Source of the DNA: Pantoea nemavictus
GTDB lineage: Bacteria; Pseudomonadota; Gammaproteobacteria; Enterobacterales; Enterobacteriaceae
Direction: 5' to 3'
DNA length: 64,000 bases
NCBI RefSeq assembly: GCF_037479095.1
Contig: NZ_JBBGZW010000001.1
Span: forward strand, 3,844,001 to 3,908,000
In this document: piece after piece, positions 1-64,000 of the stretch
Position numbering within the stretch: the stretch's first letter is position 1
Layout of the letters: the number at the start of each line of letters is the position of its first letter
Program-made: the position numbers and the translations under genes
The notes under the pieces: generated by a model
The model's database searches: none
Seen by the model: only the letters and a program-made list of their open reading frames with translations
Told to the model about the DNA's origin: nothing

Positions 1-152
1 TCGACTGCGGTATCGCTATTGAACAGGATCTCCTTCGCCTGCTTCAGCGTTGAGGCGGTGCCACAACAGTGAAAGCCCTGAATCTGGCCGATATAAGCGC
101 GATTAAGCTCGGCGACCATGGCGTCATCATCGACCACTAACACATTGATCAT
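1..152 (-). CDS. dcuR: C4-dicarboxylate response regulator DcuR, N-terminal fragment
   Basis: Only the first 50 codons lie in the window; the gene runs off the left edge. The visible protein begins MINVLVVDDDAMVAELNR and contains the acidic cluster of a CheY-like receiver domain. It matches the start of E. coli DcuR, the response regulator that activates fumarate respiration and C4-dicarboxylate transport genes. Its ATG overlaps the dcuS stop codon as ATGA, so the pair is translationally coupled. The phospho-acceptor Asp and the DNA-binding domain are outside the window. Confidence 0.9.
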   Translation of the reverse strand, partial: MINVLVVDDDAMVAELNRAYIGQIQGFHCCGTASTLKQAKEILFNSDTAV

Positions 153-1774
153 GCGGATTGGTTTCCTCCATCCCAGGGAAGTTGGACTAAAAATTGGGTA
201 AACACGCCGGGTTCTGACTCTACGCTTACGCTGCCACCGATATGCTCGGTTTGTTGCTGCAGCAAAAACAGCCCGACACCGCGGTTTTCACCTTTGGTGG
301 AGAAGCCTTTTTCAAAAATCGTGGCGAGGCGATCGGCTTCAATGCCTGGGCCATCGTCACTCACTTCACAGGTTAACCAACCATTTTGGTAGTGCAGCAT
401 CACGTGAATCTCGCCTTCAACCTGCTCGCTCAGCGCATCCAGCGCGTTTTCAATTAGATTGCCGATCACCGTAATCAGCGCCGCCATCTGCTCTTCATTA
501 CCGCTGTCGGGCAGGAAGCTGGCATCGCTAATGGTCAGGCGATGGCCGCAATCCGAGGCGCGGTTGATTTTACTCAGCAAAAATCCGGCAATCACCGGCG
601 ATTTTATTTTGTCGAGCAGGAAACCAATCTCCGTCTGGTAATTATTGGCGGTCTTGAGAATATAGCTCTCTACCTGCGTGTAGTTTTTCATATGCAGCAG
701 GCCAAGAATCACGTGCAGCTTATTCATAAACTCGTGCGAGCGTTCACGCAGCGCATCCACGTAGTTTACCATGCCGGTCAGGCGCTGCATTAGCTGACTG
801 ATTTCCGTTTTATCCCTGAAGGTGCAAACCGCGCCGATAATCCGGCCCTGGTTGCGCACCGGCACGGTATTGCTCAGCAGCACACGGCCATTAACATTCA
901 GCTCCTGATCGCGCCGCGCCCGTCCGCTTTGCAGCACATCACGCAGATGATCGTTGATCACCGACGCATCATAGATGCGATCGCCGGTGATCGTGCCCAT
1001 GGAATCATTGAGCAGCGCACGCGCCGCCTGATTGACCAGCGTAACCTGGGCCTGCTCGTCCATCGCCACCACGCCCTCTTTCAGCGAGTTTAAAATCGCC
1101 TGGCGCTGTTCAAACAGCGTGGAGATCTCGTAGGGTTCGAGTCCAAACAGAATGCGCTTCAGCACGCGTACCAGCACCAGGGTGCCAATCGCCCCCGCCA
1201 GCGTACCAATAAAGATGGTCCACAGAATGCTCCAGCGGCTTTCGTTGATCTGCACGCTGACCGCATCCAGTGAGATGCCTATCGCCACCACGCCAATTTG
1301 TTGGTGCTGCGCGTTGAAGACCGGCGTGAAGACGCGCAGTGCTTTCGCCAGCGAACCTTTGTTCACCGAGACATTTTCATGGCCGCGCAGCGCGGGTTCG
1401 AGATCGTCTCCGATGAAGTGTTTGCCAATCAGTTCGGGGTTTCGATGTGAATAGCGGATGCCGTCCATGTTGGTCACGGTAATGAACAGCAAATTATTGG
1501 TTTCCTCAACCGCTTTGGCGATTGGCTGGATGCGCGTGCCATCCGGCGGATAGGTCAGCGCGCGCTGTATTTCCGGCGAGTCGGCCAGCGTGCGCGCCAC
1601 GGCCATGGCTTTATCCTCCAGCTGCGCGCGGGTGGCCGCGCCAATCTGGAAAAAATAGAACATGTGCACACTGAGCAGCACCAGCACAATTACCGCGCTG
1701 AGCATCAGGGTGACCAGCGTATTGAGCTTCATCGGCTGCTTGCGCGCCGTTATTCCTTGCTGTGGAGAAGACAT
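149..1774 (-). CDS. dcuS: C4-dicarboxylate sensor histidine kinase DcuS
   Basis: Membrane sensor kinase of the CitA/DcuS family, 541 residues, the usual length. Order: TM1 (about 20-42), periplasmic PAS domain (about 45-180), TM2 (about 182-204), cytoplasmic PAS (about 225-320), then a kinase core with phospho-His347 in ERSHEFMNKLH, an N box (NLIENALDAL) and a GxG ATP lid. The residues known to bind fumarate in E. coli DcuS (Arg107, His110, Phe120, Arg147) are present at the same numbers, so C4-dicarboxylates are the likely ligands. It should phosphorylate DcuR encoded just downstream. The ATG at 1774 fits the E. coli start; its ribosome-binding site is weak. No dct or dcu transporter gene is visible alongside. 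Confidence 0.95.
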   Translation of the reverse strand: MSSPQQGITARKQPMKLNTLVTLMLSAVIVLVLLSVHMFYFFQIGAATRAQLEDKAMAVARTLADSPEIQRALTYPPDGTRIQPIAKAVEETNNLLFITVTNMDGIRYSHRNPELIGKHFIGDDLEPALRGHENVSVNKGSLAKALRVFTPVFNAQHQQIGVVAIGISLDAVSVQINESRWSILWTIFIGTLAGAIGTLVLVRVLKRILFGLEPYEISTLFEQRQAILNSLKEGVVAMDEQAQVTLVNQAARALLNDSMGTITGDRIYDASVINDHLRDVLQSGRARRDQELNVNGRVLLSNTVPVRNQGRIIGAVCTFRDKTEISQLMQRLTGMVNYVDALRERSHEFMNKLHVILGLLHMKNYTQVESYILKTANNYQTEIGFLLDKIKSPVIAGFLLSKINRASDCGHRLTISDASFLPDSGNEEQMAALITVIGNLIENALDALSEQVEGEIHVMLHYQNGWLTCEVSDDGPGIEADRLATIFEKGFSTKGENRGVGLFLLQQQTEHIGGSVSVESEPGVFTQFLVQLPWDGGNQSA

Positions 1775-2196
1775 GATCGCTCTCGGCGGAGAAGAGGGCG
1801 GTTATTATGACGGATAAATGCGTGCAGGTCGCGCACCAGGTAAGGTTGCCATTCATGGCGTAATACCGATCAGTTAAGCGCTGAGCGACTTTCGTTCGCC
1901 ATCGGCTGAGGCAGTTTCAGCTATGCCGTGCGGCGACCGAGCAGAGGACGCCTGGCCGCGCCCTCTGCACTCCCGGGCCCTGCGCCAGCCCGCCCCGCCG
2001 CTTCGCGGTGCCTTCGCTCCCTCGCGATTCCTGACGGACCGGCGGCGATTCGCTCCTGCTCAGCGCCGCCTCTCGCCGCATCCCTGCGGCTCGCCCTGGA
2101 ATCCCTCACTCGCTCAGCGGGCTGGGATGTCGCCTCAACACCCGCGCTGCAGCAGCAATGCCTATCCCTGAATTATCATCGCTGGAACGTCTGTAG

Positions 2197-2216
2197 GGTC
2201 GCCATTTATGGCGACC
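2197..2216. repeat. 20-bp palindrome GGTCGCCAT-TT-ATGGCGACC
   Basis: Perfect 9-bp inverted repeat around TT, preceded by GTAG. Related palindromes occur at 32535-32556, 33731-33754 and 61738-61757, and degenerate copies lie in the two ends of the 1843-2576 element. The shape suggests a REP-like intergenic family. Confidence 0.7.
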
Positions 2217-2439
2217 ACGTGCCCCATAATCTTCAGCCTGCAAAATTTCAAATCAGATGCGGTAATGGCAGGCGATGGTGTTGGGCGCTATCCGCAGCGC
2301 CGAGCGCAGAGTGACGGCCAGGATGAGCCGACACGACGTCGGCGAAAGCGCGGCATGAGCCAGGGATGGCGAATCCGCGCGGTCCGTCAGGCCGGAGTGA
2401 TAAGCGAGGGAACAGCGAGGACGGCGCAGGCGCGGATTG

Positions 2440-2465
2440 CTAAGGTCCGCGCCTTCGGACCTTAG
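2440..2465. repeat. Hairpin inside the 734-bp element
   Basis: Perfect 10-bp stem CTAAGGTCCG / CGGACCTTAG with a CGCCTT loop. No T-run follows, so a terminator role is unlikely; it is probably a structural part of the repeat. Confidence 0.6.
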
Positions 2466-2595
2466 CCCGGCCGCCTGCTTCACACATTCTGAAACTGCCA
2501 TAGACTTAGCGGGCGGAACCCCCACGGAGCCAGTGCGCTGCTTAACTGACGAGCATTACGCCATTCATGGCGACCTCAACGTTGACGGTGGCGAA

Positions 2596-3132
2596 TTAAC
2601 TCGATTTGACGCGATTAGCAAAACTCTTACGCAGCTTCTGCAGTTTCGGTGGAATCACCGCCATACAATAGCCGTTGCGCTGTCCGGCGCCTTCCCAATA
2701 ATCCTGGTGATAACCTTCCGCCGCATACCACTCTTTCAGCGGCTCGATGGTGGTCACTACCGGATCGCTAAGGCCTTCCTGCGCGCGCGCAATGGCGGCA
2801 ATCGCTTCAGCTTCCTGCTCAGGATTGGCCGGGAAAATCGCCGAACGATACTGGGTCCCAATATCGTTGCCCTGGCGGTTCAGCTGGGTAGGATCGTGAG
2901 TGGCAAAGCTGATGTCCAGCAGATCGCCGTAGCTCACCTGTGCCGGATCGAAACCGACGCGAATCGCCTCTGCATGCCCAGTGGCACCGCTGCACACCTG
3001 CTCGTAAGTCGGATTCGGACGAGCGCCGCCGGTATATCCGCTCTCGACTGACTCCACGCCAATCACATCTTTAAACACTGCTTCGGTACACCAGAAACAG
3101 CCACCGGCGATCACCGCATATTCGGTTGCCAT
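2596..3132 (-). CDS. msrA: Peptide-methionine (S)-S-oxide reductase MsrA
   Basis: Repairs oxidised methionine in proteins and free methionine sulfoxide, reducing the S-epimer in the cytoplasm. The GCFWCTE motif (residues 11-17) supplies the catalytic Cys12, and the GGxxxNPTYEQVCSG and GHAEA stretches typical of MsrA follow. At 178 residues it is the short form; E. coli MsrA is 212 residues with an N-terminal extension absent here. A clear Shine-Dalgarno (CAGGAGTAA) precedes the ATG. It is a lone gene with no msrB nearby. Confidence 0.95.
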   Translation of the reverse strand: MATEYAVIAGGCFWCTEAVFKDVIGVESVESGYTGGARPNPTYEQVCSGATGHAEAIRVGFDPAQVSYGDLLDISFATHDPTQLNRQGNDIGTQYRSAIFPANPEQEAEAIAAIARAQEGLSDPVVTTIEPLKEWYAAEGYHQDYWEGAGQRNGYCMAVIPPKLQKLRKSFANRVKSS

Positions 3133-3195
3133 TGTATTTACTCCTGTCAGGGCGAAAGCTTGAAAGTGGGGGTAAGCCTATAGTAATTCAAGCAG

Positions 3196-3750
3196 TTAAA
3201 TTAACATTTCTGGCTTAAAGTCACCGCGCTTGTCGAGCAGCAAATTGCTCATCACGCTAAAGCGCCCTTCGCCCGTGTAGTGCAGCGTAGGTGGAAACTC
3301 CGGCGTTGCGGCGACATGCGCTTTAACGATCTCGAAAATAAAGAAGTTGTAATTATCCACCATTGAATCGTCATACAGCTGGCACTCAAAGCTGGCAAAG
3401 CATTCGTCAATTAACGGTGCATTCACCACGCTGGCGGGTTCGGGCGTCAGTGTAAAAGCATCGAACTTATCGAGACGATCGCCGTGGCTGTTGCCGATCG
3501 CCACAACGCTATCGACCAGATTGGCTGACGGTACGTTGATCACGCACTGGCCGCTCTGGCGAATCAACTCATGGCTGTGGTTGCCGCCGGCGATCATGCA
3601 GCCTACCAGCGACGGCGAGAACTCCAGAATGGTGTGCCAGCCGAGCGTCATGATGTCGCGCTGATCCTCAAATTGCGAACTCAGCAATACCACCGGACCC
3701 GGCTCCAGATATTTCCGCGCTTTGCTCACCGGAAAGTCGATTTTATGCAT
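3196..3750 (-). CDS. Flavin reductase-like FMN-binding protein
   Basis: Protein of 184 residues that fits the flavin-reductase-like split-barrel family, which binds FMN and either reduces flavin with NAD(P)H or acts as an oxidoreductase. Family-typical features are the N-terminal PGPVVLLSSQ segment, IMTLGWHTILEFSPSLVGC and NHSHELIRQSGQCVINVP. A good ribosome-binding site (CAGGAGAAA) precedes the ATG. It is divergent from the nitronate monooxygenase gene with about 100 bp between them, so the two flavoproteins may share regulation, but no operator was identified. Substrate unknown. Confidence 0.8.
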   Translation of the reverse strand: MHKIDFPVSKARKYLEPGPVVLLSSQFEDQRDIMTLGWHTILEFSPSLVGCMIAGGNHSHELIRQSGQCVINVPSANLVDSVVAIGNSHGDRLDKFDAFTLTPEPASVVNAPLIDECFASFECQLYDDSMVDNYNFFIFEIVKAHVAATPEFPPTLHYTGEGRFSVMSNLLLDKRGDFKPEMLI

Positions 3751-3851
3751 CGGATTTCTCCTGCTGTAGGTAGAAGTCCTCTAAGTGTAGATCCTTTACG
3801 GGGCGGGCAAATCACGGCATGGTAGAGCGTCATCTTAGCGGGAGCCAAAAC

Positions 3852-4910
3852 GTGAACACGATCCTTAGTCAGAGGTTAAATCTTACCTATCCGATCATTC
3901 AGGCACCGATGGCGGGTGTCTCCACGCCGCAGCTGGCGGCGGCGGTGAGTAATAGCGGGGGGCTGGGATCGATTGGCATTGGTGCCTCAACGCCAGAGCA
4001 GGCCGAGAAGATGATCCGACAAACGCGTGCGCTCACCGCTGGGCCGATCAACGTTAACGTCTTTTGTCATGCCGCCGCGCAGCGTGATCCGCAGCTGGAG
4101 CAGGCGTGGATTGCCCGTTTTCAACCGCTATTTGATCGCTATGATGCGGAGATACCGACAGCGCTGTCTGAGATTTATCAAACCTTCCTTGAAAACCAGG
4201 CAATGCTGGAGGTGTTGCTGGAAACCGCGCCGGCTGCGGTGAGTTTCCATTTTGGCCTGCCTTCAATAGCGTTTGTACAGCGCTTAAAGCGTCGCGGCAT
4301 TATCACGCTGGCGACCGCCACCAGCCTGGCGGAGGCGCAGGCGATTGAGGCTGCGGGAGTCGACTTTATTGTCGCGCAGGGCATTGAGGCGGGTGGACAT
4401 CGCGGGATATTCGATCCGGCAGGTGACGATCATCAGCTCAGCACCTTCACGCTGGTGCAGGCGATACAGCAGGTTTCCCGGGTGCCGGTGATCGCGGCGG
4501 GCGGCATTATGAATGGCGCAGGCATTGCGGCGATGTTCAAACTGGGGATCGCAGGCGTGCAGCTGGGCACGGCGTTTATTCTATGCCCGGAGTCGGCGGC
4601 TAATCAGGCGTATCGCCAGGCGTTTAAAAGCCAACAGGCCATCAGCACGGTGATGACGTCGGCGATTTCCGGACGACCGGCAAGATGTATCACCAACGAT
4701 TTTTGCCGCCTGGCGCGCGAGTTTAGCCACGACACCATTCCTCCCTATCCGCTGACCTATGCGCTCGGCAAAGCGCTGGCCGCCGCTGCCGCGGCTAAGG
4801 GCGCGCACGGCTTTGGCGCCCAGTGGGCTGGGCAGGGCGCGGCGCTGGCGCGAGAAATGCCGGCAGCTGAATTGATTACAACGCTGGTGGCGGAGTGGCA
4901 GGCGGCATAA
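3852..4910 (+). CDS. Nitronate monooxygenase (2-nitropropane dioxygenase family)
   Basis: FMN-dependent TIM-barrel enzyme of the NPD/NMO family, which oxidises alkyl nitronates to carbonyl compounds and nitrite. Visible family motifs are YPIIQAPMAG at the N-terminus, GGLGSIG, the catalytic-His region GIEAGGHRG, and the phosphate-binding stretch IAAGGIMNG followed by GVQLGTAF. I chose the GTG at 3852 because GCGGGAG precedes it at suitable spacing; an upstream in-frame ATG at 3819 would add 11 residues but has no ribosome-binding site. About 352 residues, normal for the family. Single-gene unit. Confidence 0.9.
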   Translation: MNTILSQRLNLTYPIIQAPMAGVSTPQLAAAVSNSGGLGSIGIGASTPEQAEKMIRQTRALTAGPINVNVFCHAAAQRDPQLEQAWIARFQPLFDRYDAEIPTALSEIYQTFLENQAMLEVLLETAPAAVSFHFGLPSIAFVQRLKRRGIITLATATSLAEAQAIEAAGVDFIVAQGIEAGGHRGIFDPAGDDHQLSTFTLVQAIQQVSRVPVIAAGGIMNGAGIAAMFKLGIAGVQLGTAFILCPESAANQAYRQAFKSQQAISTVMTSAISGRPARCITNDFCRLAREFSHDTIPPYPLTYALGKALAAAAAAKGAHGFGAQWAGQGAALAREMPAAELITTLVAEWQAA

Positions 4911-4958
4911 CGTGCGTCATGCAATGATGGGACAGCTTGTAGGATTGAGGAGCATGTG

Positions 4959-5384
4959 ATGGCAAAACCCCCTTATTTACATCCGGGAGAACAGGTGGTG
5001 CTGTATGACGGCCTATGTAAACTCTGCAACGCGTGGGTGGTGTTTTTGCTTCGTCACGGTATTCCGCGCTCTATACGTTTCGCCGCAGTACAGAGTGAGC
5101 AGGGCAAAGCGCTATTACGTTTTGCCGGTTTACCGGATGACAATATCCGCACTATTGTTTTCATTCACGGTAACGATCGCTGGCTGCGCGCGCAGGCTAT
5201 TTTTCGCATCATGCGCTTTTTGCCGTGGCCATGGCGCGCGCTCTCTCTCTTTAGGTTTATGCCTGACGTTATCAGCAATTATTGTTACGACCGCATTGCT
5301 TTAAATCGCTATCGACTATTTGGTCGCTACGACACGCATTACGTGATTAAGTCAGATTATAACGGACGGTTTTTAGATCAGTGA
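4959..5384 (+). CDS. Thiol-disulfide oxidoreductase DCC family protein (DUF393)
   Basis: Small protein (141 residues) of the DCC family, named for an N-terminal D-x-x-C-x-x-C signature; here it reads DGLCKLCN near residue 18. Members are predicted thioredoxin-like oxidoreductases with poorly defined substrates. The central FAAVQSEQGKALL and the C-terminal YDRIALNRYRLFG segments also fit. A strong GAGGAG precedes ATG 4959 with 6-nt spacing, so the overlapping GTG three bases upstream is less likely to be used. It converges on the LysR gene with only about 22 bp between stop codons. Confidence 0.85.
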   Translation: MAKPPYLHPGEQVVLYDGLCKLCNAWVVFLLRHGIPRSIRFAAVQSEQGKALLRFAGLPDDNIRTIVFIHGNDRWLRAQAIFRIMRFLPWPWRALSLFRFMPDVISNYCYDRIALNRYRLFGRYDTHYVIKSDYNGRFLDQ

Positions 5385-5406
5385 AGCAGGGCGTACTCGC
5401 GCCGTA

Positions 5407-6333
5407 TTAATTTTCATAGCGGTACTCTGTCTCCATAATCGTTTTCGCCATCATGGATTTAACCCATTCGGTGGGTTCCCGTTTGCCACTGCGTTTGTGT
5501 GAATAGATTTTAACGGTGAACCTTGGCGCCGGAAAAGGCAGCCTGAAGGTGGTGACGTCCACGGCCTTATTGATTTTACCGGCCACGAAGGAGGGAATGG
5601 CCATGAGAAGTTCGCTTTCTGCGACAATAAATGGCGCACTCAGCATTGAAGGCGTTCTCATGGTAATGCGACGGTGCTGACCTATTTGAGCAAGATGAAA
5701 ATCCAGCAGCCCCTGCTTTTCATTCCACGGCGTAACAACCAAATGTCCGGCTGCAAGATAAGACTCTAGATCAAGGCTGGTTCGTCGCGCATTGGCAATC
5801 ACAATAAATTCATCACTGAACAGATCCATTTCGTCCAGGTCTGGATGGTTAACCTCTCCCGGCTCGCTAAAACTCAACGCTAAATCGATTTCACCGGCCA
5901 GTAGTTCAATCAGGGCCGGGTTATGCGGCAGATGGCACAGTTCAAAACTCAGGTTTGGTGCTTGTTCGGTGAGCGCATTCATCAGTCCAGGAAACACACA
6001 AAATGCGGTGTAATCGGTTACCGCGATTCTAAAACAGTCATTGCTGGTAAGAGGATCAAAGGGTTTAACCGGACAGAGATGCTTATTTAATCCTGTTAGC
6101 GTTTCGGCGATATAGGGCGCGAGCTGACAGGCATAGACGCTAGGACACATTTTGTGTCCTTCCCGATAAAAAAGGGGATCTTTGAAAAACTCGCGCAGTC
6201 GAGATAGCGCATGGCTCAGCGCCGAGGTACTGAGGCAAAGCTCGATGGCGGCCAACCTTACTGATCTATGCCTAAAGACTGCGTCGAAAACGGGGAGAAG
6301 ATTTAAGTCGAGCCGACGCAGGACATGATGCAT
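5407..6333 (-). CDS. LysR-family transcriptional regulator
   Basis: Regulator of about 308 residues with the N-terminal winged helix-turn-helix of the LysR family (residues about 6-65: LDLNLLPVFDAVFRHRSVRLAAIELCLSTSALSHALSRL) and a C-terminal effector-binding domain. The N-terminal LDLNLL phrasing resembles the NodD/PcpR-like group. ATG 6333 has AGGTGA upstream; a GTG at 6342 has none. It is transcribed divergently from the acetyltransferase gene, the usual geometry for a LysR regulator and its target, but no T-N11-A site was established. Effector unknown. Confidence 0.85.
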   Translation of the reverse strand: MHHVLRRLDLNLLPVFDAVFRHRSVRLAAIELCLSTSALSHALSRLREFFKDPLFYREGHKMCPSVYACQLAPYIAETLTGLNKHLCPVKPFDPLTSNDCFRIAVTDYTAFCVFPGLMNALTEQAPNLSFELCHLPHNPALIELLAGEIDLALSFSEPGEVNHPDLDEMDLFSDEFIVIANARRTSLDLESYLAAGHLVVTPWNEKQGLLDFHLAQIGQHRRITMRTPSMLSAPFIVAESELLMAIPSFVAGKINKAVDVTTFRLPFPAPRFTVKIYSHKRSGKREPTEWVKSMMAKTIMETEYRYEN

Positions 6334-6428
6334 GAAATTCACCTAGCATTGATTTTATTGCACTTATTTCATCGAACAATACCCATTATGCTGGATGGCA
6401 TCAATCTGATTCAGTAAGAAAATAATAA

Positions 6429-6917
6429 ATGAACATGACTATTCGACAGGCTAATTCTGCAGACGCAGACGCTATCCACAGCATGATCGCCGAATTGTCG
6501 GTTTATGAGCAGGGATTGCAGGCGTCACTCACCACTGCAGAAGAGATCAGACAGGCGCTTTTTAGCCCCGACAGTAAGTTGGAAGCGTTTATCTGTGAGA
6601 TTGACGGATCTGCTGCCGGTTATGCTGTGATTACCAGTAGCTACTCTGCCTGGCTGGGCCGCCGCGGAATTTATATGGAGGACATCTATTCCTATCCGAT
6701 TTACCGTGGTTTGGGTGTGGGCAAGGCACTGTTGCAATATGTCGCGCAGCACGCAGTGAAGCGTCAGTGTAACCGCATTGAATGGAGTGCTTTAGATTGG
6801 GACCAGTCAGCAAGAGATTTCTACCTGAGTATTGATGCGCTTCCCCTCAACGAGTGGATCCGTTATCGCCTTGACGGGGCAGCGTTAGAGAAGTTTGCTG
6901 CAGCCGATCCGCACTGA
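6429..6917 (+). CDS. GNAT-family N-acetyltransferase
   Basis: Acetyl-CoA-dependent acyltransferase, 162 residues. The acetyl-CoA pyrophosphate-binding loop is visible as YRGLGVGKALL (motif A), preceded by the strand YMEDIYSYPIYR and followed by RIEWSALDWDQSARDFYLSIDA (motif B). The pattern VEDIYV-like strand, then WxVLDWNxxAxxFY, is that of the spermidine/spermine acetyltransferase-like branch, so a polyamine or small amine substrate is plausible but not shown. Divergent from the LysR gene, which may control it. The ribosome-binding site is weak; a second Met two codons on is an alternative start. Confidence 0.85.
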   Translation: MNMTIRQANSADADAIHSMIAELSVYEQGLQASLTTAEEIRQALFSPDSKLEAFICEIDGSAAGYAVITSSYSAWLGRRGIYMEDIYSYPIYRGLGVGKALLQYVAQHAVKRQCNRIEWSALDWDQSARDFYLSIDALPLNEWIRYRLDGAALEKFAAADPH

Positions 6918-6956
6918 GGGTTCCGCCTCAACGTGTTCACCGCGCAATACAAAGAC

Positions 6957-6980
6957 AAAAAAGGCCGCCTGACGGCAGCC
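6957..6980 (-). terminator. Intrinsic terminator of the DUF1471 gene
   Basis: Read on the minus strand: GGCTGCC, loop GTCA, GGCGGCC (one mismatch), then a run of Ts. It lies 30 bp downstream of the stop at 7010. Confidence 0.8.
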
Positions 6981-7009
6981 CATTTTGGCAACTCCATTTG
7001 CGACCATGA

Positions 7010-7219
7010 TTATTTGGTCAGGCGAGCAGTCATATGCACCTGGTTACCGGCATAGGCTTCAGTGATGCTGTAACCCATTCCTACCTGTTTTGCTTTTGCA
7101 GCGATCTGCGCTTCAGCACCATCCAGAGTTGAGGCCGTAGCCGTAATAGTCTGGGCAAAACTTGCTGATGACAGCAGTGAAAGGGCGATAATAGCAACGA
7201 AAGTTTTGGTGGATTTCAT
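7010..7219 (-). CDS. DUF1471 (YhcN/BhsA/McbA) family periplasmic peptide
   Basis: Exported peptide of 69 residues. An N-terminal signal peptide (MKSTKTFVAIIALSLLSSASFAQ) is followed by a compact DUF1471 fold with the family pattern of a Ser/Thr-rich strand, a helix (DGAEAQIAAKAKQVG), YSITEAYAGNQVHMTARL at the end. Family members such as BhsA, McbA and YhcN respond to acid, peroxide or metal stress and affect biofilm. The start at 7219 has GAGGAA at good spacing; longer in-frame starts lie too close to or upstream of that site. A terminator follows. Confidence 0.85.
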   Translation of the reverse strand: MKSTKTFVAIIALSLLSSASFAQTITATASTLDGAEAQIAAKAKQVGMGYSITEAYAGNQVHMTARLTK

Positions 7220-7513
7220 GGTCATTTCCTCAGATTTTAAATTTGATATGAGGCGTTTTGCCTCGATGGAATGCATAGTAGACCTCTCCAGCTTGAGTAA
7301 AAATCCCTATTTCCTGTCTAAATTGATCAAAATAATTGAATGAAAGATATTTTTCTATTTGCCATTCGCCGCCGAAAAAAAAGCCAGCATTATTGTCAAC
7401 TAATATGAGACTAACTTTGCCTTTATTCGTCATTGTTGATTGATTAGGTTTACGATAATTTTCTCCTATCGGAAGGGCATCAGCGCCTCTCCTCATTCAA
7501 CCAGGAGAAAAAA

Positions 7514-8239
7514 ATGATTGAACAACGTTTAGCTGACCAGCGCGGACTGGGCGATCACGGCTGGTTACGATCGCATCATACTTTTTCATTCGCTAACTAT
7601 TGGGATCCCAAACAGACCGGATTCTCTGATCTGTTGGTCATCAATGATGATCAGGTGGCGCAAGGGCGCGGCTTCGGTGCCCATCCGCATAGCAATATGG
7701 AAATCATCTCTTATGTGCTGGATGGCGCGCTGGAGCATAAAGACTCTATGGGCACCGGTTCAGTGATTGTGCCGGGCGATGTACAGCTGATGAGCGCCGG
7801 AAGCGGCGTAACACACAGTGAGTTCAACCATTCAAAACAGGCAGGCGTGCATTTCCTGCAAATTTGGGTGGTGCCTGCGGAAAAAGGCGGCGAGCCGCGT
7901 TACCAGCAAACCCGCATAACGGAGCAGGAGAAACGGGGCAAATTCAAACTCATCATTTCACCGGATGGGGCAGAAGACTCACTGAAAATCAGACAGGATG
8001 TGCGCATTCACGCTGGGCTGTTTGCGGGAGATGAACAGCAGACGATGACGCTAGCAGAAGATCGCTATGCCTATATTCATGTAGCGCGAGGCAGTTTGAT
8101 GGTTAATGGCGTTCTGTTCCGTGCCGGCGATGGTGCGCGAGTACGCAATGAACCGACGCTGGTGTTCAGCGGAGGAGAAGAGGCGGAGGTATTGTTGTTC
8201 GATCTGCGCCCCAATGAAGTTAATCATCCTGTGCGTTAA
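7514..8239 (+). CDS. Pirin family protein (quercetinase-like bicupin)
   Basis: Bicupin of 241 residues, like E. coli YhhW and YhaK. The four expected metal ligands of the N-terminal cupin are in place: His57 and His59 (AHPHSNMEI), His101 and Glu103 (GVTHSEF). E. coli YhhW is reported to cleave quercetin, so a dioxygenase activity on flavonols is possible, although pirins also have regulatory roles. Strong ribosome-binding site (CAGGAG). Single gene that converges with the hydrolase gene through a shared hairpin. Confidence 0.92.
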   Translation: MIEQRLADQRGLGDHGWLRSHHTFSFANYWDPKQTGFSDLLVINDDQVAQGRGFGAHPHSNMEIISYVLDGALEHKDSMGTGSVIVPGDVQLMSAGSGVTHSEFNHSKQAGVHFLQIWVVPAEKGGEPRYQQTRITEQEKRGKFKLIISPDGAEDSLKIRQDVRIHAGLFAGDEQQTMTLAEDRYAYIHVARGSLMVNGVLFRAGDGARVRNEPTLVFSGGEEAEVLLFDLRPNEVNHPVR

Positions 8240-8244
8240 ATAAT

Positions 8245-8265
8245 GACCGGCCAAACTGGCCGGTC
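8245..8265. terminator. Hairpin between convergent pirin and hydrolase genes
   Basis: Perfect 9-bp stem GACCGGCCA / TGGCCGGTC with an AAC loop, between two convergent stop codons. No long T-run on either side, so termination strength is uncertain. Confidence 0.6.
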
Positions 8266-8281
8266 TAATGATTAACGTCAA

Positions 8282-9103
8282 TTACAGCGATTGCAGGAAG
8301 GCCAGTAAATCGGCATTCAGCTGTTCGGTATGGGTAACCGCAAAGCCGTGCGGCGCGTTGTCATACACTTTCAATTGCGCCCCCCCGATCATTTCAGCAG
8401 CGACTTTCCCTGTGGTTTCGAAAGGCACGATTTGATCGTTGCTACCGTGGATGACCAGCGTAGGAACGTCGATTTTTGCCATATCTGGACGGAAATCCGT
8501 CTCGGAGAAGGCGGTAACACAATCAATGGTGCCTTTCAGGGAGGCCAGCAGCGCGATATTTAACGTCTGCGTCAACGCCCCTTGTGAAACCGTTTGACCG
8601 GCGTTGATACCATAAAATGGCGTTGCGAAATCACTGATGAACTGCGCACGATCTTTTCTCAAGCCCTGACGAATGCCTTCAAACACCGACAGATCCACTC
8701 CTGCAGGATAATCGGCGGCTTTGCCGAAAATCGGAGTCACCGCGCCCAGCAGTACTAAGCCATCCACGCGTGCAGTGCCATAATTATTAATATAGCGCGC
8801 CACATCGCCGCCACCCATCGAGAAACCGACCAGCGTGACATTTTGCAGATCGAGATGCGTGATCAGGTCATTTATATCAGCCGCAAAGGTATCGTAGTTA
8901 TATCCTTCCCACGGCTGTTCGGAGCGACCAAAGCCACGGCGATCGAACGCGATAACGCGATAGCCATTCTCCGCCAGGAAGTTTAGCTGACTGTCCCACA
9001 TATCACCGTCTAGCGGCCAGCCATGGCTGAACAGCACCGGCTTACCTGTACCCCAATCTTTAAAATAGATCTGCGTACCATCCTGAGTCTTTAATGTGCT
9101 CAT
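8282..9103 (-). CDS. Alpha/beta hydrolase, cofactor-free haloperoxidase/esterase type
   Basis: 273-residue alpha/beta hydrolase of the bacterial non-heme chloroperoxidase/arylesterase group. The oxyanion HGWP motif is at about residue 27, the nucleophile elbow GFSMGG carries Ser95, and the remaining triad sits in HGSNDQIVPF (Asp) and APHGFAVTH (His). Such enzymes hydrolyse esters or lactones and show perhydrolase activity in vitro; the natural substrate is not evident. A good ribosome-binding site (GCAGGAAC) precedes the ATG. It may be co-transcribed behind the MFS gene, 37 bp upstream, which would make it the last gene of the amidohydrolase-DoxX-MFS operon. Confidence 0.88.
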   Translation of the reverse strand: MSTLKTQDGTQIYFKDWGTGKPVLFSHGWPLDGDMWDSQLNFLAENGYRVIAFDRRGFGRSEQPWEGYNYDTFAADINDLITHLDLQNVTLVGFSMGGGDVARYINNYGTARVDGLVLLGAVTPIFGKAADYPAGVDLSVFEGIRQGLRKDRAQFISDFATPFYGINAGQTVSQGALTQTLNIALLASLKGTIDCVTAFSETDFRPDMAKIDVPTLVIHGSNDQIVPFETTGKVAAEMIGGAQLKVYDNAPHGFAVTHTEQLNADLLAFLQSL

Positions 9104-9140
9104 GTTCCTGCCTTATACGATTTTGATGAAAGAGTGCGCC

Positions 9141-10766
9141 TTATTCAGGCGCCACGAGATAACGCACTGCCGGAAGTTCTGTGCCTTGATGGAATCCCAA
9201 CACACGATCCTGAATCTTTTGATCGTTGATGGTGTAACGTTCGCGCTGGCGTAGATGTTCCATCCACGAACCGACGACGAAGTTCTCAACAAATATGCCG
9301 GGCTGCAGCATGTCTTCATAAAGGGACCAGTTCATCGCGCCGCCACGCCTTCGGACACGGCGCATATCCTGCATACAGACCGCAAAGCCATGTGCATCGC
9401 TGCGGTTGATCTGATAGTGATAGCTCACCATCACCGGGCCGCGGTCGTGTCTAATCTCCAGCTCAGGCAAGGGATCGCTAACCGTGCTGAGATCGAGATT
9501 CAGATCGGGATCCTGATCCAGCCGCCAGCGCATCACTGTCAGGCTCGCCAGTAACATGCCCAGGGTGGCCACGGTAAGAGAGAGTGAGATGCTGAAGTGG
9601 GAGGCCAGTTGCCCCCAGATGGCGCTGCCTAACGTCATTGAGCCAAAAAACACCGTGAGATAGACCGCCAGCGCCCGGGCTTTAACCCATTTTGCCGCGC
9701 TACGCTGTGCACCGAGGTTGAGCGTGGACAGAACGGCAATCCATGCAAAACCGGTGAAGAACTCGAAAGCGTTAAGCAGCCAGATGTGGCGGATGAACGC
9801 CAGCGCCAGCATAGTGATAGCAAACATGATGCTCGCCAGCACCATTAAGCGGTCAGGATTGAAGCGTTTACGCATACGCGGTAATAACAGCGCTCCGCAA
9901 ATCGCCCCTACGCCGATACAACCCAGCATGATGCCGTAGCCGCCTGGCCCGAGGCCCAGCTCCCGCCGTGCCACCAGCGGCAATAACGCCCAACCGGCAC
10001 TGCCAAAGACAAAGAAGGCGACGGTACGTACCAGCACATTACGCAGCACCGGTGCGGCATGAACATAACGTACGCCTGCTCGCACCGCCGGGAAGAAGTG
10101 TTCCGGTGGCAAACGTTGCACGCTGGGCTGCGCTTTCCATACGAACAGCACGATAAACACGCCGAGTACCGAGAGCGCATTGAGCAGAAATACCATCCAC
10201 GGGCCGGCAAAAGACAGGATGAGGCCGCCTAGCGCCGGGCCAATCGCGCGACTGATATTGATACCAAGCGAGTTAAGCGCAATGGCGGGGCCAAGTTCTT
10301 CCTTGCTGACCAAATCCGGCACGATGGCCTGGAACGGCGGAGAGCTCATCGCCGCGCCGGTGCTCAACAGGAACGCGGCAATCAGCAGCACCATCGGTGT
10401 CACCAGCCCAGCCCAGGAGAGGAAGGTCAGGCCCGCCGCGGCGATAAACACCCAAATCTGCGAGAAAAGCAGGTATTTACGGCGATCAACAATATCTGCC
10501 ATCACACCCGATGGCAGGGCAAACAGGAACATCGGCAGGCTACTGGCGGCCTGCACCAGCGCCACGGAAAGCGGGTCGGCACTTAGCGTCAGCATGGTCC
10601 AGTTGACGCCCACATCGTTCATCCACGAACCGATATTCGATACCACTGTCGCAATCCATAGCATGCGGAACACCCGCTGGCGCAGCGGCTGCCACGGCGA
10701 AACGGCCACCGCAACGGCAGGTACATCCGCATCAGGTGTATCGTGAACATCATTAATCTGCGCCAC
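9141..10766 (-). CDS. MFS_3-type transporter with C-terminal soluble domain
   Basis: 541-residue major facilitator of the EntS-like MFS_3 group. About eleven to twelve membrane segments occupy residues 28-425; MFS motifs include GVMADIVDRRKYL (motif A). After the last helix a soluble stretch of about 100 residues (from about 440, with VMVSYHYQINRSD and WMEHLRQRERYT) resembles the antibiotic-biosynthesis-monooxygenase-like tail seen in some members. It starts at GTG with GGAGGTG upstream, inside the end of the DoxX gene (14-bp overlap), so the two are translationally coupled. Substrate unknown; neighbours suggest export or uptake of a small organic compound. Confidence 0.85.
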   Translation of the reverse strand: MAQINDVHDTPDADVPAVAVAVSPWQPLRQRVFRMLWIATVVSNIGSWMNDVGVNWTMLTLSADPLSVALVQAASSLPMFLFALPSGVMADIVDRRKYLLFSQIWVFIAAAGLTFLSWAGLVTPMVLLIAAFLLSTGAAMSSPPFQAIVPDLVSKEELGPAIALNSLGINISRAIGPALGGLILSFAGPWMVFLLNALSVLGVFIVLFVWKAQPSVQRLPPEHFFPAVRAGVRYVHAAPVLRNVLVRTVAFFVFGSAGWALLPLVARRELGLGPGGYGIMLGCIGVGAICGALLLPRMRKRFNPDRLMVLASIMFAITMLALAFIRHIWLLNAFEFFTGFAWIAVLSTLNLGAQRSAAKWVKARALAVYLTVFFGSMTLGSAIWGQLASHFSISLSLTVATLGMLLASLTVMRWRLDQDPDLNLDLSTVSDPLPELEIRHDRGPVMVSYHYQINRSDAHGFAVCMQDMRRVRRRGGAMNWSLYEDMLQPGIFVENFVVGSWMEHLRQRERYTINDQKIQDRVLGFHQGTELPAVRYLVAPE

Positions 10767-11175
10767 GTGACACCTCCGCTGATTCTGCGCTGAAGAGGCG
10801 CCAGCGTCCGGCGCCGGTCAGTGCAAGCGTGGTAAAGATGATCAGCAACAGCCAGCCAAACTGTCCTTCCGCCACGCTCCAGTCGGGATGGACGAACACC
10901 ATCGCTACCAGTAATACGCCGATAATCGGCAGACAGGCGAGGCGGGTAAAGACGCCGAGCAGGATAAATAGCGGACAGACCACTTCGGCAAAAATCGCCG
11001 GAAGCAAACTCATGTAAGCACCGAGGCCAAAAGGATCCTCAATACGCGTCAGTTCTTCGCTGAAATGAAATATTTTCGGCAGGCCGTGTACGTGAAGCAA
11101 CAGCAGGCAGGCCGTCAGACGCAGGAAGAACAGCCCCGCATCAATGCGGGGCGGCTGAGAGAGTGAATGTTTCAT
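10753..11175 (-). CDS. DoxX family membrane protein
   Basis: 140-residue integral membrane protein with four predicted helices (about 13-32, 55-75, 78-98, 107-127), the DoxX layout. Family members occur with oxidoreductases and in redox homeostasis operons; a specific role is not established. The start lies 3 bp after the amidohydrolase stop and its end overlaps the MFS start, so it is the middle gene of a tight three-gene operon. There is no clear own ribosome-binding site, consistent with coupling. Confidence 0.85.
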   Translation of the reverse strand: MKHSLSQPPRIDAGLFFLRLTACLLLLHVHGLPKIFHFSEELTRIEDPFGLGAYMSLLPAIFAEVVCPLFILLGVFTRLACLPIIGVLLVAMVFVHPDWSVAEGQFGWLLLIIFTTLALTGAGRWRLFSAESAEVSRGAD

Positions 11176-11178
11176 GGT

Positions 11179-13056
11179 TTAGAAGGCAAAGCAGCTGCAG
11201 CCAAGCGCGCCCCAGAAGGCGTTCTCTTCCGAAACAGGCAGGTTGGCGCCGCGCGCAATCTCATGCGAATGGGTATGTACGCCGCACGGGCCGCTGCAGT
11301 GATGGGCTTGCTGCATCATACCAACGCGAGTTGTTGTGGTGGGCGGTGCGCTGCGATAGTGGCCAGGCACCATGACGACGGGCGACCAATCGGGCAGGAC
11401 CGGAATCGAAGGCGGTGCTTCCGCGCTAAAGGATCCTGCGGCATAGACGATATTCCCGTCCACCACGGTCAGCACCGATTCAATCCCTTTAATCTCCTCT
11501 TCCGGCACGCTGAAGTAGTCTTTGCTCAGTACCACCATGTCAGCCAGCTGACCGGATTTGATCTGCCCCTTTTTACCTTGCTCGCTGGAGAACCAGGCGC
11601 TTCCCTGCGTCCACAACATCAGCGCGGTGTCACGATCAAGGCGTGCGTTGATGTCGTACATCTGCATACCACCAACGGTTCGGCCAGACACCAGCCAGTA
11701 AAGTGCGGTCCATGGGTTATAGCTAGCGACACGGGTAGCATCGGTTCCCAAACCAACCGGCACGCCGGTTTCTAGCATACGCGCGACCGGCGGCGTGTGT
11801 CGGGTGGCTTCAATACCGTAACGCTCGGCGAAGTATTCGCCCTGGAAGGCCATGCGATGCTGCACGGCAATGCCTCCGCCTAACTCTTTAATACGATCAA
11901 GGTTACGTTGCGTTACGGTTTCGGCGTGGTCGAAGAACCAGTGCAGCCCGTTGAAGGGGATGTCGCGGTTTACTTTTTCAAACACATCCAGCATGCGACT
12001 GATGGATTCATCGTAAGTGGCATGCAGACGGAACGGCCAGCGGTGCTCCACCAGGTGACGCACTACGCGCTCCAGTTCATCTTCCATACCTGGCGCCAAA
12101 TCCGGGCGTGGTTCGAGGAAGTCTTCGAAATCGGCCGCGGAAAATACCAGCATTTCACCGGCGCCGTTATGGCGGAAATAGTCGCTGCCCTGGCCCGGCG
12201 TCAGCATATCCGTCCACTTTTCGAAATCTTCCAGCTCATGGCCCGGACGTTGGGTAAACAGGTTGTAGGCGATACGCAGCGTCATCTGCTTTTTCTCATG
12301 CAGTTCAGCAATCACTTCGTAATCTTCCGGGTAATTCTGGAAGCCACCGCCGGCATCAATGGCGCTGGTCAGGCCCAGGCGGTTCAGTTCGCGCATAAAC
12401 TGACGCGTTGAATTCACCTGCTGTTCCAGCGGCAGCTTGGGACCTTTCGCTAAGGTGGAGTAGAGGATCATCGCGTTCGGACGCGCAATCAGCATGCCGG
12501 TTGGGTTGCCATTGCTGTCGCGCTGGATCTCGCCACCCGGCGGATTCGGCGTGTCTTTGGTGTAACCGACCACTTTTAACGCTGCACGGTTGAGCAGGGC
12601 GCGGTCATAGAGATGCAGGATGAATACCGGTGTATCGGGCGCCGCTTCATTGATCTCATCCAGCGTCGGCATACGACGTTCGGCAAATTGGAACTCGGTC
12701 CAGCCGCCCACCACACGCACCCACTGGGGAGACGGTGTGCGCAGCGCCTGTTCCCGCAGCATGCGCAGTGCATCAGCAATGGAGGGCACGCCTTCCCAGC
12801 GTAATTCGAGGTTGTAATTGAGCCCACCGCGGATCAAATGAAGATGGGAGTCGTTCAGGCCGGGGATGGCGGTATGACCCTTAAGGTCAATCACTTTGGT
12901 GCCTTCGCAATGGTGTTGCATCACGTCGGCCAGACTGCCGACTTCAAGAAACTTACCGTCCCGAATGGCGACGGCGTCGGCAACGGGGTTGCCACGGTCG
13001 ACGGTATGGAATCGACCATTCGTCAATATGATGTCTGCTTTACCTAAAGTAACCAT
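11179..13056 (-). CDS. Metal-dependent amidohydrolase (YtcJ-like, amidohydrolase family 3)
   Basis: 625-residue TIM-barrel hydrolase. The first metal-binding motif is in PGLNDSHLHL, and a typical composite beta-sandwich N-terminus (DIILTNGRFHTVD) is present. The YtcJ-like group hydrolyses amides, carbamates or related bonds; substrate unknown. I chose ATG 13056 because AGGAGG lies 4 nt upstream. Odd feature: the last 50 residues carry a Cys/His-rich tail (HHCSGPCGVHTHSHE, then GCSCFAF), not part of the catalytic barrel. It is the first gene of the operon with DoxX and MFS and is divergent from the isochorismatase gene. Confidence 0.88.
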   Translation of the reverse strand: MVTLGKADIILTNGRFHTVDRGNPVADAVAIRDGKFLEVGSLADVMQHHCEGTKVIDLKGHTAIPGLNDSHLHLIRGGLNYNLELRWEGVPSIADALRMLREQALRTPSPQWVRVVGGWTEFQFAERRMPTLDEINEAAPDTPVFILHLYDRALLNRAALKVVGYTKDTPNPPGGEIQRDSNGNPTGMLIARPNAMILYSTLAKGPKLPLEQQVNSTRQFMRELNRLGLTSAIDAGGGFQNYPEDYEVIAELHEKKQMTLRIAYNLFTQRPGHELEDFEKWTDMLTPGQGSDYFRHNGAGEMLVFSAADFEDFLEPRPDLAPGMEDELERVVRHLVEHRWPFRLHATYDESISRMLDVFEKVNRDIPFNGLHWFFDHAETVTQRNLDRIKELGGGIAVQHRMAFQGEYFAERYGIEATRHTPPVARMLETGVPVGLGTDATRVASYNPWTALYWLVSGRTVGGMQMYDINARLDRDTALMLWTQGSAWFSSEQGKKGQIKSGQLADMVVLSKDYFSVPEEEIKGIESVLTVVDGNIVYAAGSFSAEAPPSIPVLPDWSPVVMVPGHYRSAPPTTTTRVGMMQQAHHCSGPCGVHTHSHEIARGANLPVSEENAFWGALGCSCFAF

Positions 13057-13174
13057 AAAACCTCCTGAATGAGATGCCCGCAATAGCAAGAGTGGCCGCG
13101 GACAAAGAGATGTCCTGCCGATTTCGCAGGTTAAGGACGTGAGCGGATTATGTTCAGGAGGGCTGGAAAGCGTC

Positions 13175-13219
13175 TAGTTATACAAAAGGATAGGTATACC
13201 TTCGTATAGTTATACCTAT
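13175..13219. promoter_or_regulatory. Candidate operator between amidohydrolase and isochorismatase genes
   Basis: The 233-bp divergent intergenic region contains a perfect 9-bp inverted repeat, ATAGGTATA (13190-13198) and TATACCTAT (13211-13219), with 12 bp between. TAGTTATAC occurs twice in direct orientation (13175, 13207). This fits a binding site for a dimeric regulator controlling both operons; the FixJ-type regulator at 20606-21220 is one candidate. No regulator is proven. Confidence 0.5.
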
Positions 13220-13289
13220 AGATAATAGTTTGCCTGCTCAAAGCTTCTTAGACTGCGTCGAGACATTAACCTCAATGGGATAAAACAAC

Positions 13290-13982
13290 ATGACGACGAG
13301 CAAACTTGAAGTACTGACACCGCAAAACTGCCAGATCATCTTTATTGACCAGCAGCCACAAATGGCGTTTGGTGTGCAGTCAATTGACCGCCAGGTACTG
13401 AAAAACAACGTGGTTGCGCTGGCCAAAGCGGCCAAAGTTTTCAATATTCCTACCGTGCTGACTACCGTTGAGACCGAAAGCTTCTCAGGGAATACCTTCC
13501 CGGAGCTGCTGGATGTATTCCCTGGCCAGGATATTCTTGAGCGCACCTCAATGAACTCCTGGGATGATCAGAAAGTCCGTGACGCACTGGCGGCTAACGG
13601 TAAAAAGAAAGTTGTGGTTTCAGGTTTGTGGACCGAAGTCTGTAACAACTCTTTCGCGCTGTGCGCCATGCTGGAAGGTGATTATGAAATCTACATGGTG
13701 GCTGATGCGTCGGGCGGCACCACGAAAGAGGCCCACGACTATGCGATGCAGCGCATGATTCAGGCCGGTGTCATTCCGGTAACCTGGCAGCAGGTGATGC
13801 TGGAGTGGCAGCGCGACTGGGCGCACAAAGACACCTACAACGCGGTAATGGATATTGCCAAAGAGCATTCAGGGGCTTACGGCATTGGTGTGGATTACGC
13901 GTACACCATGGTTCATAAAGCGCCTTCACGTCAGAAGAGCGAGCATCGTACTCTGGCTCCGGTCCCTGCACCGATTCGCTAA
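13290..13982 (+). CDS. Isochorismatase-family (YcaC-like) cysteine hydrolase
   Basis: 230-residue cysteine hydrolase like E. coli YcaC. Asp20 (FIDQQPQMAF) and the nucleophile Cys118 (SGLWTEVCNN) are in the expected places. The C-terminal 30 residues (KAPSRQKSEHRTL onward) extend beyond the core fold. Relatives cleave amide or ester bonds in small molecules, for example nicotinamide or isochorismate; the YcaC branch has no firmly assigned substrate. It opens the plus-strand operon leading to the XapX genes and the multidomain kinase, and diverges from the amidohydrolase. Confidence 0.9.
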   Translation: MTTSKLEVLTPQNCQIIFIDQQPQMAFGVQSIDRQVLKNNVVALAKAAKVFNIPTVLTTVETESFSGNTFPELLDVFPGQDILERTSMNSWDDQKVRDALAANGKKKVVVSGLWTEVCNNSFALCAMLEGDYEIYMVADASGGTTKEAHDYAMQRMIQAGVIPVTWQQVMLEWQRDWAHKDTYNAVMDIAKEHSGAYGIGVDYAYTMVHKAPSRQKSEHRTLAPVPAPIR

Positions 13983-14039
13983 CTGCTCAGGCGGGCAGAT
14001 CCGTTCTGGATTTGCCTGCCTCTTTTGACAGGAGGAACT

Positions 14040-14291
14040 GTGCATCCTTTACTCATTTCTCTGGCTGCTGGCGTGTTTATCGGCTTGCTTTATGCGCTGC
14101 TCAAGGTGCGCTCCCCGGCGCCGCCCGCCGTGGCGTTAGTTGGCTTGCTGGGTATGATCATCGGCAGTTCGCTAGGGGGAAAATTGACGCACCCCGTGGC
14201 CTCCGCCGCGCTAGACGATAAAAATCGGACTTTAACTGCAGCCGAAAGGCCGTCCCAACGCCTCGTTTTACACCCAAAACAGGAGGGATAA
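14040..14291 (+). CDS. XapX domain protein (first copy)
   Basis: Small membrane peptide of 83 residues with the XapX (DUF1427) signature: two hydrophobic helices separated by a conserved turn (GVFIGLLYALLKVRSPAPPAVALVGLLGMIIG). XapX proteins are uncharacterised and often come in tandem with hydrolase and transporter genes. GTG at 14040 is preferred because AGGAGG sits just upstream; a TTG at 14025 would place that site inside the gene. The stop overlaps the next start as TAATG. The C-terminal 35 residues are polar and not conserved. Confidence 0.85.
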   Translation: MHPLLISLAAGVFIGLLYALLKVRSPAPPAVALVGLLGMIIGSSLGGKLTHPVASAALDDKNRTLTAAERPSQRLVLHPKQEG

Positions 14292-14293
14292 TG

Positions 14294-14548
14294 ATGTTGA
14301 AAACCTATGCGATTTCGTTATCCGTCGGCATTTTAGTTGGCATTATTTATGCCGTAATGGACGTCAACTCACCTGCGCCACCGGTGATTGCGCTGCTGGG
14401 GCTGTTTGGTATGCTGGTGGGCGAGCAGATTGTCCCGCTGTGTCAGCGGCTCATTAACCGTCAGCCGATCACTCTGGCCTGGTTTCGTCATGAATGTGTC
14501 CCTAAAATCAGTGGCACACCACCGCCTTCAGGCGACAAAACCTCTTAA
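14294..14548 (+). CDS. XapX domain protein (second copy)
   Basis: 84 residues, same two-helix XapX fold as the preceding gene (SVGILVGIIYAVMDVNSPAPPVIALLGLFGMLVGEQ, shown here in pieces: VGIIYAVMDV and SPAPPVIALLG). The ATG at 14294 has AGGAGGGA at good spacing; an ATG three bases upstream overlaps the previous stop. The two copies may form a heteromeric membrane complex; this is inference from tandem arrangement. A 41-bp gap separates it from the receiver gene. Confidence 0.85.
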   Translation: MLKTYAISLSVGILVGIIYAVMDVNSPAPPVIALLGLFGMLVGEQIVPLCQRLINRQPITLAWFRHECVPKISGTPPPSGDKTS

Positions 14549-14589
14549 AGAGGGATCTCAGGGAATGAATAATCATTAAGGAAAACAGC

Positions 14590-14976
14590 ATGCAGCTGTC
14601 GCAGCGCATTGTCGTTGTTGATGATGAACGTTCTGTTCGCAGTGGCCTGACTAATCTGCTTCAGTCTGAAGGTTATGTAACCCAGGCGTTCGAGTCGGCA
14701 GAGGCGCTGTTAGCGGATGCGTCGGCGCTGAAGGACGCTGCGCTGTTCATTATTGATGTTGAACTCAAAGGGATGTCGGGCTTTGACTTGTTCAGGGAGC
14801 TGGTTCAGCGTCTTGAGAATCCACCCGGCATTATTATCTCCGGCAACGGTGATGAAAATATGCTCTGGTACGCTATCAATCTGGGCGCGATAACCTTTAT
14901 GCGAAAACCTATAGATATCGACCTGCTGTTTGAACACATTCGATTGGCGTTTATGTCCCAGGCTATGCGCCCATGA
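14590..14976 (+). CDS. Single-domain response regulator (receiver only)
   Basis: 128-residue CheY-like receiver without an output domain. Acidic pocket Asp11/Asp12 (VVVDDE), phospho-acceptor Asp56 (IIDVELKG), a Ser in IISGNG and the conserved Lys in MRKPID are all present. The ribosome-binding site AAGGAAA is good. Its stop codon overlaps the start of the 1853-residue kinase (ATGA), so the two are made together; it is probably the kinase's direct phosphorylation partner or a phosphate sink. It has no DNA-binding domain, unlike the FixJ-type regulator on the other side of the kinase gene. Confidence 0.9.
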   Translation: MQLSQRIVVVDDERSVRSGLTNLLQSEGYVTQAFESAEALLADASALKDAALFIIDVELKGMSGFDLFRELVQRLENPPGIIISGNGDENMLWYAINLGAITFMRKPIDIDLLFEHIRLAFMSQAMRP

Positions 14977-17900
14977 GTACGCTGTTCCTGTCATTAAATA
15001 TTGCAGACGACGCTGGCCTGGTGCTGTCCGACGACATCGTCTTCCGTCATCTCGCCCAGCAAGGGCTGGTGGAATGGCTTGAATGCCGGCACGAGATCTC
15101 CGGTGAAACCTTCGTTCTGGCGACGGCAGCAGGCGAAGAAGCGACTTTTCAGGTTACCCAGCTGTTGAAAAATGAGTATGCGCTGCGCGCGTCATTAGCA
15201 GAAAGTTGGGCGCTAAAACCGATCAGGCACACGTTATATCAAGGGCGCTACGCCCTGATTTACCCGCCTTTCAGCTACCAAACACTGGCCGATTACCTGC
15301 ACATGCCCGCAGGAAAAATCCAGAAGTTCATTAGTCATGCGCTGCTTTTGTGCCACGCGGTTAGTAAGTTGCATCAGCAAGGTGTGGTTCATGGTGACAT
15401 AAAACCCGCCAATTTTTTCTTTACGGACGACTGTGAGGTTGTCCTCGGCGGTTTTGGCCTGGCTTTTATGGAAAACGAAGCTCAGCAGCCGCTGGGCGCA
15501 CCTATCGCCGGCGGAACGCTGGCCTACATGTCGCCTGAGCATACGTCACGCACGCCGCACCGCGTTAGTCGGGTCAGCGATCTCTACAGCCTGGGCATTG
15601 TGCTTTATGAGTTGCTCACCGGCAAACTTCCCTATGGCAGTGCCGATGGCGGCGAAGCGGAGTGGGTACACCATCACATTGCTTCCGAAGCGCTGCCGCC
15701 GCACATGCTGCGCAAAGATGTCCCACTGGTACTCTCCTCCATCATTTTACGCCTGCTGACCAAATCGCCAGAGCATCGCTATCAAACGGTTGAGGGAGTA
15801 TTGGCCGATCTCAGGCGTTGCGAGTCAAATTTGATGCCTGGCGGCAGGGTAGAGTCTTTTGCCTTAGGCTTACAGGACATGCAGACCTCGATACTTTTAT
15901 CCGACGAGCTGTACAGCGACCACGCCCAGGCCAGCGAGATGTTAGTAGCGTTTGATGAGGTATGCCGTAGCGGTAAACACTGCACGGTAGCCATTTCTGG
16001 ATCTCCCGGCTCAGGCAAATCTTCCCTGATGGTCTCGGCGTTAAAAATCCTGCGTGAGAAAAATGCGCTACTGACGGTGACGAAAGCCGACCAGCATTCC
16101 CCTATTTTGCCCTATGCCGTATTTACCTCAGCGTTCCGCTCGCTGACGCTGCATTTACTGGGCCTTCCGGCTGAGGAGATGGCGCGCTGGAAAACCCATA
16201 TTGGGCGGCTACTGGGTGACTATGCCGATTTGGCGGTCAACCTGGTGCCCGAATTGGGCATCCTGCTTAATCAAAAAGCCAGCGTACCAACCGATGCGCA
16301 CTCGCTGGATGCGCGAAATCGTTTAAATCTGCTGGCCTGTAGCCTGGTCAAAGCGTTTACGGCACCCGGTCGACCGCTGATTTTATTAATTGATGATGTG
16401 CACTGGGCCGATCAGGCAACCTTGCAGCTGCTGGAAAATTTGTTACGTTCCAGTGAAGATATTCCCTTGTTACTGGTGATCTCTCACCGCGATTATGCCG
16501 CGTTGCCTTGTCCCGAGGTGTCCGCCAGCCTGCAGCGTCTCCGTGCGGCAGCTACCCGCATTGTGGATATCACGCCTGAGCCGCTGTCGCCCAAAAATAT
16601 TGCCAACTGGCTGGCCGGACTTTTCCACGCGCGCAGCGCAGAGACGGCAGAACTTGCGCAGATTATCCATGAAAAAACCGCAGGTAATCCGCTCGCCACG
16701 CGTGAATTTTACCGTCAGGCGGTACGCGATCATCACATTACTCACTTCGCGTCTGATAAATGGACCTACCATCCGCAGGCACTCAAAAACTGCCATTACA
16801 CCGCCAACGTCGCAGCCTGCGTATTACAACAGCTGCAATTACTCTCTTATCCCGTCCGCCAGCTTTTGGGCCAGCTAGCCTGTTTAGGCAGCGCGGATGA
16901 TTTGCAGGTTTTGCGCCACATTCTGGGCATTGAGGTTAGCGCGATCCAGGCAACGCTGTTACCCGCAGTTGAAGCCCGGCTGATTGCGTTAACAGAGAGT
17001 CGCTATGCCTTTATGCATAACAGCATGCATGAAGCCGCCCTCAATTTGATTACGTCCGAAGTGAAAGACCATTTTCATCACGCTGCCGCTGAGTTCTACA
17101 TGCGGGCAACCCGCGAGGATAGGTCGCATACGCTACTGTTCAGTGCCGCACATCACATCATAACCCTCAAAAATCATGAACTGCTCACGCCAGATGCTGC
17201 TGCCTTCTGCCAGCTGTTACTGCAAGCGGCGCGGCGAGCAAAAATGATGGGTGATTACGTTTCCGCGCTGCGTTTTTTACACTGTGCCCGCGCGCTTAGC
17301 GCTGTTTCAGGATTAGAAGAGCGTGGCGAATTTCTATTTGAGCAAGCCGAGTGCGAGTTTTTAAACGGTAATTTATCGGCCGCGCTGGCGTTGAGTTCCG
17401 AGATTCTGGCCACGCCAGGCGCTGTAACGGATAAAGCCGATGCGGCCACGCTGATTGCTGAGATTCATATGCGCCAGTCAGATAGCCAGTTAGCACTGGA
17501 GACAGCGCTTGCCTGGCTGGCGGTTTTTGGTATCCATCTTGACCGCTATCCCAATAAAGCGGAGTGCGATGCCGCAAGATTGTTATTGAAAGAGGATGTG
17601 GGGAAAAATCCCTATACGCGCTTCCGCTCTTTGCCGCGTCTTACCTGCCACAAGACCGAAGCCGTGATGAACCTGATGGCCAGTGCCAGCACGTTCGCGG
17701 CCTTTATCAGTCCGCGTCTGCAGTTCATCATCCTGTGTAAACTGCTTCACCTGACAATGGCCAAAGGCATCAGTGGTGCATCAACGTTGGCGCTCTCGTG
17801 GTACGGCGTGGTGTGTGGCGATCAGTATGATGAGTACAGCCGCGGATTTGCCAGCGCATTGCTGGCGCGTGAACTGGTGTATAAGCACGACTTTGTCAGC

Positions 17901-20534
17901 TACAAAGCTCGGACGCTGATGCCACTGGATCAGGTCAGTGTCTGGACCATGCCGCTGAGTTACGCCATTGAGTGCGCTAAAGCGACATTTGATGTGGCGG
18001 TGGATATTGGCGATCGCACCTCAGCGTGTCTGGCGCTGCGTCATCTCACCATGAATTGCCTGGCGCGTGGTGACCATCTGGATGGGGTACATACCTCAAT
18101 AACCCGCGGCATAGCGTATGTGCGCAAAGCACAATATCGCGATGTGGAAGTGATTCTGGGTATGCAGCTGGATTACGTCATGTTCTTGCGTAAGCCTGGA
18201 GCAGAGACATTTTCAGGCGATCACTTTATCTCGCCCGTATTAGCGGTGGTGAAACCCGAGAACGCCATTGAACCACTCTTGCTGATGCAGTTCTGGGCTC
18301 GGCTGTATAAAGGTATGGCGCATTTTTTCGCCGGTGAATATGCTGCCGCTCATCGCCAGTTTACTGACGCAGCCCCTCTGACCGCGTTCATCCCCGGTCA
18401 TGTGCATATGCTGGATTTTCATCTGTACAGCGCGCTCTCACTCTCTATACCGCTACAGCCGACTGAGTTTGATGTCACGATGCGGCAGCGACTGCAGCGC
18501 CATCTGGATAGAATCGTTACCTGGGCATCGGAAAACGCCGGAACTTTTGCCGACAAAGAAGCGCTGTTGCGCGCCGAACTGCTAAGGCTGGCGGGTGAAA
18601 CCGGGGAGGCAATGGAGCATTATGAAAAGGCCATTGAGCTGTCGCGGAAAGGCCAGTTCCATCATATCAATGGGCTGGCGTGTGAGCTTGCCGGTCGTTT
18701 TGCTCATGCTCGCGGCATGACCTTTGCTGCAGATGGCTATATCAAAGGTGCCCACTTAGCATGGGATCGTTGGGGAGCGGGGGCCAAGGTACGTCAGCTT
18801 GAAGCACACTATCCTCATCTAACAGCCCTGCATCCACAGACGGCTTTAAACACCGTAACGTTCGAGCAAAGCGCGGCCATCAGCGACTTGCAAAGTATGG
18901 TGACCGCCATGCGCGCCTTAACCGAAGAGATAAACCTTGATCGGCTGATCCATATTTTGATGATGATGTTGGTGGAGCGGGCCGGGGCGCAGCACGCTAT
19001 TTTGATCCGTTTAGTGGACGGCAGTGTGCCTGAAATTCAGGCAAGAGCATCGTCAACGGTGGACGGGGTCAGAGTTAAAATTGTCAATGAGCGACCGGTT
19101 GCCACCGATCTGCCGCTGTCGATCCTTTCAGCGGTGATCCGTACCGGACAAGAGATCCGCACCGGAAGACCGGAAGTGTTCAGCCCGTTCAGTCAGGATA
19201 ATTATCTGGTTGCTTCCGGCGCGGCGGTAATGTGTGTGCCAATGTTCAGGCAGGCGCAAATGGTTGGGGTGCTGTATCTGGAGAATCGACTGATGCCGGA
19301 TGTGTTCACTGCTGAACACTCGCGCATTGTCTCTATGCTCGGCGCCCAGGCCGCGGTTTCACTTGAAACCGCACGGCTGTATGCCGAACTGTTGGAAGAG
19401 AATATCCAGCGGCGGAAAATTGAAAAGCAGCTGCGCGCCAGCCAGACATCATTGATGCTCGGTGAAAAAATCAGTAACACCGGAACCTGGCACTGGCATC
19501 TGACACCGGATATCCAACTGATCTCGGATGAATATAAACGCATCATGGGACTGCCAGCCGAACAGCTAAGCACTTCAATGGTGGAGTTTCAGAGCCGGGT
19601 GCATCCTGATGATATTCATTGTCTGAAAGAGTTGATTGAAACCAGCGTCCTGAATGGCGTGAGTATGCAGGCAGAGTTCCGCATTATCCGTGATGACGGT
19701 GAATGTCGCTACATTAAAGGCATCGGTGAGCCAGTAGAAAATTGGCCGGAGGTCGCCGAATATTTCGGCACGCTTACGGATATCACCGCGCAACGCCATT
19801 CAGAAGATGCGGTGAGGATTGCGCAGGCTGAACTTGCGCGCGTCGCGCGCGCGACGACGGTGGGGCAGTTAACCTCATCTATCGCGCATGAAATCAATCA
19901 GCCGCTGATGTCGATTGTGGCGAATGCGGGTGCCAGCTTGCGCTGGTTGAAACGCGATCCGGTGCATCTGGCAAAGGCCACTGAAGGTATAGAAGAAATT
20001 ATTAAAGAAGGTCGCCGGGCAGGTGAGATTATTCGCGGCTTACAATCCCTCACGCGGAATAATGTTTCTGAATATGGTCCGGCAAGAATGCATCTGCTGG
20101 CGCGCGATATTTTAACCTTGTCACGCCTGGAGCTTGAGCGTCGATCTGTTTCTCTGGAGTTAGAGATTAAAGCAGAGAGGGATGAGGTTTTTTGCGAGAG
20201 TGTACAAATTCAACAGGTGCTGCTTAACCTGGTCATCAATGCTATCGAAGCCATGGCCGATAATTCTGGCGCGCGAATCCTGCGGCTGGCCTCATCAAAT
20301 CCTACGCCTGGTTTTATTCGTATTGAGGTCGCGGATAATGGTTCTGGCTTATCAGAAGATGTTATCGATAAAATCTTTGATTCTTTCTATACGACTAAAG
20401 CGGATGGTATGGGAATGGGGCTGACGATCAGTAACGAAATTATCAAGCGTCATGGTGGCGTGCTAAATGCAGAAAATCGCCAGAGTGGCGGGAGTTTATT
20501 CTGGTTTACCCTACCGGTGCATGGGGTAACCTAA
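14973..20534 (+). CDS. Multidomain Ser/Thr-kinase-like / STAND ATPase / histidine kinase (HstK type)
   Basis: 1853 residues, of the HstK type described in cyanobacteria. Order: protein-kinase-like domain (about 1-285), ATPase with Walker A GSPGSGKS (343-350) and Walker B LILLIDD (to 475), a long helical TPR-like region (about 650-1300), GAF (about 1320-1470), PAS (about 1490-1610), HisKA with His1639 (IAHEINQPL) and HATPase to the end (NLVINAIEAM, DNGSGL). No membrane helices or HTH seen. In the kinase-like part HGDIKPAN (140-147) and SPE (187-189) are kept, but DFG reads GFG (Gly160) and no beta-3 lysine or glycine-rich loop is apparent, so it may be a pseudokinase. Coupled to the receiver gene by an ATGA overlap. 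Confidence 0.93.
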   Translation: MSTLFLSLNIADDAGLVLSDDIVFRHLAQQGLVEWLECRHEISGETFVLATAAGEEATFQVTQLLKNEYALRASLAESWALKPIRHTLYQGRYALIYPPFSYQTLADYLHMPAGKIQKFISHALLLCHAVSKLHQQGVVHGDIKPANFFFTDDCEVVLGGFGLAFMENEAQQPLGAPIAGGTLAYMSPEHTSRTPHRVSRVSDLYSLGIVLYELLTGKLPYGSADGGEAEWVHHHIASEALPPHMLRKDVPLVLSSIILRLLTKSPEHRYQTVEGVLADLRRCESNLMPGGRVESFALGLQDMQTSILLSDELYSDHAQASEMLVAFDEVCRSGKHCTVAISGSPGSGKSSLMVSALKILREKNALLTVTKADQHSPILPYAVFTSAFRSLTLHLLGLPAEEMARWKTHIGRLLGDYADLAVNLVPELGILLNQKASVPTDAHSLDARNRLNLLACSLVKAFTAPGRPLILLIDDVHWADQATLQLLENLLRSSEDIPLLLVISHRDYAALPCPEVSASLQRLRAAATRIVDITPEPLSPKNIANWLAGLFHARSAETAELAQIIHEKTAGNPLATREFYRQAVRDHHITHFASDKWTYHPQALKNCHYTANVAACVLQQLQLLSYPVRQLLGQLACLGSADDLQVLRHILGIEVSAIQATLLPAVEARLIALTESRYAFMHNSMHEAALNLITSEVKDHFHHAAAEFYMRATREDRSHTLLFSAAHHIITLKNHELLTPDAAAFCQLLLQAARRAKMMGDYVSALRFLHCARALSAVSGLEERGEFLFEQAECEFLNGNLSAALALSSEILATPGAVTDKADAATLIAEIHMRQSDSQLALETALAWLAVFGIHLDRYPNKAECDAARLLLKEDVGKNPYTRFRSLPRLTCHKTEAVMNLMASASTFAAFISPRLQFIILCKLLHLTMAKGISGASTLALSWYGVVCGDQYDEYSRGFASALLARELVYKHDFVSYKARTLMPLDQVSVWTMPLSYAIECAKATFDVAVDIGDRTSACLALRHLTMNCLARGDHLDGVHTSITRGIAYVRKAQYRDVEVILGMQLDYVMFLRKPGAETFSGDHFISPVLAVVKPENAIEPLLLMQFWARLYKGMAHFFAGEYAAAHRQFTDAAPLTAFIPGHVHMLDFHLYSALSLSIPLQPTEFDVTMRQRLQRHLDRIVTWASENAGTFADKEALLRAELLRLAGETGEAMEHYEKAIELSRKGQFHHINGLACELAGRFAHARGMTFAADGYIKGAHLAWDRWGAGAKVRQLEAHYPHLTALHPQTALNTVTFEQSAAISDLQSMVTAMRALTEEINLDRLIHILMMMLVERAGAQHAILIRLVDGSVPEIQARASSTVDGVRVKIVNERPVATDLPLSILSAVIRTGQEIRTGRPEVFSPFSQDNYLVASGAAVMCVPMFRQAQMVGVLYLENRLMPDVFTAEHSRIVSMLGAQAAVSLETARLYAELLEENIQRRKIEKQLRASQTSLMLGEKISNTGTWHWHLTPDIQLISDEYKRIMGLPAEQLSTSMVEFQSRVHPDDIHCLKELIETSVLNGVSMQAEFRIIRDDGECRYIKGIGEPVENWPEVAEYFGTLTDITAQRHSEDAVRIAQAELARVARATTVGQLTSSIAHEINQPLMSIVANAGASLRWLKRDPVHLAKATEGIEEIIKEGRRAGEIIRGLQSLTRNNVSEYGPARMHLLARDILTLSRLELERRSVSLELEIKAERDEVFCESVQIQQVLLNLVINAIEAMADNSGARILRLASSNPTPGFIRIEVADNGSGLSEDVIDKIFDSFYTTKADGMGMGLTISNEIIKRHGGVLNAENRQSGGSLFWFTLPVHGVT

Positions 20535-20547
20535 TTTTTAATGTCGT

Positions 20548-20571
20548 CCTCCCGCACTATTTTGCGGGAGG
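20548..20571. terminator. Bidirectional terminator hairpin
   Basis: Perfect 9-bp stem CCTCCCGCA / TGCGGGAGG around CTATTT, between the convergent kinase and FixJ-type genes. T-runs are short, so efficiency is uncertain. Confidence 0.65.
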
Positions 20572-20605
20572 CGCGCTACGGCATAATAGTAATGAAATAG
20601 CGCGC

Positions 20606-21220
20606 TTATTCATCTTTTAATAAGTTTAGCTTTTCTGCTGCCCGTACTAGCTCTGAAATGGAACGCACCGACATTTTGTCCATTACTCTGCGCTTATGTA
20701 CTTTTGCGGTAATTTCACTGATGCCCATCTCGGCGGCCATCTGCTTGTTCAATAAACCGCGAATGAGGAACTGCATCAGTTCCTTTTCACGCGGCGTCAA
20801 AGAGTGATAGCGACCGGTCAGCGCTCGTTTTTCCTCTGAGAGAGCCACGCTTTTTTCGGCTAACGCTAGCGCATCAGACACGACTTGTACCAGGTCATCA
20901 GGCATCACGGGTTTGGTCAGAAATTCAAACGCCCCCGCCTTCATTGCCCTGACCGTCAGCGGAATAGTGCCGAACCCAGTCAGAAAAATAGTCGGAATAG
21001 CGTATCCGCGTTCTGTGAGTTCATGCGAGACATCGAAGCCATCCATACCCGGCATGTTCAGGTCTACGATCAGACAGCTCGGCGTACTGAAGTGAGATTG
21101 CTGTAAAAATTGAGCAGGAGAAGTAAATGTTGAGATCAGGTAGCCTTCTGAGCTCAGAAGATTTTTCAGCGCGGTGATGACGGAGGGGTCATCGTCAACA
21201 ATATAAATCGTTCTATCCAT
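20606..21220 (-). CDS. FixJ-family response regulator (receiver plus LuxR HTH)
   Basis: 204 residues. The receiver has Asp9-Asp11, phospho-Asp53 (LIVDLNMPGMDG), a Thr in IFLTGFG and Lys in FLTKP. A LuxR/GerE-type HTH follows at about 138-200 (LTPREKELMQFLIRGLLNKQMAAEMG...). The arrangement is that of FixJ/TodT regulators. It faces the HstK-type kinase gene and is very likely its DNA-binding partner, by position and because no other orphan kinase lies nearby. Its targets probably include the island genes, which is inference. Its own upstream region (21221-21587) contains no gene. Confidence 0.9.
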   Translation of the reverse strand: MDRTIYIVDDDPSVITALKNLLSSEGYLISTFTSPAQFLQQSHFSTPSCLIVDLNMPGMDGFDVSHELTERGYAIPTIFLTGFGTIPLTVRAMKAGAFEFLTKPVMPDDLVQVVSDALALAEKSVALSEEKRALTGRYHSLTPREKELMQFLIRGLLNKQMAAEMGISEITAKVHKRRVMDKMSVRSISELVRAAEKLNLLKDE

Positions 21221-21587
21221 AAAAACTCATTGGGACTCTTACGAGTTCTATTCACTTTGTGCGAAGTAATATACCCGCAAAGTGGCGTGTTAGGAATGGC
21301 GAAAAACTTATATTTCAAATCGATTATTCATTGCGCAATTAAACTGGCTGGCCCGTAAAAAACACACGGGGAAATGCCTTTCAGCGCAAAGGAGACTGAT
21401 CTGAACACCTTTATTACCTGACTCCTGATTGCGTACTGGAATAAAAAATTTGCTTGGGAAAAGAATTTGAACAATCCTTTAAGCCGTAGGCTAGATTGTA
21501 AGTAGAGTTGTGCTGCAGAAAATGATTCAGGTGAGAGGGATGAAAGTCCTCTCACCCGGCAAGTTTTACAGCGCTAATTCCAGGTAA
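21221..21587. other. Gene-free interval
   Basis: About 370 bp between the FixJ-type gene and the OB-fold gene. It should hold the promoter of the regulator. It contains a hairpin (GGTGAGAGG at 21530-21538 with CCTCTCACC at 21548-21556) just downstream of the OB-fold gene, which may help end its transcript. No convincing coding frame. Confidence 0.6.
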
Positions 21588-21980
21588 TCAAGGCTCATCA
21601 ATACGCGATACCTTCAGCGTGGTTTGATCGCCACGTCCATAAACCTTTCCGCTGACGCGAACTTTATCGTCGGCCGAATAGGTTTTTTCTTTAAACGTAG
21701 ACTTTTCTGCCTGAATGGTAATGGTTCCCGTATCATCGCGGAATCGATAATCATCGCCCTGCAACTTTTCAATGATATGACCTTCCAGCGTGACATAACC
21801 ACCCTGACGGAAATCACGAATACGCGAAATAGGTGTCTGCCCCGTGTCTTCAGAGCCCTTGTAGCCGGCATCCTGATTATTTTGCGGGGGGGCCGTCTCT
21901 CCCGACTTGAATCCGCCTTCGGCGGCACCCGCGCCCAAACTCAATAACAGCAGCGTTGAAGCTAAAAAAATACGTTTCAT
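21588..21980 (-). CDS. YgiW/YdeI-family OB-fold stress protein
   Basis: 130-residue exported protein. A signal peptide (MKRIFLASTLLLLSLGAGA) precedes a linker and a bacterial OB-fold (BOF) domain at about 50-128, with RQGGYVTLEGHI and YRFRDDTGTITIQ as the typical first strands. Relatives YgiW and YdeI are periplasmic and linked to peroxide, cationic peptide and general stress tolerance. Unusually, the region between signal peptide and fold (GGFKSGETAPPQNNQD) is long and polar. Single gene; a hairpin lies 30 bp downstream. Confidence 0.88.
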   Translation of the reverse strand: MKRIFLASTLLLLSLGAGAAEGGFKSGETAPPQNNQDAGYKGSEDTGQTPISRIRDFRQGGYVTLEGHIIEKLQGDDYRFRDDTGTITIQAEKSTFKEKTYSADDKVRVSGKVYGRGDQTTLKVSRIDEP

Positions 21981-22162
21981 ATACTCTCCATGAATTTATT
22001 CGCTTATCTGCTGCTAAGTCTGGCACAAATATTTATGCCTGCACGCCAGACAGTTATTTAATCCTTAATGGTTAAGCGTAACGGTAATGAGCGATCACCT
22101 ACCTCCGCCATTTTTTCCGGGATGATCTAAACTTAAATTCTAAACCAAGCTGGGAGTTTAAA

Positions 22163-22309
22163 ATGACTGATGCAAAAAAACAGACGGATAAAAAAGACGT
22201 GAGTGAGGAAAACCATCCGGCGAAAGATAATCCGGCTGAGCATGGTGAAATACCGAGAACGCGCGATGATAGCGAGGATGATAAAAAGGATCCTTTTCGC
22301 GATGAATGA
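22163..22309 (+). CDS. Small highly charged hypothetical protein, 48 residues
   Basis: Open frame from ATG 22163 to TGA 22309, preceded by TGGGAG at 22151-22156. The product begins MTDAKKQTDKKDVSEENHPA and is almost wholly Asp, Glu, Lys and Arg with no hydrophobic stretch, so it should be disordered and soluble. Similar small acidic/basic peptides of unknown role are often annotated in enterobacteria. I recognise no family. It stands alone, divergent from the OB-fold gene and converging on the MFS gene. Confidence 0.55.
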   Translation: MTDAKKQTDKKDVSEENHPAKDNPAEHGEIPRTRDDSEDDKKDPFRDE

Positions 22310-22328
22310 GGTGTTATTTCCGCGAAAG

Positions 22329-23447
22329 TTAAGCGTTACGTGGAATAAGGAACAGCATCAATAAAGGCAGGGCCGCGAACAGCAGTAACGCGGCCGGCGC
22401 GCCTGCAACGCTATACAGCTGGCCAAACAGCAGTGAACCGATGACCTGACCGGCCGCTAACATGAAAAACAGCATGCCTACGCCAGTGGCGGGAGCTTGC
22501 TCTGTTGCCGCGGCGCCCCACACCAGCAGCACACCGGACAGCGTCACGTACGCCGCGCCCCCCAACGCCACGGCGGGAAATAGCCAACCTGACGCGTGAT
22601 GGCTGGCCGCCAGCACCAGTAACGGGATGGCCAGGCAGCACTGTGACAGCCGGTAAACCTGCGACATTCCCAGCCATTTTGCCATCGGGCCGGTCAGCGC
22701 CCCGACAATACCTGCCGCACCCGCGATGAGCCACAACAGGCTAACAATGTTGTCCTTGACGGCAATGCGCTGCAGCAGTTCTGGACCAAAGCTCCACCAG
22801 GCTGCGCTGGCAATCCCACTCACCAGGGCAATGACGATCAGCCGCTGCAGGGATCGCTGGCGCAGGCTGTGATACCAGGATGGGTGACGAACGGTTTCTT
22901 TCTCTGCTGGCAGCTGGCGCCATAGCGGCACCACGCAGCACAGCGCCAGTAGCGCGAAGAGCGCACATGCTGCGCGCCAGCCGCCCGGTAACCAAAAGAG
23001 TATCGGTACGGAGAGCATAATGCCCATGCTGGTGCCGGCATTGATCAGCGTATTCATCTGCGGCTGTTGTTCAACGTCAACCCGTTGGCTCACCGCCGCC
23101 GCCAGCGCCGGAGAGGCGAGGCCAGCGCTCAGGCCAGCGATAAATAATCCTGCACCAAGCATCCAGGCCGAGCTGGCTAAAGCCAGTATCAGCATGCCGG
23201 CTGCCGCGCACAGTGCCGCTACGCTGGCGGGCATTCTTGCACCAGCACGGGCGGTCATCATCGGCGCAAGCATGACCGCCACGCAGTACGCGGCGAAGCT
23301 GCAGGCGGCAAGCACGCCGGAGATGCGCGGCGTAAACGGAATAGCGCGCATCACGTCGGGCATCATCAAACCCCAGGCAAAGCGCGCCATTCCGTAGGTG
23401 ACGGCGATAAGCGCAAAGCCCGTCAGGCCCAATGCGCAGTTTTTCAT
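22329..23447 (-). CDS. MFS transporter under TetR control
   Basis: 372-residue major facilitator with about eleven to twelve hydrophobic helices. The N-terminus (GFALIAVTYGMARFAWGLMMP) resembles the YbfB/YjiJ and CynX-like sugar/organic-acid group. The start overlaps the TetR stop as ATGA, so regulator and transporter form one transcript. This arrangement usually means efflux or uptake of a compound sensed by the TetR protein. Substrate not evident from sequence. Confidence 0.85.
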   Translation of the reverse strand: MKNCALGLTGFALIAVTYGMARFAWGLMMPDVMRAIPFTPRISGVLAACSFAAYCVAVMLAPMMTARAGARMPASVAALCAAAGMLILALASSAWMLGAGLFIAGLSAGLASPALAAAVSQRVDVEQQPQMNTLINAGTSMGIMLSVPILFWLPGGWRAACALFALLALCCVVPLWRQLPAEKETVRHPSWYHSLRQRSLQRLIVIALVSGIASAAWWSFGPELLQRIAVKDNIVSLLWLIAGAAGIVGALTGPMAKWLGMSQVYRLSQCCLAIPLLVLAASHHASGWLFPAVALGGAAYVTLSGVLLVWGAAATEQAPATGVGMLFFMLAAGQVIGSLLFGQLYSVAGAPAALLLFAALPLLMLFLIPRNA

Positions 23448-23980
23448 GTTTTACCGCTTAACAGCTGCAGCGCTGCTGCTTTGCCGGTTGCACAGGCATC
23501 CGCCGCGCCCAACACTAACGCTGAGGTCAGCACCCCTTCAAACAGCAGCCAAACGGCATCCGCCAGCGCGCTGTTTTCCGGCGATGATTGCGGATTCACG
23601 CAGCGTGCAATGTAGGCGCGCATATGATGACGATACGCCATCGCCTGTTGGGCCAACGCGATATCTTCGGCGGCGTACTCTCCCCATGCCTTGAGGAATA
23701 AGCAGCCATTGTTGCCGTACTCAAGCATCCATTCACGCATGACATCGAACATCTGGGCTACCGCATGCGGATGTTCTGGCTGGTGTAACGCGGCAAAAAA
23801 GCGCGCCTGGCGCGCCTCCAGCACCGCCGCCGTTAACGCTTCGCGCGAGGGGAAATAGCGATAGAGGGTGCGCGTGGAGACTTGCGCCTCACTGCAGATG
23901 CGATCGGTGCTGGTGGCATGAAAGCCGTTGAGATAGAACAGCCGCTCTGCGGCCTGGATGATGTCCTGTTTCTTTTTCAT
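23444..23980 (-). CDS. TetR-family transcriptional repressor
   Basis: 178 residues from ATG 23980. The N-terminal TetR HTH is clear (IIQAAERLFYLNGFHATSTDRICSEAQVSTRTLYRYFPSREAL in outline: ERLFYLNGF and STRTLYRYFPS). The C-terminal ligand domain is 130 residues. An upstream in-frame ATG at 24037 exists, but a near-perfect operator palindrome lies between the two, which argues for the 23980 start. Transcribed with the MFS gene and expected to repress both. Confidence 0.88.
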   Translation of the reverse strand: MKKKQDIIQAAERLFYLNGFHATSTDRICSEAQVSTRTLYRYFPSREALTAAVLEARQARFFAALHQPEHPHAVAQMFDVMREWMLEYGNNGCLFLKAWGEYAAEDIALAQQAMAYRHHMRAYIARCVNPQSSPENSALADAVWLLFEGVLTSALVLGAADACATGKAAALQLLSGKT

Positions 23981-23985
23981 CCTTA

Positions 23986-24011
23986 AAAAGTAAACCGATC
24001 GCTTTACTTTT
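23986..24011. promoter_or_regulatory. TetR operator palindrome
   Basis: AAAAGTAAA, 8 bp with central CGATCG, TTTACTTTT: 24 of 26 positions are symmetric. It ends 5 bp before the TetR start codon, so a bound dimer would block transcription of the TetR-MFS operon. Confidence 0.75.
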
Positions 24012-24049
24012 GCAAGCCGGGCATTTCGCTCCGCCATGATGCCGAGGCG

Positions 24050-24142
24050 AAAAAAAGCCCGCGCTAAGCGGGCCTGGTAGATATCGCTACCGAATAATCT
24101 CGTATTGAACGCGTGCTGTGTATTGCAGCCACAGAGTGTGGT
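24050..24142 (-). ncRNA. Candidate small RNA ending in an intrinsic terminator
   Basis: On the minus strand a canonical terminator (GCCCGC, loop TTAGC, GCGGGC, seven Ts; 24050-24073) sits upstream of the TetR gene with no coding gene feeding it. Before it lie two more hairpins: GGTAG/CTACC (24076-24091) and CCACA/TGTGG (24129-24141). A weak sigma-70-like promoter is possible (-35 ATGACC, 18 bp, -10 TAATAT at 24149-24154). The transcript would be about 93 nt. No known sRNA was recognised. Confidence 0.45.
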
Positions 24143-24334
24143 GGAGACATATTACATTAATATTTCGTTACTGGTCATAGGAGTTAACAATGGCAGCAAC
24201 CTGGAGGGTTCTGTCACATTTATCAGGACAGACTACTCTGATAGTTGACCCTAAACGGCTGACTTATCCGCTAGCGTCTCGCTATGCGGTTTTTACATGC
24301 TTAACTCTGTGGTGGGGTGAAAACAGAGGACAGA

Positions 24335-25915
24335 ATGCAGTTAAACAGGAAAATGGATACCCGGGCCACCAACGATTCGGGTTTGCTCAAAAGCATTGTG
24401 CTGTCCGGTGTGTTGCTGATCGTCACGGTGGTGAGCATGAACATCTGGACCTTGCGCGAAGCCTGGCTGGGAACGGTGCGCCAGGCGCAAGAGTCTGCCA
24501 TGAATCTGGCTTTGTCTCAGTCGCGTCAGGCTGAAGATACCTTCCTGCAGACGGAACTTTCGCTTCGCCAGATACAGCGCGATTTGCAATTGCAGCTGGC
24601 AACCCATATTCAGGGCGCTGACCTGAGTCATACCATGCGCGAGTTGCAACGCCGTTTGCCACAGTTGCACGGGCTGTTTTATTACGATGCGAATGGCAAA
24701 TGGATTGCCACCTCGGCCGCGCGCGTGCCTGCCGATATCAATAATTCCGATCGCGAATATTTTAGCTATCAGCGCGTTAACCGCCGCAACAGCGTACATA
24801 TCGGTCCGGTGATCACCAGCCGCAGTACCGGCGATCGGGTGATTCCGGTTTCGCTGCGCGTGAGTGACGCCAGCGGCGGTTTTAAGGGGGTGCTGCTGGC
24901 GACCATCAAGGTGGATTATTTCCGCCGTTTTTACAGCTATTACGAACTGGGTAAACGTGACGTACTGGTTTTAATGCTGGCTGACAGCACCGTTCTCTAT
25001 GCCCGGCCGATGCCGGACAGTTACATCGGTAAAAATCTCTCTGCCAGCCCGCTGTTTCAGGAGATGTTGGCCAGGATGGATCGCGGCAGCGGGCAGTGGA
25101 AATCGGTGCTCGATGGGCAAGCACGCATTTTTGGCTTTGCGCGCTCCGATCGCTATCCGATTATTGTCGCTGCCGGTTACAACAGTGACGATCTGTTCAG
25201 CACCTGGATTAATGGGCGAGGGCAGGACATTATTCTCAACCTGATTCTGCTGCTCACTATCATTTTGCTCGGCACAGTCCAGCTGCGTCATGCGCGGCGC
25301 GTGTTGCGCTATCAGCAGGAGCTGACCAGCCTGCGCGACGAATTGCATCACGCCAACCTCGCGCTGAATCAACTCGCCCATGTCGATGGTTTAACCGGTT
25401 TGGCGAATCGCCGTGAATTCGACCGCTTTCTGCAGGAGGCGCTGGAAAACGCTGCGGCTAGCGGTAAGCCACTTTCGCTGATCATGATGGATATCGATTT
25501 TTTCAAAGCTTATAACGACACCTACGGGCACATCGCGGGTGATAACTGTTTAAAAGTGATTGGCGGGGTTTTAGCGTCGGTGGCCCGGCGGCGTTCAGAT
25601 ATGGCGGCGCGCTATGGCGGTGAGGAGTTTGCGCTGATCCTGCCAGATACCTCATTTGATGAGGGCATGACCCTGGCGAAGCGGGTGGTCGAAGCGGTGC
25701 GGGTGTTGCATCAGCCCCACATCTCCTCGCCGAAGGGCCAGGTTACGCTCAGCGCCGGCTGTGCCACCACCGCTTCTCCAGCCTCAATCAGCGCAGTAAA
25801 ACTGCTGGAGCACGCCGATCATGCCTTGTATCGGGCGAAGCGCGCAGGGCGTGATGGCGCACAGGGCGTGCAGGTGACGCCATCCGCTGAGGGTATGAGT
25901 GACGCACAGCGCTAA
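24335..25915 (+). CDS. Membrane diguanylate cyclase with dCache-like sensor
   Basis: 526 residues. TM1 (about 18-40), a periplasmic double-Cache-like domain (about 45-285, with YYDANGKWIATS and DREYFSYQR), TM2 (about 297-316) and a C-terminal GGEEF domain. The active site reads GGEEF in RYGGEEFALILP and the inhibitory site RxxD is present five residues before it (RRSD). It should make cyclic-di-GMP and be product-inhibited. ATG 24335 has AGAGGA upstream; the in-frame GTG at 24317 has no such site. Cyclic-di-GMP output fits the flagellar and biofilm genes elsewhere in the window, but no direct link is shown. Confidence 0.92.
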   Translation: MQLNRKMDTRATNDSGLLKSIVLSGVLLIVTVVSMNIWTLREAWLGTVRQAQESAMNLALSQSRQAEDTFLQTELSLRQIQRDLQLQLATHIQGADLSHTMRELQRRLPQLHGLFYYDANGKWIATSAARVPADINNSDREYFSYQRVNRRNSVHIGPVITSRSTGDRVIPVSLRVSDASGGFKGVLLATIKVDYFRRFYSYYELGKRDVLVLMLADSTVLYARPMPDSYIGKNLSASPLFQEMLARMDRGSGQWKSVLDGQARIFGFARSDRYPIIVAAGYNSDDLFSTWINGRGQDIILNLILLLTIILLGTVQLRHARRVLRYQQELTSLRDELHHANLALNQLAHVDGLTGLANRREFDRFLQEALENAAASGKPLSLIMMDIDFFKAYNDTYGHIAGDNCLKVIGGVLASVARRRSDMAARYGGEEFALILPDTSFDEGMTLAKRVVEAVRVLHQPHISSPKGQVTLSAGCATTASPASISAVKLLEHADHALYRAKRAGRDGAQGVQVTPSAEGMSDAQR

Positions 25916-25924
25916 AGCGACGCG

Positions 25925-26176
25925 TTATTCCACAGCAGGCAGCTGATAGTTGATATATTGACGCAGCGCCTCGTGCATTTTGCTATTCATCTCGTCGTCT
26001 AAACCGCGCTCCTCATATTCTTTCGCCAGCTGAATAATCACCTCATCATATTTTCCTTTAAAGGTGATGTTATTTACCGCAACTTGCTTAATCATCAGTT
26101 CCCGCAAGGCGGCGACTTCTATTTCTAATCTATTGACGTTTTCTTCCAGCTCTTTCACGCGTTCTTCACTCGACAT
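25925..26176 (-). CDS. Small coiled-coil hypothetical protein
   Basis: 83 residues starting MSSEERVKELEENVNRLE. The first 45 residues form a heptad-like coiled coil rich in Glu and Leu; the rest is mixed helix (FKGKYDEVIIQLAKEYEERG). GGAGAG lies upstream of ATG 26176; a longer frame starting 29 codons upstream lacks signals. I do not recognise the family. It converges tail-to-tail with the diguanylate cyclase, with a 9-bp gap between stops. Confidence 0.65.
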   Translation of the reverse strand: MSSEERVKELEENVNRLEIEVAALRELMIKQVAVNNITFKGKYDEVIIQLAKEYEERGLDDEMNSKMHEALRQYINYQLPAVE

Positions 26177-26375
26177 ACGCTCTCCGGATGTTATTACGCT
26201 GTGGCGATGATAGGGCCTGAATATCGCATTGGCATGCGCGTAATTCAAGAGGGGGATAAACAACGTGAAACGAAATAAGTGATGTTATTAACACTCGGCA
26301 TTGGCGGATAATAAGCCATCATCAGTTATTACTGACCCTACGCGAATAAGCGCAGCGAGAGCCAGAATGAGTCGA

Positions 26376-27638
26376 CTATTTCGCCACAGGCAGATCCGCC
26401 AGTCGGGTGGTATACGCGGGTGATAGCATCTCGCGCTTCATTGACCAGGGCTTTTGAATCCCTTGCCCGGCAAACCATAACGCACCGCGCTGGTGGGCAT
26501 TCATCTTGTCGATCAGCGCCATCAGTTGCTCACTATTATGACGCGGCTGATAATCGGCAAACAGGTCAAACTGCGCGACACCATCGCTAAAGAAATCGCC
26601 CAGCATGACGCCGCCTTTCATATAACGCTTACCGGGGATCCAGATGCGATCTAAACAGTTGAGCGTTGCCTGAATAATGTCACGGCTGTCTGCGGTAGGT
26701 GTAATCAATGTCTGACTGGCCGCATTGGCGTAATAGGGATGATGCGGATCGTGCGGGCTGGTGCGAATAAAAGTGCCAATATGCCGACAATATTGCCGCT
26801 CGCTGCGTAGTTTCTCTGCGGCACGTGCGGCGTAATTAGCGATAGCTTCGCGCATGTCATGATATTCGGTGATGCGGTCACCAAAGGAGCGCGAGCACAG
26901 AATATTTTGACGATTGGGAATCACCTCTTCAAACGCCAGGCAAGCCTCGCCACATAATTCACGCACCGTGCGCTCCAGCACTACACCGAAATGTTTACGG
27001 ATCAGTGCCGTGGGGGTTTCAGCGAGCTGCAGCGCGGTATTAATGCCCATCAGATTGAGCTTTTTTGATAAGCGTCGGCCAACGCCCCACACCTCTTCAA
27101 CCTTGACCAGTTTCATCAACTCACGCTGGCGGTGCGGCAGGGAAAGATCCATCACATTCTCAGCTTTGGTCCAGCGCTTAGCGGCCCAGTTGGCCAGCTT
27201 GGCGAGCGTTTTCGTCGGCGCGATACCGACGCCCACGCGCAAGTGGGTGTCCTGATAGATGCGATCGCGAATGTCACGGCCTAACTGGTCAAACGTCATG
27301 CAAGCGTCGATGCCAGTGACATCGACAAAGGCCTCATCAATCGAGTACTCATCCACGCGCGTTGATATCAGCGCCAGCGTCTCCATCACGCGCCGCGACA
27401 TATCGCCATACAGCGCATAATTCGATGAGAACACCACCACCTTGTGGCGCATTAACTCTTCGCGATGTTTAAAGTAGGGCGCACCCATTTTGATGCCGAG
27501 TGCTTTAGCTTCCCGGCTGAGGGAAATAATGCAGCCGTCGTTGTTCGACAGCACCACAATCGGTTTACCACGCAGGTCCGGGCGAAATACCGTTTCGCAG
27601 CTGGCGTAAAACGCGTTCACATCCACTAAGGCGAACAT
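26376..27638 (-). CDS. umuC: DNA polymerase V catalytic subunit UmuC
   Basis: Y-family translesion polymerase, 420 residues as in E. coli. The metal-binding motifs are present: DVNAFYASCE at the N-terminus and SIDEAFVDV with its Asp-Glu pair. The GVGIAPTKTLAKLAN and VWGVGRR segments mark the palm and HhH regions. With cleaved UmuD it forms Pol V for SOS mutagenesis. Its ATG overlaps the umuD stop by one base (TAATG), so synthesis is coupled to umuD, under the LexA box at 28082-28097. Confidence 0.96.
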   Translation of the reverse strand: MFALVDVNAFYASCETVFRPDLRGKPIVVLSNNDGCIISLSREAKALGIKMGAPYFKHREELMRHKVVVFSSNYALYGDMSRRVMETLALISTRVDEYSIDEAFVDVTGIDACMTFDQLGRDIRDRIYQDTHLRVGVGIAPTKTLAKLANWAAKRWTKAENVMDLSLPHRQRELMKLVKVEEVWGVGRRLSKKLNLMGINTALQLAETPTALIRKHFGVVLERTVRELCGEACLAFEEVIPNRQNILCSRSFGDRITEYHDMREAIANYAARAAEKLRSERQYCRHIGTFIRTSPHDPHHPYYANAASQTLITPTADSRDIIQATLNCLDRIWIPGKRYMKGGVMLGDFFSDGVAQFDLFADYQPRHNSEQLMALIDKMNAHQRGALWFAGQGIQKPWSMKREMLSPAYTTRLADLPVAK

Positions 27639-28060
27639 TAGCGGCCTATGGTTTTAATCACGTGTTTAACGATGCCGAAGACTTCGAACTCATCAGCGTC
27701 AGGAATAGCAATAATCGCATGGGCGGGATTCATCGGTTTGAGGTGCAGCTCAGGCTGCAACATCAGCTGTTTCACGGTGAACTCACCGGAAAGCGAGGCA
27801 ACCACAATGTCACCGTGTTTGGGCTTAAGAGAGCTGTCCACAACCAGCATGTCACCTTCATTAATCCCACCGTCGATCATCGAGTCACCGCTGACCCGAA
27901 TGAAGTAGGTTGAGCTGGGATGCTCGACTAGGAAATTATTGAGATCGATGCGTTGTTCAACGTAGTCCTGAGCTGGCGACGGAAAGCCGCAGGGCACGCG
28001 GCTAATGAACAAGGGTAACGCTAAAATGGCGCGGATCTCCGCGGGCTGATAAAACTGCAT
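27638..28060 (-). CDS. umuD: Pol V accessory subunit / SOS protease-like UmuD
   Basis: 140 residues. The self-cleavage site Cys24-Gly25 (RVPCGFPSP), nucleophile Ser60 (SGDSMIDGG) and Lys97 (FTVKQL) sit at exactly the E. coli positions. RecA-stimulated cleavage yields UmuD', which joins UmuC. It is the first gene of the umuDC operon, 22 bp downstream of a consensus LexA box. Confidence 0.97.
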
Positions 28061-28081
28061 GGCTGCGATCTCAAATTATTA

Positions 28082-28097
28082 CTGTATGTGTATACAG
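28082..28097 (-). promoter_or_regulatory. LexA (SOS) box of umuDC
   Basis: CTGTATGTGTATACAG fits CTGT-N8-ACAG perfectly with an AT-rich centre, 22 bp upstream of the umuD start. Confidence 0.93.
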
Positions 28098-28232
28098 TAA
28101 TATCGATTAACGGGATTGATCAAGTCAGAAGCGGGCAGGATTTGTAAAGCGGTTGGCAGCAAAGGAAATTTATTTTGTAGGGAAGTCCACGACTTGCTCG
28201 TGCTGGCGCAAGTCGTGGGTGCAACATGCGGC

Positions 28233-28745
28233 TTAAATCATCATCCCCAGAATCTGCAGCGTGCTCTGCTGCGAGGCGGTGATAAACGGAATATCTTTGA
28301 TGTGCTGCATGCCGAAGGCTTCATAGAATTTTCGCGCGCGGACGTTATCGCCTAATACTTCCAGCCACAAATAGCCTTCACGCTTATCCCGCGCCTCATT
28401 GATGATGCTCTCGAACATCCATCTGCCGTAGTTTTTGCCGGTCTCTTCGGGATTGAGATACAGCTTATTCAGCAGCGCGCCGCTCATGCCTGAATCGGGT
28501 ACCGGCGTGTTCCAGGTGACTTTGGCAAAACCAATCGGCTTGTCCGTCTCGGCGATCAGCCAGCTCTCATTCGGGGCCGCGAGGCTGCTGTTGAGCTCCG
28601 CAAGGCCATACTCTTTATCGATAAAGGCATCCAGTTCTTCTGCGGAAACCCACATATGTTTAAAATGCGCGCTGTAGGTCATGCGGCCCAGCTGATGCAG
28701 CAGCTCTGCATCCTCTGCCTGCGCTTTGCGTATGGTGAACTCCAT
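28233..28745 (-). CDS. GNAT-family N-acetyltransferase
   Basis: 170 residues from ATG 28745, with AAGGA about 9 nt upstream. The acetyl-CoA-binding region is LNKLYLNPEETGKNYGRWMFESI (motif A, with a KNYG variant of the Q/RxxGxG loop) followed by YLWLEVLGDNVRARKFYEAFGM (motif B). Acceptor substrate unknown; the protein could modify a metabolite or another protein. A much longer frame upstream lacks start signals. Stands alone between umuDC and the YmgA-like gene. Confidence 0.82.
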   Translation of the reverse strand: MEFTIRKAQAEDAELLHQLGRMTYSAHFKHMWVSAEELDAFIDKEYGLAELNSSLAAPNESWLIAETDKPIGFAKVTWNTPVPDSGMSGALLNKLYLNPEETGKNYGRWMFESIINEARDKREGYLWLEVLGDNVRARKFYEAFGMQHIKDIPFITASQQSTLQILGMMI

Positions 28746-29026
28746 GCCCGATATCCTTGCTGAATTCTGGTTATTGACCACTGCATCGGCCGCCGCATAG
28801 GCAGCTGAAGGGCACTCACCATAGCGTGTTAGTAACAAAAACCCAAGATAACCAGCGATTTCTGTTAACAATTTCGCGCGGCGGCATGGCCGGTCTTTAC
28901 CCTGGTTAGCAATCTATCGATAATGCACCGGGGTCGTTGCAGGCCGCGCGTGCCAAGGCGAACCGCCGATGATCTATAGTTAACACTGAGAACCAAGCGT
29001 AAGCCCATATTCTCAGGAGGTAGAGG

Positions 29027-29305
29027 ATGTCAGATTCACAACCAAAAATTATCGGCGAAGCGGCCTATGCGCTGCTGGTGCGCCGTGAGGAAGTTAACGT
29101 CTCTTCATTGCTCACTGAACTCGCACGCATGGCTGAAAAAGCAAAAAACGCGCAGCAACAGCAGCGTATCGCCAGCGCCCAACAGTGGTTGCTGACGCAC
29201 CGCCAACCAGCAGGCAGCGATAATCGTGCCCATTCAGCGTTACGCGGACTGAGTCGTCAGGAAGGTAGCGTCAGAATGCCGTCAGCGGATGCAGACGATA
29301 GCTGA
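29027..29305 (+). CDS. YmgA-like small connector protein (first paralogue)
   Basis: 92 residues, strong AGGAGGTAG upstream. The N-terminal half (KIIGEAAYALLVRREEVNVSSLLTELARMAEKA) parallels the second YmgA-like protein at 29941 (EIIGEAALVLLQQAGPVNTQALIDQLMRMKEQ), so the two are paralogues. E. coli YmgA is a small protein of the ycgZ-ymgABC operon that feeds into the Rcs phosphorelay and biofilm control. The C-terminal 40 residues are polar and differ. It lies outside the ycgZ operon, about 200 bp upstream. Confidence 0.65.
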   Translation: MSDSQPKIIGEAAYALLVRREEVNVSSLLTELARMAEKAKNAQQQQRIASAQQWLLTHRQPAGSDNRAHSALRGLSRQEGSVRMPSADADDS

Positions 29306-29450
29306 TCAAACGTGGCTCATGCGTCGATGCCTTTCGGCGCTGAGCTCACGAATTTGGAAATAAAAGGTTTCCAATTATCCTAATTCGCGCCAGTTAGCAC
29401 TTTTTGCAACAAATCCTACCGTATAAGTTCAGTAAGCTTTTTGTACAGCT

Positions 29451-29478
29451 TTAGATTTTCCTGTACAACTTTCCTTAG
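29451..29478. promoter_or_regulatory. Candidate BluR-like (MerR-type) operator of ycgZ
   Basis: Perfect inverted repeat TTGTACAG (29451-29458) and CTGTACAA (29471-29478) with 12 bp between, 38 bp upstream of ycgZ. In E. coli ycgZ-ymgABC is repressed by the MerR-like BluR. A matching palindrome GTTGTACAAC lies at 29782-29791 between ycgZ and ymgA. The link to BluR is inference. Confidence 0.55.
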
Positions 29479-29516
29479 GTCGGGTGACCTAACATTTTAC
29501 TTTATTGGGGTCAATT

Positions 29517-29762
29517 ATGCGTCAGAACGGATACACGCCGAGTTCAGTCGAGGCCATTGCCAACTATTTCAGCAAAGCATCTCTGCCATCGCAGCAGGAA
29601 ACGCTGGGCCAGATCGTGGTTGAAATCTTACGCGAAGGACGTAATCTCAACCGTAAATCACTGTGCACCAAGCTGCTACGCAGACTCGAATTGGCCGCCA
29701 ATGCGGAAGAAGAGCATCACTATCATCAGCTGATCGGCTTGTTATTCGAACGCGAAAGCTGA
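29517..29762 (+). CDS. ycgZ: Connector protein YcgZ
   Basis: 81 residues, closely resembling E. coli YcgZ: conserved stretches include ANYFSKASLPSQQETLGQIV and LNRKSLCTKLLRRLE. In E. coli the ycgZ-ymgA-ymgB operon, released by the BluF/BluR blue-light and cold-responsive switch, signals through Rcs to lower curli and raise colanic acid. ATG 29517 is preferred over an upstream TTG. It is followed by ymgA- and ariR-like genes in the E. coli order, though with wide gaps (178 and 65 bp). No bluF or bluR is in the window. Confidence 0.88.
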   Translation: MRQNGYTPSSVEAIANYFSKASLPSQQETLGQIVVEILREGRNLNRKSLCTKLLRRLELAANAEEEHHYHQLIGLLFERES

Positions 29763-29781
29763 GAGCAGGTTTAACGTCCAG

Positions 29782-29791
29782 GTTGTACAAC
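29782..29791. promoter_or_regulatory. Palindrome GTTGTACAAC between ycgZ and ymgA
   Basis: Perfect 10-bp palindrome sharing the TTGTACA core of the ycgZ operator candidate. It may give the ymgA-like gene its own control. Confidence 0.4.
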
Positions 29792-29940
29792 TATAAGACT
29801 TTACTCTGATAACGCACTGCTTCATGCATGACCTGTGACGGGCTGTACTGCGCTACATTTCTCCGGTAGCGCATCCATTCTGCCGTAGTTCCCGGTCCGG
29901 GGCGAAGCGGCGTTCAGAGATTCGTTATGAATAATTCGTT

Positions 29941-30231
29941 ATGAATAGAAGTGAACACCAGAAATTAATCGATGAGATTATTGGGGAAGCGGCATTGGTG
30001 CTGTTGCAGCAGGCGGGCCCCGTTAATACTCAGGCGTTGATCGACCAACTCATGCGCATGAAAGAGCAGAGTAGCGATAACGATCGGCGTGAGGCCATTA
30101 TTGCCGCCATTACCGATGTGCGCACCAGTATTTCGGCTGGCAAGAAACGGCGGGAAGAGCAGCCGGAAAGAGACAACGTTCTGCAGTTGTTTGGCAATAA
30201 AGAACAGTCTGGCAGCAATCGCAAACATTGA
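29941..30231 (+). CDS. ymgA: YmgA-like connector protein (second paralogue)
   Basis: 96 residues in the YmgA position of the operon. The N-terminal 60 residues (IDEIIGEAALVLLQQ, ALIDQLMRM, REAIIAAITDVRTSIS) follow the E. coli YmgA pattern; the C-terminal tail is lysine/arginine-rich. Its start is preceded by a 14-bp tandem duplication (29920-29947) which creates a five-codon mini-frame whose TGA overlaps this ATG. Likely role: input into Rcs signalling and biofilm control. Confidence 0.72.
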   Translation: MNRSEHQKLIDEIIGEAALVLLQQAGPVNTQALIDQLMRMKEQSSDNDRREAIIAAITDVRTSISAGKKRREEQPERDNVLQLFGNKEQSGSNRKH

Positions 30232-30296
30232 CCGATTGTGGCTCGCGTTTAGTGAAGATAATTTGAATGTATCGCTATCAGTACGGGACTGGAATC

Positions 30297-30563
30297 ATGC
30301 CGGAAAATCACGACCTCTATTCTGCGCTGCCTGACACCGAGTTGGCAGAGCATTTTCGCAATGCAGACAGCACGTTAAGAAACGAAGCTGCCGTATTGGA
30401 CAAGGTTATCCGCCACGTGCTGGCAACGGAAGGACGCGTCAGTAATAAAGCCATTATTCTCTGCCTGATTATGGCGCTGGAAACCGCAGAGGGAAGTGCT
30501 GAGGCAGATATCCTGCGCAGAACGCTGGAAATTGTAGTGGGCTATACGCCAGACGACGCCTGA
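30297..30563 (+). CDS. ariR: Biofilm regulator AriR/YmgB family
   Basis: 88 residues, the E. coli AriR length. From ATG 30297 the protein aligns end to end with AriR: a leading ALPDTELAEHFRNAD, then AVLDKVI and the terminal ADILRRTLEIVVGYTPDD close to the E. coli TLEIVLRYTADD. AriR is a small helical dimer affecting biofilm, acid resistance and indole/H2S-related responses. An in-frame ATG 30 bp upstream would add residues without a counterpart. It is the last gene of the ycgZ operon. Confidence 0.85.
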   Translation: MPENHDLYSALPDTELAEHFRNADSTLRNEAAVLDKVIRHVLATEGRVSNKAIILCLIMALETAEGSAEADILRRTLEIVVGYTPDDA

Positions 30564-30599
30564 CAATTCATCGTGTCCCCCAGCTCATTGGGGGGCACG

Positions 30600-30800
30600 T
30601 TAGTGCATCAAATCTGCCAGTAATCGCATCGCGGCATCGCAAAGATGTCGAAACTCCTCATCGTTAGTTCCCAACTTCATGACATGCAATGACAACGAAA
30701 TATCGTGCGCCTTAAATACCCGCTCTTCCCTGATAAATTCCGCCACCGCGATACCAATTAGCGCATACAGATCCGATGTTGGACGGCTTTCATCTCTCAC
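30600..30800 (-). CDS. Small protein with LexA-like box; possible AriR relative
   Basis: 66 residues from a GTG start at 30800, chosen because GGAGGTG precedes it and because a LexA-like box sits just upstream. The product (start MRDESRPTSDLYALIGIA) is a small two-helix protein; LYALIGIAVAEFI and AHDISLSLHVMKL run parallel to the AriR pattern, so it may be a distant AriR/YmgB-family member. It converges with ariR. If the box works, this is a DNA-damage-inducible small protein beside a biofilm operon. Function unknown. Confidence 0.6.
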   Translation of the reverse strand: MRDESRPTSDLYALIGIAVAEFIREERVFKAHDISLSLHVMKLGTNDEEFRHLCDAAMRLLADLMH

Positions 30801-30814
30801 GTCACCTCCGATAC

Positions 30815-30830
30815 TTGTATGTATATACAG
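30815..30830 (-). promoter_or_regulatory. LexA-like box upstream of the 66-residue gene
   Basis: TTGTATGTATATACAG differs from CTGT-N8-ACAG at one position and has the alternating AT centre of strong boxes. It ends 14 bp from the GTG start. Confidence 0.65.
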
Positions 30831-30964
30831 TGTGACATGGCGAATAATCTGACGATATGTTTTTCGTGCGGTCGGTTTTATCCGCTGTAAATAAGCGAAG
30901 CGCAAAAGTGTCGATAGGTATTGATAAAGGTGAAGGTGATTCGGCGATATTTAGCGCCAGCCGT

Positions 30965-31222
30965 TTACTCTTTTTCCGCACTCACCAGCATGCGTTTCGA
31001 CCTGCCTAAATTAATTCTATGCAGCCACGTACGCAGCTGTTTAAGTTGCGCCTGCGGGGAAATATCATCGGCAACGCTGCAAATATAGAGCTGACTCTGG
31101 GTATGATTATTTGTGCCGGTGGCGTAGATTTCGCTTTTATTATCACGCTGTTGTAGCATTATTTCCGTGAAGTGCAAGTCTTTCCACAGATGTAGAATGG
31201 CTTCGAACTTTTTAAAGTCCAT
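30965..31222 (-). CDS. Hypothetical small protein
   Basis: 85 residues starting MDFKKFEAILHLWKDLHFTE, with AGGAC 7 nt upstream of the ATG. No signal peptide or membrane segment; mixed composition with a basic C-terminus (RINLGRSKRML). I do not recognise it. The codon content and ribosome-binding site support it moderately. It stands between the LexA-box gene and the unknown membrane protein, all on the minus strand. Confidence 0.55.
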   Translation of the reverse strand: MDFKKFEAILHLWKDLHFTEIMLQQRDNKSEIYATGTNNHTQSQLYICSVADDISPQAQLKQLRTWLHRINLGRSKRMLVSAEKE

Positions 31223-31367
31223 AGAGGTGTCCTGATTATTTTATCGTGTTATGGCGTATTGCTGGCCTAATGCAACATACCGTCATCAAGGCATTAAGCC
31301 AGCATCTTTGGACGTGGTAATGGGTAAGTGTTTAATGCTCGCTGTCAGCGCATGACAGCGAATTCAT

Positions 31368-32177
31368 TTAGGGATAGTCGCTTTTTGCCACGGACTTGCG
31401 AGTCCATTTGCGTTTATTCCCGCTTTGCTTACCCATCGCTAATGCGCTGGCGCTGGCGGGATCAAACAGCGACAAACTTTCAATCTGATGCACCATAATC
31501 ACTTTACGAAACTCCAGGGCGCTTTTTGGCGTGGAGGAGAAATCAATATTGTGATTGTGGTACCACTGGCTGTAATTATGCTCAATCGCCAAATTCAGCG
31601 TGCGCGCATCGCGGTAGCCGCTCAACATCGGAATCAGCACGATATTGGCGGTGTTGGCATATTCAAATGTCGCTGCATGGATCATACCGATATAAATGCG
31701 CTTAGATTTCAGCGTCACCCAGGCTAATTCGCCTTCCTCCATGCACTGCAGTAACAACTGCTCAATGCCATTCGAGCGCGAAAGACGCTGATAAAGCTCC
31801 TTACGGCCACCGGCGTTAAGCCGGGCGCTGACTGCCCAGTTGGAGCGATACATGCAGAATAGAATGGCAAAGGCCAGCATCATCACTACCGGCGCCTGGA
31901 TACCTAAAAAACTCCAGGTCATGAAATCGACGTTCCAGTGCACGTTCTCTGCGGAGGTCAGCGCAAACGCATTGTTCACACCTGATGCGATAAGCAAGAT
32001 TAACCAGATGATGGCGGTGGTTAGCACGCCTTGCAGCACAAAAATACAGCCATATAAGGCAATAAGAAAATAGACATCCCAGCCAAAAGAGCGTTTGATT
32101 TTTAAACGACTCGACATGTCGCGGCTGGTATACCAATAGCCACACACCATCATCACCATAAATATCGCCGTGCCCAT
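31368..32177 (-). CDS. Membrane protein of unknown function
   Basis: 269 residues. Three hydrophobic segments are visible: residues 1-15, about 35-65 and about 92-112. A cytoplasmic part of 150 residues follows (GIEQLLLQCMEEGELAWVTLKSKRIYIGMIH...), ending in a basic tail (GNKRKWTRKSVAK). I do not recognise it with confidence. Its ATG directly abuts the stop of the 65-residue gene upstream, so the two form a coupled pair. Confidence 0.7.
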   Translation of the reverse strand: MGTAIFMVMMVCGYWYTSRDMSSRLKIKRSFGWDVYFLIALYGCIFVLQGVLTTAIIWLILLIASGVNNAFALTSAENVHWNVDFMTWSFLGIQAPVVMMLAFAILFCMYRSNWAVSARLNAGGRKELYQRLSRSNGIEQLLLQCMEEGELAWVTLKSKRIYIGMIHAATFEYANTANIVLIPMLSGYRDARTLNLAIEHNYSQWYHNHNIDFSSTPKSALEFRKVIMVHQIESLSLFDPASASALAMGKQSGNKRKWTRKSVAKSDYP

Positions 32178-32375
32178 TTAAATATCCTTTAATGTGCTGA
32201 CATGATGGGCAAAATCGCGCTGTACTTCAGGACTCAATGGATTAACCGAAGCGTTACCATCTTCGTCAATAATAATTCTGTCACCTTCCTGAATCGACTC
32301 CTGAATGTCCTGACGGGTCATCACTTGCAGTAATGCCTCCGGGCTGCCGAACAGAGAAGCTAAAAAACCAAACAT
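32178..32375 (-). CDS. Small hypothetical protein coupled to the membrane protein
   Basis: 65 residues, MFGFLASLFGSPEALLQVMT at the N-terminus, then an acidic stretch (GDRIIIDEDGNASVNP). The first 12 residues are hydrophobic and may be an amphipathic membrane anchor. Its stop codon is immediately followed by the start of the 269-residue membrane protein gene. A likely ribosome-binding site (AAGGACC) lies upstream. Function unknown; probably works with its partner. Confidence 0.6.
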   Translation of the reverse strand: MFGFLASLFGSPEALLQVMTRQDIQESIQEGDRIIIDEDGNASVNPLSPEVQRDFAHHVSTLKDI

Positions 32376-32534
32376 ATTGGGTGGGTCCTTTTTTATTTAT
32401 ACCAACGTAAACTATGGCACATCCCTGCAATATTCAGCCGCGTAACTGAAGCTGGCAGTCACTTTCCGGATTAATCTGCCAGGAATATGCGCACGCGGCA
32501 GAAATATTTTCCATGCGTTATTTTTAGAGGGTGC

Positions 32535-32556
32535 GGGGCGCCATTTATGGCGACCC
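32535..32556. repeat. REP-like palindrome
   Basis: Copy of the GGTCGCCAT-TT-ATGGCGACC family with one changed arm base, located 20 bp downstream of the manganese catalase stop. It could also stabilise or end that transcript. Confidence 0.55.
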
Positions 32557-32576
32557 ACAGGTTTCAGCGTGGCGCA

Positions 32577-33455
32577 TTACTGATTGGTCAACGGATGTTT
32601 ACTGCCCGGTTCCGCGCCGGTAATCGGATTGACGTCGGGGTGTGAAGCGGTGCGCGCCGCCAGCGTGGCCAGATCGCTCTGCTGCTGCGCGGGCAAGGTA
32701 ACGCTGGCGAGTCCATCGCCGCCATCAACGGCCGGTTGCGGATCGGCAACGTAATCAAAGTTTTCATCCGAGTTCCAGCTGCCGCGAATATCGTCGCCCT
32801 CAGACATATTGTAATAAGTGTGCGCATACTTCTCGATCGGCGGCAGTTTGCCCGGCGGGAAGTTATTGCGGATGGAGTAGAGCGCTTTTTCAAACGACAG
32901 CTGGTGCGCCACTTCACGCGTCATCAGGAATCCCAGCGCATCCTTAACGCCAACGTCATCGGTAAGGTTGATAAGGCGCTCGTACAGAATCTTGGCGCGC
33001 GCTTCAGCAGCAACGTTTGAACGCAGATCCGCCGTCACTTCGCCGATGGTGTCGATATAGGCCGCGGTCCAGGGCACGCCAGCCGAGTTGGTCAGTGCCG
33101 GACCACCGCCATACAGAATCGAGGTGAGATGGCTGTCATTACCCGCGCCGGTAATGGAACGATAGAGATCGCCTTGCTCTTCGCTGCCTTCTGCCAGCGC
33201 CCCTTTCGCACCTTTATTTAACATGCCAACCAGCGAGCCGATAATTTCCAGATGGCTCAACTCCTCGGTAGCGATATCCATCAACATCTCACGACGACCC
33301 GCGTCGTCATCACTTAACCCCTGGGTGAAATAACGCATTGCTGCGGCCAGTTCACCCTGTGGGCCGCCAAACTGTTCCAGTAATAAATTGGCCAGGCCGA
33401 GATTGGGTTGATTAACGCGGACGGTAAATTGCAACTTTTTTACGTGTCGAAACAT
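32577..33455 (-). CDS. Manganese catalase family protein
   Basis: 292-residue four-helix ferritin-like enzyme that dismutates hydrogen peroxide with a di-manganese site. Ligand positions seen: Glu35 (GGPQGELAAAMRYF), Glu65 and His68 (ATEELSHLE), a glutamate in AAEARAKILYERL and a histidine in MTREVAHQLSFEKAL. The C-terminal 70 residues (after NFDYVADPQP) are polar and typical of the enterobacterial form. Likely cytoplasmic, non-heme peroxide defence. Single gene followed by a REP-like palindrome. The 33456-33766 upstream gap carries its promoter; no OxyR site was identified. Confidence 0.93.
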   Translation of the reverse strand: MFRHVKKLQFTVRVNQPNLGLANLLLEQFGGPQGELAAAMRYFTQGLSDDDAGRREMLMDIATEELSHLEIIGSLVGMLNKGAKGALAEGSEEQGDLYRSITGAGNDSHLTSILYGGGPALTNSAGVPWTAAYIDTIGEVTADLRSNVAAEARAKILYERLINLTDDVGVKDALGFLMTREVAHQLSFEKALYSIRNNFPPGKLPPIEKYAHTYYNMSEGDDIRGSWNSDENFDYVADPQPAVDGGDGLASVTLPAQQQSDLATLAARTASHPDVNPITGAEPGSKHPLTNQ

Positions 33456-33766
33456 AGCTCACCTCAAAAAAAGGAAAATACCAACGGAGAGAATGGATTT
33501 TGAATGTTTAAATTAATGACGATATGAAATGGAGGAGGGAAGGCGGGTAATGGACCTTTAACTCATCTACAGCGTGTCACATAATTAATACTACTCCGAC
33601 CAGCCGTTCCTGCAAGCGCACCGGGTGGGCTTAATTTACTATCTGTCGTTAAAATGAATAATATGCCGTAAGACGAACTCCTGGCATAAATTAAATAAAG
33701 GAAGGGGCGTTGTTTTAATACAATATTTGACGGGTCACCATGGATGGCGACCCGATTTATGCCTGA
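33456..33766. other. Gene-free interval upstream of the catalase gene
   Basis: About 310 AT-rich bases between the catalase start and the fucO stop. They must contain the catalase promoter. The REP-like palindrome at 33731-33754 lies close to the fucO end. No coding frame is supported. Confidence 0.6.
33731..33754. repeat. REP-like palindrome downstream of fucO
   Basis: CGGGTCACCAT-GG-ATGGCGACCCG: 11-bp arms with one mismatch, same family as the palindromes at 2197 and 32535. It sits 13 bp past the fucO stop. Confidence 0.6.
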
Positions 33767-34933
33767 TTAATATAATTGGCGATAAAGTGACGTGATCGTC
33801 TCAATGCTGCACTCGCGCGGATTTCCGGCGGTACACACATCAGCATAAGCTGCGGCAGCTAATACCGACGCGTCCTGCTCCTGCATGCCGATGTCACGTA
33901 GCCGCAGCGGAATATCAATATCGCGATTCAGCGAGCTGACCGCCTCAATGGCGAGTGCGCGCGCCTCGGTTAATGAACAGGCATAGGCGCCGCTAACGCC
34001 CAGCGCATGCGCAATATCGCGGTATTTCTCACCGGTGTGTTCAGCATTGAAAGCCATAATGTGTGGCAGCAAGACGGCATTGGCGATGCCGTGCGCGGTG
34101 CCATAAAAGGCACCTAGCGGATGCGCCATGCCGTGCACCAGGCCCAATCCGACATTCGAGAAGCCCATGCCGGCGATATATTGACCCAGCGCCATATCCG
34201 CCACGCCAGCCGGTACACCTGTTACCGAATCTCGCAGCGACCGGCCAATAATCTCTATCGCTTTGAGGTGGAACATGTCGGTCATCTCCCATGCACCGCG
34301 CGTGATATAGCCTTCAATGGCGTGGGTGAGCGCATCAACGCCGGTTGCCGCTTTCAGGCTGGCGGGCATGCTGGCCATCATGTCAGGATCGATAATGGCG
34401 ATAACGGGAATATCATGCGGATCGTAGCAGACGAACTTACGCTTCTTCTCCTCATCGGTGATGACGTAATTGATGGTCACTTCGGCAGCCGTACCCGCGG
34501 TGGTAGGCACCGCAATGATCGGTACAGAGGGGCGGCGCGTGGCGGCACCGCCCTCCAGCATGCGCACGTCGCTAAACTCGGGATTGGCAATCATCATGCC
34601 GATGGCTTTGCAAGTATCCTGCGGGGAACCCCCGCCGACGGCGATCAGATAATCGGCGCCTGCACGACGAAAAGCCGCAACGCCGGCATGCACCACCTCT
34701 ACCGTAGGATTGGGAATAACGTCGTCATAGAGGGCGAAACTGAGGTCGTGCTGCGTAAGCAGATCGGTGATGCGGGTGGCGACAGAAAACTTGATCAGGT
34801 CTTTGTCCGTCACCACTAATGCTTTGGTGAAACCGCGTTTGTTAATCTCATCGACCAGAGAATGGATGGCGCCGGAACCAAAGTAAGCGGTTTCGTTGAG
34901 GATCATTCTGTTAATCATGTTAATTACCTTCAC
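33767..34933 (-). CDS. fucO: Lactaldehyde reductase FucO (iron-dependent alcohol dehydrogenase)
   Basis: 388-residue group III iron-containing dehydrogenase, strongly resembling E. coli FucO (from NRMILNETAYFG through TINYVITDEEKKRKFVCYDPHD to GMAHPLGAFYGTAHG). It reduces L-lactaldehyde to L-1,2-propanediol with NADH. The NAD-binding GGGSPQD and iron-ligand residues (Asp in the DPDMM-KAATGVDALTHAIEGY region, His in GMAHPLGAF and YGTAHGIAN) are present. No fucose or rhamnose genes are next to it, so it is an orphan copy that may act on other aldehydes such as glycolaldehyde. Confidence 0.92.
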   Translation of the reverse strand: MKVINMINRMILNETAYFGSGAIHSLVDEINKRGFTKALVVTDKDLIKFSVATRITDLLTQHDLSFALYDDVIPNPTVEVVHAGVAAFRRAGADYLIAVGGGSPQDTCKAIGMMIANPEFSDVRMLEGGAATRRPSVPIIAVPTTAGTAAEVTINYVITDEEKKRKFVCYDPHDIPVIAIIDPDMMASMPASLKAATGVDALTHAIEGYITRGAWEMTDMFHLKAIEIIGRSLRDSVTGVPAGVADMALGQYIAGMGFSNVGLGLVHGMAHPLGAFYGTAHGIANAVLLPHIMAFNAEHTGEKYRDIAHALGVSGAYACSLTEARALAIEAVSSLNRDIDIPLRLRDIGMQEQDASVLAAAAYADVCTAGNPRECSIETITSLYRQLY

Positions 34934-35074
34934 GTAGATGCCAGATTTAAGTTTTTTCGATTAAATTCATCAAGATAAGATGTTTTAACCGTACCTAGAT
35001 CTACGGGGTAACAGACATACAGATATTGCGTTTCCTCAAGTAAAGCGTGGTTTCCTGCTGGCTGGAATTGAGGA

Positions 35075-35113
35075 GGCAGACTTCCCCATCATGCGGGGAT
35101 GGAGAAGTCTGCC
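35075..35113. terminator. Long hairpin downstream of the outer-membrane protein gene
   Basis: GGCAGACTT pairs with AAGTCTGCC and an inner CCCC with GGGG around ATGC. It lies just past the stop of the minus-strand barrel gene. No strong T-run; a transcript end or stabilising element is plausible. Confidence 0.55.
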
Positions 35114-35123
35114 AATTCATTCA

Positions 35124-35804
35124 TCAGAAGAGATAGCGTACGCCCAGCGTGAACTGGTTCTCGATCAGATGCGCTTTCATCTGCTCATCTTTCAAGCCAC
35201 GGGCATTGACGAAGTTGTTATAGCCGCTCTCAATTTTACCCATATCCACATAGCGATAACCGACATCAACGCTAACGCGCTCAATCGGCGCATAGCTGAC
35301 GCCCGCACCAATGCTGTAAGTCAGGTTATTTTGCGTGCTGGAAGCATACTCACGCGTAACCACGCCCTGCCAGCCGCCCGCCTGAATACGGCTGAAGCCA
35401 AGGCCAGCGGTACCGTACAGCGAGAAGTTGTAGCCGAGTTCATAATCGCGATACAGGTTGAACATCAGGCGCTGCACGTTGGTTTGCAGATGGTTATAGC
35501 TGGTGGCAAAGGTGGATGAACCGCTGGTGAACTCCGCGCCCTGACCAAAGGTGTATTCGCCCTCGGTGCGCCAGCCATTACCCCATTGATAACCGAGTGC
35601 CAAGGCGGCGTTGGCCTGGTGCGCGGTCTCATTACCCGCGACAAACTGACCTACGCCAGGACGGGCGCTGGTGTTCATCTCTTTGGCATTGATCTGGCTT
35701 TGCAGATATTTGGCTGAACCGTAATAGCCTTCGTCAGCATTTGCCGCAACCGCTGCCATCATTAAAGGCAGTGCACCGCATAACATTTTCAGTTTCATTT
35801 GCAT
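35124..35804 (-). CDS. Outer-membrane beta-barrel protein
   Basis: 226 residues with a cleavable signal peptide (KMLCGALPLMMAAVAANA, then DEG). The mature part alternates polar and aromatic/hydrophobic residues in about eight strands, includes YGTAGLGFSRIQAGG and VSVDVGYRYVDMG, and ends in Phe (LGVRYLF), the signal for BAM insertion. It fits the small eight-stranded porin/OmpA-like or Opa/Ail-like barrel family. Ligand or function unknown. A hairpin follows the stop. Confidence 0.82.
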   Translation of the reverse strand: MQMKLKMLCGALPLMMAAVAANADEGYYGSAKYLQSQINAKEMNTSARPGVGQFVAGNETAHQANAALALGYQWGNGWRTEGEYTFGQGAEFTSGSSTFATSYNHLQTNVQRLMFNLYRDYELGYNFSLYGTAGLGFSRIQAGGWQGVVTREYASSTQNNLTYSIGAGVSYAPIERVSVDVGYRYVDMGKIESGYNNFVNARGLKDEQMKAHLIENQFTLGVRYLF

Positions 35805-35952
35805 CCATTCTCTTCGTCAGTGGAAAGGGGGAACGTGGCTGTTCCGTGTGACGAATCATATGCAACACATTGAGGGGAAAAAATGCGGTTGAATACGCAG
35901 GAGAATAGGTAGAACTACGCAGCGAGCACGCCGGCGCACCGGCGCGCAACCC

Positions 35953-36246
35953 TCACGACCCTAAACGCATGCTCTCGGCGCGTTTAGCGGTGTCATAGAC
36001 ATATTGCAGCATCGGTTCGAGATCGGTATCGGGACCGGAACTGATGATCTTGCCGCGCAGCCACTCGATCTCGCTGGTGATATCCGGTGGGAAAATGGTG
36101 TTGTTCTGCGCGTTGCGCAGCCATTTGAGCAGAAAGTTGTTTTTACCGCGCACGCCGCCAGACTTCTTGTTTTTGGCGTTGATTTTCAGCGCGATCAGAA
36201 TGCAGTAATAGAAGTGCACGCGTTGGCTGTAACTCTGCGGGATCAT
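35953..36246 (-). CDS. Hypothetical protein
   Basis: 97 residues. A basic centre (NAKNKKSGGVRGKNNF) is followed by FLLKWLRNAQNNTIFPPDITSEIEWLRGKI, which looks like a compact helical domain. No signal peptide. The ribosome-binding site is weak. I do not recognise a family. Adjacent and unrelated to the barrel gene. Confidence 0.5.
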   Translation of the reverse strand: MIPQSYSQRVHFYYCILIALKINAKNKKSGGVRGKNNFLLKWLRNAQNNTIFPPDITSEIEWLRGKIISSGPDTDLEPMLQYVYDTAKRAESMRLGS

Positions 36247-36798
36247 CTACGCTCACCCACCACAACAGTATGAAAATGTGAAGTCGATCGGTTTTCCATC
36301 TTGCGGATTCCTGCCTGAAGCGATCTAAAAGCGCTGATTTATGCTCTCAAGAGCCGTATCTCCACGCTGTAGCCGCGCGGTAAACGCACCATATGATAAT
36401 CCGCGTGGCGGATGCAAGTCGGCTTAATCTGGGAAATTTCGCGCCGCATGGGCTGATTTTTGCCTGCCACTGGTGCAGGAAAAATAAGCGAAGCGTATGA
36501 AAAAGCGCGGAGGCAATCTTTTTGCTGCATAGCGGTTAAAACGGCCACTTATCCTATAGCGAAGCCGCGCGTATCTGGCAATATCGTGATCTACGTCTAC
36601 ACTTAAAGCTGACGATGTTCGCTGTCAGGTTGCCATGTGAGTCTAAATCATGTTTGTTTGTGGAGAGTTTGCTATCGAAATTCCGTGTTATCGTCAAAAT
36701 CTCCTCGCACACAATTCTGCGGTTTTTTTCCGCTTCCATGATTCAGCCTGCCTCCGAACATCCTGTAATTTTAAAACCTACAACACAGGAGGAGAGTC
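36247..36798. other. Gene-free interval upstream of otsB
   Basis: About 550 bp before otsBA. Open frames at 36339-36548 and 36554-36739 on the minus strand have no start signals or recognisable products. The region should carry the otsBA promoter; a sigma-S promoter is expected from E. coli but I could not define one. Confidence 0.55.
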
Positions 36799-37587
36799 GT
36801 GACCCCCGCGGTTAATCAGAACAGCACGTTGCCGTCGCTAAGCGGCGGACTTTATGCCTTCTTTTTTGATGTCGACGGCACGTTGGCAGCGATTCAGTCG
36901 CAGCCCGAGTCGGTTTCAATCCCCGCCTCGGTACGCCAGCTCCTGCAACAAATTTCTAATCTTAGCCACGGCGCACTGGCACTGGTGTCTGGCCGTCCAA
37001 TCGTGCAACTCGATGCCTTAGTCGCGCCGCTTGAAGCGCCCGCGGCGGGTGTGCATGGCGCTGAACGTCGCGACGCTACCGGTCGCGTGCATCGCCACAG
37101 CCTGCCGGGCGATATTGCGCAAACGCTGCAAATTGAACTGCAGCAGACGCTGGATCAGTGGCCCAACACGCTGCTGGAAGTGAAAGGCATGGCGTTTGCG
37201 CTGCACTATCGCAATGCGCCGCAGTATGAGAATGCCATCATGCAGCTGGCGGAAGACGCCGTCGCACGTTTCCCTGATCTGGCGCTGCAGCCCGGCAAGT
37301 GCGTGGTGGAGTTGAAGCCGCAGGGCATTGATAAAGGTGCCGCCGTGCGTGAATTTATGCAGGAAGCACCCTTTGCCGGACGCATTCCGGTATTTGTGGG
37401 AGACGACCTGACAGACGAAAAAGGATTTCTGGCGGTCAACGCCATGCAGGGGATTTCTGTCAAAGTCGGTGAAGGTGCCAGCCATGCACGCTATCGCCTG
37501 AACAGCGTTGAGGCCGTATGGCACTGGCTTGAACAACTATTATTACAACTAGAACATGACAATGTTGGTAAGGAGTTTAGGTTATGA
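36799..37587 (+). CDS. otsB: Trehalose-6-phosphate phosphatase OtsB
   Basis: 262-residue HAD-superfamily phosphatase that dephosphorylates trehalose-6-phosphate. Motif I is FFDVDGTLA with the nucleophile Asp, a Ser/Lys site follows at VSGRP and KGxA-type IDKGAAVREF, and motif IV is VFVGDDLTDEKGF. GTG start with a strong GGAGGAGAG. The stop overlaps the otsA ATG (ATGA), so both enzymes of osmoprotectant trehalose synthesis are made together. In E. coli the operon is induced by high salt and stationary phase. Confidence 0.95.
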   Translation: MTPAVNQNSTLPSLSGGLYAFFFDVDGTLAAIQSQPESVSIPASVRQLLQQISNLSHGALALVSGRPIVQLDALVAPLEAPAAGVHGAERRDATGRVHRHSLPGDIAQTLQIELQQTLDQWPNTLLEVKGMAFALHYRNAPQYENAIMQLAEDAVARFPDLALQPGKCVVELKPQGIDKGAAVREFMQEAPFAGRIPVFVGDDLTDEKGFLAVNAMQGISVKVGEGASHARYRLNSVEAVWHWLEQLLLQLEHDNVGKEFRL

Positions 37588-39023
37588 GTCGTTTAGTCGT
37601 CGTATCTAACCGTATCGCGATTCCCGATGGTAGCAAGGCCAGCGCAGGCGGACTTGCTGTCGGTATTTTGGATGCACTGCGAGATACCGGAGGATTATGG
37701 TTTGGCTGGAACGGAGAGATCAGCGAATTCTCGGGTGAAGATGAGGATGAAGAGCTCACTCAGCTGGAAAAAGACGGAATTACCTACGCCTCGCTGCCGC
37801 TCAATCAAAACGATTACGATCAGTATTATCTGCAGTTTTCGAATACCGTGATTTGGCCCGCTTTCCACTATCGTCTCGATCTGGTGCAGTACCAGCGCGA
37901 AGCGTGGGATGGCTATTGCCGCGTGAATACGCTGTTGGCCCAGCGTCTTAAACCGCTGCTGAAGCCCGATGATGTATTGTGGATCCACGATTATCATCTG
38001 CTGCCGTTTGCTGCCGAGTTGCGCAAATTGGGCATCAACAACCGTATCGGCTTCTTCCTGCATATTCCGTTCCCGACGCCCGAAATCTTCAATGCGTTAC
38101 CGCCTCATCAGGAGCTGCTGGAGATGCTGTGCGACTATGATCTGCTGGGCTTCCAGACAGAATCCGATCGCGTGGCCTTCCTGGATAGCTTAAGCCAGCT
38201 GACGCAGCTGCAGAATAAAGGTGAGAAAAAGCATCGCGCCTTTGGCAACACCTTTATGACCGAGGTGTATCCGATTGGTATTGAGCCTGACACCATCAAA
38301 GAGATGGCAGAAGGGCCGCTGCCGCCGAAAATGGCAGCGATGAAGCGCGACCTCGGCGATCTGCAGAACATCATCGCCTGCGAGCGCCTGGATTACTCGA
38401 AAGGTTTGCCGGAGCGTTTCCTCGCCTTTGAAGCCCTGCTGGAGAATTTCCCGCAGCATCGCGGCAAAATTCGCTACTCGCAGATTGCACCCACCTCGCG
38501 TGGCGATGTGCAGGCCTATCAGGACATTCGCCATCAGCTGGAAACGGAAGCGGGGCGCATTAACGGCAAATACGGCACCCTGGGCTGGACGCCGCTCTAC
38601 TATCTGAATCAGCACTTTGACCGCCGCCTGTTAATGAAGATCTTCCGCCTCACCAACGTTGGCCTGATTACGCCACTGCGCGATGGCATGAACCTGGTAG
38701 CGAAAGAGTATGTGGCGGCGCAGGACCCGGATAATCCTGGCGTACTGGTGCTGTCGCGCTTTGCCGGTGCCGCGAATGAACTGACCTCGGCGCTGATCGT
38801 CAATCCCTACGATCGGGATGAAGTGGCTGCCGCGCTGGATCGCGCCTTAACCATGCCGCGCACGGAACGTATTTCGCGTTATAACGACATGATGGCGGTG
38901 TTGCGCAAGCAGGATATTTCACATTGGCGTGAAAGCTTCCTGAAAGATTTAAATACCTTGCCGGTACGCAGCGATGATCACGGTACGGAAAATAAAGTCG
39001 CTACCTTTCCGAAATTAGCGTAA
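37584..39023 (+). CDS. otsA: Trehalose-6-phosphate synthase OtsA
   Basis: 479-residue GT20 glycosyltransferase that joins UDP-glucose and glucose-6-phosphate. N-terminal [12 protein letters not shown] and the glycine loop [20 protein letters not shown] and [13 protein letters not shown] are the family landmarks. About the E. coli length (474). Second gene of otsBA, followed by a strong terminator. Proximity to flhDC matches E. coli synteny. Confidence 0.96.
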
Positions 39024-39036
39024 GCCCACTAAAAAA

Positions 39037-39060
39037 GGGCGCGTAAATACGCGCCCTTAT
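39037..39060 (+). terminator. Intrinsic terminator after otsA
   Basis: GGGCGCG, loop TAAATA, CGCGCCC, then TTAT, starting 13 bp past the otsA stop. Confidence 0.8.
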
Positions 39061-39790
39061 CCTTCACCGCGCAATAAATTGCGCCGCTGCGCTAAATGCC
39101 AAACTTGAGTATTTTACCTGGTAATCGCACCACATCGTGGCGGCGAGATTTGTCGCGCGCCGGTAATTTACCGCTGCGTTGCACAGCGTTTTCACGCACC
39201 ACCCTAACTTCACGAAATCGATTTCATTTCTTTAAGCGCTAATCGGCTGACTCATCAGTAAAAATCGCACATTTTGGTTAAAAAGCGCGCACCCAACCCA
39301 GGAATCACGCTTTTTTTATCGCTGACCCTAAAGATTCCCGGTGGCACGCCGATAGTTAGCGCGTAGCAAACCGTAAAATGGTCCATTCATTCATTTCTCT
39401 AATGTAACGCTCTGTTACATACCCTGCCGTGCGCTAAACACTCCCTACAATCTACTGACAGTTCCCAGGCGCTCTGCGTCCAGTCTTCACGCTTCGCTAG
39501 CGTCTCGCTTTAATCCTCCTCAGCAATATTCCCTGTAAGTGATTAATTTAGAAGCGAATAATTTCAGCCGTATTCAGAGTATTATGCTGCTTATATCTCA
39601 TTATATAGCGCGTTATAGCCCGATAATCGCAACGGAACAGATAACTGATCGCGTGGTAATGGCAATCTGCCACAGAGCCTAAAATCCGCCGCAAATCAGC
39701 AAAATATTAACGAAATAATCCGATTTAGTACAAAAAACGCACAACATAAAAGCGATGCTGAAGGTTTGCGAAAAAAATTTGCCTTAAAAG

Positions 39791-39806
39791 TGTGACGCAG
39801 ATCACA
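39791..39806 (+). promoter_or_regulatory. CRP-cAMP site of flhDC
   Basis: TGTGACGCAGATCACA has both CRP half-sites intact (TGTGA-N6-TCACA) with good flanks (AAG upstream, CTTT downstream). CRP activates flhDC in E. coli. Confidence 0.85.
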
Positions 39807-39873
39807 CTTTATCTAAAATTTCGCGCCACTCACGTTGTATGTCGAAATCAGACGATATAGATTTGCGTTGTTT

Positions 39874-39887
39874 TCGGATTAGTCTTA
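39874..39887 (+). promoter_or_regulatory. Candidate RcsAB box in the flhDC leader
   Basis: TCGGATTAGTCTTA matches the E. coli flhDC RcsAB box (TAGGAAAAATCTTA, from memory) at 10 of 14 positions and lies downstream of the CRP site, as expected for repression by the Rcs phosphorelay. Confidence 0.5.
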
Positions 39888-40116
39888 AAAACTGTAAGCA
39901 GACGTCACGGAAGATGGTTACAACTCAAGCAAAGAATGGCCTGGAGTTTTGATTACTACTGATCAGTGTCCTGACGGGAAGTGAAACAGTTAGGTACGCG
40001 TTGGCTCAAGCCTGATTATTTTTTGCCATCTTTAGATTTACCAACCAGCAGCCCGAACCATAGAACAATTTAATTCTGTGGCCGTATATGTGTCGCGTCT
40101 ATCAGGATGGAAAAAA

Positions 40117-40467
40117 ATGGGTACATCAGAATTACTAAAACATATATATGACATCAATCTGTCATATTTGCTTCTTGCTCAGCGTTTAATTAACCAGGAA
40201 AAAGCTTCAGCAATGTTTCGTTTAGGCATCGATGAATCGATGGCCGATGCATTGTCGCAATTAACCTTACCGGAGATGGTAAAATTAGCGGAAACCAATC
40301 AACTGGTTTGCCAGTTTCGTTTTACCGACCACAACCATATTAATCGCCTGACGCAAGAGTCACGTGTGGATGATTTGCAGCAAATCCATACCGGCATTTT
40401 ATTATCCAGCCGCTTACTGCGGAATGCGTCGAAAGATGACATCTCTGCGAAGAAGAGGGCTGTTTAA
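40117..40467 (+). CDS. flhD: Flagellar master regulator subunit FlhD
   Basis: 116 residues, nearly identical in its first half to E. coli FlhD ([20 protein letters not shown]) and with the conserved [17 protein letters not shown]. With FlhC it forms the FlhD4C2 activator of class II flagellar promoters. ATG 40117 is preceded by AGGATGG; a longer upstream frame has no counterpart in the family. Its stop overlaps the flhC start (TAATG). Preceded by the long regulated leader. Confidence 0.97.
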
Positions 40468-41045
40468 TGGCCGAAAAAAGTATTGTTCAGGAAGCGCGCG
40501 ATATTCAGCTGGCAATGGAGCTGATTACGTTGGGCGCACGACTGCAAATGCTGGAAAGTGAAACCCAGCTGAGCCGTGGTCGCCTGATTAAACTGTATAA
40601 AGAGTTGCGCGGTGCGCCACCACCGAAAGGCATGCTGCCATTCTCCACTGATTGGTTCATGACCTGGGAACAAAATATTCACTCCTCAATGTTCTGTAAC
40701 GCCTGGCAGTTTCTGCTGAAAACCGGGTTGAGCAATGGCGTTGAAGCGGTGATCAAAGCTTACCGTTTGTATCTTGAGCAGTGTCCGCAATCGGACGAGG
40801 GCCCGCTGTTGGCGCTAACGCGTGCATGGACCCTGGTGCGATTCGTTGAAAGTGGCATGCTGGAATTGTCTGACTGCAAGTGCTGCGGTGGCAGCTTTAT
40901 TAACCACGCGCATCAGCCAGTGGGCAGCTTTGTTTGCAGCCTGTGCCAGCCGCCATCACGTGCCGTAAAAAGACGTAAACTTTCTGCAGATTCTGCCGAT
41001 ACCTTTCCACAACTGCTGGATGAACAGGTTAAACGCGCCGTTTAA
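40467..41045 (+). CDS. flhC: Flagellar master regulator subunit FlhC
   Basis: 192 residues as in E. coli. The zinc-binding cysteines are in CKCCGG and CSLCQ near residues 137-160, followed by a basic C-terminus. It provides DNA-binding specificity to the FlhDC complex. Coupled to flhD; followed by a strong terminator. Confidence 0.97.
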
Positions 41046-41071
41046 GTTTGTTCGCATCGTGGAAAACATCC

Positions 41072-41101
41072 AGCAGCGGTTAATACCGCTGCTTTTTTTT
41101 T
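41072..41101 (+). terminator. Intrinsic terminator after flhC
   Basis: AGCAGCGGT, loop TAAT, ACCGCTGCT, then eight Ts. It separates flhDC from the mot-che operon. Confidence 0.9.
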
Positions 41102-41177
41102 GCCTGCGATAAACGAATAACACCTGCGGCTCTCTGGCTTAACTTCCATCAACACGTTACGGACGTAAGGATTTTTT

Positions 41178-42065
41178 GTGCTGATAATTCTGGGTTATAT
41201 CGTGGTCGTCGGCTCCGTGTTGGGCGGCTACGCGATGGTCGGCGGACATTTAGGCGCGCTATATCAGCCGGCGGAGCTGATCATTATCGGCGGTGCCGGT
41301 ATCGGTGCCTTTTTAGTCGGCAATAATGGCAAATCGATCAAGAAGACATTAAAAGCGTTGCCATTGTTAATGCGCGGCTCGAAATATAACAAAGCTGTAT
41401 ACATGGATTTAATGGCGCTGCTCTATCGCCTGATGGCGAAATCCCGTCAGCAAGGCATGCTGTCATTAGAACGTGATATTGAAGACCCAAGTCAGAGTGA
41501 AATTTTCGCTAACTATCCGCGTATTTTGTCCGATAAACAGTTGGTCGATTTTATTACCGACTATTTACGTTTAATGGTCAGCGGAAATATGAACGCCTTC
41601 GAGATTGAAGCCCTGATGGACGAAGAGATTGAAACCTACGAGCACGAGTGCGAAGTACCAGCGCAAAGTATATCGGCCGTGGGTGATGGCTTACCGGCTT
41701 TCGGCATCGTTGCCGCGGTAATGGGCGTGGTGCATGCACTGGCGTCGGCCGACCGTCCGGCCGCAGAGTTAGGTGCGCTGGTTGCCCACGCCATGGTCGG
41801 TACCTTCCTCGGGATTTTACTGGCCTACGGCTTTATTTCGCCGCTGGCCTCGGTACTGCGACAGAAATGTGCCGAAACCACCAAGATGATGCAGTGCGTA
41901 AAGGTGACATTGCTCTCCAGCCTGAACGGCTACGCGCCGCAAATCGCGGTGGAGTTTGGACGTAAAACGCTCTATTCCGCTGAACGTCCGTCGTTCTCCG
42001 AGCTGGAAGAGCACGTGCGTAACGCCAAGAACCCGGCGAAACAAACTTCGGATGAGAATTCATGA
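41178..42065 (+). CDS. motA: Flagellar stator proton channel subunit MotA
   Basis: 295 residues as in E. coli. Four membrane helices (about 1-22, 33-50, 168-188, 200-222), with the long cytoplasmic loop between helices 2 and 3 that contacts FliG. Start is GTG at 41178, spaced from TAAGGA. The [13 protein letters not shown] and [16 protein letters not shown] segments are typical. Its stop overlaps the motB start (ATGA). I did not find a good sigma-28 promoter in the 76-bp gap before it. Confidence 0.97.
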
Positions 42066-43093
42066 AAGCTGGCAATCGCCCCATTGTGCTGGTTAAAAAG
42101 CGCAAACATAAAGGTCACCATGGCAGCCACGGTTCGTGGAAGATTGCCTATGCCGACTTTATGACGGCGATGATGGCGTTCTTTATGGTGATGTGGCTGC
42201 TCTCCATCTCCAGCCCGAAAGAGTTAGTACAAATTGCCGAATACTTCAAAACGCCGCTCAAAGTGGCGTTAACCGGCGGTCAGCGCAGCAGCGACAGTGA
42301 AAGTCCGATCCCGGGCGGCGGCGACGATCCGACGCAGCAGAAGGGCGAAGTGAAGAAAATTGTCGATATGGATGCGCAGAAGAAAAAGCTGGAGGAGATT
42401 CGCCTGAATCGCCTGCGTGAAAAGCTCGATCAGCTGATTGAAGCCGATCCGCGTCTGAAAGCGCTGCGTCCGCACCTGATTATCAACATGGTGGAAGAGG
42501 GGCTGCGCATTCAGATTATCGATAGCCAGAACCGCCCGATGTTTAAAACCGGTAGCGCAGACGTTGAGCCCTATATGCGCGACATTCTGCGCACCATTGC
42601 GCCGCTACTGAATGATATTCCGAACAAAATTAGCCTGTCAGGCCACACCGACGATATCCAGTATGGCAATGGCGATCGCGGCTACAGCAACTGGGAGCTG
42701 TCGGCCGATCGTGCCAACGCCTCACGCCGTGAGCTGATGATCGGTGGGCTGGACGGCAGCAAAATGCTGCGTGTGGTCGGTATGGCCGACACCATGAAGC
42801 TGAAAAACCGTGGTGCTAATGATGCAGTCAACCGCCGCATTAGCCTGCTGGTGTTGAATCACGACACCGAAGCGGCGATTGAAAAAGAGAATGCCGAGAG
42901 CGATGCCGTACAGGTCAGCGACCCGGCGCAAATTATTCCCGACATTACCGCACCCGCCGTACCGGCTGCGCCGACTGCCCCAACAGGTTCCACTGCGACA
43001 CCGGCTGCGCCGGCGGCTGCGACGGCACCTGCGGCAGCGGCGACGCCCGCGGTGAGCGTGGTGACACCAGACCAACCCTCACAGCCGAGGTGA
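42062..43093 (+). CDS. motB: Flagellar stator subunit MotB with extended tail
   Basis: 343 residues against 308 in E. coli. The single membrane helix (about 28-49) carries proton-binding Asp32 ([10 protein letters not shown]). The OmpA-like peptidoglycan-binding domain spans about 140-270 ([27 protein letters not shown] in outline: GHTDD and NWELSADRA). The last 60 residues form an Ala/Pro-rich tail, longer than in E. coli, that probably extends in the periplasm. It is 4 bp from cheA. Confidence 0.95.
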
Positions 43094-43097
43094 TCCC

Positions 43098-45074
43098 GTG
43101 AGCATGGACATCAGCGATTTTTACCAGACGTTTTTCGATGAAGCCGATGAGCTGTTAGCGGATATGGAGCAACACCTGTTGGGACTCGATCCCCAGGAGC
43201 CCGATTCCGAGCAGTTGAATGCCATCTTCCGCGCCGCCCACTCCATCAAGGGCGGAGCCGGTACGTTTGGCTTTACGGTTTTACAGGAAACCACCCACAT
43301 CCTGGAAAACATTCTGGATGGTGCGCGCCGCGGCGAGATGCAGCTCAGCACCGATATCATCAACCTGTTTTTGGAAACCAAAGATATTATGCAAGAACAG
43401 CTCGATGCCTATAAAACGGCGCAGGAGCCCAACGCAGAAAGCTTTAAATACATCTGCGAAGCGCTGCGTCAGCTGGCACTGGAAGCGAAGGGCATCGCGC
43501 CTGAAGCGCCAAAAGTCGCCGAAGTGATTGACATCGCTGCACCGGTTGCCGCCGCAGGTCTGCGCCTGCAGCTGGTTGATCTGAAAGAGAAAGAGCCGGA
43601 GCTGATGCTGGAAGAGCTCGGCAATCTCGGCACGGTCAGCAACGTGGTAAAAGGCGCTAATTCGCTCGAAGTGACCATCGATGGCGTCGGCAAAGATGAC
43701 ATCGTCGCCGTGCTGTGCTTTGTACTCGATGAAGCGCAGATCCACTTCCCGGCAGGCGCGGCGGCAGTGGCCGAAGCGCCGGTGGTGGACGTGGTCGCTG
43801 AAGCGGTGCAAACCGCCACCGTTACCGAGATTACGCCGGCAGCGAAACGTGAACCTAAGCGTGCAGCGGCACCGGCCAAGGGCAGTGAATCCAGCAGCAT
43901 CCGCGTGGCAGTGGAGAAAGTGGACCAGCTGATTAACCTGGTGGGCGAACTGGTGATCACCCAATCGATGCTGGCGCAGCGCTCCGGCGCGCTGGATCCG
44001 GTGGCGCACGGCGACCTGCTGAACAGCATGGGCCAGCTGGAGCGTAACGCCCGCGATCTGCAAGAGTCGGTGATGTCGATTCGTATGATGCCAATGGAGT
44101 ATGTCTTCAGCCGCTTCCCGCGCCTGGTGCGCGATTTGGCCAGCAAGCTGGGCAAAGAGGTGGAACTGACGCTGCTTGGCAGCTCGACCGAACTGGATAA
44201 GAGCCTGATTGAACGCATCATCGATCCGTTAACGCACCTGGTGCGTAACAGCCTCGATCACGGTATCGAAACCCCGGAAAAACGTCTGGCTGCCAGCAAA
44301 ACGGCAGTCGGTAACCTGACGCTGTCCGCGGAACATCAGGGCGGCAACATCTGCATCGAAGTGATCGATGACGGTGCCGGTCTGAACCGTGAACGTATCC
44401 TGGCTAAAGCGCTGTCGTCTGGCCTGCCGGTGAGCGACAGCATGAGCGATGAAGAAGTCGGCATGCTGATCTTCGCGCCGGGCTTCTCCACCGCCGAACA
44501 GGTCACTGACGTGTCGGGCCGTGGCGTGGGCATGGACGTGGTGAAACGTAACATTCAGGAGATGGGCGGCCACGTCGAAATCTCCTCGAAGCAGGGCAAA
44601 GGCACCACTATTCGCATCCTGCTGCCGCTGACGCTGGCGATCCTCGACGGCATGTCGGTGCGCGTGGCCAACGAAGTGTTCATTCTGCCGCTCAACGCGG
44701 TGATGGAATCACTGCAGCCAACCGCTGAAGAGTTAAAACCGCTGGCCGGTGGCGAGCGCGTGCTGGAAGTGCGAGGCGAGTATCTGCCGCTGGTTGAGTT
44801 GTGGAATGTGTTTGAGGTGCAAAACGCCAAAACCGACGCCACGCAAGGCATTGTGGTGATTCTGCAAAGCGCAGGCCGTCGCTATGCGCTGCTGGTCGAT
44901 CAGCTGATTGGTCAGCATCAGGTGGTAGTGAAAAACCTTGAAAGCAACTATCGCAAAGTGCCGGGGATTTCAGCCGCCACCATTCTGGGCGATGGTAGCG
45001 TGGCGCTGATTGTGGATGTCTCAGCACTGCAATCGTTGAACCGTGAAAAGCGTGTGGCCGGTGCCGCAGCGTAA
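43098..45074 (+). CDS. cheA: Chemotaxis histidine kinase CheA
   Basis: 658 residues (E. coli 654). Domains: P1 with phospho-His48 (FRAAHSIKGGAGTFGF), P2 about 160-230, an Ala/Pro linker, P3 dimerisation from about 265, P4 ATPase (HLVRNSLDHGIE N box, DDGAGLNR, GRGVGMDVV), P5 CheW-like C-terminus. GTG start gives MSMDISDFYQTF as in E. coli. It autophosphorylates and passes phosphate to CheY and CheB. Alanine/valine-rich P2-P3 linker is longer than usual (PAAKREPKRAAAPAK). Confidence 0.97.
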   Translation: MSMDISDFYQTFFDEADELLADMEQHLLGLDPQEPDSEQLNAIFRAAHSIKGGAGTFGFTVLQETTHILENILDGARRGEMQLSTDIINLFLETKDIMQEQLDAYKTAQEPNAESFKYICEALRQLALEAKGIAPEAPKVAEVIDIAAPVAAAGLRLQLVDLKEKEPELMLEELGNLGTVSNVVKGANSLEVTIDGVGKDDIVAVLCFVLDEAQIHFPAGAAAVAEAPVVDVVAEAVQTATVTEITPAAKREPKRAAAPAKGSESSSIRVAVEKVDQLINLVGELVITQSMLAQRSGALDPVAHGDLLNSMGQLERNARDLQESVMSIRMMPMEYVFSRFPRLVRDLASKLGKEVELTLLGSSTELDKSLIERIIDPLTHLVRNSLDHGIETPEKRLAASKTAVGNLTLSAEHQGGNICIEVIDDGAGLNRERILAKALSSGLPVSDSMSDEEVGMLIFAPGFSTAEQVTDVSGRGVGMDVVKRNIQEMGGHVEISSKQGKGTTIRILLPLTLAILDGMSVRVANEVFILPLNAVMESLQPTAEELKPLAGGERVLEVRGEYLPLVELWNVFEVQNAKTDATQGIVVILQSAGRRYALLVDQLIGQHQVVVKNLESNYRKVPGISAATILGDGSVALIVDVSALQSLNREKRVAGAAA

Positions 45075-45096
45075 TAGATAACGAAAGGGTAAAAAA

Positions 45097-45594
45097 ATGA
45101 CTGACATGGCAACCGTGACCAAAATCGCTGGCGAAACCGTCGGCCAGGAGTTCTTAGTTTTCACACTGGGTGACGAAGAGTACGGCATCGACATTCTGAA
45201 AGTGCAGGAGATCCGCGGCTACGATCAGGTAACCCGCATCGCGAACACGCCAGAGTTCATCAAAGGCGTCACCAACCTGCGCGGCGTGATTGTGCCCATT
45301 ATCGACCTGCGCGTGAAATTCTCGCAGCCGGACGTGGATTACAACGAGAACACCGTGGTGATCGTGCTGAATCTTGAGCAGCGCGTGGTGGGGATTGTGG
45401 TTGACGGCGTTTCTGACGTGCTGTCGCTGACTCAGGAGCAGATTCGTCCTTCACCGGAATTTGCGGTCACCATGTCTACCGAGTACCTGACCGGTCTGGG
45501 TGCGCTGGGTGAACGTATGCTGATTCTGGTCGACATCGAAAAGCTGCTGAGCAGTGAAGAGATGGCGCTAGTGGATAACCTGCGTACCGCCTAA
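45097..45594 (+). CDS. cheW: Chemotaxis coupling protein CheW
   Basis: 165 residues, two SH3-like subdomains. It couples receptors to CheA. Family landmarks are [15 protein letters not shown], the [13 protein letters not shown] strand and [11 protein letters not shown]. Last gene of motAB-cheAW, followed by a terminator. Confidence 0.97.
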
Positions 45595-45602
45595 TCACAT
45601 CA

Positions 45603-45626
45603 ACGGGCCGCGCTGCTGCGGCCCGT
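45603..45626 (+). terminator. Terminator after cheW
   Basis: ACGGGCCGC, loop GCTGCT, GCGGCCCGT, only a short T-stretch after. The receptor gene downstream has its own sigma-28-like promoter. Confidence 0.7.
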
Positions 45627-45694
45627 TATCATCACGTACGTTAATTAATTTGTTGTAAATCAACAACAAAACTGCAAAAACCCTGCTTTTCTCC

Positions 45695-45721
45695 TCAATA
45701 TTCCCCGCCGTAAGTCGATAA
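45695..45721 (+). promoter_or_regulatory. Sigma-28-like promoter of receptor 1
   Basis: TCAATATT, 11 bp, GTCGATAA: 5 of 8 and 7 of 8 matches to TAAAGTTT-N11-GCCGATAA, 40 bp before the start codon. Confidence 0.6.
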
Positions 45722-45760
45722 CTGCTCTGCACGATTTTTCTTCATTTTCCAGGGCAAACT

Positions 45761-47434
45761 ATGTTTACAAGAATCCGCGTTGTCACCAGCTTATTGCTGG
45801 TGTTGTTGGTATTTGGTTTTCTGCAATTGGCATCCGGCTCGCTGTTTTTTAAAGCGCTAAGTGATGACAAAAACAGTTTCAACGTTTCACAACTGGCGAG
45901 CAAAAACACCGCCGCCATCAACGACGCCTACATGAGCCTCAATCAGAGCCGTGTGGTGTTAACCCGCATTCAGTTGCGCATGGCGACCAGCAAGCTCAGC
46001 GGCAGTGAAGCGGATGTGGCCGGTTTATATAACGACAGCAAAGCCTTCCAGAAAGAGGCCGCTGATAACTATCAGCTGTTTAAAGCCACGCCGGATACGC
46101 CGGGGCAGGATGCCGCGCTTAACAAGCGTCTGGATGACACCTATTCTGCTTATGCCAGCGCGCTGGGCCAGATGCAGGATGCGCTGGTAGCACAAGATCT
46201 GGTGCAGGCCGCGAAAGTGCCGGTGGCGCCAAGCCAGAGTGCGTTCCTGAAAGAGTACCGCCAGTGGCGTGCCGATCAGGACCGTTTGACGGCGAAGGGC
46301 GTCGCCGCCAACAGCTCTGCCTACGATCATATGATCTGGCTGCTGACTGCGGTGTTGGCGATCGTGGTGGCGGTGATTGTGCTGTGCTGGTTTGGCATGC
46401 GCAAAATTCTGATCACGCCGCTCAACCACAACATTCAGCATATTCAGCACATTGCGCAGGGCGATTTAACGCAGCACATTGCGGTTGTTGGGCGCAATGA
46501 AATGAGCCAGCTGGCGCAAAGCCTGCATGATATGCAGCAGTCGCTGGTACGCACGGTAAGTGATGTGCGTGACGGATCGGATGCCATCTTTACCGGAGCC
46601 AGTGAGATTTCGGCGGGCAATAACGATCTCTCGGCACGTACCGAAGAGCAGGCGGCCTCGCTGGAACAGACCGCCGCCAGCATGGAACAGCTGACCGCCA
46701 CCGTGAAGCAGAACGCGGAAAATGCGCGTCAGGCTTCGCAGCTGGCGCTGAGTGCCTCTGAAACCGCGCAGAAGGGTGGCGATGTGGTGCAAGGCGTGGT
46801 GCGTACCATGAGCGACATCGCCGGCAGCTCGAAGAAGATTGCTGACATCACCAGCGTCATCGACGGCATCGCCTTCCAGACCAACATTCTGGCACTCAAT
46901 GCGGCGGTAGAAGCGGCGCGTGCCGGTGAACAAGGCCGTGGATTTGCGGTGGTAGCAGGCGAAGTGCGAAATCTGGCGCAGCGCAGCGCACAGGCGGCCA
47001 AAGAGATCAAAGGGCTGATTGAAGACTCCGTCAGCCGCGTTAACAGCGGCTCAGCGCTGGTGGGTACCGCCGGTGAAACCATGAGCGATATCGTCAATGC
47101 GGTCACCCGCGTGACGGATATTATGGGCGAAATTGCCTCGGCATCGGATGAGCAGAGTCGTGGTATCGACCAGGTGGGTCAGGCGGTGACGGAGATGGAT
47201 CGTGTGACGCAGCAGAACGCCTCGCTGGTAGAAGAGTCTGCCGCAGCGGCGGCCTCACTGGAAGAGCAGGCCAGCCGCTTGAGCCAGTCGGTGGCGGTGT
47301 TCCGCGTACCGCGCGCGGCACAAGCACAGCCGAAAGCCGGCGTACGTCATCCGCAGATTGCACCGCCCACCTTGAGCGCACCGCGTAAAGCGGTGATCGC
47401 CGCTGCAGGCGACAGTAATTGGGAAACGTTCTAA
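45761..47434 (+). CDS. Methyl-accepting chemotaxis receptor 1
   Basis: 557 residues in the Tar/Tsr architecture: TM1 (about 8-30), periplasmic four-helix bundle (about 35-188), TM2 (about 190-212), HAMP, and a signalling domain with the hairpin tip ([20 protein letters not shown]). Methylation helices flank the tip. The C-terminus NWETF is the CheR/CheB docking pentapeptide, so it is a major receptor. The ligand domain ([17 protein letters not shown]) lacks the Tsr serine-site pattern; its ligand is unknown. Its signalling half is nearly identical to receptor 2. Followed by a MITE-like repeat. Confidence 0.93.
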
Positions 47435-47449
47435 GTTTCGGCGTCGTCG

Positions 47450-47554
47450 GTCCCTCACCCCGGCCCTCTCCCGTAGGCGGGAGAGGGCGATGTTGCATAG
47501 GTAAGCTCGATCGGTTCCCTCTCCCATTTGTAGGAGAGGGTTAGGGTGAGGGAC
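47450..47554. repeat. MITE-like repeat, copy A
   Basis: 105 bp with inverted ends GTCCCTCACCC and GGGTGAGGGAC. Two internal hairpins (CCCTCTCCCG... and CCCTCTCCCA...) with GATCGGTTCCCTCTCCCA between. Located 15 bp past receptor 1. Same family as copies B (49432) and C (54458). Confidence 0.75.
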
Positions 47555-47692
47555 AAACCGCACCTCACCCAATGCGCCTTTATCGCTCACCCGATAAAGG
47601 CGCATTTTTTTTACTGTTAATTTTTTTACTTATAAAACACTGCAATCATGCTAAAACGCAGAGTTTTAATTTGTAAAGTCGCTTAAGCGCCC

Positions 47693-47719
47693 TGAAAAAT
47701 TCAGAATATTGGTCGATAA
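47693..47719 (+). promoter_or_regulatory. Sigma-28-like promoter of receptor 2
   Basis: TGAAAAAT, 11 bp, GTCGATAA: a good -10 (7 of 8) with a weak -35 (4 of 8), 34 bp before the start codon. Confidence 0.5.
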
Positions 47720-47752
47720 CGGGGATAGCCGAAACGCATTCCTGGAGATCCC

Positions 47753-49417
47753 ATGTTAAAACGAATCAATGTAGTGACCAGTTTAATCGCCGTATTGCTG
47801 GTGTTTGGTGCTTTACAGTTACTTTCGGGTGGTCTGTTCTGGTCCGCCTTGCAAAAAGATAAAGAGGCGTTTGCCGTTGCGCAGATCTCAACCAACAACG
47901 TAGGGGCGATGTCCGACGCCTGGATTGAATTAAATCAAACCCGCACGGTACTCAATCGCGCGATGTTGCGCATGCAGGGCAGCATGGCCGCGCAGGCCAA
48001 CGGCGGCCAGCTGGGAGCGTTAATTGCGCAAACGGAAAAACAGCTCGATGTCGCTGCCGGCCACTATCAACGCTACTACGACTTGCCCGCCACGCCGGGC
48101 TTGCCGGAAGCGCTGCGCGATAAGCTGGAAGCGAACTATGCCGCTTTCAACAACGGGCTGAAAGCGATGCTTGAGCGCCTGAAAGCCAACGATCTGCAAG
48201 GCATGTTTGCGCAGAATATCGAAGCGAAACAGGTGGCGATGAAAGCCACCTACGAAGAGTGGCGTACTGCGCAAAGCGAACTGGCAGCAGAAGGTGTGGC
48301 GCAGAATCAGCGTGCCTTCCATACCATGATGTGGCTGCTGGCATCAGTGATGCTCGTGGTGGTTGCGGTGATTATCGGCTGCTGGTTTGGTTTACGCAGC
48401 GTGCTGATTCAGCCACTGCATCAGTTGCTGGGCCATATTCGTCACATCGCCGCGGGCGATCTCACCCAAACCATCGTGGTTGAGGGGCGAAATGAGATGA
48501 GCCAGCTGGCGGGCAGCCTGCATGAAATGCAGCAGTCGCTGGTCAGCACCGTGGGCAATGTGCGCGATGGTTCCGATGCCATTTTCACCGGTGCCAGTGA
48601 AATCGCCGCCGGTAATAACGATCTTTCGGCGCGTACCGAAGAGCAAGCCGCGTCACTGGAACAGACCGCAGCCAGCATGGAGCAGTTAACCGCTACCGTG
48701 AAACAGAACGCCGAAAACGCCCGTCAGGCCTCGCAACTGGCGCTCAGTGCATCCGATACCGCGCGCAAAGGCGGTGAAGTGGTCGATGGCGTGGTGCGTA
48801 CCATGCAGGATATTGCCGGTAGCTCGAAGAAGATCGCCGACATTATCAGCGTCATTGATGGAATTGCCTTCCAGACCAACATCCTGGCACTCAACGCTGC
48901 GGTGGAAGCGGCTCGTGCCGGTGAGCAGGGGCGTGGTTTTGCCGTAGTGGCAGGCGAGGTGCGCAATCTGGCACAGCGCAGTGCGCAGGCGGCGAAAGAG
49001 ATCAAAGGCTTGATTGAAGACTCGGTGAATCGCGTCAACAACGGCTCGCAACTGGTGGGGACCGCCGGTGAAACCATGAATGATATCGTCGGCGCCGTCA
49101 CACGCGTTACCGATATCATGGGCGAGATCGCGTCGGCGTCCGATGAACAGAGCCGCGGTATCGATCAGGTGGGACAAGCGGTGACCGAGATGGATCGCGT
49201 CACGCAGCAGAACGCCTCGCTGGTGGAGGAGTCCGCCGCCGCCGCCGCGTCACTGGAAGAGCAGGCCAGTCGCCTGAGCCAGTCGGTATCGGTATTCCGC
49301 ATTCCGCGTGCCGCTCAGGTGCCACCCGCTAAAGCCACCCTCGCCCGTCAGATCGCCAGCGCACCGCGCAAAGCAGCGGCGGCGGCGGTGAGTGAGGGTA
49401 ACTGGGAGACGTTTTAA
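47753..49417 (+). CDS. Methyl-accepting chemotaxis receptor 2
   Basis: 554 residues with the same layout as receptor 1: TM1 (about 8-28), four-helix ligand domain, TM2 (about 190-212), HAMP, methylation helices, tip [20 protein letters not shown] and C-terminal NWETF. Its ligand domain differs clearly ([20 protein letters not shown] and [14 protein letters not shown]), so it senses something else. The signalling half is almost the same as that of receptor 1, which indicates gene duplication or gene conversion. Preceded by a sigma-28-like promoter; followed by MITE-like copy B. Confidence 0.93.
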
Positions 49418-49431
49418 GTTTCGGCGTCGCT

Positions 49432-49537
49432 GCCCCTCACCCCGGCCCTCTCCCGCAAGCGGGAGAGGGAGACGCTGCCATATGTTAGCGCGATCGGTTC
49501 CCTCTCCCACTTGTGGGAGAGGGTTAGGGTGAGGGAC
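49432..49537. repeat. MITE-like repeat, copy B
   Basis: 106 bp, same inverted ends and hairpins as copy A, again 15 bp past the receptor stop. The flanking TTTCGGCGTCG is also shared, so receptor end and repeat appear to have been duplicated together. Confidence 0.75.
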
Positions 49538-49606
49538 AGCGAGCACATCCCCTATTTATCCTTACTCCTCCTTAATTCCCGCTGGTCCAACCCCTGCGAA
49601 CACACA

Positions 49607-49633
49607 TAAAGATCCCCTCGCGCACGCCGATAA
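49607..49633 (+). promoter_or_regulatory. Sigma-28 promoter of receptor 3 (tsr-like)
   Basis: TAAAGATC, exactly 11 bp, GCCGATAA: 6 of 8 and 8 of 8 matches to the flagellar sigma-28 consensus, 32 bp before the start codon. Confidence 0.85.
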
Positions 49634-49664
49634 CAGGAGCGATCCGCCAACCAATGAGGTGTTT

Positions 49665-51344
49665 ATGTTTAGTCGTATTCGTGTTGTTTCCGGCTTGCTG
49701 TGCGTGCTGGCGCTGTTTGCCTTACTGCAGCTGTTTTCCGGGGGAGTGTTCTATTCCACGGTGAAAGCCGATAAAGATAATTTTGCCTACAACCAGCGTC
49801 TCAGCACGCTGCAACGGGCGATGGGCACCTCATGGGTATCGCTGGTTCAGGCGCGTAACACGCTGAACCGTGCGGGGATCCGTTACCTGCTGGATAGTCA
49901 GCAGGCGGGCTCGGGTGCGACCGTGAAAGATCTGGTGGCGCTGGCGAGTGAGGAGTTGAAGAACGCTGATGCAGGTTTCGCCGAATTTAACGCCAATCTG
50001 TCTGAAAAGGGCAAAACGGCGGAAAACGTGCTGACGCTGCAGGCCAACTACAACGCCTATCGGGGGGCATTGGGTGAGTTGATTGATTTCCTCGGTAGCG
50101 GAAATTTCAAAGGATTTGTCGATCAACCGACGCAGGGATTCCAGGATAAGTTTGCCAAAGATTACAACGCCTGGCTGGGCTACAACATCGAGCTGGCGAG
50201 TAAGGGTGTGGAGGCCAATGAAGCGGCCTATACCCAATCAATCATGCTGGTGGTCGGCACGCTGCTGGTGACCTTGCTGGTGATTGCATTGGTGTGGAGC
50301 GGCATGCGTTCCGTGCTGATCCGTCCGCTGAAGCAGAGTATTGAGCATATCCGCCACATCGCGCGGGGTGACTTAACCCAGCAGGTGGAGATCAACGTGC
50401 GCAATGAGATGGGCGAACTGCTCACGTCACTGCAGGAAATGCAGCAAGCGCTGGCGCGTACGGTGCGTACCGTGCGTGATGGTTCTGATGCCATCTACAC
50501 CGGTGCCAGCGAAATCGCTATGGGCAACAACGATCTCTCTTCGCGTACCGAGCAGCAAGCGGCTTCGCTGGAAGAGACCGCCGCCAGCATGGAGCAGCTC
50601 ACCGCCACCGTGAAGCAGAACGCCGAGAATGCCCGCCAGGCCTCACAGCTGGCGTTGACGGCGTCTGAAACCGCGCAGCAGGGCGGCAAAGTGGTGGATG
50701 GCGTAGTCACCACCATGAAAGAGATTACCGGTAGCTCGAAGAAAATCGCTGACATCATCAGCGTGATCGACGGTATCGCCTTCCAGACCAACATCCTCGC
50801 ACTGAACGCCGCAGTAGAAGCCGCGCGTGCCGGTGAGCAGGGCCGTGGTTTTGCCGTGGTAGCCGGTGAGGTGCGCAGTCTGGCACAGCGCAGTGCTCAG
50901 GCGGCGAAAGAGATTAAAGGATTGATCGAAGATTCGGTCAGCCGCGTCAACACCGGTTCCGTGCTGGTGGAGAGCGCCGGGGAAACCATGACCAACATCG
51001 TCAATGCGGTGACGCGCGTTACCGACATCATGGGCGAAATCGCCTCGGCGTCGGACGAGCAGAGCCGAGGTATCGATCAGGTCGGTCTGGCGGTGAACGA
51101 GATGGATCGCGTGACTCAGCAGAACGCCGCGCTGGTTGAAGAGTCGGCGACTGCGGCAGCGGCGCTGGAAGATCAGGCCAGCCGACTGAAACAGTCGGTT
51201 GCGGTGTTCAATATTGGTAAAGAATTTGTCGTTCAGGCCGTTAACGTATCTACAGCGGCAAAAAATTTGCGTTCGGGAGCGCCAAAAGCCTTGGCACAAC
51301 CGGCAGGCGCACGTAGCACAGACGATAACTGGGAAACCTTTTAA
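49665..51344 (+). CDS. tsr: Serine-type chemoreceptor (Tsr-like)
   Basis: 559 residues. The periplasmic domain keeps the E. coli Tsr serine-site pattern: [20 protein letters not shown] (Tsr [18 protein letters not shown]) and [13 protein letters not shown]1 about 8-28, TM2 about 188-210, then HAMP and the universal signalling tip. Ends in NWETF. ATG 49665 has AGGTG upstream; the GTG six bases earlier is less likely. Serine (and possibly AI-2) sensing is inferred from those residues. Last of three receptors before cheR. Confidence 0.85.
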
Positions 51345-51447
51345 TCCTTGTGGCCGCCGCAAGGCGGCCCATAAGCATGGCGCGACTGGCAGCACAGTAG
51401 CAACCGCAGTATCACAATTTAAACAGTTTGTTGCCGGGTGACCTGAA

Positions 51448-52323
51448 ATGAAGAAATCGACGTTATTAGATCAAAGTGAAGCGACCACGCTGCTCTCGCA
51501 AATGGTGCAGCGCTTGCCGCTCTCAGATACTCATTTTCGTCGTATCAGCCAGCTGATTTATCAGCGAGCGGGCATTGTGCTGGCCGACCATAAGCGCGAG
51601 ATGGTTTACAACCGTTTAGTGCGTCGTCTGCGCATGCTGAATATTGATGACTTTGGCCGCTATCTGGCGCTGCTGGAGCAGGACCAGAACAGTGCCGAGT
51701 GGCAGGCATTTATTAACGCGTTGACCACCAACCTGACCTCTTTCTTCCGCGAGGCGCATCACTTTCCGATCCTCGCGGATCATGCGCGTAAGCGCACGGG
51801 TAATTACAGCGTCTGGAGCACCGCCGCCTCAACCGGCGAAGAGCCGTACTCCATCGCCATGACGCTGGCTGAAACGCTGGGTACCGGTCCGGGTAAGTTC
51901 CAGGTGCACGCCAGCGATATTGATACGCAGGTGCTTGAGAAAGCCGTGGCAGGCGTCTATCGCCAGGAAGAGCTGCGCACCTTGTCGCAGTCACAGTTGC
52001 AGCGCTTTTTCCTGCGCGGCACTGGCCCGCACGAAGGCATGGTGCGGGTGCGTTCTGACCTCGCCAACATGGTGAACTATTCGCAACTGAATTTACTGGC
52101 CAACGACTGGGCGTTGCCGGGTCCGTTCGACGCGATTTTTTGTCGCAACGTGATGATCTATTTCGATAAAGAGACGCAGGAACAGATTCTGCGCCGTTTC
52201 GTGCCCCTGCTGAAGCCCGGCGGCCTGCTGTTTGCCGGACACTCAGAGAACTTTAGTCAGATCAGCAAAGAGTTCTGGCTGCGTGGACAGACAGTCTATG
52301 GACTGAGCAAGGAAAGACGATGA
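51448..52323 (+). CDS. cheR: Chemotaxis methyltransferase CheR
   Basis: 291 residues. N-terminal helical domain ([20 protein letters not shown]) that reads the receptor methylation sites and a C-terminal SAM-dependent methyltransferase ([18 protein letters not shown] loop, [10 protein letters not shown]). It methylates receptor glutamates and docks on the NWETF tails seen on all three receptors. Stop overlaps the cheB ATG. Confidence 0.97.
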
Positions 52324-53369
52324 GCAAAATCACCGTGATGTGCGTGGATGACTCTGCGCTAATGCGACAGTTGATGACGGAAATCATCAACAGCCATCCC
52401 GATATGGAGATGGTCGCGAGTGCGCCAGATCCGCTGGTGGCGCGGGATTTAATCAAACAGTACAACCCGCAGGTGTTGACGCTGGATGTGGAAATGCCGC
52501 GCATGGATGGCCTCGATTTCCTCGAGAAACTGATGCGCCTGCGTCCAATGCCGGTGGTGATGGTGTCATCGCTGACCGGTAAAGGATCCGAAGTGACGCT
52601 ACGCGCGCTGGAGCTGGGCGCGGTGGATTTTGTCACCAAGCCGCAGCTCGGCATTCGTGAAGGCATGCTGGCCTATAGCCAGATGATTGCCGACAAGATT
52701 CGCGCCGCAGCGCGCGCCAAACTGCATGCGCGTGCGGCCACGCCGATGCCGGTAACCTTGAAAGCCGGTCCGCTGTTGAGTAGTGAAAAGCTGATAGCCA
52801 TTGGCTCATCCACCGGCGGCACCGAGGCGATTCGCCATGTGCTGCAGCCGCTGCCGGCCACCAGTCCGGCGCTGCTGATAACGCAACATATGCCGCCAGG
52901 CTTTACCCGCTCGTTTGCCGAGCGACTGAACAAGCTGTGCCAGATCACTGTGAAAGAGGCGGAAGATGGCGAGCGTATTCTGCCGGGCCATGCCTATATC
53001 GCGCCGGGCGCGATGCACATGGAGCTGGCGCGTAGCGGGGCGAACTACGTAGTGAAACTGAATGACGGTCCGCCGGTGAATCGACACAAGCCATCGGTTG
53101 ATGTGCTGTTCCGTTCGGTGGCGGTCCATGCAGGACGAAATGCGGTGGGTGTGATCCTGACCGGGATGGGGAACGACGGCGCCGCCGGGATGCTGGAAAT
53201 GCATCGCGCGGGCGCCTGGACCATCGCGCAGGATGAAGCCAGCTGTGTGGTATTTGGCATGCCGCGCGAAGCGATTGCGATGGGCGGCACCAGTGAAGTG
53301 GTCGATTTGGGCCACATCAGTCAGCACATGCTGGCGAAAATTAGCGCCGGACAGGCATTGCGAATTTAA
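52320..53369 (+). CDS. cheB: Chemotaxis methylesterase/deamidase CheB
   Basis: 349 residues. Receiver domain ([10 protein letters not shown], phospho-Asp in [12 protein letters not shown]) linked to the esterase, where the catalytic Ser is in [10 protein letters not shown], His in [10 protein letters not shown] and Asp in LTGMGNDGA. It removes methyl groups and deamidates receptors when phosphorylated by CheA. Confidence 0.97.
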
Positions 53370-53408
53370 CGAGCCCGTCCTGCTGGACGAGACAACACAG
53401 GAGTAGAT

Positions 53409-53798
53409 ATGGCTGATAAAAATATGCGCTTTTTGGTGGTGGATGACTTCAATACGATGCGTCGTATCGTCCGTAACCTGCTGAAAGAGCTGGGATTCAA
53501 TAACGTCGAAGAGGCAGAAGACGGCGTTGATGCGCTAACTAAACTGCGTGCGGGCGGCTTTGATTTCGTGGTGTCGGACTGGAACATGCCCAACATGGAC
53601 GGTCTGGAACTGCTGCAGACCATTCGTGCGGATGCGGCGCTGAGTAAACTGCCGGTGCTGATGGTCACGGCGGAAGCGAAGAAAGAGAACATCATCGCGG
53701 CCGCGCAGGCTGGTGCCAGCGGCTACGTAGTGAAACCGTTCACTGCTGCCACGCTGGAAGAGAAGTTAGGCAAAATATTCGAAAAACTGGGTATGTAA
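53409..53798 (+). CDS. cheY: Chemotaxis response regulator CheY
   Basis: 129 residues. Asp12, Asp13, phospho-Asp57 ([12 protein letters not shown]), a Thr in LMVTAEAK and Lys in [15 protein letters not shown] match E. coli CheY. Phospho-CheY binds FliM and reverses the motor. Followed after 9 bp by cheZ. Confidence 0.98.
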
Positions 53799-53807
53799 GG
53801 AGATGTG

Positions 53808-54449
53808 ATGAGCGACCTTCCGAAATCAACCGAAGAAGCCTCGGCACACGACATTATTACCCGCATCGGCTCACTGACGCGCATGCTGCGTGACAGTTTG
53901 CGTGAGCTGGGGTTAGACCAGGCGATTGCTGAAGCGGCGGAAGCGATTCCTGACGCGCGCGATCGTTTGGATTATGTTGTGCAAATGACGGCGCAAGCGG
54001 CTGAACGTGCGTTGAACTGCGTTGAAGCAGCGCAGCCACACCAGGACCAAATGGAAGTCAACGCCAACCAGCTGAAAGGCCGCTGGGACGCATGGTTTGA
54101 AAATCCGATTGAACTGACAGATGCGCGCGAGTTGGTTTCGGATACGCGCCAGTTCCTGACTGACGTTCCGGGACACACGTCGTACACCAATAAGCAGTTG
54201 CTCGAAATTATGATGGCGCAGGATTTCCAGGACCTTACCGGTCAGGTGATCAAGCGCATGATGGATGTGATCCAGGAGATCGAGCGTCAGTTGCTGATGG
54301 TGCTGCTGGAGAATATGCCAGAAGCGAACGCGGCAGCCCGTAAGGATGCGACCAGCCTGTTAAATGGTCCGCAGATCCATGCCAATGCACCGGGCGTGGT
54401 GGCGAACCAGGATCAGGTTGATGACCTGCTGGATAGTTTAGGGTTTTAA
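53808..54449 (+). CDS. cheZ: CheY-P phosphatase CheZ
   Basis: 213 residues (E. coli 214). A long coiled-coil hairpin with the catalytic Gln in [16 protein letters not shown] and the C-terminal CheY-binding tail ([10 protein letters not shown]). It dephosphorylates CheY-P at the receptor patches. ATG 53808 is preferred to the GTG three bases upstream because of AAGGAG spacing. In E. coli flhBAE follows; here it does not. Confidence 0.96.
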
Positions 54450-54457
54450 GTACGCTG

Positions 54458-54620
54458 GCCCTCACCCTAACCCTCTCCCACAGGTGGGAGAGGGAACCGA
54501 TCGAGCCTGCATGTGGGAGAGTCATTCGACTGCGCCTGCATGTGGGAGAGTAATTCGACTGAGCCTGCATGTGGCAGCGTCTCCCTCTCCCGCTTGCGGG
54601 AGAGGGCCGGGGTGAGGGAC
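54458..54620. repeat. MITE-like repeat, copy C with two extra 29-bp units
   Basis: Inverted copy of the A/B element, 163 bp, which is the length of A plus 58 bp. The centre contains a 29-bp unit beginning GCCTGCATGTGG at 54505, 54534 and (partial) 54563. Located 9 bp past the cheZ stop, at the point where flhBAE would be expected. Confidence 0.75.
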
Positions 54621-54650
54621 AACGCGCACGGCACCCATCCGTGCCAAACC

Positions 54651-55454
54651 TCACACAGCACGCCTGTGCGCCACCAACACCTGCACCCCCAACGCCTCAA
54701 ACGCCGCGACCTGCGCCGGTGAAATCCCGCTATCGGTAATCAGATAGTGAATATGGCTCCAGTCGCACGGCAGGGCGAACATCGACACCTTATCAATCTT
54801 GCTGGAATCCGCTACCACGTAAACGGTGCTGGCCGATTTGATCATCGCCATCTTCACTTTGATATCGGTCTCGCTGGGAAAGCTCAGCCCCAAACGCGGC
54901 GAAATACAGGCGGTGGCGAGAAACAGCTTCTCCGCCAATACGTTTTCGAAAAAAGAGGCCGCTTTCTCACCCGAGGTCGATAGCGTCGGGAACTTGAAGG
55001 TGCCGCCGGTCAGCAAAATATTAATCCCCGGTTCGCCGCCCAGCTTTAGCGCAATATTAACGGCAGTGGTAATCACTGACAGACGCCGAATATGACTAAT
55101 CGCCTCGGCGATTGCCGTGGTAGTGGTGCCGGAATCGAAAATCACCGTATCGCCATTCTCCACATGCTGCGCGGCAAGGCGTCCAATCGCCTGTTTTTCG
55201 TCGAGATGCGTCTGGCGCTCCAGCAGCATTGCACCGCTATTTTGCTTACCGGTCATCAGCGTGGCGCCGCCGTGATAACGCTGCACATGACCCTCTTGCT
55301 GCAACATGCGCAGGTCGGTGCGGATGGTGGCTTCGGTCAGGCCAAAGGTATCGGTTAACGCTTTTACCGTGACGGTGCCGTCTTCGCGGATCATCTCCAG
55401 AATCTTCTCACGGCGAAGCTGCATATCAGCCAGCTGCTCAGTTTTGCTTTTCAA
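54651..55454 (-). CDS. DeoR-family regulator of the sugar/polyol operon
   Basis: About 267 residues. N-terminal DeoR HTH (REKILEMIREDGTVTVKALTDTFG, TIRTDLRMLQQEGHVQRYHGG) and a C-terminal sugar-phosphate-binding domain (DSGTTTTAIAEAI, NILLTGGTFK). I take TTG 55454 as start because AGGGAG lies 8 nt upstream; a longer frame to 55496 (TTG) and an ATG at about 55424 are alternatives. Divergent from the ABC operon. Two related 15-bp sites in the intergenic region are likely its operators. DeoR regulators usually respond to a phosphorylated sugar, yet no kinase gene is seen here. Confidence 0.9.
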   Translation of the reverse strand: MKSKTEQLADMQLRREKILEMIREDGTVTVKALTDTFGLTEATIRTDLRMLQQEGHVQRYHGGATLMTGKQNSGAMLLERQTHLDEKQAIGRLAAQHVENGDTVIFDSGTTTTAIAEAISHIRRLSVITTAVNIALKLGGEPGINILLTGGTFKFPTLSTSGEKAASFFENVLAEKLFLATACISPRLGLSFPSETDIKVKMAMIKSASTVYVVADSSKIDKVSMFALPCDWSHIHYLITDSGISPAQVAAFEALGVQVLVAHRRAV

Positions 55455-55562
55455 TCGAAACGCTCCCTCTTTCCAATCACGGTCTGGTTTCGCCAATAAG
55501 GAAACCCGAGCTGATTTTACTCTGCGTTTTTGGTATTTGCGAGGCAGCTCGCAAGCTCATTT

Positions 55563-55577
55563 GTTTTCGAATGAAAA
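55563..55577 (+). promoter_or_regulatory. Candidate DeoR operator 1
   Basis: GTTTTCGAATGAAAA; same core as the oppositely oriented site at 55747-55761 (13 of 15 positions match). AT-rich TTCGAA palindromes of this kind are typical of DeoR/GlpR-family sites. Confidence 0.5.
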
Positions 55578-55746
55578 TGAATATTTGCTATGCGATTGAT
55601 TTTGCACAAAGCCACTAGCAGCTCTCTCCATGCCTGGAAATATGAAATGTAAGCATTATCAATGAAATCATAGCGATGTATTTTATTGCTGTGATTTGTA
55701 TGAAATTTGATCTGCCCCACAAACCATTATTAATCGATAGCTTATA

Positions 55747-55761
55747 TTTTTGTTCGAAAAC
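55747..55761 (-). promoter_or_regulatory. Candidate DeoR operator 2
   Basis: Read on the minus strand: GTTTTCGAACAAAAA. It lies 73 bp before the first dehydrogenase gene, so binding would block the operon promoter. Confidence 0.5.
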
Positions 55762-55833
55762 CAATATTGCCAAAAACGATAACCCGGCCAGCGATAATCA
55801 TCGCCGCAGCGTAATGATGAAAGGAGTAAGTGG

Positions 55834-56631
55834 ATGAGTGGGGAATATGACGTCAACCTGCGCTACGGCGTGAACATTGAGCAGGACTTAAGCGGCAAAG
55901 TGGCGGTGGTCACCGGCGGGCTGGGCGGTATTGCCATGGCCAGTAACGCCATGCTGCTGGAGAAAGGGGCGCGGCTGGCGCTGCTCTATCCTCCATTCGA
56001 ACGTGACAAAGTGGCTGATGTGCAGACGCAATTCGCCGCCGATCGCGTGCTGCTGGTGTGCTGCGATGTCACCGATCCCGGCTCGGTGGATGCTGCCTTC
56101 AACCAGGTCGAACAGCATTATGGTCAGATTGATATCCTGGTGAACTGCGCCGGCTACGTGATGTTACAAGCGGTACTGGAGACCGATTTCGCCGAGTGGC
56201 AGAAACAGATCGCCGTGAATCTTACCGGCCCCTTTCTCTGCTCGCAGGCTGCCGGTAAACGCATGGTGCGTGCCGGCAACGGCGGCAAAATTATCAATAT
56301 CGCCTCGCAGGCCGCCTCTATCGCCATCGATAACCACGTGGCTTACACCTCGGCCAAAGCGGGTCTGCTGGGCATGACCAAGGTGATGGCCAAAGAGTTT
56401 GCGCCGCATCGCATCAACGTAAATACCCTGTCGCCCACCGTAGTGCTGACGCCGATGGGGGAAAAAGCCTGGCGCGGAGAGAAGGGTGAAGCGATGAAAA
56501 AACTGATCCCACTCGGGCGCTTTGCCTATACCGACGAAATCGCCGCCGCGGTGCTGTTCTTCGCCAGTAACGGCAGCGACATGATCACCGGCGCAGATTT
56601 GATGATCGACGGTGGCTTTACCATCTGGTAA
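55834..56631 (+). CDS. Short-chain dehydrogenase/reductase 1
   Basis: 265-residue classical SDR. The NAD(P) loop reads VVTGGLGGIAMA, in which the last Gly of TGxxxGxG is Ala, a mild variant. Catalytic Ser in NIASQAAS and YTSAK (YxxxK) are present; cofactor preference is likely NAD given acidic residue-poor beta-2 (ALLYPPFER). It should oxidise a sugar alcohol or sugar. First gene of the ABC operon, ribosome-binding site AAGGAG. Confidence 0.9.
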   Translation: MSGEYDVNLRYGVNIEQDLSGKVAVVTGGLGGIAMASNAMLLEKGARLALLYPPFERDKVADVQTQFAADRVLLVCCDVTDPGSVDAAFNQVEQHYGQIDILVNCAGYVMLQAVLETDFAEWQKQIAVNLTGPFLCSQAAGKRMVRAGNGGKIINIASQAASIAIDNHVAYTSAKAGLLGMTKVMAKEFAPHRINVNTLSPTVVLTPMGEKAWRGEKGEAMKKLIPLGRFAYTDEIAAAVLFFASNGSDMITGADLMIDGGFTIW

Positions 56632-56687
56632 GGCCACGCCAACACCAGAACGGCTGACCCTGCACCTACAACAAAGAGAAAATCACC

Positions 56688-57623
56688 ATGAAAAAACCCA
56701 TCCTACTGTTGACTGCTATTGCCAGTTGTCTGATCGCGCACGCCAGTTTGGCTGCCGAAAAAGGCACCATCATGATTCTGGTAAACTCACTGGATAACCC
56801 GTATTACGCCTCCGAAGCCAAAGGCGCCAACCTCAAAGCGCAGGAACTCGGCTACAAAACCAGCGTGCTGTCGCATGGCGAAGATGTGAAGAAGCAAAGT
56901 GAACTGATTGATGCCGCGATTGGCAAGAAAGTACAGGGCATCGTGCTGGATAACGCGGACTCCACCGCCAGCGTCGCCGCCATCAAAAAAGCCAAAGATG
57001 CCGGCATTCCGGTGGTACTGATCAACCGCGAGATCCCGGTGGATGACGTGGCGCTGGCGCAAATCACCCACAACAACTTCCAGGCCGGTTCCGATGTGGC
57101 CAACGTGTTTGTCGAGAAGATGGGCGAAAAGGGCAGCTATGCCGAACTCACCTGTAATCTCGCCGATAACAACTGCGTCACGCGTTCCAAATCCTTCCAC
57201 CAAGTGCTCGATCAATATTCCGACATGAAAAGCGTCGCGCGTCAGGATGCCAAAGGCACGCTGATTGATGGTAAACGCATCATGGACAGCATCCTACAGG
57301 CGCATCCGGATGTGAAAGGGGTGATCTGCGGCAACGGCCCGGTAGCGCTGGGGGCAATTGCCGCGCTGAAAGCGGCGGGTCGTAACGATGTCATCGTGGT
57401 CGGTATTGACGGCAGTAATGATGAGCGCGATGCGGTCGAGAAAGGCGATCTGAAAGCCACGGTGATGTTGCAGGCGCAAGCTATTGCCGCCCAGGGCGTA
57501 ACCGACCTCGACAACTTTATTCAGAAAGGCACTAAACCTGAGAAGCAGCGCGTGATGTTCCGCGGCATTCTCATCACCCCAGATAACGCGAAAGGCGTGC
57601 AGGACTTTAACTTCAAGTCGTAA
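56688..57623 (+). CDS. Periplasmic sugar-binding protein (RbsB/CUT2 type)
   Basis: 311 residues. Signal peptide (LLLTAIASCLIAHASLA-AEK) and periplasmic-binding type-1 fold (Peripla_BP_4). The start TIMILVNSLDNPYYASEAKG is that of ribose/polyol-binding proteins; INREIPVDD and VVGIDGSNDERDAV follow the RbsB pattern. It delivers a monosaccharide or polyol to the RbsA/RbsC-type transporter encoded next. Specificity cannot be read from sequence. Confidence 0.9.
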   Translation: MKKPILLLTAIASCLIAHASLAAEKGTIMILVNSLDNPYYASEAKGANLKAQELGYKTSVLSHGEDVKKQSELIDAAIGKKVQGIVLDNADSTASVAAIKKAKDAGIPVVLINREIPVDDVALAQITHNNFQAGSDVANVFVEKMGEKGSYAELTCNLADNNCVTRSKSFHQVLDQYSDMKSVARQDAKGTLIDGKRIMDSILQAHPDVKGVICGNGPVALGAIAALKAAGRNDVIVVGIDGSNDERDAVEKGDLKATVMLQAQAIAAQGVTDLDNFIQKGTKPEKQRVMFRGILITPDNAKGVQDFNFKS

Positions 57624-57665
57624 TCAACGCGGTGCGCCCGTTCATCGGGCGCTCAGGAGAATGTG

Positions 57666-58277
57666 ATGCACAGACGACTCTGGTTACTGCTACCCGTCGT
57701 GATCCTTAGCGGTTGCCGCATTGTGTCGCAGCAGGAGCTGGCCGACCTGAAAAATCCCCCTAATGCCAACATGGCCAACATCGCGCAGATGTGGCAGCAG
57801 AAGCTGGTGCCGCAGGTCGCTCATGAAGCCAGGCCGCTGGCAGAACTGATGAAGTCGCTGCAGTCGGCCAAAGATTTCGACAGTGCCTGTAAAAGCTACG
57901 GCTATCGCAGCCAGGATGAGAATCCCTGTGTATTCAGCGTCAGCCTGAGCGGAGAAGTGACGGCGCTGAATACCACCTCGCGCAGCGGCAAAATGACGGT
58001 GAAAGAGGTCTCGGGTGCCAGCGTCACGGTGCAAACCGGGCCGATAATTCGCGGCACCGCGCTGCGTGACGTTTATAAAGGCGCCAGCTATCAGGATTTC
58101 AACGATCAGGTGCTGTTTGGCGATTTCAATCGCGCTATCAATCAGCAGGCATCCGACATGATGCAAACGTTTAAGCCGAAAGTGGGCGACAAAGTGGCGA
58201 TCGTCGGAGTGTTCAGCAGCTGGGATATTCCACAGCAGGCGCCTGACATTACACCGGCGCAAATCACCCGGCAATAA
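57666..58277 (+). CDS. DUF2291 lipoprotein
   Basis: 203 residues with a lipobox (LSGC, Cys at about 17) after MHRRLWLLLPVVI. The mature part is the DUF2291 domain, an uncharacterised family found between substrate-binding and ATPase genes of CUT2 sugar transporters. It likely sits on the periplasmic face of the inner membrane as a transporter accessory. ATG 57666 is preferred over the GTG three bases upstream. Confidence 0.85.
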   Translation: MHRRLWLLLPVVILSGCRIVSQQELADLKNPPNANMANIAQMWQQKLVPQVAHEARPLAELMKSLQSAKDFDSACKSYGYRSQDENPCVFSVSLSGEVTALNTTSRSGKMTVKEVSGASVTVQTGPIIRGTALRDVYKGASYQDFNDQVLFGDFNRAINQQASDMMQTFKPKVGDKVAIVGVFSSWDIPQQAPDITPAQITRQ

Positions 58278-58286
58278 GGAGGGGCT

Positions 58287-59819
58287 ATGTCGCAAATTCC
58301 GCCCGACGGGCCGCTGGATGTGATTATCGAGACGCGTAATGTGTCGCGACTCTATCCCGGCGTCACCGCGCTGGACCAGGTCAATTACCGCGTCTATCGC
58401 AACAAAGTCAACGTGCTGATTGGCGAAAACGGTGCGGGTAAATCCACCATGATGAAAATGCTGGCGGGCGTAGAGATCCCGTCCTCCGGCGACATTCTGC
58501 TGGACGGCGAGGTGGTATCGCTCAACTCCACGCATCAGGCAGAGAAACAGGGCATCAGCATTATCTTTCAGGAGCTAAACCTGTTTCCCAATATGAATGT
58601 GATGGACAACATTTTCATGGCCAATGAGTTTTTCCAGCGTGGCGTCATCAATGAGAAGTACCAGTATGAGCTGGCCAAAGCGCTGCTGCAGCGGCTGGAG
58701 CTGGATGTCGATCCCTATGCGCCACTGGCTGAGCTGGGTATCGGCCATCAGCAGCTGGTGGAGATCGCGCGGGCGCTGTCCAAAGACACGCGCGTCCTGA
58801 TTATGGATGAACCGACCAGCGCACTCAGCCAGTCTGAGGTGAAAGTGCTGTTTAACGTGATTGAGCAGCTCAAGCGGCGCGGCGTCACCATCATCTATAT
58901 CTCGCACCGGCTGGAAGAGCTGATGGAAATTGGCGATCACATCACCATTTTCCGCGACGGACGCTTTATCAGCGAGCGTGAGGTGCGTGATGCTTCAATT
59001 CCCTGGATCATTGAGCAGATGGTGGGCGATAAGAAAAAGCATTTCGACTACCAACCGGCGGCGCAGGGTGCCACCGTCCTCAAGGTAAATGGGCTGACCG
59101 CGCTGCATCAAAACGGTGGCTACAAGCTTAATGATGTCTCTTTTTCCCTGCGCAAAGGTGAGGTGATTGGCATCTACGGTTTGCTGGGCGCCGGGCGCAC
59201 CGAGTTGTTTAAAGGGCTGATTGGCATGATGCACTGTCAATCGGGCAGTGTCAGCCTCAACGGGGAAGCGCTGGAGAAGCGTAGCTTTCAACAGCGATTG
59301 AAAAAAGGGATTGCGCTGGTGCCGGAAGATCGCCAAACCGAAGGCGTGGTGCAGCTGATGTCGATCACCGCCAACATGACGCTCAGCGATCTCAGCCTGC
59401 GCGGGTTCCGCCGCGCGTGGCAGAGGCTCAATCCGCATAAAGAGCAGCGTCGCGTGGATGAAATGATTGGTCATCTGGCGATCAAAGTCAGCGATCCGGA
59501 GCTGCCGATCACGTCACTCAGCGGCGGTAATCAGCAGAAAGTGGTGTTGGGAAAAGCGCTGATGACCGGTCCACAAGTGGTGCTGCTCGATGAGCCTACG
59601 CGCGGCATCGACGTTGGGGCAAAAACGGATGTCTATCACCTGATTGGTCATCTGGCACAGCAGGGGCTGGCCGTGATGTTCTCATCTTCGGAACTGGATG
59701 AAGTGATGGCGCTGGCGGACCGCATTCTGGTGATGGCCGATGGCCGCATTACCGCTGATTTACCGCGCGCGGCGGCCACGCGTGAAGCCTTGATTAGCGC
59801 CTCAACGCCACATGACTGA
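58287..59819 (+). CDS. Sugar ABC transporter ATP-binding protein (RbsA type)
   Basis: 510 residues, two tandem ABC domains. The first Walker A is GENGAGKST with Walker B in RVLIMDEPTSAL. The second domain has the degenerate Walker A GLLGAGRTE typical of RbsA/MglA and signature LSGGNQQKV, with Walker B VVLLDEPTRGIDV. It powers a CUT2-type importer with the permease that follows (20 bp downstream). Confidence 0.95.
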   Translation: MSQIPPDGPLDVIIETRNVSRLYPGVTALDQVNYRVYRNKVNVLIGENGAGKSTMMKMLAGVEIPSSGDILLDGEVVSLNSTHQAEKQGISIIFQELNLFPNMNVMDNIFMANEFFQRGVINEKYQYELAKALLQRLELDVDPYAPLAELGIGHQQLVEIARALSKDTRVLIMDEPTSALSQSEVKVLFNVIEQLKRRGVTIIYISHRLEELMEIGDHITIFRDGRFISEREVRDASIPWIIEQMVGDKKKHFDYQPAAQGATVLKVNGLTALHQNGGYKLNDVSFSLRKGEVIGIYGLLGAGRTELFKGLIGMMHCQSGSVSLNGEALEKRSFQQRLKKGIALVPEDRQTEGVVQLMSITANMTLSDLSLRGFRRAWQRLNPHKEQRRVDEMIGHLAIKVSDPELPITSLSGGNQQKVVLGKALMTGPQVVLLDEPTRGIDVGAKTDVYHLIGHLAQQGLAVMFSSSELDEVMALADRILVMADGRITADLPRAAATREALISASTPHD

Positions 59820-59839
59820 GCCCGCTGGAGAGTGAAACG

Positions 59840-60907
59840 ATGAATCAAAAATACCTGATCTACATGTACCTGTTGAAGGCGCGCACTTTTATTGCGTTAT
59901 TAATCGTGGTGAGCTTCTTCAGCTTGATGGTGCCTAACTTTCTCACGACCTCAAACCTGCTGATTATGACGCAGCATGTGGCGATCACCGGGTTGCTGGC
60001 GATTGGTATGACGCTGGTGATTCTTACCGGCGGCATTGATCTTTCGGTGGGCGCGGTAGCGGGTATTTGCGGCATGGTGGCGGGTGCACTGCTCACCAAT
60101 GGCGTACCGCTGTGGGGCGGCAATGTGCTGTTTTTTAATGTGCCTGAAGTGATTCTGGTGGTGGCGCTGTTCGGCGTTGCGCTGGGACTGATTAATGGTG
60201 CGGTGGTGACACGACTTGGCGTGGCGCCCTTTATCTGTACGCTCGGCATGATGTACATCGCGCGCGGTGCGGCGCTGCTGTTCAACGATGGCAGCACTTA
60301 CGCCAACCTCGTCGGCACCCCGGCGCTGGGAAATACCGGCTTTGCCTTGCTTGGTTCGGGTTCGGTGCTGGGCGTGTATATCCCGATTTGGCTGATGCTG
60401 GGTTTTCTGCTGCTGGGCTTATACCTGACGCGTAAAACGCCGCTCGGCCGTTATATCTACGCCACCGGCGGCAACGAATCGGCGGCGCGGCTGGCCGGCG
60501 TACCAATCATCAAAGTTAAAGTGTTTGTCTATGCCTTTTCCGGCTTGTGTGCCGCGCTGGTTGGCTTGATCGTGGCGTCGCAGCTGCAAACCGCCCACCC
60601 GATGACCGGCAACATGTTCGAGATGGACGCTATCGGTGCCACGGTATTAGGCGGCACGGCGCTGGCGGGCGGCCGTGGTCGGGTGTCCGGCTCTATTATC
60701 GGCGCTTTCGTCATCGTGTTCCTCGCCGATGGCATGGTGATGATGGGCGTCAGCGATTTCTGGCAGATGGTGATTAAAGGCCTGGTGATAGTTACTGCGG
60801 TGGTGATCGACCAGTTCCAGCAAAAATTACAAAGTAAGGTGGTGCTGCTGCGCAGACATGAAAAAAAGCAGCAATCGGCCGCCCTGCCTGAAGCGACACA
60901 TGGATAA
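59840..60907 (+). CDS. Sugar ABC transporter permease (RbsC type)
   Basis: 355 residues with about ten membrane helices. The conserved BPD_transp_2 region is present: [19 protein letters not shown] and the EAA-like loop [14 protein letters not shown]. It forms the channel of the CUT2 importer. A 30-residue charged tail ([18 protein letters not shown]) is a little longer than usual. Confidence 0.95.
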
Positions 60908-60918
60908 CAGGAGGCAAT

Positions 60919-61716
60919 ATGACACGCGATTTTAGTGGTAAGACGGTGGTGATTACCGGAGCATGCCGCGGCATTGGGGCGGGCATTGCGGCTCGCTTCG
61001 CCCGCGACGGTGCGAGGTTGGTGATGGTGTCAAATGCTGAACGCGTCTTTACTACCGCGCAGGCCATCGAACAGCAGTTTGGCAGTGAGATTCTGGCGCT
61101 GCAGGTGGATGTCACCAATGAGACTGAGGTACAGCAGCTCTATCAGCAGGCTGCGGAGCGCTTTGGCAGCATTGATGTGTCGATTCAAAATGCCGGGGTG
61201 ATCACCATCGATCGCTTTGATTCGATGCCGAAAAGCGATTTCGATAAGATCCTGGCGGTGAATACCACCGGCGTCTGGCTGTGCTGTCGCGAAGCGGCAA
61301 AATATATGGTGAAGCAGGGCAGCGGTAGCCTGATTAACACCTCTTCGGGTCAGGGACGTCAGGGCTTTATCTATACGCCTCACTACGCCGCCAGCAAGAT
61401 GGGGGTGATTGGTATCACGCAGAGCCTGGCGCTGGAGTTGGCGCCGTGGCACATCACGGTGAATGCCTTCTGTCCCGGCATTATTGAGAGTGAAATGTGG
61501 GACTATAACGATCGCGTATGGGGTGAGATTCTCAGTAGCGATAAAAAGCAGTATGGCAAAGGCGAGCTAATGGCGGAGTGGGTTGAGAACATCCCGCTGA
61601 AGCGCGCGGGTCAGCCGGAAGATGTTGCCGGTTTAGTGGCGTTTCTCGCCTCGGATGATGCGCGTTACATCACCGGGCAGACCATTAACGTGGACGGCGG
61701 GTTGATCTTTTCCTGA
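60919..61716 (+). CDS. Short-chain dehydrogenase/reductase 2
   Basis: 265 residues, canonical [11 protein letters not shown] cofactor loop, NAG (IQNAGVIT), catalytic Ser (NTSSGQ) and YAASK. It resembles sorbitol or polyol dehydrogenases of the SDR class. Last gene of the operon; with SDR1 it suggests two oxidation steps on the imported substrate. Followed by a REP-like palindrome. Confidence 0.9.
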
Positions 61717-61737
61717 TGTTTTCCCCAGGTGCGCATG

Positions 61738-61757
61738 AATGCGCACCCTACTAAACC
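61738..61757. repeat. REP-like palindrome GGTGCGCAT-GA-ATGCGCACC
   Basis: Same 9+2+9 architecture as the palindrome at 2197-2216 with a different arm sequence, again flanked by GTAG (as CTAC). It lies 22 bp past the second dehydrogenase. Confidence 0.65.
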
Positions 61758-61832
61758 GCGGTCGATTCGGTATTGTCTTAAACAAAACAAGACATTGCCT
61801 GCACGCAGGTCAGAATGTGCTAGGGTAAACTT

Positions 61833-63323
61833 ATGCAGTTTTGTGAGCTACCTCTAATTCTGAGTCGGGTTGATCCCTTTTTTGCTATGTTGCCTACTTT
61901 GTTTTCACCTAAATCCTTGCGGTATGTCTCCGGTATTTCCGCACTCGCCGTCGCTGCGCCAGCGCTGGCGTTGATCTCTGATACTAAACTCTCCGATGCG
62001 CCGTTTAGCGATCCCGCACGTTTCCAGAAAATGGCCGATCAGTTACCGGAATTGGGTTATCAGGACGAGACCGAGACGTTTAACAAAAAGCTGGCGACCA
62101 TTGCGAAAAGCATCGGTGAAGCCAGTCAGAATAGCACCGACGAAAATTCGTTAGGTCAGCAGGCGGGTCTTTGGGCCTTCAATCATTTTCGCGATGAAGT
62201 GGGGAATCGACTGGTTAATGAAGGACAGTCGCTGCTTTCGCCGTACGGCAACGCACAGATCGACTTCAACGTGGATATTGACGGTAACTTTAACGGCAGC
62301 GGTGCCTCGCTGTTGACGCCGTGGGCGGATAACTACCGCTATCTGACCTTTAGTCAGGTGGGGTTTCATCAAACCGATGATGGGCTGGTGGGCAATTTTG
62401 GCCTTGGTCAGCGCTGGGTGACGGGTAAATGGCTGCTGGGCTATAACGGCTTTGTTGATCGTATGTTCAGTAGCGGACAGCAACGCGCTTCGCTCGGTAC
62501 CGAAGCCTGGGGTGATTACCTGCGTTTTTCCGCCAATTATTACACGCCGTTATCTGGCTGGCAGGATCGCGATCCGTTCCAGCAGCAACGCCTGGCGCGC
62601 GGCTACGATTTCACTACGCAAGGCTATCTGCCGCAGTATCGTCAACTGGGTGCTTCGGTAAGCTGGCAGCAATATCTCGGCGATAACGTTGATCTGTTTA
62701 GCTCCGGCAATCGCTACCACAATCCGTCGGCGCTGACCTTTGGCGTGACCTATACGCCAGTGCCGCTGGTGACGCTGTCGGCCAGTCATAAAACCAGCGA
62801 TAGCGGAGAGAGCCAGGATCAGCTGGGTCTGCGCCTCAATTATCGCTTCGGCGTAGCGCTCAGCCAGCAGTTAAGTCCGGACAACGTGGCGGCGGCGCAC
62901 TCGCTGCGCGGCAGTCGCTACGATAACGTGACGCGCACCAATACGCCGGTGCTGGAATTCCGCCAGCGTAAGACGCTGTCGGTATTCCTCGCTACGCCGC
63001 CGTGGCAGTTGAAGGGTGGGGAAAGCTTACCGCTGAAACTGCAGATTCGCAGTACTAATCCGATCGCCAAAGTGATGTGGCAGGGTGATACCCAGGCGCT
63101 GAGCCTGACGCCAGGTGCCAACCCGAACGATCCACAAGGCTGGAGTGTTATCTTGCCGGCCTGGGACAGTTCCCCCGGTGCTCGCAACAGTTATCGCTTG
63201 TCGGTGCAGTTAGAAGACAGTAAGCAGAATCATGTGACTTCGAATGAGATTGTTCTGCAGCTGCAACCGCCGTTCTCGCTGGATCAGGGTGATGACGAGC
63301 GTTTCAATTTGATGGCGCCGTAA
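61833..63323 (+). CDS. ychO: YchO-type inverse autotransporter / invasin-like barrel protein
   Basis: 496 residues. After a hydrophobic signal region (VSGISALAVAAPALALISD) comes the inverse-autotransporter beta-barrel domain (about 80-330; GNAQIDFNVDIDGNFNGSGASLLTPW, GLGQRW and DYLRFSANYYTPLSGWQ are family hallmarks of intimin/invasin barrels). A single Ig-like domain (about 375-475, VLEFRQRKTLSVFLATPPWQL) follows, so there is no long adhesive arm. The length fits E. coli YchO. ATG 61833 has TAGGG upstream; a start at 61887 is possible. Confidence 0.8.
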   Translation: MQFCELPLILSRVDPFFAMLPTLFSPKSLRYVSGISALAVAAPALALISDTKLSDAPFSDPARFQKMADQLPELGYQDETETFNKKLATIAKSIGEASQNSTDENSLGQQAGLWAFNHFRDEVGNRLVNEGQSLLSPYGNAQIDFNVDIDGNFNGSGASLLTPWADNYRYLTFSQVGFHQTDDGLVGNFGLGQRWVTGKWLLGYNGFVDRMFSSGQQRASLGTEAWGDYLRFSANYYTPLSGWQDRDPFQQQRLARGYDFTTQGYLPQYRQLGASVSWQQYLGDNVDLFSSGNRYHNPSALTFGVTYTPVPLVTLSASHKTSDSGESQDQLGLRLNYRFGVALSQQLSPDNVAAAHSLRGSRYDNVTRTNTPVLEFRQRKTLSVFLATPPWQLKGGESLPLKLQIRSTNPIAKVMWQGDTQALSLTPGANPNDPQGWSVILPAWDSSPGARNSYRLSVQLEDSKQNHVTSNEIVLQLQPPFSLDQGDDERFNLMAP

Positions 63324-63332
63324 GCGCAATAA

Positions 63333-63356
63333 AAAGGGCAGCTTACGCTGCCCTTT
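63333..63356. terminator. Bidirectional terminator between ychO and the porin gene
   Basis: Perfect 10-bp stem AAAGGGCAGC / GCTGCCCTTT around TTAC, in the 82-bp gap between convergent genes; A/T-rich ends suit both strands. Confidence 0.8.
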
Positions 63357-63405
63357 GCTCATCTTCAGCCGACACTAGCCGAAGATGCAATGAGGGAACT
63401 GCAAC

Positions 63406-64000
63406 TTAGAACTGGTACACCAGACCGACGGCCACAACATCATCTTTCGGAATGGCTAAAGCATTGTCATCTTTCAGCAGGTTGATTTTGTATTCGCTGT
63501 AGACCGACATGTTTTTGTTGAAGTAGTAGGTTCCGCCGACACCAATGTATTTAACGATATCAACATCGCCAATACCTTCCACGTCTTTGGCTTTAGAGGA
63601 TACGTAGCCGATAGAAGGGCGCAGGCCGTTCAGGAACTGATACTGTGCAACCGCTTCAAAGTTGACGGCTTTGTTAGCAAAACCACCGGTGATTGGCGTG
63701 GCGTTCTGCGTTTCACCGTAGATGGTTGCCAGATAAATCTGGTTGGCGTCATATTTCACACCGGCAGTCCAGTGCTGCGCTTTCTCGCCGTCGCCGCGCG
63801 CGGCCAGGTTCTGCGCATTGGTACGATCCAGGCTGGCGTATGCACCCAGCAGGCTCAGACCGAAATCGAAATCATAGGAAGTAGAGAGCGCGTAACCATC
63901 GCCATTTGAACGACGTACTGCAACACTCGCATCGCTACGATCGTTTTTACCTTCATACTGCGCCGCAACGTTCCAGCCTTTCACCAGACCGAAGAAATCT
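63406..64000 (-). CDS. Trimeric general porin (OmpC/OmpF family), C-terminal part
   Basis: The last 198 codons of a porin whose 5' part lies beyond the window edge. The beta strands ([41 protein letters not shown]), the aromatic strand ends and the terminal Phe (VGLVYQF) are those of gram-negative porins (Gram_neg_porins). It forms outer-membrane diffusion channels. OmpF/OmpC identity cannot be decided from the fragment. Confidence 0.9.

Follow-up and report, generated by a model that had tools for sequence, protein, structure and literature searches.

A retained and probably non-catalytic kinase-like domain in an HstK-type sensor histidine kinase of Pantoea nemavictus

The locus and the HstK-type protein

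The gene of interest lies within a 64,000-nucleotide stretch of the Pantoea nemavictus genome (hereafter, the window). It encodes a protein of HstK architecture, and is accompanied by genes for response regulators, small hydrophobic proteins, a hydrolase and an amidohydrolase:

11179..13056, minus strand: divergent amidohydrolase (Amidohydro_3, Pfam); ATG at 13056 after AGGAGG, start in the open reading frame list TTG at 13089
13175..13215, plus strand: three direct repeats TAGKTATAC (at 13175, 13191 and 13207; 16-bp period)
13221..13226, plus strand: GATAAT, a -10-like element whose spacing from the last repeat is fixed, preceding YcaC-XapX-XapX-REC-HstK
13290..13982, plus strand: YcaC-like isochorismatase-fold hydrolase (Pfam, NCBIfam, locus comparison)
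14025..14291, plus strand: XapX/DUF1427 small hydrophobic protein 1
14291..14548, plus strand: XapX/DUF1427 small hydrophobic protein 2
14590..14976, plus strand: single-domain response regulator (REC; Pfam), overlapping the HstK start by 4 nt; Asp56 in 32 of 32 loci
14973..20534, plus strand: HstK-architecture protein, 1853 aa (putative pseudokinase, AAA_16 ATPase, long region without Pfam match, GAF, PAS, histidine kinase)
20606..21220, minus strand: FixJ-like response regulator (REC plus GerE; Pfam); Asp53 in 23 of 23

Across 32 loci (window included), a receiver gene lies beside the HstK gene in every case, and the amidohydrolase, hydrolase and XapX genes are each found nearby in 30. A strict pair of the repeats is present at 16 of 31 Enterobacterales loci versus 0 of 117 others, and a single TAGKTATAC at 30 of 31 versus 7 of 117; the promoter repeat array of the YcaC operon is conserved. 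Beyond Enterobacterales, the amidohydrolase block is found near L107 and L118, and a weak YcaC-like match lies at the edge of L040.

The HstK reading frame (14973–20534) begins with ATG and runs for 1853 aa without internal stops. Upstream of the ATG the frame stays open for just 13 codons, so no part of the N-lobe is hidden there, and a missed N-terminus was ruled out. No transmembrane segment was found (highest 19-residue hydropathy, 1.48). A Pfam match to Pkinase covers residues 63–271; the parts of the protein outside the kinase active site are as follows:

15036..15263, plus strand: N-lobe of the kinase-like domain, about residues 22–97 (secondary structure of the AlphaFold2 model)
15936..16478, plus strand: AAA_16 ATPase domain, residues 322–502 (Pfam); Walker A GSPGSGKS at residue 343, Walker B LLIDD at 471
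18933..19364, plus strand: GAF domain, residues 1321–1464 (Pfam)
19521..19742, plus strand: PAS domain (PAS_3), residues 1517–1590 (Pfam)
19863..20057, plus strand: HisKA domain, residues 1631–1695 (Pfam); phospho-acceptor His1639 in AHEINQ
20199..20519, plus strand: HATPase_c domain, residues 1743–1849 (Pfam); N, G1, F and G2 boxes present

These matches bear out a preliminary description of the protein as a divergent HstK, with Ser/Thr-kinase-like and histidine-kinase domains in one chain. Modelling of the kinase-like domain, which that description had proposed, gave a kinase fold (AlphaFold2; mean pLDDT 78.1, pTM 0.81). Foldseek ranks M. tuberculosis PknB first among the matches to this model, with TM 0.71 by query and 25% identity.

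Catalytic residues of the kinase-like domain

In protein kinases, the beta-3 Lys anchors ATP, the DFG Asp holds a metal ion, and the catalytic-loop Asn is the second metal ligand. We compared these positions in 354 aligned kinase domains from four sets: (i) 119 close relatives and the window protein (together the best 120 of 1533 matches), (ii) 119 controls found with L024 (the best 120 of 7739 matches, less P0136), (iii) 80 named loci (the best 80 of 588 matches to a profile built mainly from double-loss proteins, which lack both Lys and Asp), and (iv) 35 rows from 40 phylum-sample stretches with long open frames, hand-picked among the matches listed (G125, G129 and G225 left out). The alignment omits P0136 and phylum-sample stretches L016, L028, L031, L038 and L040, and counts L024 twice (also as P0121). 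In the window protein, the key positions read:

15120..15122, plus strand: Ala50 in the beta-3 Lys column (alignment; Lys in 119 of 119 controls)
15174..15176, plus strand: Glu68, the alpha-C Glu, kept (alignment; Glu in 118 of 119 controls)
15390..15413, plus strand: catalytic loop HGDIKPAN, residues 140–147, with Asp142 kept (alignment)
15450..15458, plus strand: GFG replacing DFG, residues 160–162 (alignment; the Gly160 column is Asp in 119 of 119 controls)
15531..15539, plus strand: SPE motif, residues 187–189, kept (sequence, alignment)

The alignment agrees with the preliminary description in its reading of HGDIKPAN and SPE as intact, of Gly160 as the replacement for the metal-binding Asp, and of the beta-3 Lys as missing. 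The description had also cited the missing glycine loop. The loop is indeed absent, but we rejected its absence as a sign of a dead kinase, because relatives that keep Lys and Asp lack GxGxxG too (e.g., LYESRQSIIYRA).

With both the beta-3 Lys and the DFG Asp gone, ordinary Mg-ATP phosphotransfer is unlikely. WNK kinases provide a precedent for a substitute Lys. Across residues 22–49 of the window's own subclade, Lys or Arg stays below 75% in every column, and near the DFG site residue 153 is the sole acidic column (Asp in about half; Asp plus Glu 75%); the alignment columns therefore offer no clear candidate for a WNK-like substitute Lys or a substitute metal Asp. As first proposed, the kinase-like domain looks catalytically dead.

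Some retained residues point in another direction. Asp142 is kept in 115/120 of the close-relative set and 77/80 of the named loci, and Lys144 in 120/120 and 78/80; in the controls, the Lys144 column is Lys in only 7/119 (Asn in 112/119). This retention appears to exceed the obvious need of a pure scaffold, and counts against a non-catalytic reading, as do the sister subclade's conserved Arg columns in strand beta-2 (position 33, 82%; position 37, 98%) and the existence of CASK, a Mg-independent kinase with GFG. The domain could, on these grounds, be an atypical active or nucleotide-binding kinase that holds ATP despite lacking the beta-3 Lys and metal Asp, as in CASK, ULK4 or DLHK, and that may phosphorylate or sense nucleotide. 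We consider this rather unlikely: the window's subclade lacks a well-conserved Lys or Arg in the region searched, the catalytic-loop Asn is replaced by His in 31/120 close relatives and 38/80 named loci (so that the second metal ligand is gone), and some relatives do without an N-lobe altogether (see below). A parallel is offered by the DLHK pseudokinases, said to be close to the CP1 pseudokinases discussed below and predicted to bind ATP by active-site Args as a possible means; the P. aeruginosa member has GFG for DFG and Thr for the beta-3 Lys, and keeps the HRD Asp (PMC12599244). In the review's passages on DLHK, the family carries its own catalytic-loop Arg (R231) and is often fused to a helicase or nuclease (DNA2), whereas HGDIKPAN has no Arg (it has Lys144) and the Pfam matches of the window protein include an ATPase and a histidine kinase and neither of those fusions.

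Clade-wide loss and selection

The dead kinase is not a peculiarity of this one protein. The change is clade-wide: 213 of the 354 aligned domains lack both residues, 140 have both and 1 is mixed, counts from a non-random sample that are not population frequencies because the sets are the best matches of longer lists. The phylum-sample rows are the least biased set, yet are ranked by likeness to the window; 13 of the 35 lack both residues, 21 have both and 1 is mixed. Outside the alignment, inspection by eye finds neither residue in L031 and L040, while L028 keeps Lys and reads IDLG. In both double-loss subclades the DFG-Asp column is Gly in 98–99%, more than expected by chance. With the kinase domain left out of the tree, a single origin of the double loss is not rejected: in a one-clade test resting on a quick tree, the held-together tree beats the free quick tree by 37.55 log units (p-AU 0.929). 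In alignment and tree, loss of Lys and Asp is a coupled, clade-wide state compatible with a single event.

Kinase-domain dN/dS ranges from 0.095 (window/L001) up to 0.27 over nine pairs. Judged by these ratios, the kinase-like domain is under purifying selection; together with frames of at least 1850 aa without stops in 31 of 32 family matches, they rule out a gene in decay.

Such constraint, with the near-fixed Gly and an N-lobe no less conserved in the window's clade than in the Lys/Asp-keeping set, would also fit a shaped cavity, that is, a pocket holding a small molecule other than ATP and reporting to the histidine kinase. We regard ligand sensing of this kind, the first of the two roles suggested in the preliminary description, as improbable. 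Conservation cannot settle the matter, given that the N-lobe is about equally conserved in the Lys/Asp-keeping set. In the window's subclade, the N-lobe strands and alpha-C vary more (1.2–1.6 bits) than the C-lobe (0.88) or the P+1/APE region (0.79); this is a weak argument against a sensing pocket, because the Lys/Asp-keeping set shows a similar order. More telling are three relatives (P0241, P0242 and P0243) in which the whole N-lobe is gone, and the C-lobe, GAF-PAS and histidine kinase are kept in frame. P0241 and P0242 are 73% identical, so the N-lobe-less form has lasted, and its existence argues against ligand sensing by the kinase-like domain. Counting against the non-catalytic reading, the N-lobe-less proteins are few and mutually related, and the gene has been lost from one genome that shares their genus code.

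That the domain is a leftover without a role is very improbable. In its favour are the lost catalytic residues, the three relatives without an N-lobe, a genome that retains the rest of the block after losing REC and HstK, and a kinase-domain dN/dS that slightly exceeds the histidine-kinase value in 8 of the 9 pairs. Against it, all nine ratios lie well under 1, the APE Glu, catalytic loop and C-lobe are strongly conserved in the alignment, and nearly all frames are intact.

Signalling output and the proposed role

Histidine-kinase boxes were scored by profile alignment in the 191 of 200 long double-loss proteins that matched the profile. The phospho-acceptor His is present in 191/191, and the N, D and G positions in 190/191 (one gap). 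As far as these boxes go, the histidine kinase of the HstK protein is intact, and the protein most likely signals solely through it. Relatives with Lys and Asp also have cyclase or phosphatase outputs.

With the window's own FixJ-like protein as query, a FixJ-like gene (at least 120 bits) lies within 3 kb at 37 of 91 double-loss loci versus 0 of 22 others; a weaker receiver-type match occurs at 11 of the 22, and neither kind at 44 of the 91. Clustering of neighbours (L113 and L120 left out) gives a single large family, receiver/FixJ-like, at 63 of 118 loci, the next family being found at 13. FixL is the best-scoring match of the window's histidine-kinase part (188.7 bits, below the NCBIfam equivalog cut-off of 850), and FixJ that of the regulator (168.3 bits, below the curated cut-off of 255); compared with FixL/FixJ systems, a putative pseudokinase and an ATPase are added.

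We propose that the HstK protein is a soluble sensor histidine kinase, the N-terminal Ser/Thr-kinase-like domain of which is probably a retained, non-catalytic pseudokinase module. It would lack Ser/Thr kinase activity, and an allosteric or scaffold role is what we infer as the best account. Sitting beside the AAA_16 ATPase, the pseudokinase would help set the sensor state, with the conserved C-lobe most likely the acting part. Signal would be received by the GAF/PAS parts, and HisKA/HATPase_c would autophosphorylate on His1639; phosphate might then pass both to the REC protein encoded with it and to the FixJ-like regulator; the regulator may switch the hydrolase, XapX and amidohydrolase genes via the putative sites in the repeats upstream of YcaC. 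A broader and more tentative reading, which we hold as possible without favouring it, is that a Pseudomonadota-centred clade turned a Ser/Thr kinase once into an obligate non-catalytic regulator with histidine-kinase output, often with a FixJ-like partner, and that the C-lobe suffices. If so, a single protein family shows how an active kinase module was remade as a structural switch of an AAA ATPase.

A pseudokinase in such an architecture is not in itself new. In the CP1 bacterial pseudokinases, from cyanobacteria and proteobacteria, a kinase domain is joined to an ATPase predicted from COG3899; GAF/PAS domains are frequent, transmembrane segments are absent, about 40% have degraded motifs, and functions are stated as unknown (O'Boyle et al. 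2025 review; PMC12599244). The HstK protein is alike in its GAF and PAS_3 domains, lack of a transmembrane segment and degraded catalytic motifs; where CP1 is tied to the COG3899 ATPase, the window protein has AAA_16 after the kinase domain. The review's passages on CP1 mention no clade with coupled Lys/DFG-Asp loss, fixed Gly, N-lobe-less forms or operon (PMC12599244), and, as far as our literature search reached, three things appear to be new: the joint loss of both residues across a clade, the relatives that lack an N-lobe, and the operon. The HstK family, as far as the accounts of Anabaena Alr2258 and its kin (cbSTKIII) go, likewise combines a Ser/Thr-kinase domain, GAF-type parts and a histidine kinase in one chain. 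That family has active-kinase residues. A survey of cyanobacterial Ser/Thr kinases reports Asp at DFG in 97.2% (PMC2176072), whereas the window protein has Gly at DFG and Ala at the beta-3 Lys.

Dead and active-looking kinases share an architecture here, and a single event could account for the change. The family is therefore well suited to the question of what use a kinase fold is to a sensor once phosphorylation stops, and the relatives without an N-lobe, together with a compact locus that has a candidate regulator site, make this question testable in laboratory strains. Several relatives are named 'trifunctional serine/threonine-protein kinase/ATP-binding protein/sensor histidine kinase' in public records, and the Ser/Thr-kinase function in that name is probably wrong for the double-loss clade.

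The kinase-like domain and its catalytic residues

The protein of interest is encoded by an open reading frame with the domain layout of an HstK protein (domains from Pfam):

14973-20534, + strand: HstK-architecture reading frame, open over 1853 codons
Residues 63-271: Pkinase
Residues 322-502: AAA_16, a STAND-type ATPase domain
Residues 1321-1464: GAF
Residues 1517-1590: PAS_3
Residues 1631-1695: HisKA
Residues 1743-1849: HATPase_c

Upstream of the HstK start the frame extends by 13 codons only, and the gene overlaps the REC (receiver) gene by 4 nt, as it does in 11 of 31 relatives (script-chosen starts). At the protein's start, the Pkinase profile is matched from position 43 onward only, which we read as an early hint that the N-lobe is divergent. 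A Pkinase family search also returned a second kinase-like match in the same genome, outside the window (G000:C1:225828-226493, in a 493-aa frame).

Catalytic positions were compared in a 354-row kinase-domain alignment, consisting of the window protein, 119 close relatives, 35 phylum-sample rows (hand-picked long-frame matches from 398 sampled genomes in that phylum), 80 proteins from named genomes, and 119 relatives found with L024, a relative that keeps both catalytic residues. The preliminary description held that the metal-binding Asp of DFG is replaced by Gly160 and that no beta-3 Lys is visible; the alignment bears this out, placing Gly and Ala in the respective columns of the window protein, while the L024-found relatives (best-scoring matches) carry Asp in 119/119 and Lys in 119/119. 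Across these ranked, partly hand-picked sets, the two residues are jointly lost in 213 of 354 rows (hereafter double-loss), jointly kept in 140, and mixed in one (L015: Lys, with Asn in the DFG Asp column). Almost every row of the two double-loss subclades has Gly at the DFG Asp site (98 and 99%). Among 32 Enterobacterales loci, 29 have Gly there and three have Arg, and none has Lys in the beta-3 column. Other catalytic positions are largely retained in the window plus close relatives and in the named set, respectively: the alpha-C Glu in 116/120 and 78/80, and the HRD-type Asp in 115/120 and 77/80. The catalytic-loop Asn has become His in 31/120 and 38/80.

An AlphaFold2 model of the domain (60 sequences; mean pLDDT 78.1, pTM 0.81) gave Mycobacterium tuberculosis PknB (5u94) as the top Foldseek match (TM 0.71 by query, 25% identity). 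PknB also ranks first in a profile search of PDB sequences and, on these grounds, we assign the domain to the kinase fold.

CASK, a GFG kinase, is Mg-independent, and WNK provides the precedent for a substitute Lys. No column of residues 22 to 49 reaches 75% Lys/Arg across the 123 rows of the window's subclade, where residue 153 (Asp 51%, Glu 24%) is the acidic column closest to the DFG site. The other double-loss subclade (90 rows) has Arg at columns 33 (82%) and 37 (98%), on strand beta-2 in the model; the Lys/Asp-keeping set shares the Arg at column 37 (90%). Since a 2025 review on bacterial pseudokinases (PMC12599244) reads two beta-2 Args and a catalytic-loop Arg of the DLHK pseudokinase group as a possible ATP site, nucleotide binding is, by analogy, possible in the 90-row subclade.

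Mean column entropy in the window's subclade is lowest in the catalytic loop (0.77 bits), P+1/APE (0.79) and C-lobe (0.88); the N-lobe strands and alpha-C vary more (1.2-1.6), and the DFG/activation stretch most (1.9). The Lys/Asp-keeping set has a similar order (0.81, 0.63, 1.31, 1.14-1.95 and 1.51), and so conservation alone cannot separate a scaffold from a ligand pocket.

The window protein matches, by architecture, the CP1 kinases of cyanobacteria and proteobacteria; according to PMC12599244, about 40% of CP1 are pseudokinases, all of them COG3899-linked and often with GAF/PAS. A cyanobacterial survey gives Asp at DFG in 97.2% of cyanobacterial Ser/Thr kinases (PMC2176072). The CP1-type architecture is thus already known, and what is added here is a tighter delimitation of one dead clade; our searches of open-licence papers found no account of the double-loss clade, the coupled loss or the operon.

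Origin and maintenance of the double loss

For a quick tree we took 74 proteins (the window protein, the phylum-sample rows and members picked at random from the remaining sets) and used ~620 residues downstream of the kinase domain. On it the double-loss label takes two changes: L013 and L039 retain Lys and Asp and sit on long branches on the double-loss side. Forcing the 38 double-loss rows into one clade improved on the unconstrained quick search by 37.55 log units (p-AU 0.929); a single origin is not rejected, nor is it proved. Among the matches listed, the double loss is found in Enterobacterales, Pseudomonas, Burkholderiaceae and Rhizobiales, and also in some records labelled Acidobacteria, Verrucomicrobia, Gemmatimonadetes and Frankia, several of which are metagenome bins.

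Kinase-domain dN/dS (NG86, pairwise) spans 0.095 to 0.27 over nine pairs (0.095 for the window versus L001, 0.106 for L002 versus L003). The value slightly exceeds that of the histidine-kinase part in eight of nine pairs and exceeds that of the ATPase part in six. The HstK gene is present in 30 of 295 family-sample genomes (32 matches, E 1e-30 or better); no match contains a stop, and 31 of 32 have frames of at least 1850 aa. Gene decay is ruled out by these stop-free frames and a dN/dS far below 1.

Three relatives lack the N-lobe. P0241 (L148:6914-10249, labelled Enterobacteriales bacterium SAP-6; 1112 aa) matches from window residue 114 and also lacks residues 616-1294, with the C-lobe, ATPase with Walker A, GAF, PAS, HisKA and HATPase_c in frame. 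The N-lobe loss is shared by P0242 (1104 aa, 73% identical to P0241) and P0243 (1018 aa, no Walker A match). Identity between P0241 and P0242 is 0.68 in the C-lobe, 0.61 in the ATPase part and 0.88 in the histidine kinase. All three carry a changed GFG, and two have Asn in place of the HRD-type Asp. P0245 and P0246 have the N-lobe and lack most of the 616-1294 region. Without an N-lobe, the usual way of holding ATP is impossible in P0241-P0243; this speaks against both catalysis and pocket sensing, with the cautions that the three are mutually related and that their GFG and, in two, the HRD-type Asp have changed as well.

Histidine-kinase output and response regulators

A histidine-kinase profile built from close relatives matched 191 of 200 double-loss proteins longer than 1600 aa; all 191 have the phospho-accepting His, and 190 have N, D and G at their positions (one gap). 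Of the nine others, L052 carries HisKA_3 with HATPase_c and five more end alike, P0024 and P0025 terminate ahead of the histidine-kinase part, and the ninth is L119. Among the 135 long proteins of the other set, L015 and P0136 included, 52 match; many non-matching ones have cyclase or phosphatase domains in precomputed Pfam columns, and L013 has a cyclase.

Of 91 double-loss loci, 37 have a FixJ-like gene (at least 120 bits against the window's) within 3 kb, compared with 0 of 22 others; among loci with 2.5 kb of flank on both sides the counts are 27/63 and 0/11. Weaker receiver-type matches lie beside 46/91 and 11/22, so having a response regulator nearby does not set the double-loss clade apart; having a FixJ-like one may.

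The gene block and its promoter repeats

Among the 32 Enterobacterales loci (window included), the receiver gene is present with its Asp56 in 32; amidohydrolase, YcaC-like hydrolase and XapX genes (the block) in 30 each, with L003 and L125 running into contig ends; and the FixJ-like gene in 23, each with Asp53. Near double-loss HstK genes, L107 (Acidobacteriaceae) has amidohydrolase/XapX and L118 (Mesorhizobium) YcaC/XapX/amidohydrolase; from these two loci, the block-HstK link may be older than Enterobacterales. The amidohydrolase start listed at 13089 (TTG) is probably too early, judging by an ATG at 13056 preceded by AGGAGG.

The amidohydrolase and YcaC genes diverge, and the interval separating them contains a repeat array (13175-13226):

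13175, 13191, 13207: direct repeats TAGKTATAC, 16-bp period
13221: -10-like GATAAT, after the repeats and upstream of YcaC-XapX-XapX-REC-HstK

At least two repeat copies (loose pattern) occur in 26 of 30 loci having this region, with spacings of 16 or 32, or summing to 32, in 25 of the 26 (L135: 15). A -10-like hexamer (GATAAT, GACAAT or GGTAAT) lies at a fixed distance in 29 of 30. The repeat pair was found nowhere else in the window's genome, allowing up to three mismatches. Of 295 family genomes, 26 contain exact TAGKTATAC-N5-GATAATRG, and 24 of those are among the 30 with the HstK gene (Fisher p 1.6e-27), an association whose informative part is the absence elsewhere, because the motif was derived from those loci. 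With one mismatch, 44 family genomes match, many at unrelated sites. The two exact-motif genomes without an HstK match are L153, a 49%-complete assembly with a frame-broken copy of the block, and L152, which has the block (two XapX), repeat site and FixJ-like gene, with no REC or HstK gene seen. L152 shares its genus code with an N-lobe-less relative, and its loss of REC and HstK therefore tempers the reading of those relatives. The repeats and block probably form a local, self-regulating circuit, in which the FixJ-like protein would be a candidate binder of the TAGKTATAC repeats.

Elsewhere in the window (45761-51344), three methyl-accepting chemotaxis-type genes lie in succession, with very similar signalling halves.
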